Virus record (IMG/VR): IMGVR_UViG_3300022932_000009
Span: 1 to 40,579 of that record
DNA: 40,579 nt
Source of the DNA: a virus
Strand: one strand, 5' to 3'
Under the pieces are notes generated by a model. The model searched no databases. It saw only the letters and a program-made list of their open reading frames with translations, and was not told the origin of the DNA. Shown here piece by piece: positions 1-40,579 of the stretch. The number at the start of each line of letters is the position of its first letter. Position 1 is the first letter of the stretch. The position numbers and the translations under genes were made by a program.

Positions 1-127
1 TCGTGTGCGCGTCTCCTTCGATGGTGCCGATTTCGGGGCACAGCTCGGCATCAATCTCCTCCCGCTCGCCCTCGGGGATGACGGCGTAACGTGGCACTGA
101 GTGCACACCGCAGCAGACGGCGAAGTT
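1..127. repeat. Left copy of 127-bp terminal direct repeat
   Basis: Bases 1-127 are identical to bases 40453-40579 at the other end of the window. An exact overlap of this size at the two ends of a contig is what a circular or circularly permuted genome gives after assembly, and 127 is a common k-mer length. A gene reads in frame through the junction, which supports circularity. Real short terminal repeats are possible but less likely, because P22-like phages package by headful. Confidence 0.95.
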
Positions 128-187
128 CGGCCCCTCACCATTACAGCCCGGGCACCACCAACCAATCGGCTTGCTGTAGTCGGTCAT
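1..187 (-). CDS. Hypothetical Cys-containing protein, 5' part (gene spans circular junction)
   Basis: This is the start of a 113-aa gene that continues at 40452 down to 40298 once the contig is closed. It begins MTDYSKPIGWWCPGCNGEG, with a CPGC pair and a CC further on, like half of a zinc ribbon. The ATG at 185-187 overlaps the stop of the upstream gene (184-186) in an ATGA. No family recognised. It is truncated here only because the circle was opened inside it. The reading frame across the junction is intact. Confidence 0.8.
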   Translation of the reverse strand, partial: MTDYSKPIGWWCPGCNGEGPNFAVCCGVHSVPRYAVIPEGEREEIDAELCPEIGTIEGDAHT

Positions 188-390
188 CGCTTGCCTCCCA
201 TCTTCGGCGCCTTGTACTTGAGCGCGTCGGTTTTCTTGATCATGCGGACACTTCGCTTCGTCGGGTCGTCACGCCGCAGCTCAGACGGCAGCTTGTTCTT
301 CTTGCGCGCGATCCACCCCCGCACGGTGTCGCGTGGGCGCCCGAGCAGCTCGGCGACCTCGTCGATGGTGAGCCAGACGGGCGCGGTCAT
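184..390 (-). CDS. Small helix-turn-helix DNA-binding protein (excisionase/MerR-like)
   Basis: The 68-aa product starts MTAPVWLTIDEVAELLGRP and continues with a second helix (RDTVRGWIARKK). This is the layout of the HTH_17/excisionase-like winged helix family: an aliphatic helix, a turn at GRP, then a recognition helix. The C-terminus is very basic. It lies in the leftward small-gene operon and overlaps its upstream neighbour by ATGA. The likely role is a transcriptional regulator or DNA-bending factor. No integrase is present, so an excisionase role is unlikely. The family call rests on the motif; the target is unknown. Confidence 0.7.
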   Translation of the reverse strand: MTAPVWLTIDEVAELLGRPRDTVRGWIARKKNKLPSELRRDDPTKRSVRMIKKTDALKYKAPKMGGKR

Positions 391-1010
391 TTGGCACCAG
401 CGATGCGGCGGGCTTCGGCGAGGGTGATGACGCGCTCACCGTGGCTTTGCCGGGTGTCTTCCTCGGCCTCAGCCTTCACCTTGTAGTGGATGGCGCTCTT
501 CGGGTTCCCCGTCCAGTTCGTGGAGTCGAAGCAGAACCTGTTTGCCGCGTCCACAATCACCCACGGCCCCTGCGCTTCCTCGACGACGGGGCCAGTGATG
601 GCCGCCATGGAGCCGACGCCTTCTCTCCCGACGACGGCTTCGTTCCATGCGCCGACGATGCCGGCGCGCAGTCTTTCGTTTTCCGCCCGCAGCGTCTCCG
701 TGATCGCCGCGTTCTGCGCGAGGTTGGCGCGTGCTTCGGTCAGCCGGTGATACAGCGCCTTGACCGCCGTCTCGACGTGGCTGTTGCCGAGCGCTGCGAA
801 CCCAACGCTCTCATTGCAGAAGGCGATGATGGTGCGCGCCGTCGTCTCTGATTGCGAGGCTCGAGCATGCGCAAGGTCCCGCTCCAGCTCGGCGATGCGC
901 TCGCGGTCTGCGGTGTTGACGGTCTTTTCGGCGAGGTCCACGGCGTCGCGGACGGCTTTGAAGGCGCTGAGGTGTGGAGTGATGCGGCTCTTGATATCGT
1001 CGTGGGTCAT
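387..1010 (-). CDS. Hypothetical coiled-coil protein
   Basis: A 207-aa protein. Residues about 20-60 and 85-115 are rich in Ala, Glu, Arg and Leu with heptad-like spacing, so two coiled-coil stretches are likely. The C-terminal 70 residues look globular (VVEEAQGPWVIVDAANRFC). No catalytic motif is visible. The ATG overlaps the stop of the tiny Cys-rich gene upstream. It is the largest gene of the leftward early operon. Function unknown. Confidence 0.7.
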   Translation of the reverse strand: MTHDDIKSRITPHLSAFKAVRDAVDLAEKTVNTADRERIAELERDLAHARASQSETTARTIIAFCNESVGFAALGNSHVETAVKALYHRLTEARANLAQNAAITETLRAENERLRAGIVGAWNEAVVGREGVGSMAAITGPVVEEAQGPWVIVDAANRFCFDSTNWTGNPKSAIHYKVKAEAEEDTRQSHGERVITLAEARRIAGAK

Positions 1011-1135
1011 TCGTTCTCCTCGTCAGGTGGGCAGTCAGGGTCGTTCTTCGGGTCGTTGGGGCAGCCCTTGCCGGGGCAGGTCCACTCGCAGTCGCGGCAA
1101 CCTTCGGGGCAGGGGCAGTGGTGGGGTGTGGTCAT
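1007..1135 (-). CDS. Tiny Cys-rich protein (42 aa)
   Basis: A short ORF encodes 42 residues with seven cysteines, arranged as CPC, CRDC and later single Cys-Pro or Gly-Cys-Pro units, followed by a very acidic tail. Both ends overlap neighbouring genes: its ATG lies in the stop of the 114-aa gene upstream (ATGA at 1132-1135), and its TGA overlaps the next start (1007-1010). This tight coupling is the main evidence that it is real. It may bind a metal. No family recognised. Confidence 0.65.
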   Translation of the reverse strand: MTTPHHCPCPEGCRDCEWTCPGKGCPNDPKNDPDCPPDEENE

Positions 1136-1476
1136 GACGCGGCCTTCGCTGCTTTCCGCCGAGCCGAGAAGTCAGCGCGCTGCCGTGCCGCAAGGGCAGC
1201 GGCGTGCTTCACTTCTTCCTCGTGTCGGTCGGCTGAGATCGAGTAGTGCCGTCGAGGTGGGGCAGGGTGAAAGAGCGTGTACTCGCGTTTCACGCGCCAG
1301 ATGGACGACGGCGAGTTGGTCTCATGCCAGCGCACGGTGTCGCCTTCGATCGACTTGATGGTTCGTGTGATGACGCTCTTCTGCCGGATCTTGGTATTGC
1401 CGAGAGGTCGGCTTTCGATGCGGTAGAGCTTGTCGCCGACACGGAGGAGAGGGATATTGACGTCGCTGATGCTCAT
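1132..1476 (-). CDS. Hypothetical protein
   Basis: The 114-aa product starts MSISDVNIPLLRVGDKLYRI. The first 75 residues look like a small beta-rich domain (alternating V, I and R strands, then DTVRWHE). The last 40 are helical and strongly basic/Ala-rich, a possible nucleic-acid-binding tail. I chose the ATG at 1476, which overlaps the stop of the upstream gene (1473-1475). A longer reading of the frame would run back over that gene. No family recognised. Confidence 0.65.
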   Translation of the reverse strand: MSISDVNIPLLRVGDKLYRIESRPLGNTKIRQKSVITRTIKSIEGDTVRWHETNSPSSIWRVKREYTLFHPAPPRRHYSISADRHEEEVKHAAALAARQRADFSARRKAAKAAS

Positions 1477-1727
1477 GACGCCAACTCGATCCACGCCGCG
1501 TGCATGGCCTTGACGTCGTGGCCAGCGTCGTCGCTGCGAATCCACATCTCGGCAGCGCGAGAGAGCATGCCGCAGTTGCCGATGCCTTCCGCGCCCAGCA
1601 TCTTCTCGACGAGGTGCATGCGGGCGAGGCGGGCGAGGTCGACGCGCGTGTGGGGCGACTTGATGGCCTTGAGCGGTGAGGCGTCCATGCGGGAAATGAA
1701 GTTGTCGAGCTTGCGGATGACGGCCAT
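1473..1727 (-). CDS. Hypothetical protein
   Basis: An 84-aa, mostly helical protein starting MAVIRKLDNFISRMDASPLK. The ATG at 1727 is preceded by AAGGAG eight bases upstream. That leader shares 13 identical bases with the leader of the first gene in the operon. The longer frame reading has no better ribosome binding site. It is the second gene of the leftward early operon. Function unknown. Confidence 0.65.
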   Translation of the reverse strand: MAVIRKLDNFISRMDASPLKAIKSPHTRVDLARLARMHLVEKMLGAEGIGNCGMLSRAAEMWIRSDDAGHDVKAMHAAWIELAS

Positions 1728-1755
1728 GTGGTGGGCTCCTTGTTGGTGAGTGGGT

Positions 1756-2079
1756 TCAGCGAACGGTGCGGGTGGCGTGGAGAGCGGCGAGCGCACGAGC
1801 ATTGAAGGTGTCGGGCTCGGCTGCCTTGTTTGCCTCGTCCATCTCCGCTCGAAGACGCGCATATGCGTCTCCCGTCATGCGGCAGCTGGTGTGCACAAAC
1901 ATGTCGTCTTCAACGATGTCGCGGCAATCAAGCATCCAGCAGACGGTGCTGTCGAACCTCGGTCCGTCGCCGTTTTTTTCGCTGTCGATGACCGGGTCGC
2001 CCGAAAACCGAACCGTGTTGTCGTTGTTGAACGACGTGTAGAGCGTGTTGTCTGCGGGGACGCCTGCGCGCTTGCTCAT
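1756..2079 (-). CDS. Hypothetical protein, first gene of leftward early operon
   Basis: A 107-aa protein starting MSKRAGVPADNTLYTSFNND. It is acidic, with a central Cys-containing stretch (VCWMLDCRDIVEDD) and a helical C-terminus. The ATG at 2079 has AAGGAG eight bases upstream; the longer frame reading would run through the promoter region. It sits directly behind the promoter/palindrome region at 2084-2132, so it is probably among the first phage products made. No family recognised. Confidence 0.65.
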   Translation of the reverse strand: MSKRAGVPADNTLYTSFNNDNTVRFSGDPVIDSEKNGDGPRFDSTVCWMLDCRDIVEDDMFVHTSCRMTGDAYARLRAEMDEANKAAEPDTFNARALAALHATRTVR

Positions 2080-2083
2080 GGTG

Positions 2084-2104
2084 TGGGCTCCTTGTGTGAG
2101 CCCA
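2084..2104 (-). promoter_or_regulatory. Perfect 7-bp inverted repeat over start-site region
   Basis: TGGGCTC and GAGCCCA are separated by 7 bases. The dyad lies between the -10 box of the promoter at 2104-2132 and the first gene, and it covers the expected transcription start and the Shine-Dalgarno AAGGAG. It may be an operator, or a hairpin masking the ribosome binding site in any transcript that starts further upstream. Confidence 0.4.
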
Positions 2105-2132
2105 CTATCGGCGCAATTGCGCAGGAGATCAA
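2104..2132 (-). promoter_or_regulatory. Promoter of leftward early operon with spacer palindrome
   Basis: On the minus strand, TTGATC and GATAGT are separated by 17 bases. The spacer holds the perfect 12-bp palindrome GCGCAATTGCGC (2111-2122). The half-site TGCGCA occurs again at 2134-2139, just upstream of the -35 box. The layout suggests a sigma70-type promoter controlled by a dimeric regulator bound in the spacer. Sequence inference only. Confidence 0.45.
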
Positions 2133-2193
2133 GTGCGCAGGTGATGTTTCTTGAAAATAGTTGCCACGTGGCTTTGCGATGCCGGATCAGGGC

Positions 2194-2223
2194 AAAAGAA
2201 AAACCGCACATTGCTGTGCGGTT
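2194..2223 (-). terminator. Rho-independent terminator of the virion/lysis operon
   Basis: A perfect 9-bp stem, AACCGCACA/TGTGCGGTT, has a 4-base loop (2202-2223). On the minus strand it is followed by TTTCTTTT. It lies just downstream of the endolysin gene, so it ends the long leftward late transcript before the early-operon promoter. Confidence 0.8.
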
Positions 2224-2287
2224 CTCTTCCAACCCTTGACCCTAACCAAGCGTCTTGCGACCGGTTTAGCTTGGCCGTTGGCGCAAG

Positions 2288-2782
2288 CTAGGCATCCCAC
2301 TGCTTGCTGCGAAAGTCAACCAACTGCGCGTGTGGAAGGTCGCGCATCCGCCAGCTGCCACCCCACACGAGGCCCTCGGCTTTGACCGCCTCGCCGTAGT
2401 CGGCCCACGCCTTCTTCGCCTCATCCGTCGACGTGCACCACATGTCTTTGACGCCCTCGCGCTCGGTGACGTGGACCTTGTCGACATCGAGCACGCAGTC
2501 GACGGCGCGCGAGGGGCTGTAGTTGTGGGCCGACGACATCGGGACGGCGTTGGTGACGATCTTCGAGCGGTCGGTGACGGCCTCGGACATCACGCGCCAG
2601 TCAGCCGACCACACGACGCGCCGGCCCTTCTCATAGAGCCGCGCTTGATCGGCTGGCGGACGATGCCCCGACAGCATCACCAGACGCCCGCCACACGCCT
2701 TGAGGACGCGCTCCATGCGAGCGGCCAGCTCGGGATGCAGCGAGGCAAGGACGGCGTTCTGCTTCGCTTGGCTGATGGTCAT
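2288..2782 (-). CDS. Endolysin, M15-family L-alanyl-D-glutamate/VanY-type peptidase
   Basis: A 164-aa zinc peptidase that should cut the peptide stems of peptidoglycan at lysis. The M15 signature is clear: SAHNYSPSRAVD at residues 84-95 gives the zinc ligands His86 and Asp95, and the late DLPH supplies His151. SGHRPPADQARLY near residues 38-50 is the usual upstream substrate loop. The length fits small T5-like endolysins. No signal peptide is visible, so a holin or other membrane protein must let it out. It is the last gene of the late operon, directly before the terminator, and overlaps its upstream neighbour by ATGA. Confidence 0.88.
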   Translation of the reverse strand: MTISQAKQNAVLASLHPELAARMERVLKACGGRLVMLSGHRPPADQARLYEKGRRVVWSADWRVMSEAVTDRSKIVTNAVPMSSAHNYSPSRAVDCVLDVDKVHVTEREGVKDMWCTSTDEAKKAWADYGEAVKAEGLVWGGSWRMRDLPHAQLVDFRSKQWDA

Positions 2783-2952
2783 GGCTCGTCTCCATAGGCT
2801 TCGCCGCGAGCCTCGTAGTCAGAAAGCCCGCTGGCCAGCAGCTGAAAGTAGCGAGCCTGCCGGCGAAGATCTTCCGTCGTGGCGTTTGCTTCGGCGTTGT
2901 CGATGGCTGCGCGCAGGGCGATGGCCATTTGTGGGTGGATTGGTTCGCTCAT
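2779..2952 (-). CDS. Small hypothetical protein of lysis cassette
   Basis: A 57-aa ORF (begins MSEPIHPQMAIALRAAIDN) is held by overlaps on both sides: its ATG lies in the stop of the 100-aa membrane protein, and its TGA overlaps the endolysin start. The product is one or two polar helices with no membrane segment. Position suggests a lysis accessory protein. No family recognised. Confidence 0.6.
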   Translation of the reverse strand: MSEPIHPQMAIALRAAIDNAEANATTEDLRRQARYFQLLASGLSDYEARGEAYGDEP

Positions 2953-3251
2953 GAGCGTTTGCCCTTCTGATCGCTGCGGTACTCGGCAAGGAACGCCTTG
3001 AAGTCGGTGATGTGGCCATCAAGCTTTCCCTCGACGTTGGCGACCTGTCCCTCGAGCTTCACGGCGCGCATGTTGTGGGGACCGGTGACCTCCTTGTCGG
3101 TGCCGTCCGCCTTCGTGCGAACCTCCTTCACTGCCTCAGCCAAGGCAGCAACCTTGACCTCGGTGACGAAGACAGTGCGCGCCACGGCGATGCAGGACGC
3201 TGCAATGGCGACAAGGACGGCGATGGCCTGCAACCACTGCAGCGGGGTCAT
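2949..3251 (-). CDS. Membrane-anchored coiled-coil protein, possible inner-membrane spanin or holin-like
   Basis: A 100-aa protein with one N-terminal membrane helix (about residues 7-27, LQAIAVLVAIAASCIAVART). A long, charged, likely coiled-coil domain follows to the end. One N-terminal helix and a periplasmic coiled coil is the layout of an inner-membrane spanin. It lies between the endolysin and two other membrane-associated genes. A lipoprotein two genes upstream could be the partner, but its form is unusual. A small holin or antiholin is the alternative. Confidence 0.6.
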   Translation of the reverse strand: MTPLQWLQAIAVLVAIAASCIAVARTVFVTEVKVAALAEAVKEVRTKADGTDKEVTGPHNMRAVKLEGQVANVEGKLDGHITDFKAFLAEYRSDQKGKRS

Positions 3252-3700
3252 TCGCTGGCTCGCGGACGGGCGACGGGGCCCATGCTGCCGAGGACGTTGG
3301 CGTTCGAAAACGGCGCCTTGAGGCTGATGCCCTTCACGTTCAGCGTCTTGTCGAGGATGTCTTTGGACACCATCGATTCAACCACCTTGGCGATGTAGAC
3401 GGGGTTCTCCTTGACGAGCTTCGGGCCGACTTCTTCGAGCAGCGACGCGGTGACGCCGTCGATGAAGATCTGAAGCAGGCGCGGGAGGTCGTTGTCGAGC
3501 GTGGTCGGGGTCATCGCCACGAACAGCTTGACGGGGTTGTAGGCGCCCTTTGCGGCGGCGAGGATCTTCTCGCGGTCCTTTTTGGCGACCGTCTTCGCCC
3601 ACAACGGGACGAGGAACGGGCCGGTTAGGGCGGCGAGGGCAATCAGCGCCGAGAGGGCGCCGAGGGCAACAGGGATGGCGGCGAGAATCCAAGGGGGCAT
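3248..3700 (-). CDS. Membrane protein of lysis cassette, possible holin
   Basis: A 150-aa protein starting MPPWILAAIPVALGALSALI. A long hydrophobic N-terminus (about residues 3-34) could form one long or two short membrane helices. The rest is an amphipathic soluble domain (KKDREKILAAAKGAYNPVK, then LLQIFIDGVTASLLEEVGP). The ATG at 3700 sits just after the upstream TGA at 3702; the longer frame reading would run into that gene. Context in the lysis block makes a holin or pore partner plausible, but the soluble part is larger than in typical holins. Confidence 0.55.
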   Translation of the reverse strand: MPPWILAAIPVALGALSALIALAALTGPFLVPLWAKTVAKKDREKILAAAKGAYNPVKLFVAMTPTTLDNDLPRLLQIFIDGVTASLLEEVGPKLVKENPVYIAKVVESMVSKDILDKTLNVKGISLKAPFSNANVLGSMGPVARPRASE

Positions 3701-3701
3701 G

Positions 3702-4130
3702 TCAGTCCTCAATCCAGCCACAGGCTGGGTCGTGTGTTTCGCAGGCGTTCGTGTCGAGGTCGTCCCACAGCGGCCAGTGACGAGACTCGTGGTCAATGGC
3801 AGCCGCAACGCTCACGCCGTCGAGGACGAACATGCGTGCGCGGTAGCCGGGGATGGGCGAGGTGCCGATCTGCGCCGTGCAGGCTTCGATGTCGTCGGCA
3901 GGTGAGCGGCCGCACCGTGAAAAGGTATCGATGTCGGGGCGGCAGAACACGTCGAGACGGGTGGCGATTTCGCAGTTGACCTCGTCACGCTCGCAGGCCT
4001 CGGCCAGCGCCTCGTCAACGCCATCGTCGGCGCAGTCGTAAAGTTCGACAGCGGGGGCACAGGAGGTGAGAAACACCAAGCCAGCGCCAACAACCAAGCC
4101 GATGGAGAGACACCAAGCCCACCGGCTCAT
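3702..4130 (-). CDS. Cys-rich lipoprotein with HExxH motif (putative zinc metallopeptidase)
   Basis: A 142-aa protein with a signal peptide and lipobox: a hydrophobic run at residues 8-20, then LTSC with Cys24 as the lipidation site. The mature part has eight further cysteines (33, 46, 53, 63, 73, 84, 130, 137), enough for four disulfides, so it is made for the periplasm. HESRH at residues 114-118 matches the HExxH zinc-peptidase motif, with another His at 133. It lies upstream of the lysis genes with an ATGA overlap to the previous gene. It could be an outer-membrane lysis factor or a surface protease. HExxH can occur by chance, so the enzyme call is tentative. Confidence 0.6.
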   Translation of the reverse strand: MSRWAWCLSIGLVVGAGLVFLTSCAPAVELYDCADDGVDEALAEACERDEVNCEIATRLDVFCRPDIDTFSRCGRSPADDIEACTAQIGTSPIPGYRARMFVLDGVSVAAAIDHESRHWPLWDDLDTNACETHDPACGWIED

Positions 4131-5068
4131 GGGTACACCAGCGGGATGATGAGCGAGGTGGCGCCCGCGTTGCCGTCAGCGTCGACGCCAGTGGCGGTGA
4201 GCGTGAGGGTCTGGTTCTTCGAGCTGCCACCGGGGCGGGTGACGACGCAGGTGTAGTTGCCCCCGACAACGACGCAGGTGCCGAGCACGCCAGCCGGCTG
4301 CATGTCGAACGACAACCCACCTGGTGCCTGCGAGATGGTGCCGGTGATGGTTGCAACGAGCAGCAGGTACGAGGGCGCGTTGTTCGTCAGCTGCGGCATG
4401 TACGGGTCACCGGGCTCGCCGGCATTCCACGGGCACGACTGCCAACCGAGCGTCGCCTGTGCCGCGGCTTCGTTGGCGCGCGGGATGGTGACGAGGCCGG
4501 CGACGGGGCTGTTGGCCTCCATGTAGTAGGCCCGCTCGCCCGACGTCGCAGTTACGGTGATGCGCTGCAAGTGGCCGGTGCGGAGGTTGGTCGCGATCGA
4601 GCACTGCGGGATGCCACCGACGACGTTGTTGTCGGTCATGCACTGCGTGTACGTCGCAGTCGCCGGCCCACGAAAGAGCAGCGGGATGCACGCATTCTCC
4701 GCCTGCCTCGTCCACGCCGCTGTTGCGCCGGTTGCCGCCAGATACGAGATCGGCTCGGTGTTGCGCGCCAGAGGGTCGCGGCCAGCGCCGAACGACTGCG
4801 AGACGAGCGGGGAGGCCTCGGCGTTGGTCATGCCGGTCTGCGTGACGACGTACGCTGTCGCCGCTGACAGGTTGAAGCCGACCTGCCGCAGCATCGAGCT
4901 GCCGTCGATGACCTCCTGCCGCCACTCCTCGGTGACCTGCGCCGAGGTGCGCCCGCTGTTGGTGACGGCGTAGGCGATGGCCGCGACAAGGCCCATGGCG
5001 GCGAGCAAGCCCGCGAGCACCCACGGGACAGAGATGTTGCGATTCGGGAGGTCAGTCGAGACGGCCAT
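4127..5068 (-). CDS. Membrane-anchored protein with C-terminal beta domain, tail/lysis boundary
   Basis: A 313-aa product (start MAVSTDLPNRNISVPWVLAG). One strong membrane helix lies at about residues 14-36. A helical region, a Cys-containing middle part (AENACIPLL, TQCMTDNN) and a C-terminal Ig-like beta region follow; the last of these carries a Cys pair around GTCVVVGGNYTCVV. I chose the ATG at 5068; the longer frame reading runs over the upstream gene. The shape resembles a pilin or other single-anchor surface protein, but no pilin cleavage motif is visible. Family unknown. Confidence 0.55.
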   Translation of the reverse strand: MAVSTDLPNRNISVPWVLAGLLAAMGLVAAIAYAVTNSGRTSAQVTEEWRQEVIDGSSMLRQVGFNLSAATAYVVTQTGMTNAEASPLVSQSFGAGRDPLARNTEPISYLAATGATAAWTRQAENACIPLLFRGPATATYTQCMTDNNVVGGIPQCSIATNLRTGHLQRITVTATSGERAYYMEANSPVAGLVTIPRANEAAAQATLGWQSCPWNAGEPGDPYMPQLTNNAPSYLLLVATITGTISQAPGGLSFDMQPAGVLGTCVVVGGNYTCVVTRPGGSSKNQTLTLTATGVDADGNAGATSLIIPLVYP

Positions 5069-5082
5069 GATGGTCTTTCGGG

Positions 5083-5910
5083 TCAGGGGGCAGGGTAGAT
5101 GACGGCGTCGAGGGTTTGCATGTAGGCGAGGACGGCGGCGACCTGCGCGGGCGTGTGCGAGACACCGTAGACCATGAGGCGGCGGTAGGAGCCGATGACG
5201 CCGATGGTCCCGCCAGCGCGCGTACCGATGGCCAACGAACCGGCCGGCGCTGCGGCAGTGAATCCGCCGCTGTTGGCCGTCACCACCGAGACCCCGTTCG
5301 CGTACAGCGAGAGATCCGGCGTGTCCGCGACAGCCATCGTCGACGTCGACATGTCGAAGCTGCCGTTGGTCACCGATGCAGCGGGCGCAGTGGCCAGCAG
5401 CTTGAAGCTGACCCCGTCGTTCATCGCGTAGCTGACGGCGAACCCGGCGCTGTACCGGTGGATGACGCCGATGCTCGCACCGCCGCCCGTCGACGTCGCG
5501 ACGAGCGTACCCTCGGCGCTGGCCGAGGTCTTCACCAGCGCATAGATGGTGGCGCCAGTCCCATCGTGCAGGAAGGCCCACGAGGCAGCCGCCACCGACG
5601 AGACGAGGGAGTCGGTTCCATCGAAGGTCAACGCCGGCTTCGTGCCGCTCGGCCCCGCCGTCAACGAGAACAGCGGCCGGTTGGCGAGCGTGCCCTGCGT
5701 GAACGTGCCCCCGAGTGTCCCGAGGTTGACGACGCTGGCCATGGCGTCGCCGTCGAGGAGCGTGCTGTTGTTTGCCCCGTCGAGGTTGTCGCCTTCCATG
5801 TACGCGCGCAGGTTCGCCGCGTCGGGGATGGGGTTGGCTGGAGGAGTGGAGGCACGCCGCCTCTCTCCGCCTCTCCACAGGCTTTTTTGACGTGCCCACG
5901 ATGAGCGCAT
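5083..5910 (-). CDS. LamG/concanavalin-like tail-associated protein
   Basis: A 275-aa protein. After a basic N-terminus, residues about 30-265 read like a LamG/ConA-type jelly roll: a KPALTFDGTDSLVSS strand pair, ATIYALVKTSASAEGTL, DLSLYANGVSV, and the closing RRLMVYGVSHTPAQVAAVLAY. Such domains bind sugars and are common in phage receptor-binding proteins and appendages. Its ATG shares one base with the upstream TGA (TGATG). It probably sits at the tail tip with the neighbouring tail proteins. Confidence 0.65.
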   Translation of the reverse strand: MRSSWARQKSLWRGGERRRASTPPANPIPDAANLRAYMEGDNLDGANNSTLLDGDAMASVVNLGTLGGTFTQGTLANRPLFSLTAGPSGTKPALTFDGTDSLVSSVAAASWAFLHDGTGATIYALVKTSASAEGTLVATSTGGGASIGVIHRYSAGFAVSYAMNDGVSFKLLATAPAASVTNGSFDMSTSTMAVADTPDLSLYANGVSVVTANSGGFTAAAPAGSLAIGTRAGGTIGVIGSYRRLMVYGVSHTPAQVAAVLAYMQTLDAVIYPAP

Positions 5911-6266
5911 CAGCTCTCCACGAACGTGAATGGCGTGATGTTGACGGCGGTGGCCGCAGCGCTGGCGACGACGTAGAGGTCACGGCCAACGGTGTTGAGG
6001 CCGAAAAACTCCTTGTCGCCGGGCAGCATGACGCTGCCATCGGTGGTCAAGCCTGTCGCTGTGATGCTCGGGGGCGCAGCACCGATGGGCACCAGCGTCC
6101 ACGCGATACTGGCTGACGTCGACATGTTGACCAGCTTGACGAGCACAGCACCCGTTGACCCGTTGCGGGGGAGCGGGATGATGGTTGCAGTCGTCCCAAT
6201 CGACAACGTCGTCGGGAGCGGGAGGCCTTCAAGGAGCGGGGTGCCGGTGCGGTTGATGACGGACAT
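5910..6266 (-). CDS. Small beta-rich structural protein
   Basis: A 118-aa protein made almost entirely of short beta strands with Thr, Val and Gly (TLSIGTTATIIPLP, GAVLVKLVNMSTSASIAWT). No charged helices, no membrane segment. It resembles small Ig-like or jelly-roll decoration modules of virions. It lies between the head-binding tail protein and the LamG protein and is probably a tail or fibre subunit. No family match is certain. Confidence 0.55.
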   Translation of the reverse strand: MSVINRTGTPLLEGLPLPTTLSIGTTATIIPLPRNGSTGAVLVKLVNMSTSASIAWTLVPIGAAPPSITATGLTTDGSVMLPGDKEFFGLNTVGRDLYVVASAAATAVNITPFTFVES

Positions 6267-6275
6267 GGTGAGACC

Positions 6276-7259
6276 TCAAGGAAGAACGCGGGGTGGCCCA
6301 ACTACTGCGAAAGAAAGGTCGTCGTTGACGAAAGAGTAGATTGGAAAGGAACCGGCAGTAAGAGTCGCAAGCCTCAGTCGGACAATAAGACCAGAGGTTC
6401 CGGGAGAGACATCGCCCCAGCCTACAGTTGGGACCAAGTTGCTAGACCCACCACCGGTTCCGGTGACGATCACTGCGCATCCATCCGGAACAGCGCGGTT
6501 TAGCGTGGCCTCCCATTGACCTGTGCCGATGGTGGCGACTGAGGCAACATTGAACTCGTTGCCGATTACTCCGCTATTGAGAAAACCTGACGCAAGAATG
6601 CATTTGTTGAGGTTGAGTGATGCAAGTGCGAGATCGCTGTCTGGTGACTTGTCTGTCGACGAGCCGGCGACAATGGCGCCGCGCACACTGCCGGCTGTCA
6701 GGGTTCCGCTGACGTTTGCAGTCGTCGCGTCAAGCACATCGGCGAAGACGTCAACCCGATTACCGGGGATGCCGACACTTTGAGTGCCGTCAGCCGCGGG
6801 GACAATGTTCCCAATAAACCGCGCGTTGTCGGCGATGGCAACGTTGACGCCAAGCCCGTCGTTTGTGCCGATGAAGACGCTGGCGCCGTCCTGCACTTCG
6901 ATCAGCGAGTTGGCTTCAGCGATGAGCCGCTCACCCGACGACAGCACGATGTCGCCGAGGCCCACGCGCGCCGACGACGGGATCACGTAGAGCTGCGTGT
7001 TGCCCTTGTCGCAGACGCGCATCGAGTAGTTGTCGGCGGCGAAGATGTTGCCCGGCGAGCCACTGCGCGAGTAGAACCCTGCCGTCGTGCGGAAGGGATT
7101 CGGCGCAGGGATCGTCATCGCCGCATCCCAGAAGATGGCGATGGGATTCGCGACGGGGTCCTGATTTTCCTCGCCGACGTAGACGAAGCCAGCGTCGAGG
7201 GGCTTGCCTGCGTTGTCGAAGAGGGTCGGGAAGGGTGGGAGGACAGCGACGGTAGCCAT
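6276..7259 (-). CDS. Tail protein with P22-tailspike-type head-binding domain
   Basis: A 327-aa protein. Residues 1-105 fit the P22 tailspike head-binding domain family: LFDNAGKPLDAGFVYVGE, then NPIAIFWDAAMT, TTAGFYSRSGSPGN, and NYSMRVCDKGNTQLYV. That domain docks a receptor-binding protein to the tail. The rest is only about 220 residues, with no room for the large beta-helix hydrolase of P22, so it is probably an adaptor or short fibre tip. The DNA for the C-terminal third (about 6300-6640) is visibly less GC-rich than its surroundings, consistent with exchange of the receptor-binding tip. Confidence 0.8.
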   Translation of the reverse strand: MATVAVLPPFPTLFDNAGKPLDAGFVYVGEENQDPVANPIAIFWDAAMTIPAPNPFRTTAGFYSRSGSPGNIFAADNYSMRVCDKGNTQLYVIPSSARVGLGDIVLSSGERLIAEANSLIEVQDGASVFIGTNDGLGVNVAIADNARFIGNIVPAADGTQSVGIPGNRVDVFADVLDATTANVSGTLTAGSVRGAIVAGSSTDKSPDSDLALASLNLNKCILASGFLNSGVIGNEFNVASVATIGTGQWEATLNRAVPDGCAVIVTGTGGGSSNLVPTVGWGDVSPGTSGLIVRLRLATLTAGSFPIYSFVNDDLSFAVVGPPRVLP

Positions 7260-10200
7260 TCAGCGGGCCTCTCTGGTGACGGCTTCGGTCGTCGGACCTC
7301 GAGCCCCTTGAATCGCTGCCATGACCCACTGCTCCAGCGCCTTGGGCTCGCGCGACAGCATGGCAGCCTTTGCCCAATCGCGGAAGGGCTTGGATGCGAT
7401 GACAGCGCGGACAACCTCTTTCGAGGGCGCGGCTTTGGTGGCGAGCTCGACAGCCAGCGTCTTGAACTCGGGGGACACCAGCAGCTGGCCAGCCTTGGCG
7501 ATCTGCTCCTCCCCGCCGCCTGCGATCTTCGACAGGATGCTGGCCGCAACCTCGCCGCCAACAGCGGCGCCAGCAGGGCCGCCAACAGCAGCACCGCCAG
7601 CGACACCGACAGCTCGAGCAGCGCGCTGGCCAAGAGGCCCGTTGATGACCGCGCCCACGAGGTTCTCAGCGGCGAGGTTATCGAGGAAGTCTTGATTTGC
7701 CTTGCCGGTCGTCTTCACGTTGGCGCGGGCCTGCGTGATGCGCTTGCTGATCTCGTACACGTCACGAAGCACAGCCGCGCGCTTCGGCCCGAGGGCCTGG
7801 TCGACGGTCTTGTAGATGGCCTCGTTGCCGGGCGCACGGAGCCCCTGGTACAGCTTGGAGAACTCGGCAAACCCGAAGCCAGCTTCACCGCCAGCCGCCC
7901 CACGAGTGGCGCGCGACATCGACGACAGGGCGGTCATGATGACATCGCCCTGCATCTCCTTCGGCACGACCTTGAGCAGCTGGTTCAGCCGCTTGACGTC
8001 GCCCTTGCTCGCCCCACGAATGGCGTTCTGCATGAGGGCAGCGACGCTACCGTCGCCCTCTTTGCCGAAGGTCTTGACGATGCGCTCCTCGAGGCCCTTC
8101 TGCTTGGCTGTCAGCTGGTTGGCGAGTCGGGCCTGTTGGCGGAGCTCGGCGCCACCGAGGCGCTCGATGTTGGCCAGCTGGTCGTCAGCCATCGCCCCAT
8201 AGAGACGCTTGAGGATGCGATCGTCCATCGACGCATACGGAGACTCTTGGCGAGCAAGCGCCTTGCCGATGAGCGCCTTTTGCTCACGCATAGCCTCGTA
8301 GGTGGCCTTCGGGTTCGTCGCCAGCTTCAGCAGCTTCTGCTCAATGGGGTTGAGCAGGGATACGTCGCCGCCAAGGTCGGTCACGCGCTCCTGCAGCGCC
8401 GCGCTCACCTTGTCGAGCCGGACGGGGGACGCTGGTTTGATGGCCTCGTCGACCTTCTGGTACAGCTTCGACGCCTGCGCCTTGAGCTCACCCTGCGTCG
8501 ACTGGAGCGACGAGAGCACGCGGTCAGAGATGGCGCCGGGTGATGCATCGCCACCGAGCTCGCGCACGAGGTCATCAGTCTGCTTGACCGCAGCTTCCAT
8601 GCTGTCGGCGAACGCGGTCTCGGCAGCCGTGCCAGACTTGCTGCGCAGCGACCCGATGATGGACTGCATCTGCTTGCTGTCGGCCAGCACGTCGACGGGC
8701 AGCTCGAGCCCAAGTCGCTCAGCCGCCGCCACGGCAGCCGGGTTGACCTCAAGCTGTTGAGCAAGGGCGCGCTTGGCAGCCTCAGCCGCTTCACCGGTGC
8801 CGCCCGCCGCCTTGAAGAGTGCAGGCAGGTCAACGGCAGGGGCCGCAGCAGGAGCTGCAGCAGCTGGAGCAACCGATGGTGCCGCAGCACTCGCAGGCGG
8901 AGGCACCACCTTGGTGACGTCGTCGACAGCGCCAACGGGTGGCGGGACAACCTTCGTCACGTCATCGACAGGGGCGGCGGCTGCGCGCACGGCAGCAGCG
9001 GCAGGGTCGTCGACGATGGTTGAGGCGGCATCGGTTGCGGCGCCAGCCAGCTGGCGGGTCGTCGAGCCGGGGACGGCGTCGAGCAGGGCGTTGGCAGCAC
9101 CACGGCTGCCGCGTGCGGCCGCGCCGAGAATAGGGGCAGCGAGAGGAGCGGCGCCAGCGAGGGCGATATCCCCGGGATCAAACGAGCCACCGGCCACAGA
9201 CTGCCCGCCCTCCACGAGAGCTTGCGTGGCAGCGCCCTTGCCAACCTGTGCAGCGACGCTCCCACCACCAGACGCCAGCGCCCACAACGCGTTCACGCCA
9301 AAGCGCGGGACATCGCTGGCGGTCAAACCCGGCGTGACGACGAACTCCTTGCCGGCCTTGGGCGAGAAGGCAAAAAGATTGCCCTTCTCGTCGGTGCGGA
9401 CTTTGACGCCCGGGATGTTTGCCGAGAGGACCTGCAGCGCTTCCTTCGGGTTCGCTGACAACGCAGCGACGTTCGTCAGCGTGGACAGGTCTTCCCACTC
9501 GGGAATCTTCGACCAGTCCTCAGCGGCTTGCGTCTCGGGTGTCTTGCGGTCGTTGCCGGTGATCGCGTTGCCAACGGCGTCCAATGCACGTCCCGGCGCC
9601 GAGATGGCGCGGTCAAGCGTCGTCGGTGCAGCAGTCTCGCCCAGTTTGAAGCCATCGGGGACGGTGACCCCGCCATCCTTCACGTACTGCTCAAACTTGC
9701 GGCGCTGCTCTTCTGGCATCGTGCCATCGGCGTACGCGGCGAGCGTCTTGGGCCCGGCCGCGACAGGACCCTCGGGCTCGCCAGCCGAGGCAGGAGACGC
9801 GACGGGACCCGGCGTCGGCGACGTCATGGTCGCCATCGCCGCGGACTCACCTGCCGCCACAGGCTGGGCTGTGTCGGGCGAGGCCATCGTCTGCTCTGGC
9901 TCGACGCTCTGCTCTGTCCCGTAGTCGGTCGAGGGTACGGCAGGAGTCGGCTGCGCTGGCGCCCGCGGGTCAGTCATGCCGGACGCGCTACGATTGCCCA
10001 CAGGGCGCGTCATCGACGTGCCTGAGGCGCTGCGCTGGCCGGTCATCTGCGGGGCAGCAGCAGGCGCTACTGGACGATTGCCGAGGTAGCTGCCATCAGC
10101 CGCGCGCGTGCCGAGGGCGCGAGAGGCGAACGTCGTCGTGGCCTTGTTCCACTTCGCTCGGTCAGCGCCGCTGTGCAACTCGGCAATGGCCTTGGATGCA

Positions 10201-10430
10201 TCGCCGGCGTTGTCGGAGAGCGCATCCTGCAGCGCGAGGCCGGTGGCTTCGATGGTGTTGCGGCGATTCAGCTTCGCATCGATGCCGTACGCCTCACGGA
10301 CCTTGGCGCGCGCACGTCCATCGAGTTTGCCGCCTTCCGCGACGAAGCCAACAAGGGCACCGTCGGGCAGGTCAAGCTGCTTCTCGGTCGCCTTGGCCAG
10401 TTCGATGTCTTCTTGCGTCGGCTTGCTCAC
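7260..10430 (-). CDS. Large internal virion (ejection) protein
   Basis: A 1056-aa protein, the largest in the genome. It starts with GTG (10428-10430) overlapping the previous stop. The N-terminus is helical. Residues about 480-560 are a low-complexity Ala/Pro linker in which VDDVTKVVPPP occurs twice. The middle is long and helical. Near residues 940-990 there is a Gly/Ala-rich segment (GVAGGAAVGGPAGAAVGGEV) that could insert in a membrane. Size, position last in the ejection-protein block, and composition match P22 gp16-type proteins that are injected with the DNA. No transglycosylase or protease motif found. Confidence 0.65.
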   Translation of the reverse strand: MSKPTQEDIELAKATEKQLDLPDGALVGFVAEGGKLDGRARAKVREAYGIDAKLNRRNTIEATGLALQDALSDNAGDASKAIAELHSGADRAKWNKATTTFASRALGTRAADGSYLGNRPVAPAAAPQMTGQRSASGTSMTRPVGNRSASGMTDPRAPAQPTPAVPSTDYGTEQSVEPEQTMASPDTAQPVAAGESAAMATMTSPTPGPVASPASAGEPEGPVAAGPKTLAAYADGTMPEEQRRKFEQYVKDGGVTVPDGFKLGETAAPTTLDRAISAPGRALDAVGNAITGNDRKTPETQAAEDWSKIPEWEDLSTLTNVAALSANPKEALQVLSANIPGVKVRTDEKGNLFAFSPKAGKEFVVTPGLTASDVPRFGVNALWALASGGGSVAAQVGKGAATQALVEGGQSVAGGSFDPGDIALAGAAPLAAPILGAAARGSRGAANALLDAVPGSTTRQLAGAATDAASTIVDDPAAAAVRAAAAPVDDVTKVVPPPVGAVDDVTKVVPPPASAAAPSVAPAAAAPAAAPAVDLPALFKAAGGTGEAAEAAKRALAQQLEVNPAAVAAAERLGLELPVDVLADSKQMQSIIGSLRSKSGTAAETAFADSMEAAVKQTDDLVRELGGDASPGAISDRVLSSLQSTQGELKAQASKLYQKVDEAIKPASPVRLDKVSAALQERVTDLGGDVSLLNPIEQKLLKLATNPKATYEAMREQKALIGKALARQESPYASMDDRILKRLYGAMADDQLANIERLGGAELRQQARLANQLTAKQKGLEERIVKTFGKEGDGSVAALMQNAIRGASKGDVKRLNQLLKVVPKEMQGDVIMTALSSMSRATRGAAGGEAGFGFAEFSKLYQGLRAPGNEAIYKTVDQALGPKRAAVLRDVYEISKRITQARANVKTTGKANQDFLDNLAAENLVGAVINGPLGQRAARAVGVAGGAAVGGPAGAAVGGEVAASILSKIAGGGEEQIAKAGQLLVSPEFKTLAVELATKAAPSKEVVRAVIASKPFRDWAKAAMLSREPKALEQWVMAAIQGARGPTTEAVTREAR

Positions 10431-11821
10431 TGGTTGAACCCGTCGGTGATGGCGTTGGCAGCAGCGGCACGGGCTTCAGGGGCGGTAGTCTTCGCGGCAA
10501 CGGTCGCACGCTCGCTGGCCTGCTCGAAGGTCTCACCGGCACGAACCGGCACACCGTTGATGAGCATGTCGCCGCGAGCAGGGCCGAGCCCCTGATTCTT
10601 GTAGAGGTACTCCGACTCGACACGCTTCTGTTTCTCGACGGCGCGCTGTACACGGGCCGACGCCTCGAGAAAGCCGGCAATGGCTGACGGCGCTGCGTTC
10701 TCGCTCGGGATGCCGCCTTTGACGAGGGCGATGTCGGTGTCGCTTGCGGCGCCGGGAGGAAGGTTCGCCGTGACGAGAGTCGCCGTCAGCGCCTTATGCT
10801 GCTTGCGCATGGCAGAAACGTCGTCCTCGAAGCCGGTGAACGCCTTCACGCCCTCTTGAAACCAAGCACGCGCGCCAGACGACGAAAGGTTGCCGGTGCG
10901 GTCGTAGTCGCGAAACTTCTTTGCGAGGTCTTCAGCGGACTGCGCCTGTAGCTTCGCAGCGACGCCATCACGAATGGCGGCATCGGCATCTTTGCGCACG
11001 GCGTCAGGCAGCTTGCCGACTGTCGCCTCGAGCTCGGACGCGCGTGCCAGTTGGTCGGCAACCATCTTTTCGCGGTCGAGGGCAAGGCGGTCAGCATCGT
11101 TTTTCGTCTGCGCGTAGAGGCGGTTCGTCTGCGCCTTGGTGTACCCGAGGTCAGCGAGCGCCTTGTCGTTGGCAAAGCGGGCATCCGTCGCAGCCTTCGA
11201 CGCCTTCGCTTTCGCCTCGTCAGAGGTCGCAGCGATGGTCGACGACGTCTCGTACGTCTTCGAGTAGTTCTCAGGCCCCATCGTCGACGCGAGGAAGCCG
11301 CCAAGAGTCAACGTCGCGACGTCCTTGTTGGCCTCGACGTTCTTCGCTGTGTCCTCGAGTGCTTTGGCGCGGTCAGGCATCCCGCTGTTTTCGTACCCGA
11401 CAGCAGCCTCGCGAAGGATCTTCGCGGCAGTCTCGGGGTGGCCAGAGAGCTGTGCGGCATGCGCGCGCTGGGCGAGCGACTGGTATGACTGCTTCTCTTG
11501 GTCGTTGAGTGCGGTGTACGCCTTCGTCAACCCATCAGCCATCGACGGGTACTTGACGATGAGGGCTGCCGTCTTCTGTGCCGTCGGGCTCTTCGCCGCT
11601 TCGATGAAGTCAGCCTGCTGCTGTGCACGAGCTGCCGCTTCCTCTGCTGCCTTCTGCGCCGCGAGCTTGGAGGCGGCGTCCTGCGTAGCGATGAGACGCG
11701 CACTGGCGGCCCTCGTGTCCGCTGCTTGACGCAGACCTATGCCGTCCTGCAGGCCCTGTGAGAACTGGTCGCTGACTTGTGAGGGCGGCACCATGCCGAG
11801 GGAGTAGTCGGGGATTGCCAT
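10427..11821 (-). CDS. Ejection protein (P22 gp20-like by position)
   Basis: A 464-aa protein starting MAIPDYSLGMVPPSQVSDQF. It is dominated by Ala, Glu, Gln and Lys helices and coiled coil (ASKLAAQKAAEEAAARAQQQ and onward), as expected for internal virion proteins that pass through the portal. I chose the ATG at 11821, which shares one base with the upstream TGA; the longer frame reading enters the upstream gene. It lies between a Gly/Gln-rich ejection protein and the large 1056-aa one, the same order as P22 gp7-gp20-gp16. The homology is by position and composition only. Confidence 0.62.
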   Translation of the reverse strand: MAIPDYSLGMVPPSQVSDQFSQGLQDGIGLRQAADTRAASARLIATQDAASKLAAQKAAEEAAARAQQQADFIEAAKSPTAQKTAALIVKYPSMADGLTKAYTALNDQEKQSYQSLAQRAHAAQLSGHPETAAKILREAAVGYENSGMPDRAKALEDTAKNVEANKDVATLTLGGFLASTMGPENYSKTYETSSTIAATSDEAKAKASKAATDARFANDKALADLGYTKAQTNRLYAQTKNDADRLALDREKMVADQLARASELEATVGKLPDAVRKDADAAIRDGVAAKLQAQSAEDLAKKFRDYDRTGNLSSSGARAWFQEGVKAFTGFEDDVSAMRKQHKALTATLVTANLPPGAASDTDIALVKGGIPSENAAPSAIAGFLEASARVQRAVEKQKRVESEYLYKNQGLGPARGDMLINGVPVRAGETFEQASERATVAAKTTAPEARAAAANAITDGFNQ

Positions 11822-12552
11822 CAGAAGCCGCCCGCGATGGTGCCAATACCCTTGTTGATGGAGCCAGCTGCAGACTGCAGGCCTTGGTTCCACGCGCGAC
11901 CCTGCGCGATGTAGCTGTTGGCGTTGCTGGCACCGAGCTGGCCAAGGGTGTTGCTCATCATGCCGGCGCCTTGAATCGACGTAGCGGCCTGTCCAGCAGC
12001 AGCACCCTGCCCGAGCTGGGCAATGCCGCCAGCAGCGCTCTGACCGGCCCCTGCGAGCCCACCGAGCCTGCCGTACTGGTCGTTGATCAGCTGGTTGAGG
12101 ATGGCAGGGCGCAGCTGGGCAAGCGCGCCCTGCGTGTCGCCGCCACGAAGCCCACCCGTCGCTGACTGGTTCTGGAGCAGCGCGGTCTCAGCCTGCTTGT
12201 ACATCTCAGCGAAGGCAGGCGAGTTCGCGAGCTGGTCCTGCGCGGCCTTCTGCGCCTCGGGGCCGTCGAGGCCAGCAAGGGCACGCTGCATCCCGAGCGC
12301 GTCAGTGCCGGCCTGCTGGTACTGGCCCAAGCCACCGAGGCCACCAAGACCCGCCTGTGCGTAGGGGGAGTTGTCGGCGCGCGCCTGATCCACAGCAGAC
12401 TGCTGCTGCTGCCGGTCGAGCGCGGCCTGTTCGGCGAATGCCTGGCGACCCTGCTCGGCGCTGTTGGCCTCAATGGCGGCACCAGCAATGCCCGCACCCG
12501 CCGAGAGCAGAGCACCGGCACCAACAGCAACTGAAACACCAACACCGCTCAT
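11821..12552 (-). CDS. Ejection / DNA-transfer protein (P22 gp7-like by position)
   Basis: A 243-aa protein. The N-terminus is a hydrophobic Gly/Ala stretch (SVAVGAGALLSAGAGIAGAA, about residues 7-26). Gln-rich helix (DRQQQQSAVDQARAD) and Gly/Ala/Leu repeats follow (LGGLGGLGQYQQAG and onward). This matches small phage DNA-transfer proteins that have an N-terminal membrane-active helix. It begins the three-gene ejection block just downstream of the cupin-SET gene, with which it overlaps by ATGA. Confidence 0.65.
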   Translation of the reverse strand: MSGVGVSVAVGAGALLSAGAGIAGAAIEANSAEQGRQAFAEQAALDRQQQQSAVDQARADNSPYAQAGLGGLGGLGQYQQAGTDALGMQRALAGLDGPEAQKAAQDQLANSPAFAEMYKQAETALLQNQSATGGLRGGDTQGALAQLRPAILNQLINDQYGRLGGLAGAGQSAAGGIAQLGQGAAAGQAATSIQGAGMMSNTLGQLGASNANSYIAQGRAWNQGLQSAAGSINKGIGTIAGGF

Positions 12553-13385
12553 GAGTCACCTCGAGGTACGTGGACACCGGACAACGCCACGGCTTGGCGG
12601 TAGTCGACGGTGATTTCCTCGCCTCGGCTGCCACCGACACAGCCGGCGATGGCCCTCAAAGCAACGAGGTCCATATCACCGTTGGCAAGCAACGCAAAGC
12701 GGGCATTCGGATTGTGGCTGTGGTTCGTGTAGCGGCCGGCAGGAGTGCGCCTGTCGTCAAGGCGAGCGGCGCACAGCACCTCTCCAGCCTCGGCAGGGGC
12801 CGTAAGGAACAGCCCGCGCCCCTCGATCGGGGATGACCGGACGGTCACGCGCACGGCATCGGCAGGTGGGAAGTCGACGAGATCGACGTCTGCCTCCGAC
12901 ACCTCACGGATGAACGCGGCATCACAGCCCGTGGCGCGCTCGTAGTCGGCACAGAAGGCCACGTAGTCGTCGCGCTCTGGTTGGCGCAACGCCGCATGCA
13001 ACGCCTGCACACTCTCCTGCCGCGCATCCATCTCGTCGTCGTCAAATAGCAGCGCCTCCAGCTTGTCGATGTCGCGCTCTTCGGTGGCGTAGATGTTCAA
13101 CCACACCGTGTCGGCGACGATGCGCGCGATCTTGCGGCCGGGTGGGGCGGTGAAAGTCTGCGGGGCAACGACAGTGCGGATGACGTTGCCAGCTTCATCG
13201 ACGAGGTCGAGGATGCCTGACAGCATGAGGTTGAGGTGCTCGCCACGGTGTCGACGCCCGACGACCAGCGCGCCAGCCGGCATCGACACCTCACGCATGT
13301 ACACACCGGGCCCGAAGCGGTGCACGACGGGGCAAGGCACCTCTTGGGCCAGCAACGACAGCGATTGCGAGATGGGTACGAGCAT
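12549..13385 (-). CDS. Cupin-SET domain fusion protein in virion operon
   Basis: A 278-aa protein of two domains. Residues about 20-105 look like a cupin-type beta barrel (RRHRGEHLNLMLSGILDLVD and later strands). Residues about 180-265 are a compact SET domain: GRG at 189-191 (SET-N), NHSHNPNA around 221-228 (the RxxNHS-PN signature) and GEEITVDY around 255-262 (closing Tyr motif). SET domains are usually S-adenosylmethionine-dependent lysine methyltransferases. I chose ATG at 13385, sharing one base with the upstream TGA; a TTG one codon earlier is possible. It lies between a gp10-region structural gene and the ejection proteins, so it may modify or travel in the virion. Substrate unknown. 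Confidence 0.8.
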   Translation of the reverse strand: MLVPISQSLSLLAQEVPCPVVHRFGPGVYMREVSMPAGALVVGRRHRGEHLNLMLSGILDLVDEAGNVIRTVVAPQTFTAPPGRKIARIVADTVWLNIYATEERDIDKLEALLFDDDEMDARQESVQALHAALRQPERDDYVAFCADYERATGCDAAFIREVSEADVDLVDFPPADAVRVTVRSSPIEGRGLFLTAPAEAGEVLCAARLDDRRTPAGRYTNHSHNPNARFALLANGDMDLVALRAIAGCVGGSRGEEITVDYRQAVALSGVHVPRGDS

Positions 13386-13903
13386 CAACCCACCTTGCGA
13401 ACAGAGACAAACGACCCGCCCAGAAGCAAGGCAGTTGGGCCGCCGACATTTTCGATCTTGAACCCCAAAGAACCAGCCTTCGTCACTGTGATGAGGGCCG
13501 TGGTCTCAACCAGAGCCTGCGCGCTTGATGAGTCGACAGTGATCTCCGACGACGATGAGATGAGCTGCGAGTACCAGTATACGGGTATGACTTTGTCGTC
13601 GACCCTGATCGCCATCAGCGTGTCGACGACGACAGCAGTGTTGGCAGTCGTGATGCGCACATCGCCGGCTGCACCTGTATCCACCATGATGGTCGACCGC
13701 ACCTCGTAAACGCCGGCCTCAACAGCAACCGCCAGCGTGATGGGGGTCGCAAGCGCGTCGTCGGCAGCCTGTGACGCAGATGCCGGCGCAATGAGCAGCG
13801 TCACCGCCGAGAACAACAGTTCCAGCTGACGGATCGACTCGGCATCGGTGTGCGCGATGACGGCGAGCTGGTTGCGCGTGAGCTGCAGTCTTTGGATGGC
13901 CAT
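13385..13903 (-). CDS. Structural protein of head/tail completion region
   Basis: A 172-aa protein. The first 60 residues are helical and hydrophobic at the end (LFSAVTLLIAPASASQAADD). The rest is beta-rich (GVYEVRSTIMVDTGAAGDV, then SLGFKIENVGGPTALLLGG). It overlaps the gp10-like gene upstream. In P22 this slot holds the tail needle gp26, but I see no long trimeric coiled coil, so it is not a clear needle. A small neck or decoration protein is as likely. Confidence 0.55.
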   Translation of the reverse strand: MAIQRLQLTRNQLAVIAHTDAESIRQLELLFSAVTLLIAPASASQAADDALATPITLAVAVEAGVYEVRSTIMVDTGAAGDVRITTANTAVVVDTLMAIRVDDKVIPVYWYSQLISSSSEITVDSSSAQALVETTALITVTKAGSLGFKIENVGGPTALLLGGSFVSVRKVG

Positions 13904-15315
13904 CAGAATGCACTCCCGGTGATTTGAGCCTCGAGGCGGGTGAACGAGATGTGCGCGTCAGACGTCCCGCGAAAACGCTGGATGCGCCAGTGCAACATGC
14001 TCCCCTGCTTGAACCACACGAGCCGCTTCTGACGCTGGCCGATCTTGCCAGCTGGGATGCTCTTCTCGAGGCTCCACTCCATTCCGTCGAGGGAGTAGCT
14101 CGTCGAGATGACAGGGTCCTTGCCGAGCAGCACGCGGCCAGTGAGTCCAACGAGCTCGAGCTCGGAGATGACCGCACCGCGTCCGTCGTTGTAGATGATG
14201 CTCGTGCCAAACTCCCACCGCACCGGCTGACCGTAGTGGGACGACACGGACTGCGTGAGGTACCCGACGACGAACGACGTCGGGTCAGCGCTGTTCCACC
14301 GATCGAAGCACCACACGAAGAAGCGCGCACGGTAGATGCTCATCCCCTCGAGGGTCGACACCAGGGTGAACCATACCTGCGCGCCGAGAGCCTGTGACGC
14401 GGCCGCATCGTAGACGAGGGTGCGGTCCAGCAGGTGGATGTAGAGATGCTGGTGTGCGTTGTCGTTGCGAGTCTCGACGACGACCTGCGACAGCTCGTCT
14501 TCCGTGAACGACGCCAACACGCGATCCACTTCGACGGTGGAGATCTTCTGGGCCTGCGCGTTCACTCCGAGGTAGACGCCCGGTGCCTCGTTGTAGCCAC
14601 TGCCCACGAAGGCCAGCGTCTCGAGGAAGATGCAGCAGGCGTCCTTGCCAATGGCGCCCTTGGTGATCTTCGCACCAGCGATGCGGGCGAACGGTGCCCC
14701 GCTCCCGCCGACGTTGGCCAGCGTCTCGATGCTGTTGCGGTTGACGGCGAGCAGTTCGTTGCGGAGGCGAGCCAGTGCCACGACGGGGTCAGGGTCAGAC
14801 TCGCTGCTGACGTACTTGAACGGGTCGAACGACATCGGGTCGTTGATGTCGGAGAACGCCACGAACTCGCCATCGGTGACGGCGAAGTACCCATCGATCC
14901 ACTGAACGTCGAGGACGACACCAGCGTTCGGGTCGGTCACCGTCAGAAAGACGTTGGCGTCGGTGAGGTAGTAGAGCGTCCCGTTGCTCGCGATGGCAAG
15001 GCGGTCGAACCCGTACGAGAACGAGACCGGCACCCCGTTGTCGCCGACGTCGCCGATGACGGACGAGACCACACCGTTGACGTCGACGCTGACGAGGGAC
15101 GACCCCATCACGCGATACAGGATGCCCCGCCACTCGATGCCGCCGCGCGCAACGCCCGTGCCTTCACCCTGCCCGACAATCCCGTCAGCAGGGCGCAGGT
15201 AGCCTTTGGAGATGCCGCTGTCGGCAGGCACAGGGACCATGTTGACGGGGTACGCGATCCGCATGTCGGGACCGTTGGATGTGAAAATACCGCTGAGGAT
15301 CGGTACCTGCACCAT
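13903..15315 (-). CDS. P22 gp10-like packaged-DNA stabilisation (head completion) protein
   Basis: A 470-aa protein close in length to P22 gp10 (472 aa). The N-terminus (MVQVPILSGIFTSNGPD, then RIAYPVNMVPVPADSGISKG) and the repeated beta-propeller-like strands (FDRLAIASNGTLYYLTDAN; VQWIDGYFAVTDGEFVAFSD) are characteristic of this family. So is the C-terminal RFRGTSDAHISFTRLEAQ. In P22, gp10 forms a hexameric ring below gp4 and plugs the portal after packaging. Its position two genes after the gp4-like gene matches that order. Confidence 0.85.
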   Translation of the reverse strand: MVQVPILSGIFTSNGPDMRIAYPVNMVPVPADSGISKGYLRPADGIVGQGEGTGVARGGIEWRGILYRVMGSSLVSVDVNGVVSSVIGDVGDNGVPVSFSYGFDRLAIASNGTLYYLTDANVFLTVTDPNAGVVLDVQWIDGYFAVTDGEFVAFSDINDPMSFDPFKYVSSESDPDPVVALARLRNELLAVNRNSIETLANVGGSGAPFARIAGAKITKGAIGKDACCIFLETLAFVGSGYNEAPGVYLGVNAQAQKISTVEVDRVLASFTEDELSQVVVETRNDNAHQHLYIHLLDRTLVYDAAASQALGAQVWFTLVSTLEGMSIYRARFFVWCFDRWNSADPTSFVVGYLTQSVSSHYGQPVRWEFGTSIIYNDGRGAVISELELVGLTGRVLLGKDPVISTSYSLDGMEWSLEKSIPAGKIGQRQKRLVWFKQGSMLHWRIQRFRGTSDAHISFTRLEAQITGSAF

Positions 15316-16274
15316 CAGCCGATCCGCAGGTTGCCGCCGTCGAAGTAGACGGGGACGAGGTTGGCGCCGCCACCGGCAAAAGTCGCGGCAAAGTTGCCGG
15401 TTGCCGCAATGGTGCTGTCGTTCACGAAGGCGCGAAAGCCCTGTGGCGAGCCAGCGGAGGCGAGGGCCGCTAACACCTGCGTTCGCGTGCCGGTGATGGT
15501 GGCGATGGATACGCCGCTGTTGAGTGCAATCTGCGAAATAATGGGGCTACCACCGACTGTCGCCCCGTCGTCGATCTCGACGATACCGGTGCCCTTGGCC
15601 GAGACCACAAGGTTGATGTTGGCGTCGATGCCCTGCGCCAGAACCTGCGGAGGTCCGCCAGTGCTGCGATTGGAGATGCGAACGTAGTTGCCTGCCGTCA
15701 CGCCGGCGTAGTTGGGGGTCAGCTCAAGGATGGTCTGCGCGTTGATGTCCTTGATTGTGCCGGTGCCGCTCGTCAACGTGATGGTCGACAACACCGACGA
15801 GATGGCGCCAAGACTCTGGCTGACGGCGTACCACGTGTTCTGCAGCTTGTTGAACCGCAGCGTGAAGAACCCGCCGACACCGAGCGCCGTGGGCGCGCCG
15901 ACGATCGTCGCGCCGTTGCCGTTGATGGTCAGCGTGGTGACGCTGTTCGTCGACGTCACGAGGATCTGCGAGCCATCGGCGTAGAGCGCGCCGACCGACG
16001 GGGGGAGCACCAACGTCAGCGCGGCGAATGCACCCGTCGGGTTGATGATGGCCCACAGGTTCGCGGTCTGCGGGGCGAACTGGATCGACGTGCCCGACAC
16101 CGACGGGGCGAAGATCTGCGTGACGTAGTCGGGGCTCGCGAAGTTGGCTTCGACGAAGTCGAGCAGCACCTGCATCGTCGCCGAGCGCGCGTCGCCATTG
16201 CTCTGCACGTAGACGGGGACCTTGTCGCCTGCGTTGACGGTCGAGGTCGAGGAAAGTTGGTCGATCGTCGGCAT
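15315..16274 (-). CDS. Beta-rich minor structural protein
   Basis: A 319-aa protein. The N-terminus MPTIDQLSSTSTVNAGDKVP is like the start of many phage tail or appendage proteins that open with a short TI-Q-L plus D-x-P motif. The body is beta-rich with many Thr, Val and Gly (SVGALYADGSQILVTS; TNSVTTLTINGNGATI), and no enzyme motif appears. It lies between the gp4-like and gp10-like genes, where P22 has none, so it is an insertion into the head-completion block, possibly a neck appendage or fibre. It overlaps the gp10-like gene by one base. Confidence 0.6.
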   Translation of the reverse strand: MPTIDQLSSTSTVNAGDKVPVYVQSNGDARSATMQVLLDFVEANFASPDYVTQIFAPSVSGTSIQFAPQTANLWAIINPTGAFAALTLVLPPSVGALYADGSQILVTSTNSVTTLTINGNGATIVGAPTALGVGGFFTLRFNKLQNTWYAVSQSLGAISSVLSTITLTSGTGTIKDINAQTILELTPNYAGVTAGNYVRISNRSTGGPPQVLAQGIDANINLVVSAKGTGIVEIDDGATVGGSPIISQIALNSGVSIATITGTRTQVLAALASAGSPQGFRAFVNDSTIAATGNFAATFAGGGANLVPVYFDGGNLRIG

Positions 16275-16286
16275 TGCGTGTCCTCG

Positions 16287-16763
16287 TCAGTCGAACGTGA
16301 TGGGGCCATCGGGACCGGCAAGCACCGGGTCGAGCGGGCGGGGGTAGAAGTTGCGGTAGCGGCCACGCCACCGGTTGCCTGCACCAACAGGCAACGTCGA
16401 CGGATACTGCATCGGGGTGGGCTTCGCTGAACGATTCTCGATCGTCGACAGCGAGCGCTTGGCAGTGGCCTTGGTGTCGGGCGAAGGGGTGCGTCCATAG
16501 CCGGGCGCGAGGATGATGGCGAGGTTCGTGTAGATAGCCTGCACCGCGCTGTCGGGGACAGGCGTCACGTCGTCGAGGTCACCGCTCGTGGGGCTGCTCT
16601 CGAGGGGGTAGGCGAGACGCAAGCCTCGCCCGTTCCACTCGGCCATCATTGCATCCAGCCGGACACGCGCCGACTCGAACATCTCGGGGGCGATGTCGAA
16701 GTCGCTCCCGATGCCGATCTCTTCGAGCGCGGCGGTGATGAGCTGTCGGCGCGTCCACGGCAT
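16287..16763 (-). CDS. P22 gp4-like head-completion / tail accessory factor
   Basis: A 158-aa protein (P22 gp4 is 166 aa). The start MPWTRRQLITAALEEIGI, the RLDAMMAEWNGRGLRLAYPL segment and the AVQAIYTNLAIILAPGYGR helix are hallmarks of the gp4 family. That family binds the portal ring and is the first protein added after DNA packaging. The P22 protein also has peptidoglycan-hydrolase activity; I do not see enough to say whether this one does. Confidence 0.85.
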   Translation of the reverse strand: MPWTRRQLITAALEEIGIGSDFDIAPEMFESARVRLDAMMAEWNGRGLRLAYPLESSPTSGDLDDVTPVPDSAVQAIYTNLAIILAPGYGRTPSPDTKATAKRSLSTIENRSAKPTPMQYPSTLPVGAGNRWRGRYRNFYPRPLDPVLAGPDGPITFD

Positions 16764-16766
16764 GGG

Positions 16767-17225
16767 TCAGACCTTCTTGCTGGCGCCGGTTACGCGACCG
16801 GCTTCAGCGATGTTGAGCGCTTCGACGATCTTCTGCTCGAGCAGGCCGTGAGCCATGCCCTTGGTCACTTCGATGCCCAGCTCCTTGGCCTTGGCCTCGA
16901 GCTCCTTGCGGGTCAACGGGGCGTCAGCGGCGATGCTGCCACCTTCGAACACGCGGCCAGCAGCGGGGCTTTCGGCGCGGCCATCGGGGTCAGGCTGCAC
17001 GACGCTGTCGGCGACCTCGCCGTCGTCGTACTCGGATTCGGCGAGGCCACAGGCTTCGGCGAGCGAGAGCGACCAACCGCTGTCGAGCAAATGGCGCAGC
17101 TCGTCCTCGGTGTGGACGGGGCGGAAGTCGTAGGTGTGGCCTTCGGGGCCAGCGTGGGGACCACCGTCCTTGTAGACGATGGACGGGTACTTCTGGTCGG
17201 CGGGGAGCTTCTTCTTGCGAGACAT
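16767..17225 (-). CDS. Virion-region protein with C-terminal SAP/HeH-like helix pair
   Basis: A 152-aa protein. The start is basic (MSRKKKLPADQKYPSIVYKD), with a GGPHAG-type turn. Residues about 100-136 (LTRKELEAKAKELGIEVTKG and the following helix) look like a SAP or HeH helix-extended-helix DNA-binding fold, common at the end of small phage head proteins. A good ribosome binding site (GGAGGT) precedes the ATG. It lies just past an internal terminator, so it may be made at a lower level than coat. Confidence 0.6.
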   Translation of the reverse strand: MSRKKKLPADQKYPSIVYKDGGPHAGPEGHTYDFRPVHTEDELRHLLDSGWSLSLAEACGLAESEYDDGEVADSVVQPDPDGRAESPAAGRVFEGGSIAADAPLTRKELEAKAKELGIEVTKGMAHGLLEQKIVEALNIAEAGRVTGASKKV

Positions 17226-17241
17226 GATGACCTCCGTGGAT

Positions 17242-17272
17242 AGAAAGAAAGCCCCGCCACGACGGCGGGGCT
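17242..17272 (-). terminator. Internal terminator inside the virion operon
   Basis: On the minus strand AGCCCCGCC and GGCGGGGCT form a perfect 9-bp stem with a 5-base loop, followed by TTCTTTCT. It lies between the 203-aa structural gene and the 152-aa gene. It probably reduces, but cannot abolish, transcription of the essential gp4, gp10 and tail genes, so it likely sets coat-to-tail stoichiometry. Confidence 0.75.
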
Positions 17273-17286
17273 CAGTGCATCAGATG

Positions 17287-17898
17287 TCAGCTGATGCGGT
17301 AGGTGACGAACGTGTTCGCCGCCGTCTTGACCGTGCGGAAGTTGCCCGAGGTCGTCGTCGCGACAACCGCGTTGCCGACGATCGTGTGGCCAGCCGCAGC
17401 GGTGACGGTGAACGCATTGGCACCGGTGGCGATGACACTCCACTCGATGCTGTCGTTGATGTCGAACGTGTCGGCCGCGTCCAGAACGGTGCCGGTGGGC
17501 AGCGTGCCAGCCACAGCGGCAGCGGTCGTTGACGTGACGATACCGCCGAGGATGGCCGCAGACGTGATCGCACCAGTCGCATTGAGCGCGACAGGAGCGG
17601 CCTGAACCGGCGACTGCAGACGGTTCTGCTTCACGTTGGCAGGGCCAGCGCCCACCTCGTAGAAGCCGACCTCGCCGCCCATTTCGATGCGGTAGCGGGT
17701 GGTGGCTGTGGCGACGGGAGAGACGTACTGCGACTGACCGTTGCCGGAGTCGTTGACGACGCTGTAGCGGTCGGGGCCGTTGGGAAACGACGCGCGCACC
17801 GAGACCTGAAACGAGCCCTGCGAGGAGACGGCGAGCGAAGCACCGACGGGGACGTCGACGTCGATGGGGCCGCCGAACTGAGCGATGAGACGGGACAT
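17287..17898 (-). CDS. Head-associated structural protein (possible decoration protein)
   Basis: A 203-aa protein immediately downstream of the coat gene. The first half is beta-rich (GASLAVSSQGSFQVSVRAS). The C-terminal 60 residues (GANAFTVTAAAGHTIVGNAV, then GNFRTVKTAANTFVTYRIS) match a beta module that recurs at the end of phage decoration, fibre and capsid accessory proteins. Its place between coat and an internal terminator suggests high expression, as expected for a head decoration protein. Not proven. Confidence 0.6.
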   Translation of the reverse strand: MSRLIAQFGGPIDVDVPVGASLAVSSQGSFQVSVRASFPNGPDRYSVVNDSGNGQSQYVSPVATATTRYRIEMGGEVGFYEVGAGPANVKQNRLQSPVQAAPVALNATGAITSAAILGGIVTSTTAAAVAGTLPTGTVLDAADTFDINDSIEWSVIATGANAFTVTAAAGHTIVGNAVVATTTSGNFRTVKTAANTFVTYRIS

Positions 17899-17932
17899 GT
17901 GGACCTCTGAGGATGACGAGATGAAGAGGAAC

Positions 17933-17960
17933 GTGGCGCTGACCTTGGAGCCAGCGCCAC
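17933..17960 (-). promoter_or_regulatory. Hairpin just downstream of the coat gene
   Basis: GTGGCGCT and AGCGCCAC form a perfect 8-bp stem with a 12-base loop between the coat stop (17969) and the next start (17898). There is no clean U-run after it, so it is more likely a 3'-end stabilising or attenuating hairpin than a strong terminator. Confidence 0.5.
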
Positions 17961-17968
17961 GAGGGAGA

Positions 17969-19252
17969 TCAGGTCTGGTTGAACAGCATCACACCCGACA
18001 TCTCGGGCTGAATGTTGGTCACGCCGAAGTACACGTCGAAGCGCAGGAACTCCTTCATGACCTTGCCGTCGAACCACTTCGTCATCGTCAGGGGGATGCC
18101 CTGCACGTCGTAGCGAGCGAACGACACGCCTTCACCAGACGGAACCTCGGGACGACCGGGGACGAGCTTGATCGCGCCCTTCTTCCAGAAGAGGTTGGTG
18201 GCGGCGGTGACGGTGTTGAGCCACACGATGGCGGCAGTCGCGGACGGCGCCGAGATGACGACGTTGGCGTACTGGAGCTGCGCGGTGGTCGTGCCGTCGG
18301 CCGGGATGATCGGCGGCGAGATCGTCATCGTGGTGCCGCTCTCGATGCGCGCCACGACGAAGGTCTTGAGCTGACCCGTCGCGTCCTTGGTCATGTGGTT
18401 GTCGGCCTCGACACCAGCGATGGTGAAGCGGTCGCCAGCCTTGACGTTGGTCGTGCTGCTGACTGTGACAACCTGGAAGCGGTTGTCGACGGGCGAGCCT
18501 TCGCCGGTCACGCTGTTGGACATCGACTTGGGGTCGTAGCGGTTCGGGCCCGCAGCGAGCGTGTTGATGGTGATGCCACCGCCACCGAGGGCCGCCGTGA
18601 GACGGGTGGTGTAGCCGGTGTTGTAGGTGCCGAAGCCAGCGATCTGCCCAAGGTAGGCATCACGCAGGGCGCGCACGCTGACGTCGTTGTCGTAGCTGCG
18701 GCCCGAGTTGAGCGCGCTGCCGGCGAGGTTGCCGACCATGCCGTTGTAGTCGCGGGGGTTGGCTGCGAAGACACGGTCACCCATGCCGATGCCCTGCTCG
18801 GTCATCAGCGCCTGCGCCTGCGCGATGTCGTCGTAGCCGGTCGCGGGACCGCTGCGCTTGACGGTCAGCGAGCCTTGGTTTGCGATGACGTTCACGACGG
18901 CGTTGTTGATGTCGCTGCCGAGCTTTTCCTTCGCGGCGTACGCGAACTTGTTCTGCTGCATGGCGTCACGCAGCTCAAGGCTGGTGAAGGTCAGCGGGAC
19001 CGAGCGCCAGCGGTTGATGCTGACGGGCACGGCGAGCTCGGTCTGCGGGCGGAAGTTCAGCGTCTGGTCGCTGCCTTCGAAGGACACGGCGATGGGGTCG
19101 ACAGGCAGCCACAGCACGTCACCGCTGCGCTCCATCATCGTCTGGTCTTCCTTCATGACGTCGATGAGCGGGAGCATGAGGAGGTCATCCTCGAAAGTCT
19201 CCACCCAGCGATCGAAGGCGACGGTTTCCTGCTTCGTGAAGTTGTTGGCCAT
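17969..19252 (-). CDS. Major capsid protein, P22 coat (gp5) type
   Basis: A 427-aa protein, nearly the length of P22 coat (430 aa). The start MANNFTKQETVAFDRWVETF, the following LPLIDVMKEDQTM, and the pattern GDVLWLPVDPIAVSFEGSD fit the P22-type HK97-fold coat family. It lies directly after the scaffold gene (four bases apart), as in P22. It will form the icosahedral shell around the scaffold. Confidence is high from both sequence and gene order. Confidence 0.9.
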   Translation of the reverse strand: MANNFTKQETVAFDRWVETFEDDLLMLPLIDVMKEDQTMMERSGDVLWLPVDPIAVSFEGSDQTLNFRPQTELAVPVSINRWRSVPLTFTSLELRDAMQQNKFAYAAKEKLGSDINNAVVNVIANQGSLTVKRSGPATGYDDIAQAQALMTEQGIGMGDRVFAANPRDYNGMVGNLAGSALNSGRSYDNDVSVRALRDAYLGQIAGFGTYNTGYTTRLTAALGGGGITINTLAAGPNRYDPKSMSNSVTGEGSPVDNRFQVVTVSSTTNVKAGDRFTIAGVEADNHMTKDATGQLKTFVVARIESGTTMTISPPIIPADGTTTAQLQYANVVISAPSATAAIVWLNTVTAATNLFWKKGAIKLVPGRPEVPSGEGVSFARYDVQGIPLTMTKWFDGKVMKEFLRFDVYFGVTNIQPEMSGVMLFNQT

Positions 19253-19255
19253 TGG

Positions 19256-20134
19256 CTACTTTCCTTTGCCGTTTTTCTCGGCTTCGCGCGATTTGCGCTT
19301 TTTGTACTCGAGGATCTTGGTGCGGTTGCCGCCGTTCTTCTCGGCTTCGCGCTCAAGGGCCTCGAGGGTTTTGTCGGTGCCGCCAGGCGCACGCCCGGCA
19401 GCGGAGGGGGTTCGTTCGGGCGGCGGGGGCTTGCGGGACGACACTTTGATTTGACCTTCCAGCTTGGAGACAGCGACAGCGAACTCGATCGGGTCCTTGA
19501 TGGCAGCGAGCTTCTTGAGCTCTTCCGGCTGTCGACCAAGGGCCAGCACGACGAGGTGGGGCGAGGTAGCGGCCTTGAGCAACACGGTCTGTCGAACCAC
19601 GTCGATGTTGCTCTTGACGGCGTCGAGGGCGTCCTCGAAATCGGCAGCCTTGAGCGCGGCCGCCTTCTCGGTGAAGTCCTTGTTCTTCGCCGCCCATGCG
19701 GTGTGTTCCTTCTCGGCGTCTGCCTTCGCAGCGGCTTGGGCCTCGTCTGCCTTCGCCTTCGCCTTGTTCCACGCCGCCAGCTTCTGGTCGTACTTGTCCT
19801 CGTCGTAGTCGATGTCGTCGTCGCGCAGCGTGGGCTTCGGTCCAAGCGTTGGCGCCACGGGTGGGGCGGGCTTGGTGAGAGCTTCGACTTGGCGCTTGAG
19901 CTCACGATTCTCACGAGCTGTTGCGCGGTTTTGCTCTCTGACCTTTTTGACCCATTCGGGCGCGGTGACGTCGTCGGTCTCTTCTGCTTCTGGGGCGGGC
20001 GCCTCCCCGATGGTTACGATCACGTCGTCGTCGGGCTCGTCTGCTGCCTCGTCGGTGGGTGGGGGCTCCACGCCGGTGTCCGCTGCAGGGGTCTCGTCAA
20101 CAACGATCTCGTTGCCTTCTGCCTCAATGGTCAT
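19256..20134 (-). CDS. Scaffolding protein (P22 gp8 type)
   Basis: A 292-aa protein (P22 gp8 is 303 aa) with the expected composition. The N-terminus is very acidic and Pro-rich (EEPDDD-type stretches, residues 1-60). Long Ala/Lys/Glu coiled-coil helices follow (about 65-230), and a strongly basic C-terminal tail ends in REAEKNGKGK, the type of segment that binds coat. I chose the ATG at 20134, preceded by AAGGA; the longer frame reading crosses the promoter region. It is the first gene of the leftward virion operon. Confidence 0.85.
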   Translation of the reverse strand: MTIEAEGNEIVVDETPAADTGVEPPPTDEAADEPDDDVIVTIGEAPAPEAEETDDVTAPEWVKKVREQNRATARENRELKRQVEALTKPAPPVAPTLGPKPTLRDDDIDYDEDKYDQKLAAWNKAKAKADEAQAAAKADAEKEHTAWAAKNKDFTEKAAALKAADFEDALDAVKSNIDVVRQTVLLKAATSPHLVVLALGRQPEELKKLAAIKDPIEFAVAVSKLEGQIKVSSRKPPPPERTPSAAGRAPGGTDKTLEALEREAEKNGGNRTKILEYKKRKSREAEKNGKGK

Positions 20135-20183
20135 GTCGTCCTTGTTTCTCGCCCGTGGTCGCAGGGCGGTTGCGTTGGACGGC

Positions 20184-20212
20184 AGTTTCGCCGCAGTCCA
20201 ATGCGGTGTCAA
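20184..20212 (-). promoter_or_regulatory. Promoter of the leftward virion operon
   Basis: On the minus strand a perfect -35 box TTGACA is separated by 17 bases from GAAACT. The spacer contains the dyad CCGCA-TTGGAC-TGCGG, and a wider imperfect repeat (20172-20180 and 20196-20204) overlaps the -10. The scaffold gene starts about 50 bp downstream. The -10 match is weak, so an activator may be needed. Confidence 0.45.
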
Positions 20213-20245
20213 CCACAACGGACCGGTAGCGCTATTGTTGCGGGC

Positions 20246-20274
20246 TTGTGCTTTGTTTGTGGCGGATGTATGGT
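20246..20274 (+). promoter_or_regulatory. Promoter of the rightward ThyX/Dcd cassette
   Basis: TTGTGC, 17 bases, then TATGGT, placed 36 bases before the ATG of the first rightward gene. It is divergent from the virion-operon promoter, and both lie within about 90 bp. A ribosome binding site (AGGAG) precedes the ATG at 20311. Confidence 0.4.
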
Positions 20275-20310
20275 GTGCGGGCGCAGTTAAGCGCAGCAGG
20301 AGCAAGCACC

Positions 20311-20529
20311 ATGAGTAAAACGTCATCCTCGTCAAGCGGCGGCATCGGGTTCTTCGGCCTGTTGGCCATCGTGTTCATTGTCCTCAAGCTGGGTGGCTGG
20401 ACCGCTGTCGCGACGTGGTCGTGGGTCTGGGTGCTCGCCCCGTTGTGGGGTGGCTTCTTGTTTTCGCTCGCGGTCATGTTCGTGGTCTTCACCGTCTACG
20501 CATTGGTGGCTGCAAAGGTAGGTCGATGA
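20311..20529 (+). CDS. Small two-helix membrane protein
   Basis: A 72-aa protein: a Ser/Gly-rich start (MSKTSSSSSGGIGFFGLLAI), a first membrane helix at about residues 12-28, a WSWVWVLAPLWGG turn, and a second helix to about residue 66. The GFFGLL-x-KL-W-SWVWVLAP pattern is common in phage small transmembrane proteins of unknown role. It is first in the rightward cassette and overlaps the next gene by ATGA. It could affect the host membrane (exclusion or lysis timing), but that is inference. Confidence 0.65.
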   Translation: MSKTSSSSSGGIGFFGLLAIVFIVLKLGGWTAVATWSWVWVLAPLWGGFLFSLAVMFVVFTVYALVAAKVGR

Positions 20530-20696
20530 GCAACCCCAAGCAGACCGACAAAGACAGCTCGCGCCTCGCCCAAGAGTGGCCGACGGTGCAGCGCCAACGA
20601 TTGAAGACGTGGGCAAAGGCGAAGGGGCTCACGATGTCCGCCGCCATCCTGACCATCGTCGCGGACCGCTTGGATGCGGATGAGGTGAAGCAGTGA
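20526..20696 (+). CDS. Small basic protein, possible ribbon-helix-helix type
   Basis: A 56-aa protein starting MSNPKQTDKDSSRLAQEWPT. The core (QRQRLKTWAKAKGLTMSAAI, then LTIVADRLD) has two helices separated by GLTMS, resembling the helix pair of small RHH regulators. The N-terminal strand is not convincing. It overlaps its neighbours at both ends (ATGA, GTGA). Function unknown. Confidence 0.5.
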   Translation: MSNPKQTDKDSSRLAQEWPTVQRQRLKTWAKAKGLTMSAAILTIVADRLDADEVKQ

Positions 20697-20869
20697 AGCA
20701 CACGATCACGTTCACGGCGGACGAGCTGAAGTCGTTCATTGCCGAGAAGATCCACGCGGCGGTGCCCGACATCAAAACGCCGCTGGACATGCACCTGAAC
20801 GTCTACCAAGCCAAAGGCGACAAGCCCGCCACCGTCGACGTGGTGGTGATGTTTGAGGACAACCAATGA
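20693..20869 (+). CDS. Small hypothetical protein (58 aa, GTG start)
   Basis: A 58-aa ORF is set by a GTG at 20693 overlapping the upstream TGA and a TGA overlapping the next ATG. The product (begins MKHTITFTADELKSFIAEKI) has an amphipathic helix followed by a beta strand and an acidic end. Codon use matches the neighbours. No family recognised. Confidence 0.6.
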   Translation: MKHTITFTADELKSFIAEKIHAAVPDIKTPLDMHLNVYQAKGDKPATVDVVVMFEDNQ

Positions 20870-21189
20870 CCACCAACCGCTTCCACCCCTTCAAGGACCA
20901 CATCGAGTACACCGAGGCTGCGCTCGATGGTCGGCTCATTCTCTGGCAGGCAGGCGGCCACGAGGGTGTCGTCCTCCCTCGCATGCCAACCACTGCTCCC
21001 GTCGTCGTCACCAAAGACCTCGTCGACGACGTCATCGAAGCCCACGAGCAGAAGGTGCGTGACGAGCGCATCGCGCAGTTGGAGGTGGAGATTGTCGAGG
21101 ACATGGAAGACATCGCCGAGCTGACGCACAACGTGTCGTGGTGGCTGGGTGCGTTCGAGACGCTGTGCGCATTGCGGGTGCTCCCATGA
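20866..21189 (+). CDS. Hypothetical protein
   Basis: A 107-aa protein. Residues 1-45 are mixed beta (RFHPFKDHIEYTEAALDGRL); residues 48-90 are a long acidic helix (DDVIEAHEQKVRDERIAQLE and onward) that may be coiled coil. A Trp-Trp pair follows near residue 92. It is joined to both neighbours by stop/start overlaps. Function unknown. Confidence 0.6.
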   Translation: MTTNRFHPFKDHIEYTEAALDGRLILWQAGGHEGVVLPRMPTTAPVVVTKDLVDDVIEAHEQKVRDERIAQLEVEIVEDMEDIAELTHNVSWWLGAFETLCALRVLP

Positions 21190-21380
21190 TCACCATCACC
21201 CGCAACGGCGTCACCTACCCCATCCACGGCCAGCGCTACACCCTCTCGCACAGCAGGCTCGTTGTTGACGGGAGACCTGTGCCGTTCCCTTGGTTGCCAT
21301 CCAATCGTCGAGCACCGTCGATCGTAGGCGTTGCGCTGGCGGTCCTTGTTCTTCTCTCCAGCCCTGTGGTGTCCCGATGA
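21186..21380 (+). CDS. Small C-terminally membrane-anchored protein
   Basis: A 64-aa protein starting MITITRNGVTYPIHGQRYTL, with a soluble beta-rich N-terminus and one C-terminal hydrophobic helix (APSIVGVALAVLVLLSS, about residues 43-60). That is a tail-anchored layout. ATG and TGA overlap the neighbours. Function unknown; its link to ThyX is only by coupling. Confidence 0.55.
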   Translation: MITITRNGVTYPIHGQRYTLSHSRLVVDGRPVPFPWLPSNRRAPSIVGVALAVLVLLSSPVVSR

Positions 21381-22135
21381 CGTTTCGAGTTGAGCTGTTT
21401 GTTCGCCCAGCCATTGCTCACCTGCCCGAAGGCATGGGCGCTCCTCGAGAGGACCAGCTGCAAGGAAGCGATGGCTCCAAGCTGGTCGAGATCGCAGCGC
21501 GAGAGTGTTATGACTCTTTCGGTCGAGGGCGCTCATCGGACGATTTCCATGAGCACCTGATTGAGAGCGGCCACCACAACCCCGCCTACCATGCGTACTA
21601 CTCCTTCCGTGTCTCGGGCTTTAGCAACGCTTTTGTGCGTGAGCTGTTGCGCCATCACGTCGGGGCGACACCATCGCAGCGCTCCACGCGCTACGTCGAT
21701 GAGAGCGGCAGCAACGTGGCGGTTCACCCACTGATTGCTGACTTCATGGCGAACAGCGTCGACGCATGGGTCGCCGAGTCCGTCGTTGGGGATGCAGTGG
21801 CGTCTTCACGTCGAGCCTACGAGGTGCTTGTTGAGCACCTGCAAGACCACCTCGTCGACAAGGGTGTCAGCAAAGTACAAGCGCGCAAGCAGGCCAGAGG
21901 TGCGGCGCGCAACTACTTGCCAATGGGTCTCGAGACATCGCTCATTTGGACGGCCAACCTCTACGCCATTCGCCACGTCATCGAGGCCCGAGGTGTCGAG
22001 GGTGCTGATGGTGAGGCCCGTGTGTTTGCTCGCTTACTGCTGGAGGAAATCAAACCAGAGGCCCCCCAATGGTTTTCTCACCTCGACTTCACGCCCGCCT
22101 CTGACTTTGGCCTCTCACTGAAGGAATGCCCATGA
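21377..22135 (+). CDS. thyX: FAD-dependent thymidylate synthase ThyX
   Basis: A 252-aa enzyme that makes dTMP from dUMP with methylene-tetrahydrofolate, FAD and NADPH. The ThyX signature is present as RHHVGATPSQRSTRY at residues 92-106 (family form RHR...SxR; the third residue is His here). The C-terminal substrate motif is at about 178-204 (YLPMGLETSLIWTANLYAIR, then HVIEAR). I chose the ATG at 21377, coupled to the upstream gene by ATGA. With dCTP deaminase directly after it, the pair supplies thymidylate for phage DNA synthesis. Confidence 0.9.
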   Translation: MTFRVELFVRPAIAHLPEGMGAPREDQLQGSDGSKLVEIAARECYDSFGRGRSSDDFHEHLIESGHHNPAYHAYYSFRVSGFSNAFVRELLRHHVGATPSQRSTRYVDESGSNVAVHPLIADFMANSVDAWVAESVVGDAVASSRRAYEVLVEHLQDHLVDKGVSKVQARKQARGAARNYLPMGLETSLIWTANLYAIRHVIEARGVEGADGEARVFARLLLEEIKPEAPQWFSHLDFTPASDFGLSLKECP

Positions 22136-22713
22136 CCATCCTCAACGATAAGCAGATCCTCGCCGAGTGTGACGAGCAGAAGATGATCACGCCCTACGCC
22201 ATCAAGCAGGTGCGCGAGGTCGACGGCAAACGCGTCATCTCCTACGGGCTGTCGAGCTTCGGCTACGACGCACGTGTGGCGGATGAGTTCAGCATCGCAC
22301 ACACGGACCGCCTCAGCGTCATCGACCCGAAGCATGCTGCCGCGTCGTTCAGACCAACCGACAAGCGCGACCTGAACGGCGACTTCGTCATCCCTGCACA
22401 CGGCTTCGTCTTGTGTCGTACCGTGGAGTACTTTCGCATTCCGAGCGACGTGCTCGCCATCTGCCACGCGAAGAGCACCTACGCACGCTGCGGTCTCGTC
22501 ATTGGCGTGACGCCTCTTGAACCCGGCTGGCACGGCCATGTCACGCTTGAGCTGAGCAACACAACTGACATCCCCATCCGCGTCTATGTTGGCGAAGGGA
22601 TTTGTCAGTTCCTCTTTCTGCGAGGCGAAGAGCCCTCCGTCACCTACGAAACACGCGAAGGCGGCCCCGGTAAATACCAAGGGCAAATTGGGGTCACGGT
22701 AGCAAAGCCATGA
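22132..22713 (+). CDS. dcd: dCTP deaminase
   Basis: A 193-aa enzyme of the dCTP deaminase/dUTPase fold. The core motif AKSTYARCGLVIGVTPLEPG (residues 113-132), followed by WHGHVTLELSN, and the earlier SYGLSSFGYDARVADEF are diagnostic. It turns dCTP into dUTP, which after pyrophosphate removal feeds ThyX as dUMP. A bifunctional deaminase-dUTPase cannot be ruled out; no separate dUTPase gene is seen. The ATG at 22132 has AAGGA six bases upstream and overlaps the ThyX stop; an in-frame ATG two codons earlier lacks that spacing. Confidence 0.9.
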   Translation: MTILNDKQILAECDEQKMITPYAIKQVREVDGKRVISYGLSSFGYDARVADEFSIAHTDRLSVIDPKHAAASFRPTDKRDLNGDFVIPAHGFVLCRTVEYFRIPSDVLAICHAKSTYARCGLVIGVTPLEPGWHGHVTLELSNTTDIPIRVYVGEGICQFLFLRGEEPSVTYETREGGPGKYQGQIGVTVAKP

Positions 22714-23183
22714 AAAAGAGCGTCAAAGATCGGTTTCTGGACAAGATCAGCATTGAGCCAAACTCAGGCTGCTGGCTTTGGACGGCAGGCGCCGACGAGC
22801 ATGGCTACGGGCAGATGAATGCTGACGCCGAAGGGTTCCCGCGAGCAGCACATCGGATCGCGTGGATCCTGTTCCGTGGACCCATCCCGGACGGTATATG
22901 CGTTTGCCATCAGCACGACGACCCGTGGTGTGTCAATCCAGACCATTTGTTCCTTGGCACACAGAAGGACAACATGGACGACAAGATGCGGAAAGGCCGG
23001 CATAGCAACCAGAAGAAAACCCACTGCGCAAAAGGTCATCCCTTTTCGGGTGAGAACCTATGTGCCTTCGGGCCGAAGCACGGAAAGCGATACTGTCGCA
23101 CATGCAACAGAGAAAAGAGCAGGCTTAAGAGGCTCGAGAAAGCCGCCCTCCGAATCTCTGGCGTCGCGACCGCCAAGCTGTGA
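22710..23183 (+). CDS. HNH homing endonuclease 1
   Basis: A 157-aa free-standing HNH endonuclease. The N-terminal [20 protein letters not shown], the central HRIAWILFRGPIPDGICVCH, then DDPWCVNPDHLFLGTQKDN form the beta-beta-alpha metal site family. A C-terminal zinc-like part follows (HCAKGHPFSGENL and C-RTC). It is closely related to two other HNH genes in this genome. Its ATG overlaps the dCTP deaminase stop, so it moved in without breaking the operon. GC content is lower than in neighbouring genes, as expected for a mobile gene. Confidence 0.88.
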   Translation: MKKSVKDRFLDKISIEPNSGCWLWTAGADEHGYGQMNADAEGFPRAAHRIAWILFRGPIPDGICVCHQHDDPWCVNPDHLFLGTQKDNMDDKMRKGRHSNQKKTHCAKGHPFSGENLCAFGPKHGKRYCRTCNREKSRLKRLEKAALRISGVATAKL

Positions 23184-23187
23184 CCAA

Positions 23188-23226
23188 AAGAAAACCCCGC
23201 TCTACACCATGTAGGGCGGGGCTGGT
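23188..23226 (-). terminator. Terminator between convergent HNH and portal genes
   Basis: On the minus strand CCCCGC-CTACA and TGTAG-GCGGGG pair with one mismatch around a 3-base loop, followed by TTTTCTTTT. It ends the leftward terminase-portal transcript. The same stem can also act for the rightward cassette, though its downstream bases on that strand are not U-rich. Confidence 0.8.
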
Positions 23227-23244
23227 TGTCACACCGTCGTCGAC

Positions 23245-25287
23245 CTACCCCACCGGCTTGCTCGGCGCAACAGGCTGCTGCGTCTCCATGTCGAGCCTCG
23301 CCACCTGCTCCAGCGCCTTCACGCGCTCGGTCTCCGTCTTGGCTCGCAGCAACTCGGTGTTCGCTGCCGTCTCCACCGTGTCGGCACGCTGGCTGGCGGC
23401 CTTTGCCACGGCTTCCTCGGCGAGGGCGTTGGCGAGCACGGTGTTGGGGTCTTCCTTCTGCTGGCTCGCGGCCTGCGCCATCGCAGCGGCCTCTTCCTCG
23501 GTGGGCTTGACCACGCCCATCTGCACCATCTTCTTGCGGAAGAAGTCGCGGACGTCGCTGATGCCTTCGCCCTCCATGTTCATCATGGCGAACGACACGA
23601 GGACGTCGGCGGTCGCAGGGTCGAGGCCTGGGATCATCAGCATCCCCATGATGGCGCGCACCGTGGTCGCCCGCTTGCTGGTGCTCGAGGGGCCAACGTC
23701 AACGATGACGTCGTAGTCGGCCTTGGCGAGGTCCATGGCGATGACGGGCTTGCCATCCTCAACCATGCGGGTGTTGACGACGGTGGTGCCGATGGTCTTG
23801 CCATCCTCGGCCACGGTCTTCATCTCGCGGTCTTCCTCGACGTAGACCTCACGCACCATGCCCTCGTAGATCTCGCCGCCCCGCTTCATCGCAACGCCAA
23901 GGTTGCTGATGTAGATGAACGACATCATGTCGAGGCGGACCTGCTGGATCTCGGCGGCCTTCCCGCTCGTGCCCGACTGCAGGATGTCGCCAGCCTGCGG
24001 GTTGCCGAGGATGTCCTTCATGCTGGCGTCGGTGCCTGCGAACAGCGCAGCGAGGACAGGCGGGACGTCGGGCGCCTTCGTGTACGCCAGCGGCCCGGTG
24101 GGCGAAGGGTTGCCGTTGACGTCGAGCATCGCGTTGACGAGACGGTACGGGTCGTTGACGAGGTTGGCCGTCGACCACGACAGCTCATGACCGGCCACCT
24201 GCTCGGCAGTGAGGATGGGCACCTCGGCCGGCGCCAGCGCCGCGATCTCAGCCAGCTTGCTGATCTGCATGTTCATCAGGCGCTGGGCGTCGCGGGCGTA
24301 GCGGATGTGGCCAGCGATGCGCTCGATCCCGTCGATGATGGCCCGGTTCCCGTAGTAGGGCACGATCGGGATGTTGGGTCCGGGGATGACGCACTCGTCG
24401 AGCACGCCAGCGCCCGACAGCATGTACTTGCGCACAATGCGCTTCCCTCGCTTCTCCTCGCGCATCAGCTGGGCAGCAGTGGCCTCGAGCTCCTTGCGCA
24501 TCTCACCGTCGTTGTCGTCGAGCTCTTCCTTGGTGTAGCTCTCCTCCTCGCCGTCGATGAGGCGGTAGACGTAGAGCTTCTCCTTGGTCTCCTCGACAAC
24601 GTAATACTCAGCCACGTAGACGGCGTCGGGCGTGACCCAATCGTAGGTGCAGCCGAAATCGCCCTTGCTCCACGACTCGATCGGCGCCTTGTCGCCCCAC
24701 TCGCGCTTGTACTGCGCGCGGGTGTATGGCGTGAGCACGAAGCACGTCCGCGCGTCACTCTTGTCCTGCAACCTGCCGTCAAGCCCGAAGAACACCGTGG
24801 TGTCGGCGTCAAAAATGGGCTCGATGCAGATGCGCTGGTAGTCGTCGCTGTCCCCGTACTTGCTTTGCTTCTTGGCGCGGTACCGCCATGCGCCCATGCC
24901 GCCACGAACGCCCTCACCCAGCGCGTTGTCGTACGCCTGGACACCCTTGCTGTCCTGCTCGTCGGCTCGGTAGAGGCTCGACAGGGTGTCAGCCATCTCG
25001 TCGTTCTTCCCGCTCTTGCTGGCGAAGTTCACCGTCAGCCGGCTGTTGCGGTACTCGTTCTCGATCCGCATGCACGAGGCGTTGACCTTGTTGAGCTCGA
25101 ACTTCGGGCGCTCACCGAAGTCGGCATAGCTCCCGTCCTCCCACTGCGCGCCGGTGACAATGACGAAGCGCCGGTCATCGCGGCACTCACGGCGCACGTC
25201 GTAGACCTCGGCTTGGATCTGGTCGAACTCCTCGAGGGCTGCGGCGTGGACGTCAGTGTGGCGCTGGGATTTCGAGCGGCGGGCCAT
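23245..25287 (-). CDS. Portal protein (P22 gp1 type)
   Basis: A 680-aa protein (P22 portal is 725 aa). The N-terminal ARRSKSQRHTDVHAAALEEF, then RIENEYRNSRLTVNF and the middle IPIVPYYGNRAIIDGIERIA are typical of P22-type portals. The helical C-terminus, rich in Ala and Glu, resembles the barrel extension. It forms the ring through which DNA enters and leaves. I chose the ATG at 25287, with AGAGGT upstream; the longer frame reading overlaps a small membrane gene and lacks a better site. It lies next to terminase but is cut off from scaffold by the rightward cassette. Confidence 0.88.
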   Translation of the reverse strand: MARRSKSQRHTDVHAAALEEFDQIQAEVYDVRRECRDDRRFVIVTGAQWEDGSYADFGERPKFELNKVNASCMRIENEYRNSRLTVNFASKSGKNDEMADTLSSLYRADEQDSKGVQAYDNALGEGVRGGMGAWRYRAKKQSKYGDSDDYQRICIEPIFDADTTVFFGLDGRLQDKSDARTCFVLTPYTRAQYKREWGDKAPIESWSKGDFGCTYDWVTPDAVYVAEYYVVEETKEKLYVYRLIDGEEESYTKEELDDNDGEMRKELEATAAQLMREEKRGKRIVRKYMLSGAGVLDECVIPGPNIPIVPYYGNRAIIDGIERIAGHIRYARDAQRLMNMQISKLAEIAALAPAEVPILTAEQVAGHELSWSTANLVNDPYRLVNAMLDVNGNPSPTGPLAYTKAPDVPPVLAALFAGTDASMKDILGNPQAGDILQSGTSGKAAEIQQVRLDMMSFIYISNLGVAMKRGGEIYEGMVREVYVEEDREMKTVAEDGKTIGTTVVNTRMVEDGKPVIAMDLAKADYDVIVDVGPSSTSKRATTVRAIMGMLMIPGLDPATADVLVSFAMMNMEGEGISDVRDFFRKKMVQMGVVKPTEEEAAAMAQAASQQKEDPNTVLANALAEEAVAKAASQRADTVETAANTELLRAKTETERVKALEQVARLDMETQQPVAPSKPVG

Positions 25288-25435
25288 CGGGTACCTCTGG
25301 AACATGGGTGAGCTGGAGCGGAATGGGCTCTGGCTCGTCTGGCCACGCCACCGCCGCAGCATAGTCCTCGCGCCACGTCAAGGCGACGACGAACGCAATC
25401 AGGCCCGAGGCGCCGAGGCAGACGAGCTCAAGCAC
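25253..25435 (-). CDS. Small membrane protein between terminase and portal
   Basis: A 60-aa protein starting with GTG at 25435, overlapping the terminase stop by eight bases. A membrane helix lies at about residues 3-20 (ELVCLGASGLIAFVVALT), and a Pro-rich acidic tail follows. Its 3' end overlaps the portal start by 35 bases. The overlaps support a real gene, but no family is recognised. Confidence 0.5.
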   Translation of the reverse strand: MLELVCLGASGLIAFVVALTWREDYAAAVAWPDEPEPIPLQLTHVPEVPDGPPLEIPAPH

Positions 25436-26687
25436 GACGGCCCGCCCATGCAGTGCGTGTGGGGATGATGGTGACCTTGGGGGTGATGCGGACGGGTGGG
25501 GTGCGGCGGTCAGACTCCACGGCGTAACGCAGTGCGTCGATCACATGGTTATCCTTGTCCTCGAGCTCGGACAGGATCTCGCCGGTGTGCGGGTCGACCT
25601 TGCGTTTGTAGAGGCTCACTTCGCGAAAGGTGTTCACGCACGACTCGTGAATGAGGATGGTGTAGCCGACGAGGAACTCGACACCCTCCTCGACGCTATT
25701 GGGCCCCTTCACGGCCGGGACAATCTTCGGGAAGCCGTGGCGCTTGACGTAGCTGATGGTCTCCGGTCGGCAGTTGTCAGCCACGATCTGGAACTTTTCG
25801 CTGTTCTCGATCTCGCGAAAGAGGTCAGGCGTGTCCTCGATCTCGCAGGCCGACTGATAGGCCTCACGGTCAACGTAGATGGTCTTGCTGGCCGTCAGCA
25901 CCCAACACCGCACCAGCACTGTGGGGTCAGGCGAGAAGCCCCAGTCTGCGCCAAGGCGCGGTGTGGCGTGCAGCGGGATTTCGGGTGCCGTTGCCGTGGT
26001 GACCATGCGGAAGTCAGTGAAGACCGCGGCCTTGCTGCGCTTGAGGTACCCACCCAGCCAGATGTGTAGGAAGCGGTCGGGGTCGCGCGTCTTGTCGCGC
26101 TCCATCTCGCGCTGAAGCGGGGTCTCTTTGAACCAGGGGTTGTCGCTGAAGTTGACCGGCACCAGCCGCTCATCAGCAGCGGGCGGGTTCTCCGGGTCGC
26201 GGAACATCTTGTCGACGGGGTCGTGCTCGTTCGTTGGGTTCCACACCCAGATGATCTGCGACCCCGGCTTTCGGATGGTCGGGACCAGCACGTCAATGGA
26301 ACGCTGCGAGATGGACTGCGCCTCCTCGACCCAGCACACATCCACGCCTTCCATCGACTTCACACTGTCGATGTTGCGGTTGAGGCCCACGAACATGAAC
26401 AGCGTCCCGTTCTCGCCTCGGATCTCCCGGTCCGTTGAGGTGTAGAACGAGGACAGGTCAGGGTCCTGCTTGATGAGGTCGTCGAGGACTCGTTTCACTG
26501 AACGGTGGATCGACTCCTGAAACTCACGAGCGCACGCAATGCGCAGGGTCTTGTTCGACCCACGCACAAGCAGAGCGCGGGCCACCGAATGCGACTTCGA
26601 TGACCCACGCCCGCCAAAGATTGCGATGTGCCGCGCATCCTCGTCAAAGCAGACTTTGGACCACGCAGGCATTGGAACTTCTGCCAC
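25428..26687 (-). CDS. terL: Terminase large subunit
   Basis: A 419-aa packaging motor. Walker A GGRGSSKS at residues 25-32, Walker B VDVCWVEEA at 115-123, and the coupling segment WVWNPTNEHDP near 148-158 show the ATPase. The C-terminal nuclease has the LGADWGFSPDPT start (Asp248), a VADNC Asp near residue 304 and DNHVIDALRYA near the end, the usual acidic set. It cuts and pumps DNA into the head, probably by headful. The listed start is a GTG at 26687; an ATG five codons in (26672) is an alternative. Confidence 0.93.
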   Translation of the reverse strand: MAEVPMPAWSKVCFDEDARHIAIFGGRGSSKSHSVARALLVRGSNKTLRIACAREFQESIHRSVKRVLDDLIKQDPDLSSFYTSTDREIRGENGTLFMFVGLNRNIDSVKSMEGVDVCWVEEAQSISQRSIDVLVPTIRKPGSQIIWVWNPTNEHDPVDKMFRDPENPPAADERLVPVNFSDNPWFKETPLQREMERDKTRDPDRFLHIWLGGYLKRSKAAVFTDFRMVTTATAPEIPLHATPRLGADWGFSPDPTVLVRCWVLTASKTIYVDREAYQSACEIEDTPDLFREIENSEKFQIVADNCRPETISYVKRHGFPKIVPAVKGPNSVEEGVEFLVGYTILIHESCVNTFREVSLYKRKVDPHTGEILSELEDKDNHVIDALRYAVESDRRTPPVRITPKVTIIPTRTAWAGRRA

Positions 26688-26690
26688 CGG

Positions 26691-27095
26691 CTAGTCGCCT
26701 CCATCCTTCTTCGGCGTCACGAACGTCACGGTCATCGTACGCGTCTGAGTGCCACCTTGGCCAGTGGGGTCGTCGATGTCTTGGTCGCCTTCCTTCGCCA
26801 CCGGCAAGACGAAGCTGGCCAGCTTGAGGATGGTTGCGACCGCGGTATCGGGGGCGGTGTTCGGGTCCAGTGCGATCTCGGTCAGCTTCTCGAACCCGTG
26901 TTCGTCCAACCAGTCCCGCACCTTCCGCCGCAGCTGCCTGGTGGTCGTCGCACCACCTGCGCCTGCGCCGTCGGGGTTGGGTGTCGGCCCACCCTTCTTC
27001 CACGACGGATTCCCCACCGGGTTGCCGCGCCTTATCCTCGCGGGCGGCACGAGTTCCGCGTCCAAGACTTCGGGCGTGGGTGGCTTGTCGGTCAT
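26691..27095 (-). CDS. terS: Terminase small subunit
   Basis: A 134-aa protein starting MTDKPPTPEVLDAELVPPAR. A Gly/Asn/Pro-rich basic part (NPVGNPSWKKGGPTPNPDG) leads to a helical core (TTRQLRRKVRDWLDEHGFEK). A beta-rich C-terminus ends in TVTFVTPKKDGGD. Its place directly before the large subunit and its size support small terminase, which recognises the packaging start and regulates the motor. The longer frame reading is blocked by the upstream gene. A packaging site may lie nearby but I cannot point to it. Confidence 0.75.
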   Translation of the reverse strand: MTDKPPTPEVLDAELVPPARIRRGNPVGNPSWKKGGPTPNPDGAGAGGATTTRQLRRKVRDWLDEHGFEKLTEIALDPNTAPDTAVATILKLASFVLPVAKEGDQDIDDPTGQGGTQTRTMTVTFVTPKKDGGD

Positions 27096-27244
27096 CGGGG
27101 CACCTCGACAATGCTGACGGCGCCACAGCTGCAGCGCCACTCGAAGCGGCTCTTGCGGCACACAGGACCGCCACGTCGACCACATGAGCAGCGAACAAGG
27201 ACAACAGCGGGGCGGTATGGCCAACGACGACCGGCGATCAACAT
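27092..27244 (-). CDS. Small zinc-ribbon protein
   Basis: A 50-aa ORF with two CSCG units about 20 residues apart (RCSCGRRGGPVC and RCSCGAVSI), a compact zinc-ribbon layout. Its ATG overlaps the previous stop (TGATG at 27242-27246) and its TGA overlaps the small-terminase start (ATGA). Highly basic. A nucleic-acid or protein contact role is likely. No family name assigned. Confidence 0.65.
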   Translation of the reverse strand: MLIAGRRWPYRPAVVLVRCSCGRRGGPVCRKSRFEWRCSCGAVSIVEVPR

Positions 27245-28035
27245 CACTTCTCCACCTCGCCCAGCATCTCATTCACCAGCTTCTCTGCTTCCTCTGTCCG
27301 GTCCATCGCGCGTCCCATTGACGCCTCGAACGCCACCCTCACGAGGTCGTCGCGGGTGAAGAGGGGCACACGTGCAGACTTTTCCGCACGCCAGCCGCAG
27401 CTGCAAGCCGCATCGTGGTCGCAGACGTCGAGGCACTCAGGACACATCCACGCAGCAGGCTTCAGCGTCATCGGGCGCCTCCTCGCGTCGACGGTTGCGA
27501 ATATTTCATCAAGGCGGCGAACAGCATCTGCGTGCTTCTCCTCCAACGCCTTGACGCTCATGCCCTCCACCTCGTCCGCCTTCTTCGCGTAGTCGGCGGC
27601 TTTTTGCCTCGCACGGCGATTGACAGCAGCCTGAGCCCGGCAAGCCTTGCAGGCCCGCTCACCCTCTGGCGTCAGATAAAGGTTCGCCCCCTCGTAGGGA
27701 TGGCCTTTCGAGCAAACGGTCTTTGCTCTGTTCGCAGTGGCGAAGTGGCTCACAACTCTGCCCTTCTTCGTCTTGTCGGCAATGTTGTCGAGGTTCGTCC
27801 CGAGGAACAAATGCTGTGGGTTGACACACGGAGGGTTGTCGCAGTGATGGCAGACGTGCATGCCTTCGGGGATCGGGCCGACGTGAAGGCGCCAACTCGC
27901 ACGGTGTGCGCCTGTGGTCTTCCTTTCAACGCTGAACTGACCGTAGCCGTTCTGGTTCACGCTGCCGGTCCAGAGCCAGCAGCCACTGTTTGGTTCAATG
28001 GAGACCTTGTCTTCGAGGCGCTTGAGGTCAGACAT
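27244..28035 (-). CDS. HNH endonuclease 2 fused to a C-terminal zinc-ribbon domain
   Basis: A 263-aa protein of two parts. Residues 1-145 are the same HNH family as the two other copies here ([49 protein letters not shown]). Residues about 150-263 are unrelated: a coiled helix (VKALEEKHADAVRRLDEIF), then a Cys-rich motif (WMCPECLDVCDHDAACSCGW), then more helix. The start at 28035 overlaps the RusA-like gene stop by eight bases. The C-terminal part may be an older phage gene that the HNH domain joined in frame. Confidence 0.82.
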   Translation of the reverse strand: MSDLKRLEDKVSIEPNSGCWLWTGSVNQNGYGQFSVERKTTGAHRASWRLHVGPIPEGMHVCHHCDNPPCVNPQHLFLGTNLDNIADKTKKGRVVSHFATANRAKTVCSKGHPYEGANLYLTPEGERACKACRAQAAVNRRARQKAADYAKKADEVEGMSVKALEEKHADAVRRLDEIFATVDARRRPMTLKPAAWMCPECLDVCDHDAACSCGWRAEKSARVPLFTRDDLVRVAFEASMGRAMDRTEEAEKLVNEMLGEVEK

Positions 28036-28768
28036 TGTAGAGTTCCTTCGGATCAAAAGTGGCCAGCGCGTCGGCTGTGGCGAGGGCGTCTTCGGCATCC
28101 ATGCAGCGACGCTCGAGCAGGCTCCAGTTGTGGTGCGGCTCTTTCTCGGCCTCGTCCTTCAGGCCGGTCAGCGCCACCCTCAACGCCCTCAACGCCGTGA
28201 GCAGCGGGTCGACTTCGGCGGCTGGCACAATCTCGATCCTGATGCGGATGTGCGTGTCGTAGGCGGCCACGTTGCGGCGCTTCGGTGGCAGCTCGGGCTT
28301 CGGCTCACCCTTCTTGCGGCGCTTGACCTTCGACAGCTTCTGCCCCACCTGGCGAGCCTTCACCTGCGTGTAGCGCCAGTGGTAGCGCGGCGAGCCGTCG
28401 TCCTCGCCGAGGAAGCTGGCCACACTGTCGCGCACGTTCTTGAAAGCGACACCGAGGTTGTCGTTGTCGAGCGGCTGCGACGTGTACGGTCGCAACAGCG
28501 TCACGCGGGCGCCCTTGTGGCACTCGGACCGCAGCGCCTCTTCGAAGAGTGCCACATCAGGCGACGCAATACGGTCCGCCTCGTACAGCTTCTCAGCCAC
28601 TTTGGCCTTCAACTCCTTCACGAGCAGGGCCTTGTAGGCAGTCGCCTTGCCGTGGCTCCCGTTGACGGGGTTCTTGACCTCGATCGGCACCACAACATCA
28701 AGCTTCATGGGCTGCTCCACTCTGGTCATGCCGAAAATCCCGAAGAAGGCGTCTGCGGTGGCGTTCAT
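28028..28768 (-). CDS. RusA-like Holliday-junction resolvase
   Basis: A 246-aa protein. The RusA-type active-site block is at about residues 98-125: QPLDNDNLGVAFKNVRDSV followed by LGEDD, giving Asp101, Asp103, Asp114 and Asp123/124. This fold cuts four-way junctions. In phages it clears branched DNA before packaging, which fits its place upstream of terminase. The protein is longer than typical RusA (about 120 aa), with a basic linker (SKVKRRKKGEPKPELPPKRR) and a helical C-terminal extension. The ATG at 28768 overlaps the upstream stop. Confidence 0.75.
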   Translation of the reverse strand: MNATADAFFGIFGMTRVEQPMKLDVVVPIEVKNPVNGSHGKATAYKALLVKELKAKVAEKLYEADRIASPDVALFEEALRSECHKGARVTLLRPYTSQPLDNDNLGVAFKNVRDSVASFLGEDDGSPRYHWRYTQVKARQVGQKLSKVKRRKKGEPKPELPPKRRNVAAYDTHIRIRIEIVPAAEVDPLLTALRALRVALTGLKDEAEKEPHHNWSLLERRCMDAEDALATADALATFDPKELYNV

Positions 28769-28932
28769 GGCTGTTCCTTCAGCGCAGCACGAGCGTCGTC
28801 AGCGTCCTTGCCTTCGACACCGTCAACCATGAACGCAAGGTCTTTCGCGGCCCGGTCACGGGCCTCGGCAGCTTTGGCCGCGCGTTCGGCCATTTGGCGG
28901 TAGTGCTTCGTAGCGGCTTTGATGTCGCTCAT
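28765..28932 (-). CDS. Small helical protein
   Basis: A 55-aa protein starting MSDIKAATKHYRQMAERAAK. It is one long charged Ala-rich helix followed by an acidic tail. The ATG (28932) and TGA overlap the neighbouring genes as ATGA. The longer frame reading is not favoured because it covers the upstream gene. Function unknown. Confidence 0.6.
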   Translation of the reverse strand: MSDIKAATKHYRQMAERAAKAAEARDRAAKDLAFMVDGVEGKDADDARAALKEQP

Positions 28933-29207
28933 GCCTTCTCCTCGCACAGGCTTGTCACGCCTTTCAATGCGCACGCCGGGCAGAAGCACGCTTCGTTGCG
29001 CATGTTCCACGGGGCTGTGTTCTCGCCCTCAATGCCGCAGGTCGTGCAGCGCATCGTGCGGGCGGGTTCGCTCGTCGTCACGACCACCTTGTCGGGCGAG
29101 ACCAAGACCCACACGAGCTGGCCCCGCTGAAACGGCACGCGCAGGTTCGAGATGACGGGCTTGCCATGCTTGTCGATGGTGACCTTGCGCTGGATGGGGT
29201 TGGTCAT
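28929..29207 (-). CDS. Zinc-ribbon-like hypothetical protein
   Basis: A 92-aa protein. The first half is basic and beta-rich (QRKVTIDKHGKPVISNLRVP). The second half has two Cys pairs, RCTTCGIEG and FCPACALKG, about 20 residues apart, a zinc-ribbon arrangement. Coupled to both neighbours by ATGA. It may bind nucleic acid. No family name assigned. Confidence 0.65.
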   Translation of the reverse strand: MTNPIQRKVTIDKHGKPVISNLRVPFQRGQLVWVLVSPDKVVVTTSEPARTMRCTTCGIEGENTAPWNMRNEACFCPACALKGVTSLCEEKA

Positions 29208-29377
29208 GGCTCACCGTCGCGTTCAAGCTTCTCGATCTCGTCGTCAGCAACGGCGATGGCATCGTTGACGTGATCCAAGAACTCATAGAAAGGAGCACCA
29301 TCAATAATGCCGTCAGCTGCCCGTCTGGTCTCTTCTAGAGATCCCACCAGTCGATACAGGTCATTGAGTCTGCTCAT
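29204..29377 (-). CDS. Small acidic protein, first gene of terminase-portal transcript
   Basis: A 57-aa ORF (begins MSRLNDLYRLVGSLEETRRA) has a TGA overlapping the next ATG. It lies 7-35 bases downstream of the promoter at 29384-29412. The product is two acidic helices. AT content and codon use are slightly more relaxed than in neighbours. I see no strong ribosome binding site. Function unknown. Confidence 0.55.
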   Translation of the reverse strand: MSRLNDLYRLVGSLEETRRAADGIIDGAPFYEFLDHVNDAIAVADDEIEKLERDGEP

Positions 29378-29383
29378 CCGCCA

Positions 29384-29412
29384 ACGCTAGCGGGCCGCTA
29401 TCAGCACGTCAA
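29384..29412 (-). promoter_or_regulatory. Promoter of the RusA-terminase-portal operon with spacer palindrome
   Basis: On the minus strand TTGACG, 17 bases, TAGCGT. The 13-bp palindrome TAGCGG-C-CCGCTA (29388-29400) lies across the spacer and the -10 box, a natural operator position. The first ATG follows at 29377, so the transcript would be almost leaderless. Confidence 0.45.
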
Positions 29413-29432
29413 CCACGAATCTGGTGGGGCTC

Positions 29433-29460
29433 AAGAAAAACCAGCCCGTGAAGGCTGGTT
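29433..29460 (-). terminator. Terminator downstream of the tRNA
   Basis: On the minus strand AACCAGCC and GGCTGGTT form a perfect 8-bp stem with a 6-base loop, followed by TTTCTT. It lies between the tRNA (29542-29615) and the next leftward promoter, so the tRNA transcript ends here. Confidence 0.8.
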
Positions 29461-29541
29461 CGTCCTGTCGCGGCGTTTGCAAGGCGCCACCATCGTTTTG
29501 CTGCGATGGCTGCATTGACGGTGACTCAGTGCAGCGTCGTT

Positions 29542-29615
29542 TGCTCGGGGCTGGATTTGAACCTGCGACCTCTCCCGCAACCGGGGAGCGCTCTACCAAG
29601 CTGAGCTACCCGAGC
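29542..29615 (-). tRNA. Degenerate tRNA, anticodon position reads GUU (Asn?)
   Basis: The minus strand folds into a cloverleaf: a perfect 7-bp acceptor stem GCTCGGG/CCCGAGC, D stem GCTC/GAGC, anticodon stem CTCCC/GGGAG, and T stem with GGTTCAAATCC and one A-A mismatch. The 7-base anticodon loop is CGGTTGC, so bases 34-36 read GTT, as for tRNA-Asn. Base 33 is G, not the nearly universal T. No CCA is encoded; the next bases are AAAC. It may be a decaying or altered tRNA. It is probably cotranscribed with the 124-aa gene upstream. Confidence 0.75.
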
Positions 29616-29635
29616 TTGTGCAGGCCGACCGGATG

Positions 29636-29791
29636 CTACCCCGGCATACAGAGGTGCGACCTCCCGCTAGCTTTTCGCGTACGTCCTGCACCCCACCACT
29701 GCCGCCCCTTCGCCCTTGCGTCAAGCGCCTTCACGGCAGCCTGCATGTCAGCGATGGCGAGGCGCATGGCGAGGATGGTGGCGTTGTGCAT
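29636..29791 (-). CDS. Possible small gene (51 aa) before the tRNA
   Basis: An ORF from ATG at 29791 to TAG at 29636 lies in the otherwise empty 195 bases between the 124-aa gene and the tRNA. It starts MHNATILAMRLAIADMQAAV, a good amphipathic helix, with a basic end. There is no clear ribosome binding site, so this is a weak call. If it is not a gene, this stretch holds only the leader of the tRNA. Confidence 0.35.
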   Translation of the reverse strand: MHNATILAMRLAIADMQAAVKALDARAKGRQWWGAGRTRKASGRSHLCMPG

Positions 29792-29811
29792 GCCCAGGCA
29801 TCGGCTGGCGG

Positions 29812-30186
29812 TCAGGGGACTTGAGGGAGCACCGCGAACAAATCCGCCAGCGCGCCATCGAGCGCCTTGCCGGCATCGCCAGAATCAGCCACGTCGCGCA
29901 CCCTTGCCACGAAGCCTTGGTAGTCCCTGATGGTGTCAGACTGCCGGCGGAAGCGCTCAAGCAGCACCATGTATGAGGCCGCATCGGTTTTCATCGCAGC
30001 CTCCCGGACTTCGCGCAGCTCGTCACGCAGCGGCCCAGTCACCGTGTCGACCAGCTCGTCATGGTTGATGCCGCACGCATCCCGTCCTCGAGCTGCGTTC
30101 GTAAGCGGGTCGCACGCAGCCGCCCTCGTCTCCCTCCAGCGCTCTTCCAGTGCCACGACCATCGGATGCCTCGTCTCGTCAGTCAT
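29812..30186 (-). CDS. Hypothetical protein with repeated GRDxCGxNHDEL segment
   Basis: A 124-aa protein. Residues about 26-45 (DPLTNAARGRDACGINHDEL) closely match a segment of the 83-aa protein at 38705-38956. The rest is helical and charged (GPLRDELREVREAAMKTDAA; RFRRQSDTIRDYQGFVARV). The ATG at 30186 has AAAGGG upstream and lies behind the promoter at 30209-30237. Function unknown. Confidence 0.6.
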   Translation of the reverse strand: MTDETRHPMVVALEERWRETRAAACDPLTNAARGRDACGINHDELVDTVTGPLRDELREVREAAMKTDAASYMVLLERFRRQSDTIRDYQGFVARVRDVADSGDAGKALDGALADLFAVLPQVP

Positions 30187-30208
30187 TCGTGAAACCCTTT
30201 CTTCTCTC

Positions 30209-30237
30209 GTAAGCGGACGACGGTCCGTTTAAGTCAA
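30209..30237 (-). promoter_or_regulatory. Promoter upstream of 124-aa gene and tRNA, with spacer dyad
   Basis: On the minus strand TTGACT, 17 bases, GCTTAC. The spacer holds CGGAC-CGTC-GTCCG. A second, wider dyad AAGCGG/CCGCTT (30211-30216 and 30238-30243) flanks the whole region. The -10 box is poor, so the exact start is uncertain. Confidence 0.35.
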
Positions 30238-30270
30238 CCGCTTAGTTTGTTTTCATGTGACGCGGCGTGG

Positions 30271-30609
30271 TCAGGCTGGCGTTGGGACGCGGCGGATGAT
30301 GACGCAGTCGGCGAGGTATTCGACCTCCACGAAGTCACCGACCTTTGCGCCAATCAACGCCACCGGCACCGCCCCGACGCATGGCGTCTGCCCAACCTCA
30401 GAGACCTTCCGAGTTCGCTTCTCTCCAATCTCAATCTTCTGGCCCGCTGCGCGGACGTCCGAGAAGACCTTGACCACCGGTGGTGCTGGCGGCGGGCGCT
30501 TCGGGATAAGCCCCGCCCGCCTTCGCTGGATGTATTCCGAGTTCACCGTGACGCACTCGGTGCAGCGGCAGCCTTCTTGATACCCGTAACGTGTTCCGTG
30601 CTTAGCCAT
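30271..30609 (-). CDS. Small protein with HGTxxGYxxGCRCxxC motif
   Basis: A 112-aa protein starting MAKHGTRYGYQEGCRCTECV. The N-terminal HGT...GY..GCRC..C motif followed by a basic helix (EYIQRRRAGLIPKRPPPAPP) recurs in many small phage proteins and probably binds zinc and nucleic acid. The C-terminal half is a small beta domain (VGAVPVALIGAKVGDFVEVE). I chose the ATG at 30609, which has AGAGGTG six bases upstream; a GTG two codons earlier is possible. Function not established. Confidence 0.6.
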   Translation of the reverse strand: MAKHGTRYGYQEGCRCTECVTVNSEYIQRRRAGLIPKRPPPAPPVVKVFSDVRAAGQKIEIGEKRTRKVSEVGQTPCVGAVPVALIGAKVGDFVEVEYLADCVIIRRVPTPA

Positions 30610-30657
30610 GTTCACCTCTGGACAAAGCCTAACATGGGAACGTATGACCGCAACAAC

Positions 30658-30686
30658 AATCTTTAATCTATCTTAGCCTAAATCAA
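30658..30686 (-). promoter_or_regulatory. Possible promoter in AT-rich stretch before the HGT-motif gene
   Basis: On the minus strand TTGATT, 17 bases, AAGATT, followed about 50 bases later by the ATG at 30609. The stretch 30652-30684 is one of the few AT-rich places in the genome, which helps DNA opening. Weak consensus. Confidence 0.3.
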
Positions 30687-30715
30687 CCCCCGGACCGGTT
30701 TTCGCCACTCACCAC

Positions 30716-30840
30716 CGGAACCACCGGAACGCCTAGTAAACTAGGCGTTTCCGTTGTTCCGCCTCCGGTGAGCCTGAGTCGCGGAACGATTTCCGTCATT
30801 GTTCCGATGTAGTTCCGCCTGTTCCGTCTGAAGCAGTTCC
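30716..30840. repeat. GTTCCG/CGGAAC short-repeat cluster around a 22-bp palindrome
   Basis: Seven copies of GTTCCG or its complement CGGAAC lie at 30716, 30725, 30756, 30782, 30801, 30812 and 30821, with a near copy at 30836. In their midst AACGCCTAGT-AA-ACTAGGCGTT forms a perfect 10-bp stem (30728-30749). The cluster runs into the 3' end of the primase-helicase gene and lies next to an AT-rich stretch. Iterons of a replication origin, regulator sites or a termination structure are all possible. Confidence 0.55.
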
Positions 30841-32826
30841 ACCCTGCAACAGCAAAGCGGACCCTTGTCCCGGGTCACAGACCACCCACCCGTGCTCACA
30901 CGGTCGGACAATCTCTGAGTCCAGCAGGTCCCGGATCAGCTTGCCGGGGCTGCTGCCCGGCTTGAGGTACACCGCGGCGGAGGCGTCCGACACCCCCATG
31001 CTGTTCACAAGAAACTGCAGGAACGCAGACCGAGCGACGTAGGGCATTCCCTCCCGAAGCTCGCACCCGCTGGCGAACCACGCACGCCCCAAAGTCTTCC
31101 GGTGCCGGTCGCCCGCTGTCTCCCTCGGCTTTGCCACCGGCGCTTCGTCAGGCTCAAGCACAGCGCTTGTGACCTGCAGCCCGTCCTCATCCAGCCACCC
31201 GGGGATTTCCACGCTCTGGAGGCGGGCGTAGACGGTCTGGGCGAGCTCGGCGTCCTTGCTCTTACGCTGGACGATGGAGATGGGCCCTCCATCCTTGGCT
31301 GGAACCACGCTCACCTCGATGTCGAGCGCTCCTTTCCACGCGCTGGAGCCACGAGCTCGGGTCTGAGCCTCGTCGCTCACGCCGGTGTGGTGGACCAGCA
31401 GAACGGAACAACGGAACTCGCCCATCAGCACGGCGCAAGCGTCCAGCATCGTCTTGGCGTCCTGCGCGCTATTCTCATCGCCGGACAGGAACCGGTGCAG
31501 GGTGTCCACCACGATGACGGACGGACGAGACGGCAGCCCACGGATGTTGTCGATCACCCGCTTGAGCCCCGCCGCGGTGTTGAGGTCCAGCCCGTCCCGG
31601 CTCAACCACATCTCGAGGCGGTCAACCTGGTGGCGGATCTTCCACGCGGCCACGCGCCCCCGCAACCCGTGGTGGCCCTCGCCGGCCAGATAGACCACAG
31701 GGCCCGGACGGACCTTCGCCCCCATCCAGTCCGTCAGTCCGCCAGCCATCCGCAGACACCAGTCCAGCACCACGAACGTCTTGCCGCCACCGCTCGGCCC
31801 GTGAACCATGATGAGCGCCGCGGTCTGCAGCCAACCCTTCACCAGCCACGAGATAGGGGCCGGCTGTGCGCAGAAGTCGTCCGCGGGGATGAGCCAGTCA
31901 CCCACTGGCGCAGGCGCCAACAGGGCGGCGAGGTCCTGCCCGGCCTGCACGTAGTCGTTGGCGTCTCCAAGCACCGGCGGGACCACGAAGCGCCCCCCGT
32001 GCTTGGCCACGGCCTGCTCGGCGTACCGTTGCCCCACCCCGCCTTTGTCGTTGTCGGCCACGATGACGAGCTCGGTGTCTGGGTAGAGCTCGCGCAGGAT
32101 GCCGGCTACCGGCACGAGGTTGCTGGCGCTGTACCCGACGATGCAGGGCCGCTCGGTCACCTCGTGGATGGTTGCTGCGGTGGCGTACCCCTCAGCGAGG
32201 TAAAGCACGCCAGTTGAAGCTGGCAAGCCAATCACGTGGAAGCTGGCGCCCGTCTCGCCGCCGGGGTGGTAGCGCTTCCCGCCATCTCCCTGAATGTACT
32301 GGAGGCTCGCGAGGTCCCCGTTTTTGTCCCACAGCGGGACCACCAACCTCCCGTCTTTGGTGACCTTGGCCCCGTGCGGCTGGATGCCTTTGCGCTCGAG
32401 GTATGGGTGCGCCGGCTCGGCATCGTCGAGATCATCCCAGATCAGCTTGACATCTTCGGCGGCCATGGCGTGCCGTCGCACCCGCTCCTCTTCCCGCAGC
32501 GCGTGCATCTCGGCCATGCGCTTGGCGTGCTCGATCTCCTCGGCCGCGGTCATCTTCTCCCCGCCCTCGGCCTGCCACTTCACGTCGACGCCGCTGGCCC
32601 AACACCCGAAGTGCCCGGCCGGCCGGGCGTCTTTGAACGCGATGTACCAGCCATCCTCCGACCGCTTGCCGGCCTTGGAGCGGAAACGATGGATGTGCCC
32701 GTCCATGACGACGGACGACGGCGGTGTCAGCCCCTCGTAGACCATGGCTTCGATGAGCTGTTGCTCTGGCGGCAGGTCCGCCCACGACGGTTGCAGTGTG
32801 AGCCCGAGTCCCTTGAGGTCAGCCAC
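30796..32826 (-). CDS. Primase-helicase (TOPRIM plus RepA/AAA-type ATPase)
   Basis: A 676-aa replication protein. Residues about 206-262 form a TOPRIM core (VLYLAEGYATAATIHEV with the catalytic Glu; ELVIVADNDKGG with the Asp pair). Residues about 320-500 form a RecA-fold helicase: Walker A GPSGGGKT at 343-350, Walker B VIVVD at 437-441, and LLVHHTG at 476-482. The C-terminus looks like a winged helix. It primes and unwinds the phage DNA for host polymerase. The GTG start at 32826 overlaps the GIY-YIG gene stop by eight bases. C-terminal codons lie in the GTTCCG repeat cluster. Confidence 0.87.
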   Translation of the reverse strand: MADLKGLGLTLQPSWADLPPEQQLIEAMVYEGLTPPSSVVMDGHIHRFRSKAGKRSEDGWYIAFKDARPAGHFGCWASGVDVKWQAEGGEKMTAAEEIEHAKRMAEMHALREEERVRRHAMAAEDVKLIWDDLDDAEPAHPYLERKGIQPHGAKVTKDGRLVVPLWDKNGDLASLQYIQGDGGKRYHPGGETGASFHVIGLPASTGVLYLAEGYATAATIHEVTERPCIVGYSASNLVPVAGILRELYPDTELVIVADNDKGGVGQRYAEQAVAKHGGRFVVPPVLGDANDYVQAGQDLAALLAPAPVGDWLIPADDFCAQPAPISWLVKGWLQTAALIMVHGPSGGGKTFVVLDWCLRMAGGLTDWMGAKVRPGPVVYLAGEGHHGLRGRVAAWKIRHQVDRLEMWLSRDGLDLNTAAGLKRVIDNIRGLPSRPSVIVVDTLHRFLSGDENSAQDAKTMLDACAVLMGEFRCSVLLVHHTGVSDEAQTRARGSSAWKGALDIEVSVVPAKDGGPISIVQRKSKDAELAQTVYARLQSVEIPGWLDEDGLQVTSAVLEPDEAPVAKPRETAGDRHRKTLGRAWFASGCELREGMPYVARSAFLQFLVNSMGVSDASAAVYLKPGSSPGKLIRDLLDSEIVRPCEHGWVVCDPGQGSALLLQGGTASDGTGGTTSEQ

Positions 32827-33418
32827 CCGTCACCGCCTTCGCCTTTGCGTATTTGTTGATGGCCTCGAACGTGCTGTAGTTTATTTTCTTGAAATTGTTC
32901 TTTTTTGCTCTGTAAATAGTCGCAACAGCAAGACCGGTTTCTTTTGCCATGGCTTTGATGTCTGTCTTTTCAATAAAAGCAACAAGTTCTTCCGGCTCAA
33001 GCGGTCTCCGCTTCTTCCGCTCAGCAGCCTCAGCTCGCAGGCGTCTTTTCTCCTCAAGCGCCTCTTGTTCTCGACGTCTCACCTCGGCAGCCAGTGCGTG
33101 ATCGCTTTTCCAGCCCGGCAGCGAGTGCTTGACGACCGCACGAGTATTGAGCCGGAGGGCCGGAGGAACCAGTTGCAGCGCCCACCATTCAAATGCCACC
33201 GTGCACCTGTGGGCGCATGAGTGGATTAGGATCCACTCGAAAGAGTCTGCACCCCAAAGATTCCAAGACTCCTGAAGGGCCACACAGTGGTGGCTACCGC
33301 CCTCCAGCAGTCTACGATGATCTGCCCATCGCCGGCCAACGTACTCCGCCTTCCCCACGTAGGTCTGGAGCGTGTGCCGGTTTCGGATTGCGTAAACCCC
33401 TGAATCTGCATTTGCCAC
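32819..33418 (-). CDS. GIY-YIG endonuclease with C-terminal helix-turn-helix
   Basis: A 199-aa protein. Residues 1-95 are a GIY-YIG nuclease domain: GVYAIRNRHTLQTYVGKAEY with the VY/YVG pair, RRWADHRRLLEGG with the conserved Arg, and WNLWGADSFEWILI with the metal-binding Glu. Residues 110-140 are a charged linker. The C-terminus (IKAMAKETGLAVATIYRAKK) is a helix-turn-helix. This is the layout of a homing endonuclease. DNA for the C-terminal part (about 32860-33000) is clearly AT-richer than the genome, a sign of transfer. Promoter at 33454-33482. Confidence 0.85.
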   Translation of the reverse strand: MANADSGVYAIRNRHTLQTYVGKAEYVGRRWADHRRLLEGGSHHCVALQESWNLWGADSFEWILIHSCAHRCTVAFEWWALQLVPPALRLNTRAVVKHSLPGWKSDHALAAEVRRREQEALEEKRRLRAEAAERKKRRPLEPEELVAFIEKTDIKAMAKETGLAVATIYRAKKNNFKKINYSTFEAINKYAKAKAVTGG

Positions 33419-33450
33419 GGTGCCGCCCTTCTCTTTTTTGAGAACTGTGC

Positions 33451-33479
33451 TTGACCGTAGGTCTCGTTTGTGAGAACGT
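33451..33479 (+). promoter_or_regulatory. Candidate rightward promoter of the recombination operon
   Basis: TTGACC, 17 bases, GAACGT. The -35 lies in the left arm of the inverted repeat. The -10 is poor. A better start further right was not found in the 55 bases before the ATG at 33534, which has an AGAAGGAGG ribosome binding site. Confidence 0.25.
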
Positions 33480-33482
33480 CAA
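33454..33482 (-). promoter_or_regulatory. Candidate leftward promoter of GIY-YIG/primase genes
   Basis: On the minus strand TTGACG, 17 bases, TACGGT, with a small TCTC/GAGA dyad in the spacer. The -35 is in the right arm of the 10-bp inverted repeat. It overlaps the opposing rightward promoter almost completely, so the two would compete. Confidence 0.4.
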
Positions 33483-33533
33483 GCACACAGCGCGACCCGC
33501 GATTTTGCGAACCGCGCCTAGAAGGAGGCCACG

Positions 33534-34226
33534 ATGGCCATTTCGCTCAAGCGCACCGGCAGTCTCGGTGCGTCATCGGTCAAGATTCTGGTGCCCGGCG
33601 AGTCCGGCGCCGGCAAGACGCGGGCATGCGCCCATCTCGAGGACGTCGTCTACCTCAGCGCTGAAGGCGGGCTGCTGTCCGTCAAGGACCTCGATAAGCC
33701 CTACATCGAGATCGGTGGCATCGAAGAGCTCTACGAGGCGTACTCGTGGTTGACGGGCTCCGAGGAGGCGAAAGGCTTCCGCGCCGTCGCCATCGACAGC
33801 CTCAGCGAGATCGCCGAGGTCGTGCTCTCCAACGAGCGCAAGACTGGCAAGGGCGCCAAGGACCCGCGCGCCGCCTACGGCGAGATGCAAGACAAGATGG
33901 CTGACGTCATCCGCGCCTTCCGTGACCTGCCGACGCACCACGTCATCATGACGGCCAAGGTGGAGAAGGCGGCCACGGAGATGGGCGAGGTCCGCTACGT
34001 CGCATCGATGCCGGGCAAGAAGCTCACCGCCGACCTGCCCTACTTCTTCGATGAGGTGTTGGTGGTCCGCACCCACCGTGTCGAAGGCGAGGTCTCCACC
34101 ATCTTCCAGTGCCACGACGACGGTGTGTGGCATGCGAAGGACCGCAGCGGGAAGCTCCAGATGTGGGAGCCCTACGACCTCGCCGCCATCGTCCGCAAGA
34201 TCGGGGGCGACCATGTCGCAGCCTGA
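33534..34226 (+). CDS. Sak4-type RecA-fold ATPase (recombinase)
   Basis: A 230-aa protein with Walker A GESGAGKT at residues 22-29 and Walker B AVAIDSLSEI near 84-93, with a typical P-loop/RecA core. An arginine-rich C-terminal region and the short N-terminus MAISLKRTGSLGASSVKIL fit the phage Sak4 group (AAA_24-type) of single-strand annealing/recombination proteins. Its neighbours are a DUF669 ssDNA-binding protein and an exonuclease, the usual partners. A strong ribosome binding site is present. Confidence 0.8.
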   Translation: MAISLKRTGSLGASSVKILVPGESGAGKTRACAHLEDVVYLSAEGGLLSVKDLDKPYIEIGGIEELYEAYSWLTGSEEAKGFRAVAIDSLSEIAEVVLSNERKTGKGAKDPRAAYGEMQDKMADVIRAFRDLPTHHVIMTAKVEKAATEMGEVRYVASMPGKKLTADLPYFFDEVLVVRTHRVEGEVSTIFQCHDDGVWHAKDRSGKLQMWEPYDLAAIVRKIGGDHVAA

Positions 34227-34356
34227 ACCCTGCATCTTCTGCGGTGGCGACACCGAAGCGCTCATCGCCTGCTGTGACGACGCCAACTACGGCTACGACG
34301 TCGAGGAAGTCGCGGCCTACATCGAAAGCATCTGGGGGCCATATGAATCTCCCTGA
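34213..34356 (+). CDS. Small Cys-containing protein (47 aa)
   Basis: A short ORF starts MSQPEPCIFCGGDTEALIAC, with CIFC and then CC, a possible single zinc knuckle, and an acidic helical end. Its ATG lies 14 bases inside the end of the Sak4 gene, and its stop overlaps the start of the next gene by 14 bases. Overlap on both sides supports a real gene. Function unknown. Confidence 0.55.
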   Translation: MSQPEPCIFCGGDTEALIACCDDANYGYDVEEVAAYIESIWGPYESP

Positions 34357-34732
34357 CCTGGTCAACAACTGGATGCGGTGGAAGGAGGCGGAGCGCCTCG
34401 CCGTCGAGCAGCGCCGCTTCTGTGAGGACAACATCCTTAAGCTGCTGGCCGTCCCGGCTGACCTCGACGGTGTCGCTGTCACAGACATCGCCGGGCTCGA
34501 GCTCAAGATCACCGGCCGCATCGACCGCAAGGTAGACGGCGACAAGGTGCAAGAGCTCGCCGCCGAGGCCGGCCTGCAAGACCACCTCGCGTCCCTCTTC
34601 CGGTGGAAGCCGGAGATCAACATGGCGGCATGGAAGGCCGCTGACCCCGCCATCACCACACCCCTGCTCAAGGGCATCACCAGCAAACCCGGCCGCCCCT
34701 CGTTCGCCATCGCAACCAAGAAAGAGAAGTGA
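34343..34732 (+). CDS. Hypothetical protein of recombination operon
   Basis: A 129-aa protein starting MNLPDLVNNWMRWKEAERLA. An N-terminal charged helix, a central beta part (GVAVTDIAGLELKITGRIDR) and a helical, basic C-terminus are visible. Proteins of this shape are often found between Sak4 and DUF669 genes in phages, but their role is not known. ATG at 34343 follows the small Cys gene; the longer frame reading would cover it. Confidence 0.6.
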   Translation: MNLPDLVNNWMRWKEAERLAVEQRRFCEDNILKLLAVPADLDGVAVTDIAGLELKITGRIDRKVDGDKVQELAAEAGLQDHLASLFRWKPEINMAAWKAADPAITTPLLKGITSKPGRPSFAIATKKEK

Positions 34733-34735
34733 TCC

Positions 34736-35227
34736 ATGGCCCGTCTCGAACAGTCCTTCGACGTCAACAGCGCCCCCAAGTCCGACCGCCCCGAGGGCGA
34801 CTTTCAGCCGCTCCCCGCTGGCTGGTACACGGCCCGCATCACCAAGGCTGACCTGCTCGACACCGCGGCCGGCGGCAAGCGCATCTCATTGCGCTTCGAC
34901 ATCCTCCTGCCGACGCACCAGGGGCGTGTCGTCTTCGGCAACCTCAACATCAAGAACGCCAGCGAGAAGGCTGAGCGCATCGGCTGGCAGCAGTTTGGCG
35001 AAGTCGCCCGAGCTGTGGGCCTCGCCAAGGTCGACGACACCGACCAGCTCATCGGTAAGGTGTTGGACATCCGCTTGACCCAGAGAGCGGCCAGCGGCGA
35101 CTACCCCGCAGGCAACAACGTGAAGGGCTTCAAGAGCCCCGACGGCGCTGTCCCCCCTGTCAGTGGCGGGTCGAGCTCGTCGGCTGCCTCCACGGGCACC
35201 AAGGCGCCCCCGTGGGCGAAGAAGTGA
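34736..35227 (+). CDS. DUF669-family ssDNA-binding protein
   Basis: A 163-aa protein of the DUF669 group: the N-terminal GDFQPLPAGWYTARITKADL, then GKRISLRFDILLPTHQGRVV, NLNIKNASEKAERIGWQQF and RLTQRAASGDYPAGNNVKGF fit an OB-fold-like single-strand DNA-binding protein. The C-terminal Ser/Gly-rich tail ending in APPWAKK is usual. It should coat ssDNA for the Sak4 ATPase. A terminator-like hairpin follows. Confidence 0.8.
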   Translation: MARLEQSFDVNSAPKSDRPEGDFQPLPAGWYTARITKADLLDTAAGGKRISLRFDILLPTHQGRVVFGNLNIKNASEKAERIGWQQFGEVARAVGLAKVDDTDQLIGKVLDIRLTQRAASGDYPAGNNVKGFKSPDGAVPPVSGGSSSSAASTGTKAPPWAKK

Positions 35228-35242
35228 CCTGACGTCAGCAAC

Positions 35243-35270
35243 GCGGGGCGCCCTCGGCCCCGCTTTTCTT
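35243..35270 (+). terminator. Internal terminator/attenuator in recombination operon
   Basis: GCGGGGC and GCCCCGC form a perfect 7-bp stem with a 7-base loop, followed by TTTTCTTT. It lies between the DUF669 gene and the exonuclease, ten bases before the exonuclease ATG. It would let more ssDNA-binding protein be made than nuclease. Confidence 0.7.
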
Positions 35271-35279
35271 TGGAGCGCC

Positions 35280-36167
35280 ATGACCGCCATCCCCCCGCCC
35301 ACCAAGACGACAGCCAGCCTCATCGACGCATGGCACGAGGCCACCCCCGAGCTGCCGCGCCCTCACATGGGCGTGAGCCTGCTCGGGCATCCTTGCGACC
35401 GCTGGCTGTGGCTCAAGTTCCGCTGGGCCGTCGTCGAACGGTTCCCCGGCCGCACCTTGCGCCTCTTCCGCCGCGGACACCGCGAAGAGGAGACCATCAT
35501 CGCTGACCTGCTGGCCATCGGGTGCGTGCTTGCGCCGATCCCCGAAGGCCAGAAGCAGCACAACGTCGACTTCGGCAGCTTCGTCAGTGGCAGCCTCGAC
35601 ACCGTGATCGAGTCCGGGTTGCCAGAGGCGCCCACCAAGCCGCACGTCGCCGAGTTCAAGACGCACAGCAAGAAGTCTTTTGACGAGGTCGAAAAGCAGG
35701 GCGTCGAGAAAGCGAAGTGGCAGCACTTCGTGCAGATGCAGGTCTACATGCACGGGAAAGGCATCGACCGCGCGCTGTACCTCGCCGTGTGTAAGGACGA
35801 TGACCGGCTCTACGTTGAGCGTGTTCGCTACGACAAGGCTGTGGCAGAGAAGGCCGTGGCCCGTGGCAAGCGCCTCGCGCTGCAGGACGAGCAGCCGCCG
35901 AAGCTGAGCAACGACCCATCCTGGTACGAATGCAAATGGTGCGCGGCCTACTCGTGGTGCCACGGCAACGTCGGGATCACCGCGCAGAACTGCCGGACGT
36001 GTGCACACTCGACGGCGATGCCCGACAGCACATGGCGCTGTGAGAAGCACGACGCCGACAACATCCCCCTCGGGTTTCAGCGCCAAGGCTGCGCAGACCA
36101 CGAGGTCCACGACCACCTGATGCCGTTTGCCATTTTAGTTATGGCCATGGTAGGCTTGATCGCATGA
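35280..36167 (+). CDS. Cas4/RecB-like Fe-S exonuclease (PD-(D/E)XK)
   Basis: A 295-aa nuclease. Active-site residues: GSLDTVIES (Asp107), HVAEFKTHS (Glu125, Lys127) and [10 protein letters not shown] (Gln152, Tyr156). Cys39 plus the C-terminal set Cys218-x2-Cys221-x5-Cys227 match the four-Cys iron-sulfur cluster of Cas4/AddB-type enzymes. More Cys residues follow (238, 241, 254, 271). It should make 3' tails for Sak4-dependent recombination. The last 15 residues are oddly hydrophobic ([15 protein letters not shown]) and end right at the HNH start. The ATG at 35280 has GGAG four bases upstream; the longer frame reading is a shadow. Confidence 0.83.
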
Positions 36168-36760
36168 AAACCTGCATCGCTTGCGACCGGAACAAACCGT
36201 TCGACGACTTTTACGTCCACCCAGAGATGGCTGACGGGTATCTTGGGCGCTGCAAAGAGTGCTGTCGTGCCCGCCGATATAGTGCATCCAAAGGACGCCC
36301 AAAAAAGTCGCTGCGTGATCGGTTCGACGAGAAATACACTATTGAGCCGAACTCAGGTTGTTGGCTATGGACACGGGCCCTTGGGGTCTTCGGTTACGGG
36401 ACCATTGGCAGCGGAGATGGAGAAAAACTCCTTGCCCATCGGGTCTCGTATGAGCTGCACGTCGGGCCGATCCCTGATGGCATGTTCGTCTGCCACCGCT
36501 GTGACAATCCTCCATGCGTCAACCCGCAGCATCTGTTCTTGGGCACGCCGAAGGACAACATGGAGGACATGGACCAAAAGGGACGACGGCGACTTGGCGC
36601 CTATGTCGCAGCCAATTTGGTGAAGACGCACTGCCCACAAGGCCACCCGCTGTCTGGCGAGAACCTCTATGTCACGCCTCGTGGAGGACGCGACTGCAGG
36701 GAGTGCATCAAACGTCGTGGCGCAGAGGCATACGCGCGAAGGAAGAACCGCAAATGCTGA
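36164..36760 (+). CDS. HNH homing endonuclease 3 with N-terminal zinc finger
   Basis: A 198-aa HNH endonuclease. Residues 1-45 are an added zinc finger ([18 protein letters not shown], then [11 protein letters not shown]). Residues 55-150 are the family core ([48 protein letters not shown]). The C-terminus has [15 protein letters not shown] and DCRECIKRR. It starts inside the exonuclease stop (ATGA) and its stop overlaps the helicase start. It is lower in GC than its neighbours. Confidence 0.88.
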
Positions 36761-38361
36761 GGTCCTATCAGAGACAGGCAATCGATCTGCTTTGGGCATG
36801 GATCAGGGCCAACGATGGCAACCCGTGCATCGTTCTCCCAACTGGCGCAGGTAAGAGCCACGTCAACGCCGCGATGTGCAAGGAGGCTCTGCAAGAGTGG
36901 CCAGAGACGCGCATCCTCATGCTCACGCACGTCTTCGAATTGCTGGAGCAGAACGCCGAGAAGATGCGCGAGCACTGGCCCGGTGCCCCGATGGGCATCT
37001 ACAGCGCCGGCATGCGCAAGAAGCAGCTCGGCGAGCCGATCACGTTCGCCGGCATTCAGTCCATCGCGCGCCACGCTGACCGCGTCGGCCACGTGGACCT
37101 CGTCATCATCGACGAGTGTCACCTTGTGGGTCACGAGGACCAAGGTCGGTATCGCACGTTCCTCAACGCGCTGTGGGCCATCAACCCGGCGATGCGTGTC
37201 GTGGGCCTGACGGCTACCCCGTGGCGTTTGGGGCACGGCCTCATCACCGACAAGCCGGCGATCTTCGACTACCTCATCGAGCCGGTGAGCATCGAAGAGC
37301 TGTTGCACAAAGGCCACCTTGCCCCGTTGCGCAGCAAGCTGACGAAGATGAAGCTCGACGTCAGCGCCGTGTCGGTGCGCGGTGGCGACTACGTCGAAAG
37401 CGAGCTCCAAGCCGCCGTCGACACCAGCGACCAAAACGAAGCCGCAGTGGCCGAGGTCATCAAGCTGGCCGGCAACCGCAAAGCCTGGTTGTTCTTCTGC
37501 GCCGGCATCGACCACGCGATGCACGTCCGCGACGCCCTCATCGCTCGAGGCATCGCCGCAGCGTGTGTCACTGGTGACACCCCGAAAGCCGAGCGCAAGC
37601 AGATCATCGCCGACTTCCGCAGCGGTAAGCTGCGGGCGCTGACGAATGCCAACGTGCTGACGACCGGCTTCGACTACCCCGACATCGACCTGATCGCCAT
37701 GCTGCGCCCCACTGAGAGCCCCGTGCTCTATGTGCAGATGGCGGGGCGCGGGCTGCGCAAGAAGAGCCACACGGACCACTGCCTCGTGCTCGACTTCGCT
37801 GGTGTCGTGGAGACACATGGGCCCATCACCAACGTGACCCCGCCGTCGAAAAAGAAGAAGGTCGACGGAGCCGGGGCACCCACGAAGAAGTGCAGCTACT
37901 GCGAGGAGATCAACCACGCATCGGTGCGTGCCTGCACGGCGTGTGGCGAACCGTTCCCCGAAGCCGAGAAGCCGGCGCTCGAGCTCCGCGACATCGACAT
38001 CATGGGCGGCGGGCTTGACGACGTGGAGATGCAGCTCACTGGTTGGGCGTGGAAACGCCACCTGTCCGCCACCAGTGGCAAGGAGATGTTCGCGGTCACC
38101 TATTACGGCGCGTTGAGCGACAAGCCAGTGACCGAGTACATGCCGGTCATGCACGAGGGCTACGCGGGGCAGAAGGCGTGGGAGAAGGTCAGCGTGATGA
38201 TTGCCGCGGTCGCCAAGGCCGGTCACGCGCTCACACCGGGCTTGCTGGGTGGCGATGACCTCGATGAGATCTCCGCCGAGATGTCGTCAGCCCCGTGCCC
38301 ACGCGCCATCAAGTACCGCAAGGATGGGAAGTTCTACCGGGTGAGCGAAAGGGTCTGGTGA
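36754..38361 (+). CDS. SF2 DEAD/DEAH-type helicase with zinc ribbon
   Basis: A 535-aa helicase starting [20 protein letters not shown]. Motif I is LPTGAGKSH (residues 28-36), DECH at 120-123, TAT at 153-155 and the arginine finger block [10 protein letters not shown] at 328-337. A four-Cys ribbon CSYC-x10-CTAC lies at about 380-397. The C-terminal domain is likely for DNA or partner contact. It fits the Cas4-like nuclease as an end-processing or branch-unwinding pair. I chose the ATG at 36754, overlapping the HNH stop by seven bases. The stop codon lies inside a terminator. Confidence 0.87.
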
Positions 38362-38374
38362 CCCTTTCTTTTTT
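38347..38374 (+). terminator. Rho-independent terminator overlapping the helicase stop codon
   Basis: GAAAGGGTC and GACCCTTTC form a perfect 9-bp stem with a 4-base loop, followed by six T. The last codons and the TGA (38359-38361) of the helicase gene are part of the hairpin. A ribosome at the end of the gene could delay folding, so translation may influence termination. Confidence 0.85.
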
Positions 38375-38391
38375 CCCTCACCCCCAAACGA

Positions 38392-38424
38392 AACGAAGCG
38401 CCTGGTGGGCGCTTCGTTGTTTGT
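38392..38424. terminator. Second hairpin between convergent operons
   Basis: AACGAAGCGCC and GGCGCTTCGTT form a perfect 11-bp stem with a 5-base loop (38392-38418), followed by GTTTGT on the plus strand and preceded by bases giving CGTTTG on the minus strand. It lies 23 bases beyond the end of the leftward early operon (38442), so it probably ends that transcript and backs up the rightward one. Confidence 0.65.
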
Positions 38425-38441
38425 GTGGGTGGTGGTGGTGG

Positions 38442-38708
38442 TCAGAGGTCTTCGAAGGGCCATGCACGCTCACCGAGTAACGCCTCGACGACCATTTTGC
38501 CTGCGCGCTTCGGCATGATGCTCTTGTAGATCTTGTGCGTCTCCTCGGACGCTCGCTCCATGTCGGCACGGGTGAAGCGCGCCGCAATGTCGCCGTCGCA
38601 AAGGTCGTCGCTGTCAGCATACTGCGTGTGCGTCGGCATGACGCGGTTGAAAGTCTGGCCGCATTTGCTGCAGACGAACTCGCTCGGCTTGATCTGTGGT
38701 TCACTCAT
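38442..38708 (-). CDS. Zinc-finger-like protein, last gene of early operon
   Basis: An 88-aa protein. FVCSKCGQTFNRVMP near residues 11-25 is a classic C-x2-C knuckle; no second pair follows, so zinc may need dimerisation or His residues. The rest is helical and charged (ARFTRADMERASEETHKIYK). It overlaps its upstream neighbour by ATGA. Function unknown. Confidence 0.6.
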   Translation of the reverse strand: MSEPQIKPSEFVCSKCGQTFNRVMPTHTQYADSDDLCDGDIAARFTRADMERASEETHKIYKSIMPKRAGKMVVEALLGERAWPFEDL

Positions 38709-38956
38709 GGCTTCACCTTCGGTTCGGTCAGCAAATCACCGTTGTCGTCGATGTAGTCGGGGTCGATGTACGCTGTGAAGTTGCCCTTTGCGAGTAGAGC
38801 ACTCAGCCGCTCGGTAGACCTTGGCCGGCTAACGGCTGCGATTTCCGCGCACCGCTGACAGCTCTTTCCGCCATCCTCAAGCTCGTCATGGTTGACGCCG
38901 CAGGGGTCTCGGCCTCGAGCGGCATTGGTGAGCGGGTCGTCTCTGTCGTCTTTCAC
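38705..38956 (-). CDS. Hypothetical protein with GRDxCGxNHDEL segment
   Basis: An 83-aa acidic protein. Residues about 7-26 (DPLTNAARGRDPCGVNHDEL) match the 124-aa protein at 29812-30186; a CQRC pair follows at about residue 33. Cys17 and the His in NHDEL could form a zinc site with it. ATGA overlaps at both ends. Function unknown. Confidence 0.6.
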   Translation of the reverse strand: MKDDRDDPLTNAARGRDPCGVNHDELEDGGKSCQRCAEIAAVSRPRSTERLSALLAKGNFTAYIDPDYIDDNGDLLTEPKVKP

Positions 38957-39285
38957 GTCGTCTCCTTCTTCGGGTTGCTCAGCGCGTGGATCGCGAGGAG
39001 CTTGTTTTCTGCGGCTTCAAGCTTTGCCTGCAGATTGCGAACTTGTTCGATGCGATCGGCGAGGTCGGAGCGCAGTTGTTTGATGAGGGGCCGGCTGGTG
39101 CGGGCCTCCTCTTTCAGGTCAAGGAGGACGGCAACCGCAGGCCGTCTCCCATTTGGTCCACGGAGGCTGCGGCCCTCGCAGAGCGCAGTCGGCTTGTTGT
39201 CGTCGTCACGGCAGGCCCTGCTGGTCGCCGCGCCGCACTCGCTGCATCGCGCGTATTGGTGCCAGTAGGAGCTGCCGCCCATCAT
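38953..39285 (-). CDS. Hypothetical protein with N-terminal Cys pair and coiled coil
   Basis: A 110-aa protein. The N-terminal RCSECGAATSRACRDDD is a small zinc-knuckle-like part. From about residue 58 on, a long Leu/Glu/Arg heptad region (DLADRIEQVRNLQAKLEAAE) is likely coiled coil. A basic linker (GRSLRGPNGRRPA) joins them. ATGA-coupled to both neighbours. Function unknown. Confidence 0.6.
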   Translation of the reverse strand: MMGGSSYWHQYARCSECGAATSRACRDDDNKPTALCEGRSLRGPNGRRPAVAVLLDLKEEARTSRPLIKQLRSDLADRIEQVRNLQAKLEAAENKLLAIHALSNPKKETT

Positions 39286-39563
39286 GGCACCACATGGACA
39301 GCGACGAGCGTGTGACCGCCCTCTTTGGTGTTGTCGCGCAGCTCGAACACGATGACCCCACGAGCCCTGTCGTCGATCTGGAGGAAGTAGCGGTCGTCAG
39401 CCAACGTGGGGTCCTGCAGGATGTAGCGGGCATCACGGGCGGGCATCTCTCGGGCTTTGTCGAGGATGTGTTGCGTGGCGACGATCCCGAGTCTCCTGCC
39501 GTAGATCTCGGCGAGGCGTTCGATGGCGTGCGGCTGGATGAAGACACGGTAGGCGTTGATCAC
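39282..39563 (-). CDS. Small alpha/beta protein (GTG start)
   Basis: A 93-aa protein starting MINAYRVFIQPHAIERLAEI, with helix, helix and then three or four strands (DDRYFLQIDDRARGVIVFEL; GGHTLVAVHVVP). This order resembles small mRNA-interferase-like folds, but I see no catalytic pattern and no antitoxin beside it, so I leave it unnamed. GTG at 39563 overlaps the upstream stop (GTGA); the longer frame reading is not needed. Confidence 0.55.
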   Translation of the reverse strand: MINAYRVFIQPHAIERLAEIYGRRLGIVATQHILDKAREMPARDARYILQDPTLADDRYFLQIDDRARGVIVFELRDNTKEGGHTLVAVHVVP

Positions 39564-39904
39564 TGCGGGCTCGCTTTCCGAAGAAGGTCTTCGATGCGGT
39601 AGACGTGGATCATGTTGGCGTCGGCTTTCGCTTGGTCGCCCTTGGCTTGGTGATGGCCGGCATACCCAAGCAAGAGGTCCTGCAGCATCTCCAGCTCGGC
39701 GAGCATGTCGGGGTACAGGTTGTAGCGGCGCTCGACCTCGCGCAGGACGATGACCTCGTCGTCGTTGGTGTCGTGGCACTGGACGACGGGCGCCATAGGG
39801 TAGGCCACGTCGTACAGCTCGGCGGTGTTCATCATGTCGTGCATGCGCAGCTCAATGCGAACAGGCAGCATGTCGGGGCGTGGGATGATGTCGTCGTTTT
39901 TCAT
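39560..39904 (-). CDS. Hypothetical protein
   Basis: A 114-aa protein. The N-terminus is Met/Asp/Pro-rich (MKNDDIIPRPDMLPVRIELR), the middle is acidic, and the C-terminal half is helical (VERRYNLYPDMLAELEMLQD). No membrane helix or metal motif. ATGA and GTGA overlaps at its ends. Function unknown. Confidence 0.55.
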   Translation of the reverse strand: MKNDDIIPRPDMLPVRIELRMHDMMNTAELYDVAYPMAPVVQCHDTNDDEVIVLREVERRYNLYPDMLAELEMLQDLLLGYAGHHQAKGDQAKADANMIHVYRIEDLLRKASPQ

Positions 39905-40119
39905 GCGTCACCTCTCGCAGACACGCACCATTCGCGCGTGCACAGTTTCGTTTGGAGCATCGTCTTCTTGCCGCACGCCTTGCACAGGTAGTGGCCAGCG
40001 TTGCGACCGATGCGGGGCGTGATGTTGAGCGGGCCGTTCAGGTCATCGTCGAGGCAGCGGATGCGCTTGGGTTTGTCGATGGCGCCGAACTCGTCGGGCC
40101 AGATAAGGGCGTGTTTCAC
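39901..40119 (-). CDS. Small zinc-knuckle-like protein
   Basis: A 72-aa protein. YLCKACGKKTMLQTKLC near residues 44-60 gives C-x2-C and a third Cys, with another Cys soon after (REWC), a complete four-Cys zinc site. The N-terminus is beta-rich with a Pro/Asn turn. ATGA overlaps. Function unknown. Confidence 0.6.
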   Translation of the reverse strand: MKHALIWPDEFGAIDKPKRIRCLDDDLNGPLNITPRIGRNAGHYLCKACGKKTMLQTKLCTREWCVSARGDA

Positions 40120-40301
40120 TCAGACTCCAGGTTGAAGCACATCACCACCGCCACGACGAACGCCGCCGCACCCATCAGGGCGAAGCACAGCGCGATCTCA
40201 GCCGCCTCGTGCTTGTAGGTGGTGCGTCGGGCGACGTGGTGGCAGGCCTTGACCACAGCGGCACACAGGGCGGCGGTGAGGAAGAGGGTGGAGGGGGTCA
40301 T
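40116..40301 (-). CDS. Small two-helix membrane protein of early operon
   Basis: A 61-aa protein with two hydrophobic segments (about residues 4-20, STLFLTAALCAAVVKAC, and 36-56, IALCFALMGAAAFVVAVVMC) joined by a basic His-containing loop (HHVARRTTYKHE). It is a hairpin in the inner membrane. It could act in superinfection exclusion or host takeover, but nothing in the sequence shows that. ATGA-coupled. Confidence 0.6.
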   Translation of the reverse strand: MTPSTLFLTAALCAAVVKACHHVARRTTYKHEAAEIALCFALMGAAAFVVAVVMCFNLESE

Positions 40302-40579
40302 GAACGCGCCTTCTTCCCGCGCTTGCCGGTGGCGACAAAGCGCACCCAGCCATCAAGCGGTTGGTCGCTGTTGTCTGGCCACGCGAGGCGGTAGCGACCA
40401 AGGCTGTCGGCGTAGAGGCAGAAGCCTTTGTCGTGCGCGGCCGCGAACTCCGTCGTGTGCGCGTCTCCTTCGATGGTGCCGATTTCGGGGCACAGCTCGG
40501 CATCAATCTCCTCCCGCTCGCCCTCGGGGATGACGGCGTAACGTGGCACTGAGTGCACACCGCAGCAGACGGCGAAGTT
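40298..40579 (-). CDS. Hypothetical Cys-containing protein, 3' part (gene spans circular junction)
   Basis: The C-terminal 93 residues of the 113-aa protein whose start lies at 187. Joined at the circle, the frame is intact: the first part has CPGC and CC, then HSVPRYAVIPEGEREEIDAE, and later GFCLYADSLGRYRLAWPD, ending basic (GKRGKKARS). The acidic middle and basic end suggest a small globular protein. Bases 40453-40579 repeat 1-127, so this part is counted twice in the window. Function unknown. Confidence 0.75.
   Translation of the reverse strand, partial: NFAVCCGVHSVPRYAVIPEGEREEIDAELCPEIGTIEGDAHTTEFAAAHDKGFCLYADSLGRYRLAWPDNSDQPLDGWVRFVATGKRGKKARS
40453..40579. repeat. Right copy of 127-bp terminal direct repeat
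   Basis: Identical to 1-127. Closing the circle removes one copy and restores the split gene (187 to 40298). Confidence 0.95.

Follow-up and report, generated by a model that had tools for sequence, protein, structure and literature searches.

A gene within the virion operon of a P22-type phage encodes a fusion of a cupin-like barrel with a compact SET domain that lacks the SET-I segment; since the SAM-binding and catalytic residues are kept, the SET half is probably an active methyltransferase. The sequence suggests that phages carrying this protein modify one of their own proteins, or a protein of the host, during particle assembly. The gene lies in a 40,579-nucleotide stretch of viral DNA (IMG/VR record IMGVR_UViG_3300022932_000009), which is referred to here as the window.

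The gene spans positions 12549–13385, as originally predicted, and it runs on the minus strand, which the prediction had not given; a plus-strand reading of the same interval in the same frame meets several stops. The predicted TGATG and ATGA couplings to the neighboring genes were both seen directly in the sequence. The surrounding operon is of the P22 type, as had been proposed, with gp4 (E = 4e-16) and gp10 matched by Pfam and the gp7-like, coat and portal proteins by PHROGs, in the order portal, coat, gp4-like, gp10-like, needle-position gene, cupin-SET gene, gp7-like and two large proteins in ejection positions. The gene had also been placed where P22 carries gp26/gp14; this holds for gene 14 but not for gp26, as an upstream gene for a 172-residue protein takes the needle position. 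A Pfam search with the 172-residue protein gave no match, and in a clustering of the extra proteins found in the gp10–gp7 interval among relatives it falls into the largest cluster. The main features are as follows.

12549..13385, minus strand: cupin-SET gene, 278 aa; ATG at 13385, stop at 12551–12549
13080..13340, minus strand: N-terminal RmlC/cupin barrel, residues about 16–102 (PHROG 12032, E = 2.5e-25; cupin Z up to 10.1)
12888..13079, minus strand: helical linker, residues 103–166 (secondary structure of the model)
12591..12872, minus strand: SET domain without SET-I, residues about 172–265 (PF00856, PDB profile, fold Z 11.2)
12813..12821, minus strand: GRG (GxG) motif, residues 189–191 (family conservation)
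12705..12725, minus strand: NHSHNPN motif, residues 221–227 (family conservation)
12600..12620, minus strand: EEITVDY motif, residues 256–262, with Tyr262 at the catalytic position (family conservation)
13383..13387, minus strand: TGATG, one-base start/stop overlap with the upstream needle-position gene (sequence)
12549..12552, minus strand: ATGA, four-base start/stop overlap with the downstream gp7-like gene (sequence)
13903..15315, minus strand: gp10-like head closure protein, Hc3/Phage_stabilise (PF11134, 1.7e-34; PHROG 578, 1e-86)
13385..13903, minus strand: 172-aa protein in the position of the P22 gp26 needle (position)
11821..12552, minus strand: gp7-like DNA-ejection protein (PHROG 598, E = 1e-20)
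10427..11893, minus strand: ejection protein in the gp20 position, similarity weak (PHROG 2534, E = 0.068)
7260..10430, minus strand: large ejection protein in the gp16 position (PHROG 6704, 3e-50, and position)

The window also contains a tRNA-Asn (GTT) gene on the minus strand at positions 29542–29615.

Pfam assigned the SET family PF00856 to the 278-residue protein with 24.7 bits (curated cut-off, 22.4; E = 3.3e-5), and PHROG 34170 matched it over its full length (residues 14–270, E = 9.2e-68), while a search of NCBIfam returned no match. A profile of 65 relatives, searched against the PDB, matched SET structures; the MLL1 SET domain was the best match (4e-11), and for the viral vSET the value was 5e-7. 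An AlphaFold2 model built on the same 65-sequence alignment reached a pLDDT of 92.6 and a pTM of 0.87; a single-sequence AlphaFold prediction gave a pLDDT of only 35. Residues 172–263 of the alignment-based model fit the MLL1 SET domain with SAH (7u5v) to 1.5 Å over 81 residues (Z 11.2, 38% identity). The second half of the protein thus resembles a small but complete version of the histone-methylating enzymes. Both checks that had been proposed for the predicted cupin-SET identity thus bear it out, the SET fold being present in the predicted structure and SET families being matched in the sensitive profile searches. The second part of the linker reappears ahead of the SET domain, as an N-terminal extension, in stand-alone SET proteins; at SET-only loci the match covers profile positions from about 151 onward. 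The window protein carries insertions of one residue (69) and four residues (149–152) that are nearly absent from its relatives.

The three SET signatures read from the sequence at the outset are all present, as IEGRGLF at residues 187–193, YTNHSHNPN at 219–227 and EEITVDY at 256–262, and profile scores place them above chance. In SET enzymes that have been studied, the GxG motif binds SAM, and the residues at the positions of Asn221 and His222 contact it. Conservation was assessed in two non-redundant sets, of 80 fused proteins and 27 stand-alone SET proteins. Gly191 and Asn221 are invariant (80/80 fused, 27/27 stand-alone), as are Gly189 and His222 among the 27 stand-alone proteins, with 77 and 79 of the 80 fused proteins, respectively; Tyr262 occurs in every gap-free sequence (79 fused, 27 stand-alone). 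Overall identity among the relatives goes down to 23%, and for this reason the conservation of the catalytic residues counts as strong.

SET-I is the typical insert between the N- and C-terminal halves of SET domains, is variable in length and usually supplies a wall of the substrate groove. It is missing from this family: the spacing from Phe193 to Gly217 is exactly 23 residues in 80/80 fused proteins and 23–27 in the stand-alone ones, and the SET-I region comprises 10 profile positions versus 45 residues in MLL1. Beside the NHS motif, Arg213, Thr214, Gly217 and Arg218 are conserved in this short form. Since SET-I is a variable region, its absence marks a variant and leaves SET membership intact; it also means that substrate binding must differ from that of the SET enzymes studied so far.

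The protein is no orphan, as its PHROG 34170 membership and a large phage family show. One scan of IMG/VR yielded 487 confirmed relatives, of which 80 were kept. In GenBank, the full protein occurs, among others, in Rhodoferax phage P26218, Pseudoalteromonas phage PH1, phage zth2-2 and Manatee Spring genomes, and one of these entries bears the name “pbcV-1 histone H3-lys 27 methyltransferase structure”. The cupin without SET appears in about 50 further phage records, and plasmid matches (Acinetobacter and Stenotrophomonas records) cover the cupin part only. Contigs L091, L093 and L094, which are phage-like and encode cupin-SET proteins, sit in Lentisphaera, Anaerolineae and Bacillota bins, host labels that may be binning errors.

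Classified by ORF, 251 loci comprised 168 fused, 40 cupin-only and 46 SET-only cases. Where the flank was sufficient, a gp7-like gene came next downstream of 137/153 fused and 29/33 cupin-only genes, and a gp10-like gene lay upstream of 97/150 and 32/37, respectively. Ejection-position genes in two loci (L006, 10138–11976; L007, 9968–11803) were deposited as “putative terL”, probably a misannotation. The two halves can also be separate adjacent genes, in the order SET, cupin, gp7-like in L239, and in the order cupin, SET, with an ATGA overlap, in L097, a Paraburkholderia ferrariae contig. Stand-alone SET proteins without SET-I (127–128 aa) adjoin GroEL or GroES/GroEL genes in L002 (1408–3459), L177 (5998–8386) and L181 (3185–5573). 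In L191, L192, L194, L197, L205 and L208 the stand-alone SET gene adjoins a GroES-like gene and lies upstream of the terminase and a portal identified by position and size; some of these loci also encode a small protein weakly similar to 2OG-Fe(II) oxygenases. The stand-alone SETs near chaperone or terminase/portal genes belong to unrelated phages.

The SET part behaves as a module. The cupin DNA of L117 (fused, 2239–3099) and L142 (cupin only, 5944–6519) is 87% identical over 465 bases; after the shared cupin, L117 runs into SET and L142 into a short tail, and both genes stop just before the start of the gp7-like gene. A cupin tree of 114 columns requires at least three changes of SET state on well-supported branches, but this tree is poorly resolved, its long branches meet, and we rely on the L117/L142 pair only. 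The constant part of the slot is thus the cupin, with SET as the exchangeable part. As SET was gained or lost between such close relatives, it is not essential for assembly there.

The reading that we tentatively favor, and which may well be correct, is that of a late, assembly-stage protein-lysine methyltransferase whose cupin docks on the assembling virion and whose substrates are likely virion or ejection proteins. The protein would be made late, alongside the needle and the ejection proteins; the cupin module would oligomerize and dock it on an assembly intermediate; and the SET domain would hold SAM through the GxG loop and Asn221-His222 and use Tyr262 for lysine methylation. The likeliest substrates would be the co-expressed ejection proteins gp7, gp20 and gp16, the needle or the coat, and the missing SET-I wall would have to be replaced by the linker helices, the cupin or the substrate complex itself. 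Given activity, a substrate among the virion proteins is slightly more likely than not.

A conserved lysine specific to SET phages was sought in gp7, gp10, gp20, gp4 and coat, and none was found; the closest candidate was coat K358 (76% vs. 50%, with Arg as the alternative), and the gp20 comparison had zero cupin-only sequences for contrast. With no such lysine in the virion neighbors, a host target stays a serious rival: the active SET enzyme would methylate a host protein, late in infection or after injection together with the ejection proteins, and the cupin would carry the enzyme or recognize its target. The kept catalytic residues suit this proposal, and the swapping of a SET cassette between close relatives beside a constant cupin is what a host-adaptive activity predicts. 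However, the gene is translationally coupled within a late virion operon and keeps its place across many phages, and we know of no host target for the protein; we consider this explanation unlikely.

That the particle reuses the SET fold without catalysis, as a structural element or a SAM sensor, is harder to sustain. SET-I is deleted in all members, the gene lies among structural genes, the domain can be lost and other beta folds have been reused in this way in phages. Yet Tyr262, Asn221, His222 and Gly191 are kept in essentially all 107 non-redundant sequences, the small stand-alone forms included, and a scaffold has no need of kept catalytic residues, which makes such a role improbable.

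The slot itself offers a further comparison. In P22, gene 14 (L252, 3912–4367) lies between the needle gene 26 and gene 7, and its product belongs to DUF2824/PHROG 651. In Mx8, p53 (L340, 28457–28864) occupies the equivalent slot before the virion structural genes p54–p57 and is annotated as “acyl-CoA N-acyltransferase”; upstream of it, p52 takes the place of gp10 and is named “amidase” in Mx8 and “head closure” in the near-identical Mx9. The gene order of ctMlz233 reads stabilization protein, acetyltransferase, structural protein. A profile of nine acyltransferase proteins from the slot matched GNAT structures (best E = 9e-5), and in a profile–profile comparison 116 columns of the P22 gp14 family could be aligned with it (E = 5.8e-5, probability 66%), while gp14 alone gave no GNAT match against Pfam and the PDB. 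P22 gp14 is probably a GNAT-fold protein; the usual acetyl-CoA motif is not obvious by eye, and gp14 may be a degenerate, non-catalytic GNAT. T7 gp13 did not match the slot GNAT profile significantly (E = 0.64), and its inclusion with the GNAT family has PMC10386132 as its sole basis. In L215, an Asp/Asn beta-hydroxylase gene (6356–6892; PF05118, E = 2e-13) directly follows the SET gene in the gp10–gp7 slot.

The occupants of the slot suggest that it tends to hold a protein-modifying enzyme. It is conceivable, although on balance doubtful, that P22-type podophages possess, just upstream of the ejection proteins, a slot dedicated to a protein-modifying enzyme, with interchangeable occupants: a GNAT (in Mx8, in Bcep22-type phages and, through descent, in P22 as gp14), cupin-SET, or SET with an Asp/Asn hydroxylase (one case). 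Virion or ejection proteins would then be chemically modified as a general step of assembly that has so far gone unnoticed.

The same comparison raises the alternative that the protein is a functional stand-in for P22 gp14, in which the cupin does the essential assembly work and methylation is accessory or fine-tuning. The slot is identical, cupin-only versions are common, and the 251 cupin/SET loci gave no GNAT or DUF2824 match in searches that included the gp14 profile. A phage L study lists gp14 among the known P22 virion components (PMC8022706). Still, the cupin-SET protein shows no sequence relation to gp14, with no match to DUF2824 in Pfam or PHROGs, and the role of gp14 itself is poorly defined, so that we regard such a stand-in role as rather implausible.

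Residues 16–102 matched RmlC-like cupins (Foldseek E = 2.6e-5; VIA Z 9.6–10.1 for several cupins). Canonical cupins carry the metal motifs G(X)5HXH(X)3-4E(X)6G and PxG(X)2H; here His50 alone is conserved in the first motif, followed by Asn52, and Lys85 stands at the position of the second-motif His. The cupin half is accordingly read as a binding or oligomerization module. In L209 (4846–5184), another small cupin-like protein, distinct from the first and with an HxH-type motif recognized by eye, is encoded upstream of the cupin-SET gene. The first approximately 110 residues match PHROG 12032 and PHROG 24280, named “short tail fiber protein” and “tail fiber adhesin”, but these families are single cupin barrels with no fiber-like sequence, a SET half is unprecedented in an adhesin and the names look like transferred annotation; the tail-fiber name was rejected, and a role as a short tail fiber or adhesin is considered very improbable.

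A literature search found no paper on a phage cupin-SET protein; the “set domain” matches in PMC9022992 and PMC10172136 concern Ig I-set and C2-set domains instead. What is already known comprises SET domains, cupins, the family as an unnamed PHROG and one SET-like GenBank name. Apparently undescribed, as far as the literature was searched, are the joining of the two domains, the SET form without SET-I, the place in the virion operon and the exchange with GNATs there.

SET enzymes are familiar mainly from eukaryotic chromatin. If the preferred reading is true, phage assembly would gain a new step, in which an enzyme methylates lysines of virion proteins, and so small a SET domain, without SET-I and with its catalysis-associated residues intact, would help to establish what a minimal SET enzyme consists of. 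Comparing the occupants of the slot also yields a testable idea about the function of P22 gp14. The existence of cultured isolates (Rhodoferax phage P26218 and Pseudoalteromonas phage PH1) makes a mass-spectrometry test straightforward.

Among known systems, the SET domains of MLL1/KMT2A and of PBCV-1 vSET share with the phage protein the fold (Z 11.2 and 9.6), the GxG, NH and EExxxDY motifs and the tyrosine at the catalytic position, whereas the phage protein has no SET-I, is fused to a cupin, is encoded in a virion operon and has a methyltransferase activity that is only predicted. The RmlC-like cupins HP0902, RPA4178 and ectoine synthase have the double-stranded beta-helix in common with its first half (Z 9.6 to 10.1); their classical His/His/Glu/His metal set is not conserved in the phage barrel, where His50, Lys85 and Trp95 are conserved instead. 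PHROG 12032, PHROG 24280 and PHA00672 share a homologous cupin barrel and the position in the operon but have no SET, and PHROG 34170, to which PHROG assigns no function, is the cupin-SET family itself. P22 gp14 (DUF2824, PF11039) and the Mx8/Bcep22-type GNAT (PHROG 4470) have a GNAT-like fold unrelated to that of the phage cupin-SET protein, yet they occupy the same place between gp10/needle and gp7 and, like it, may be modifying enzymes.
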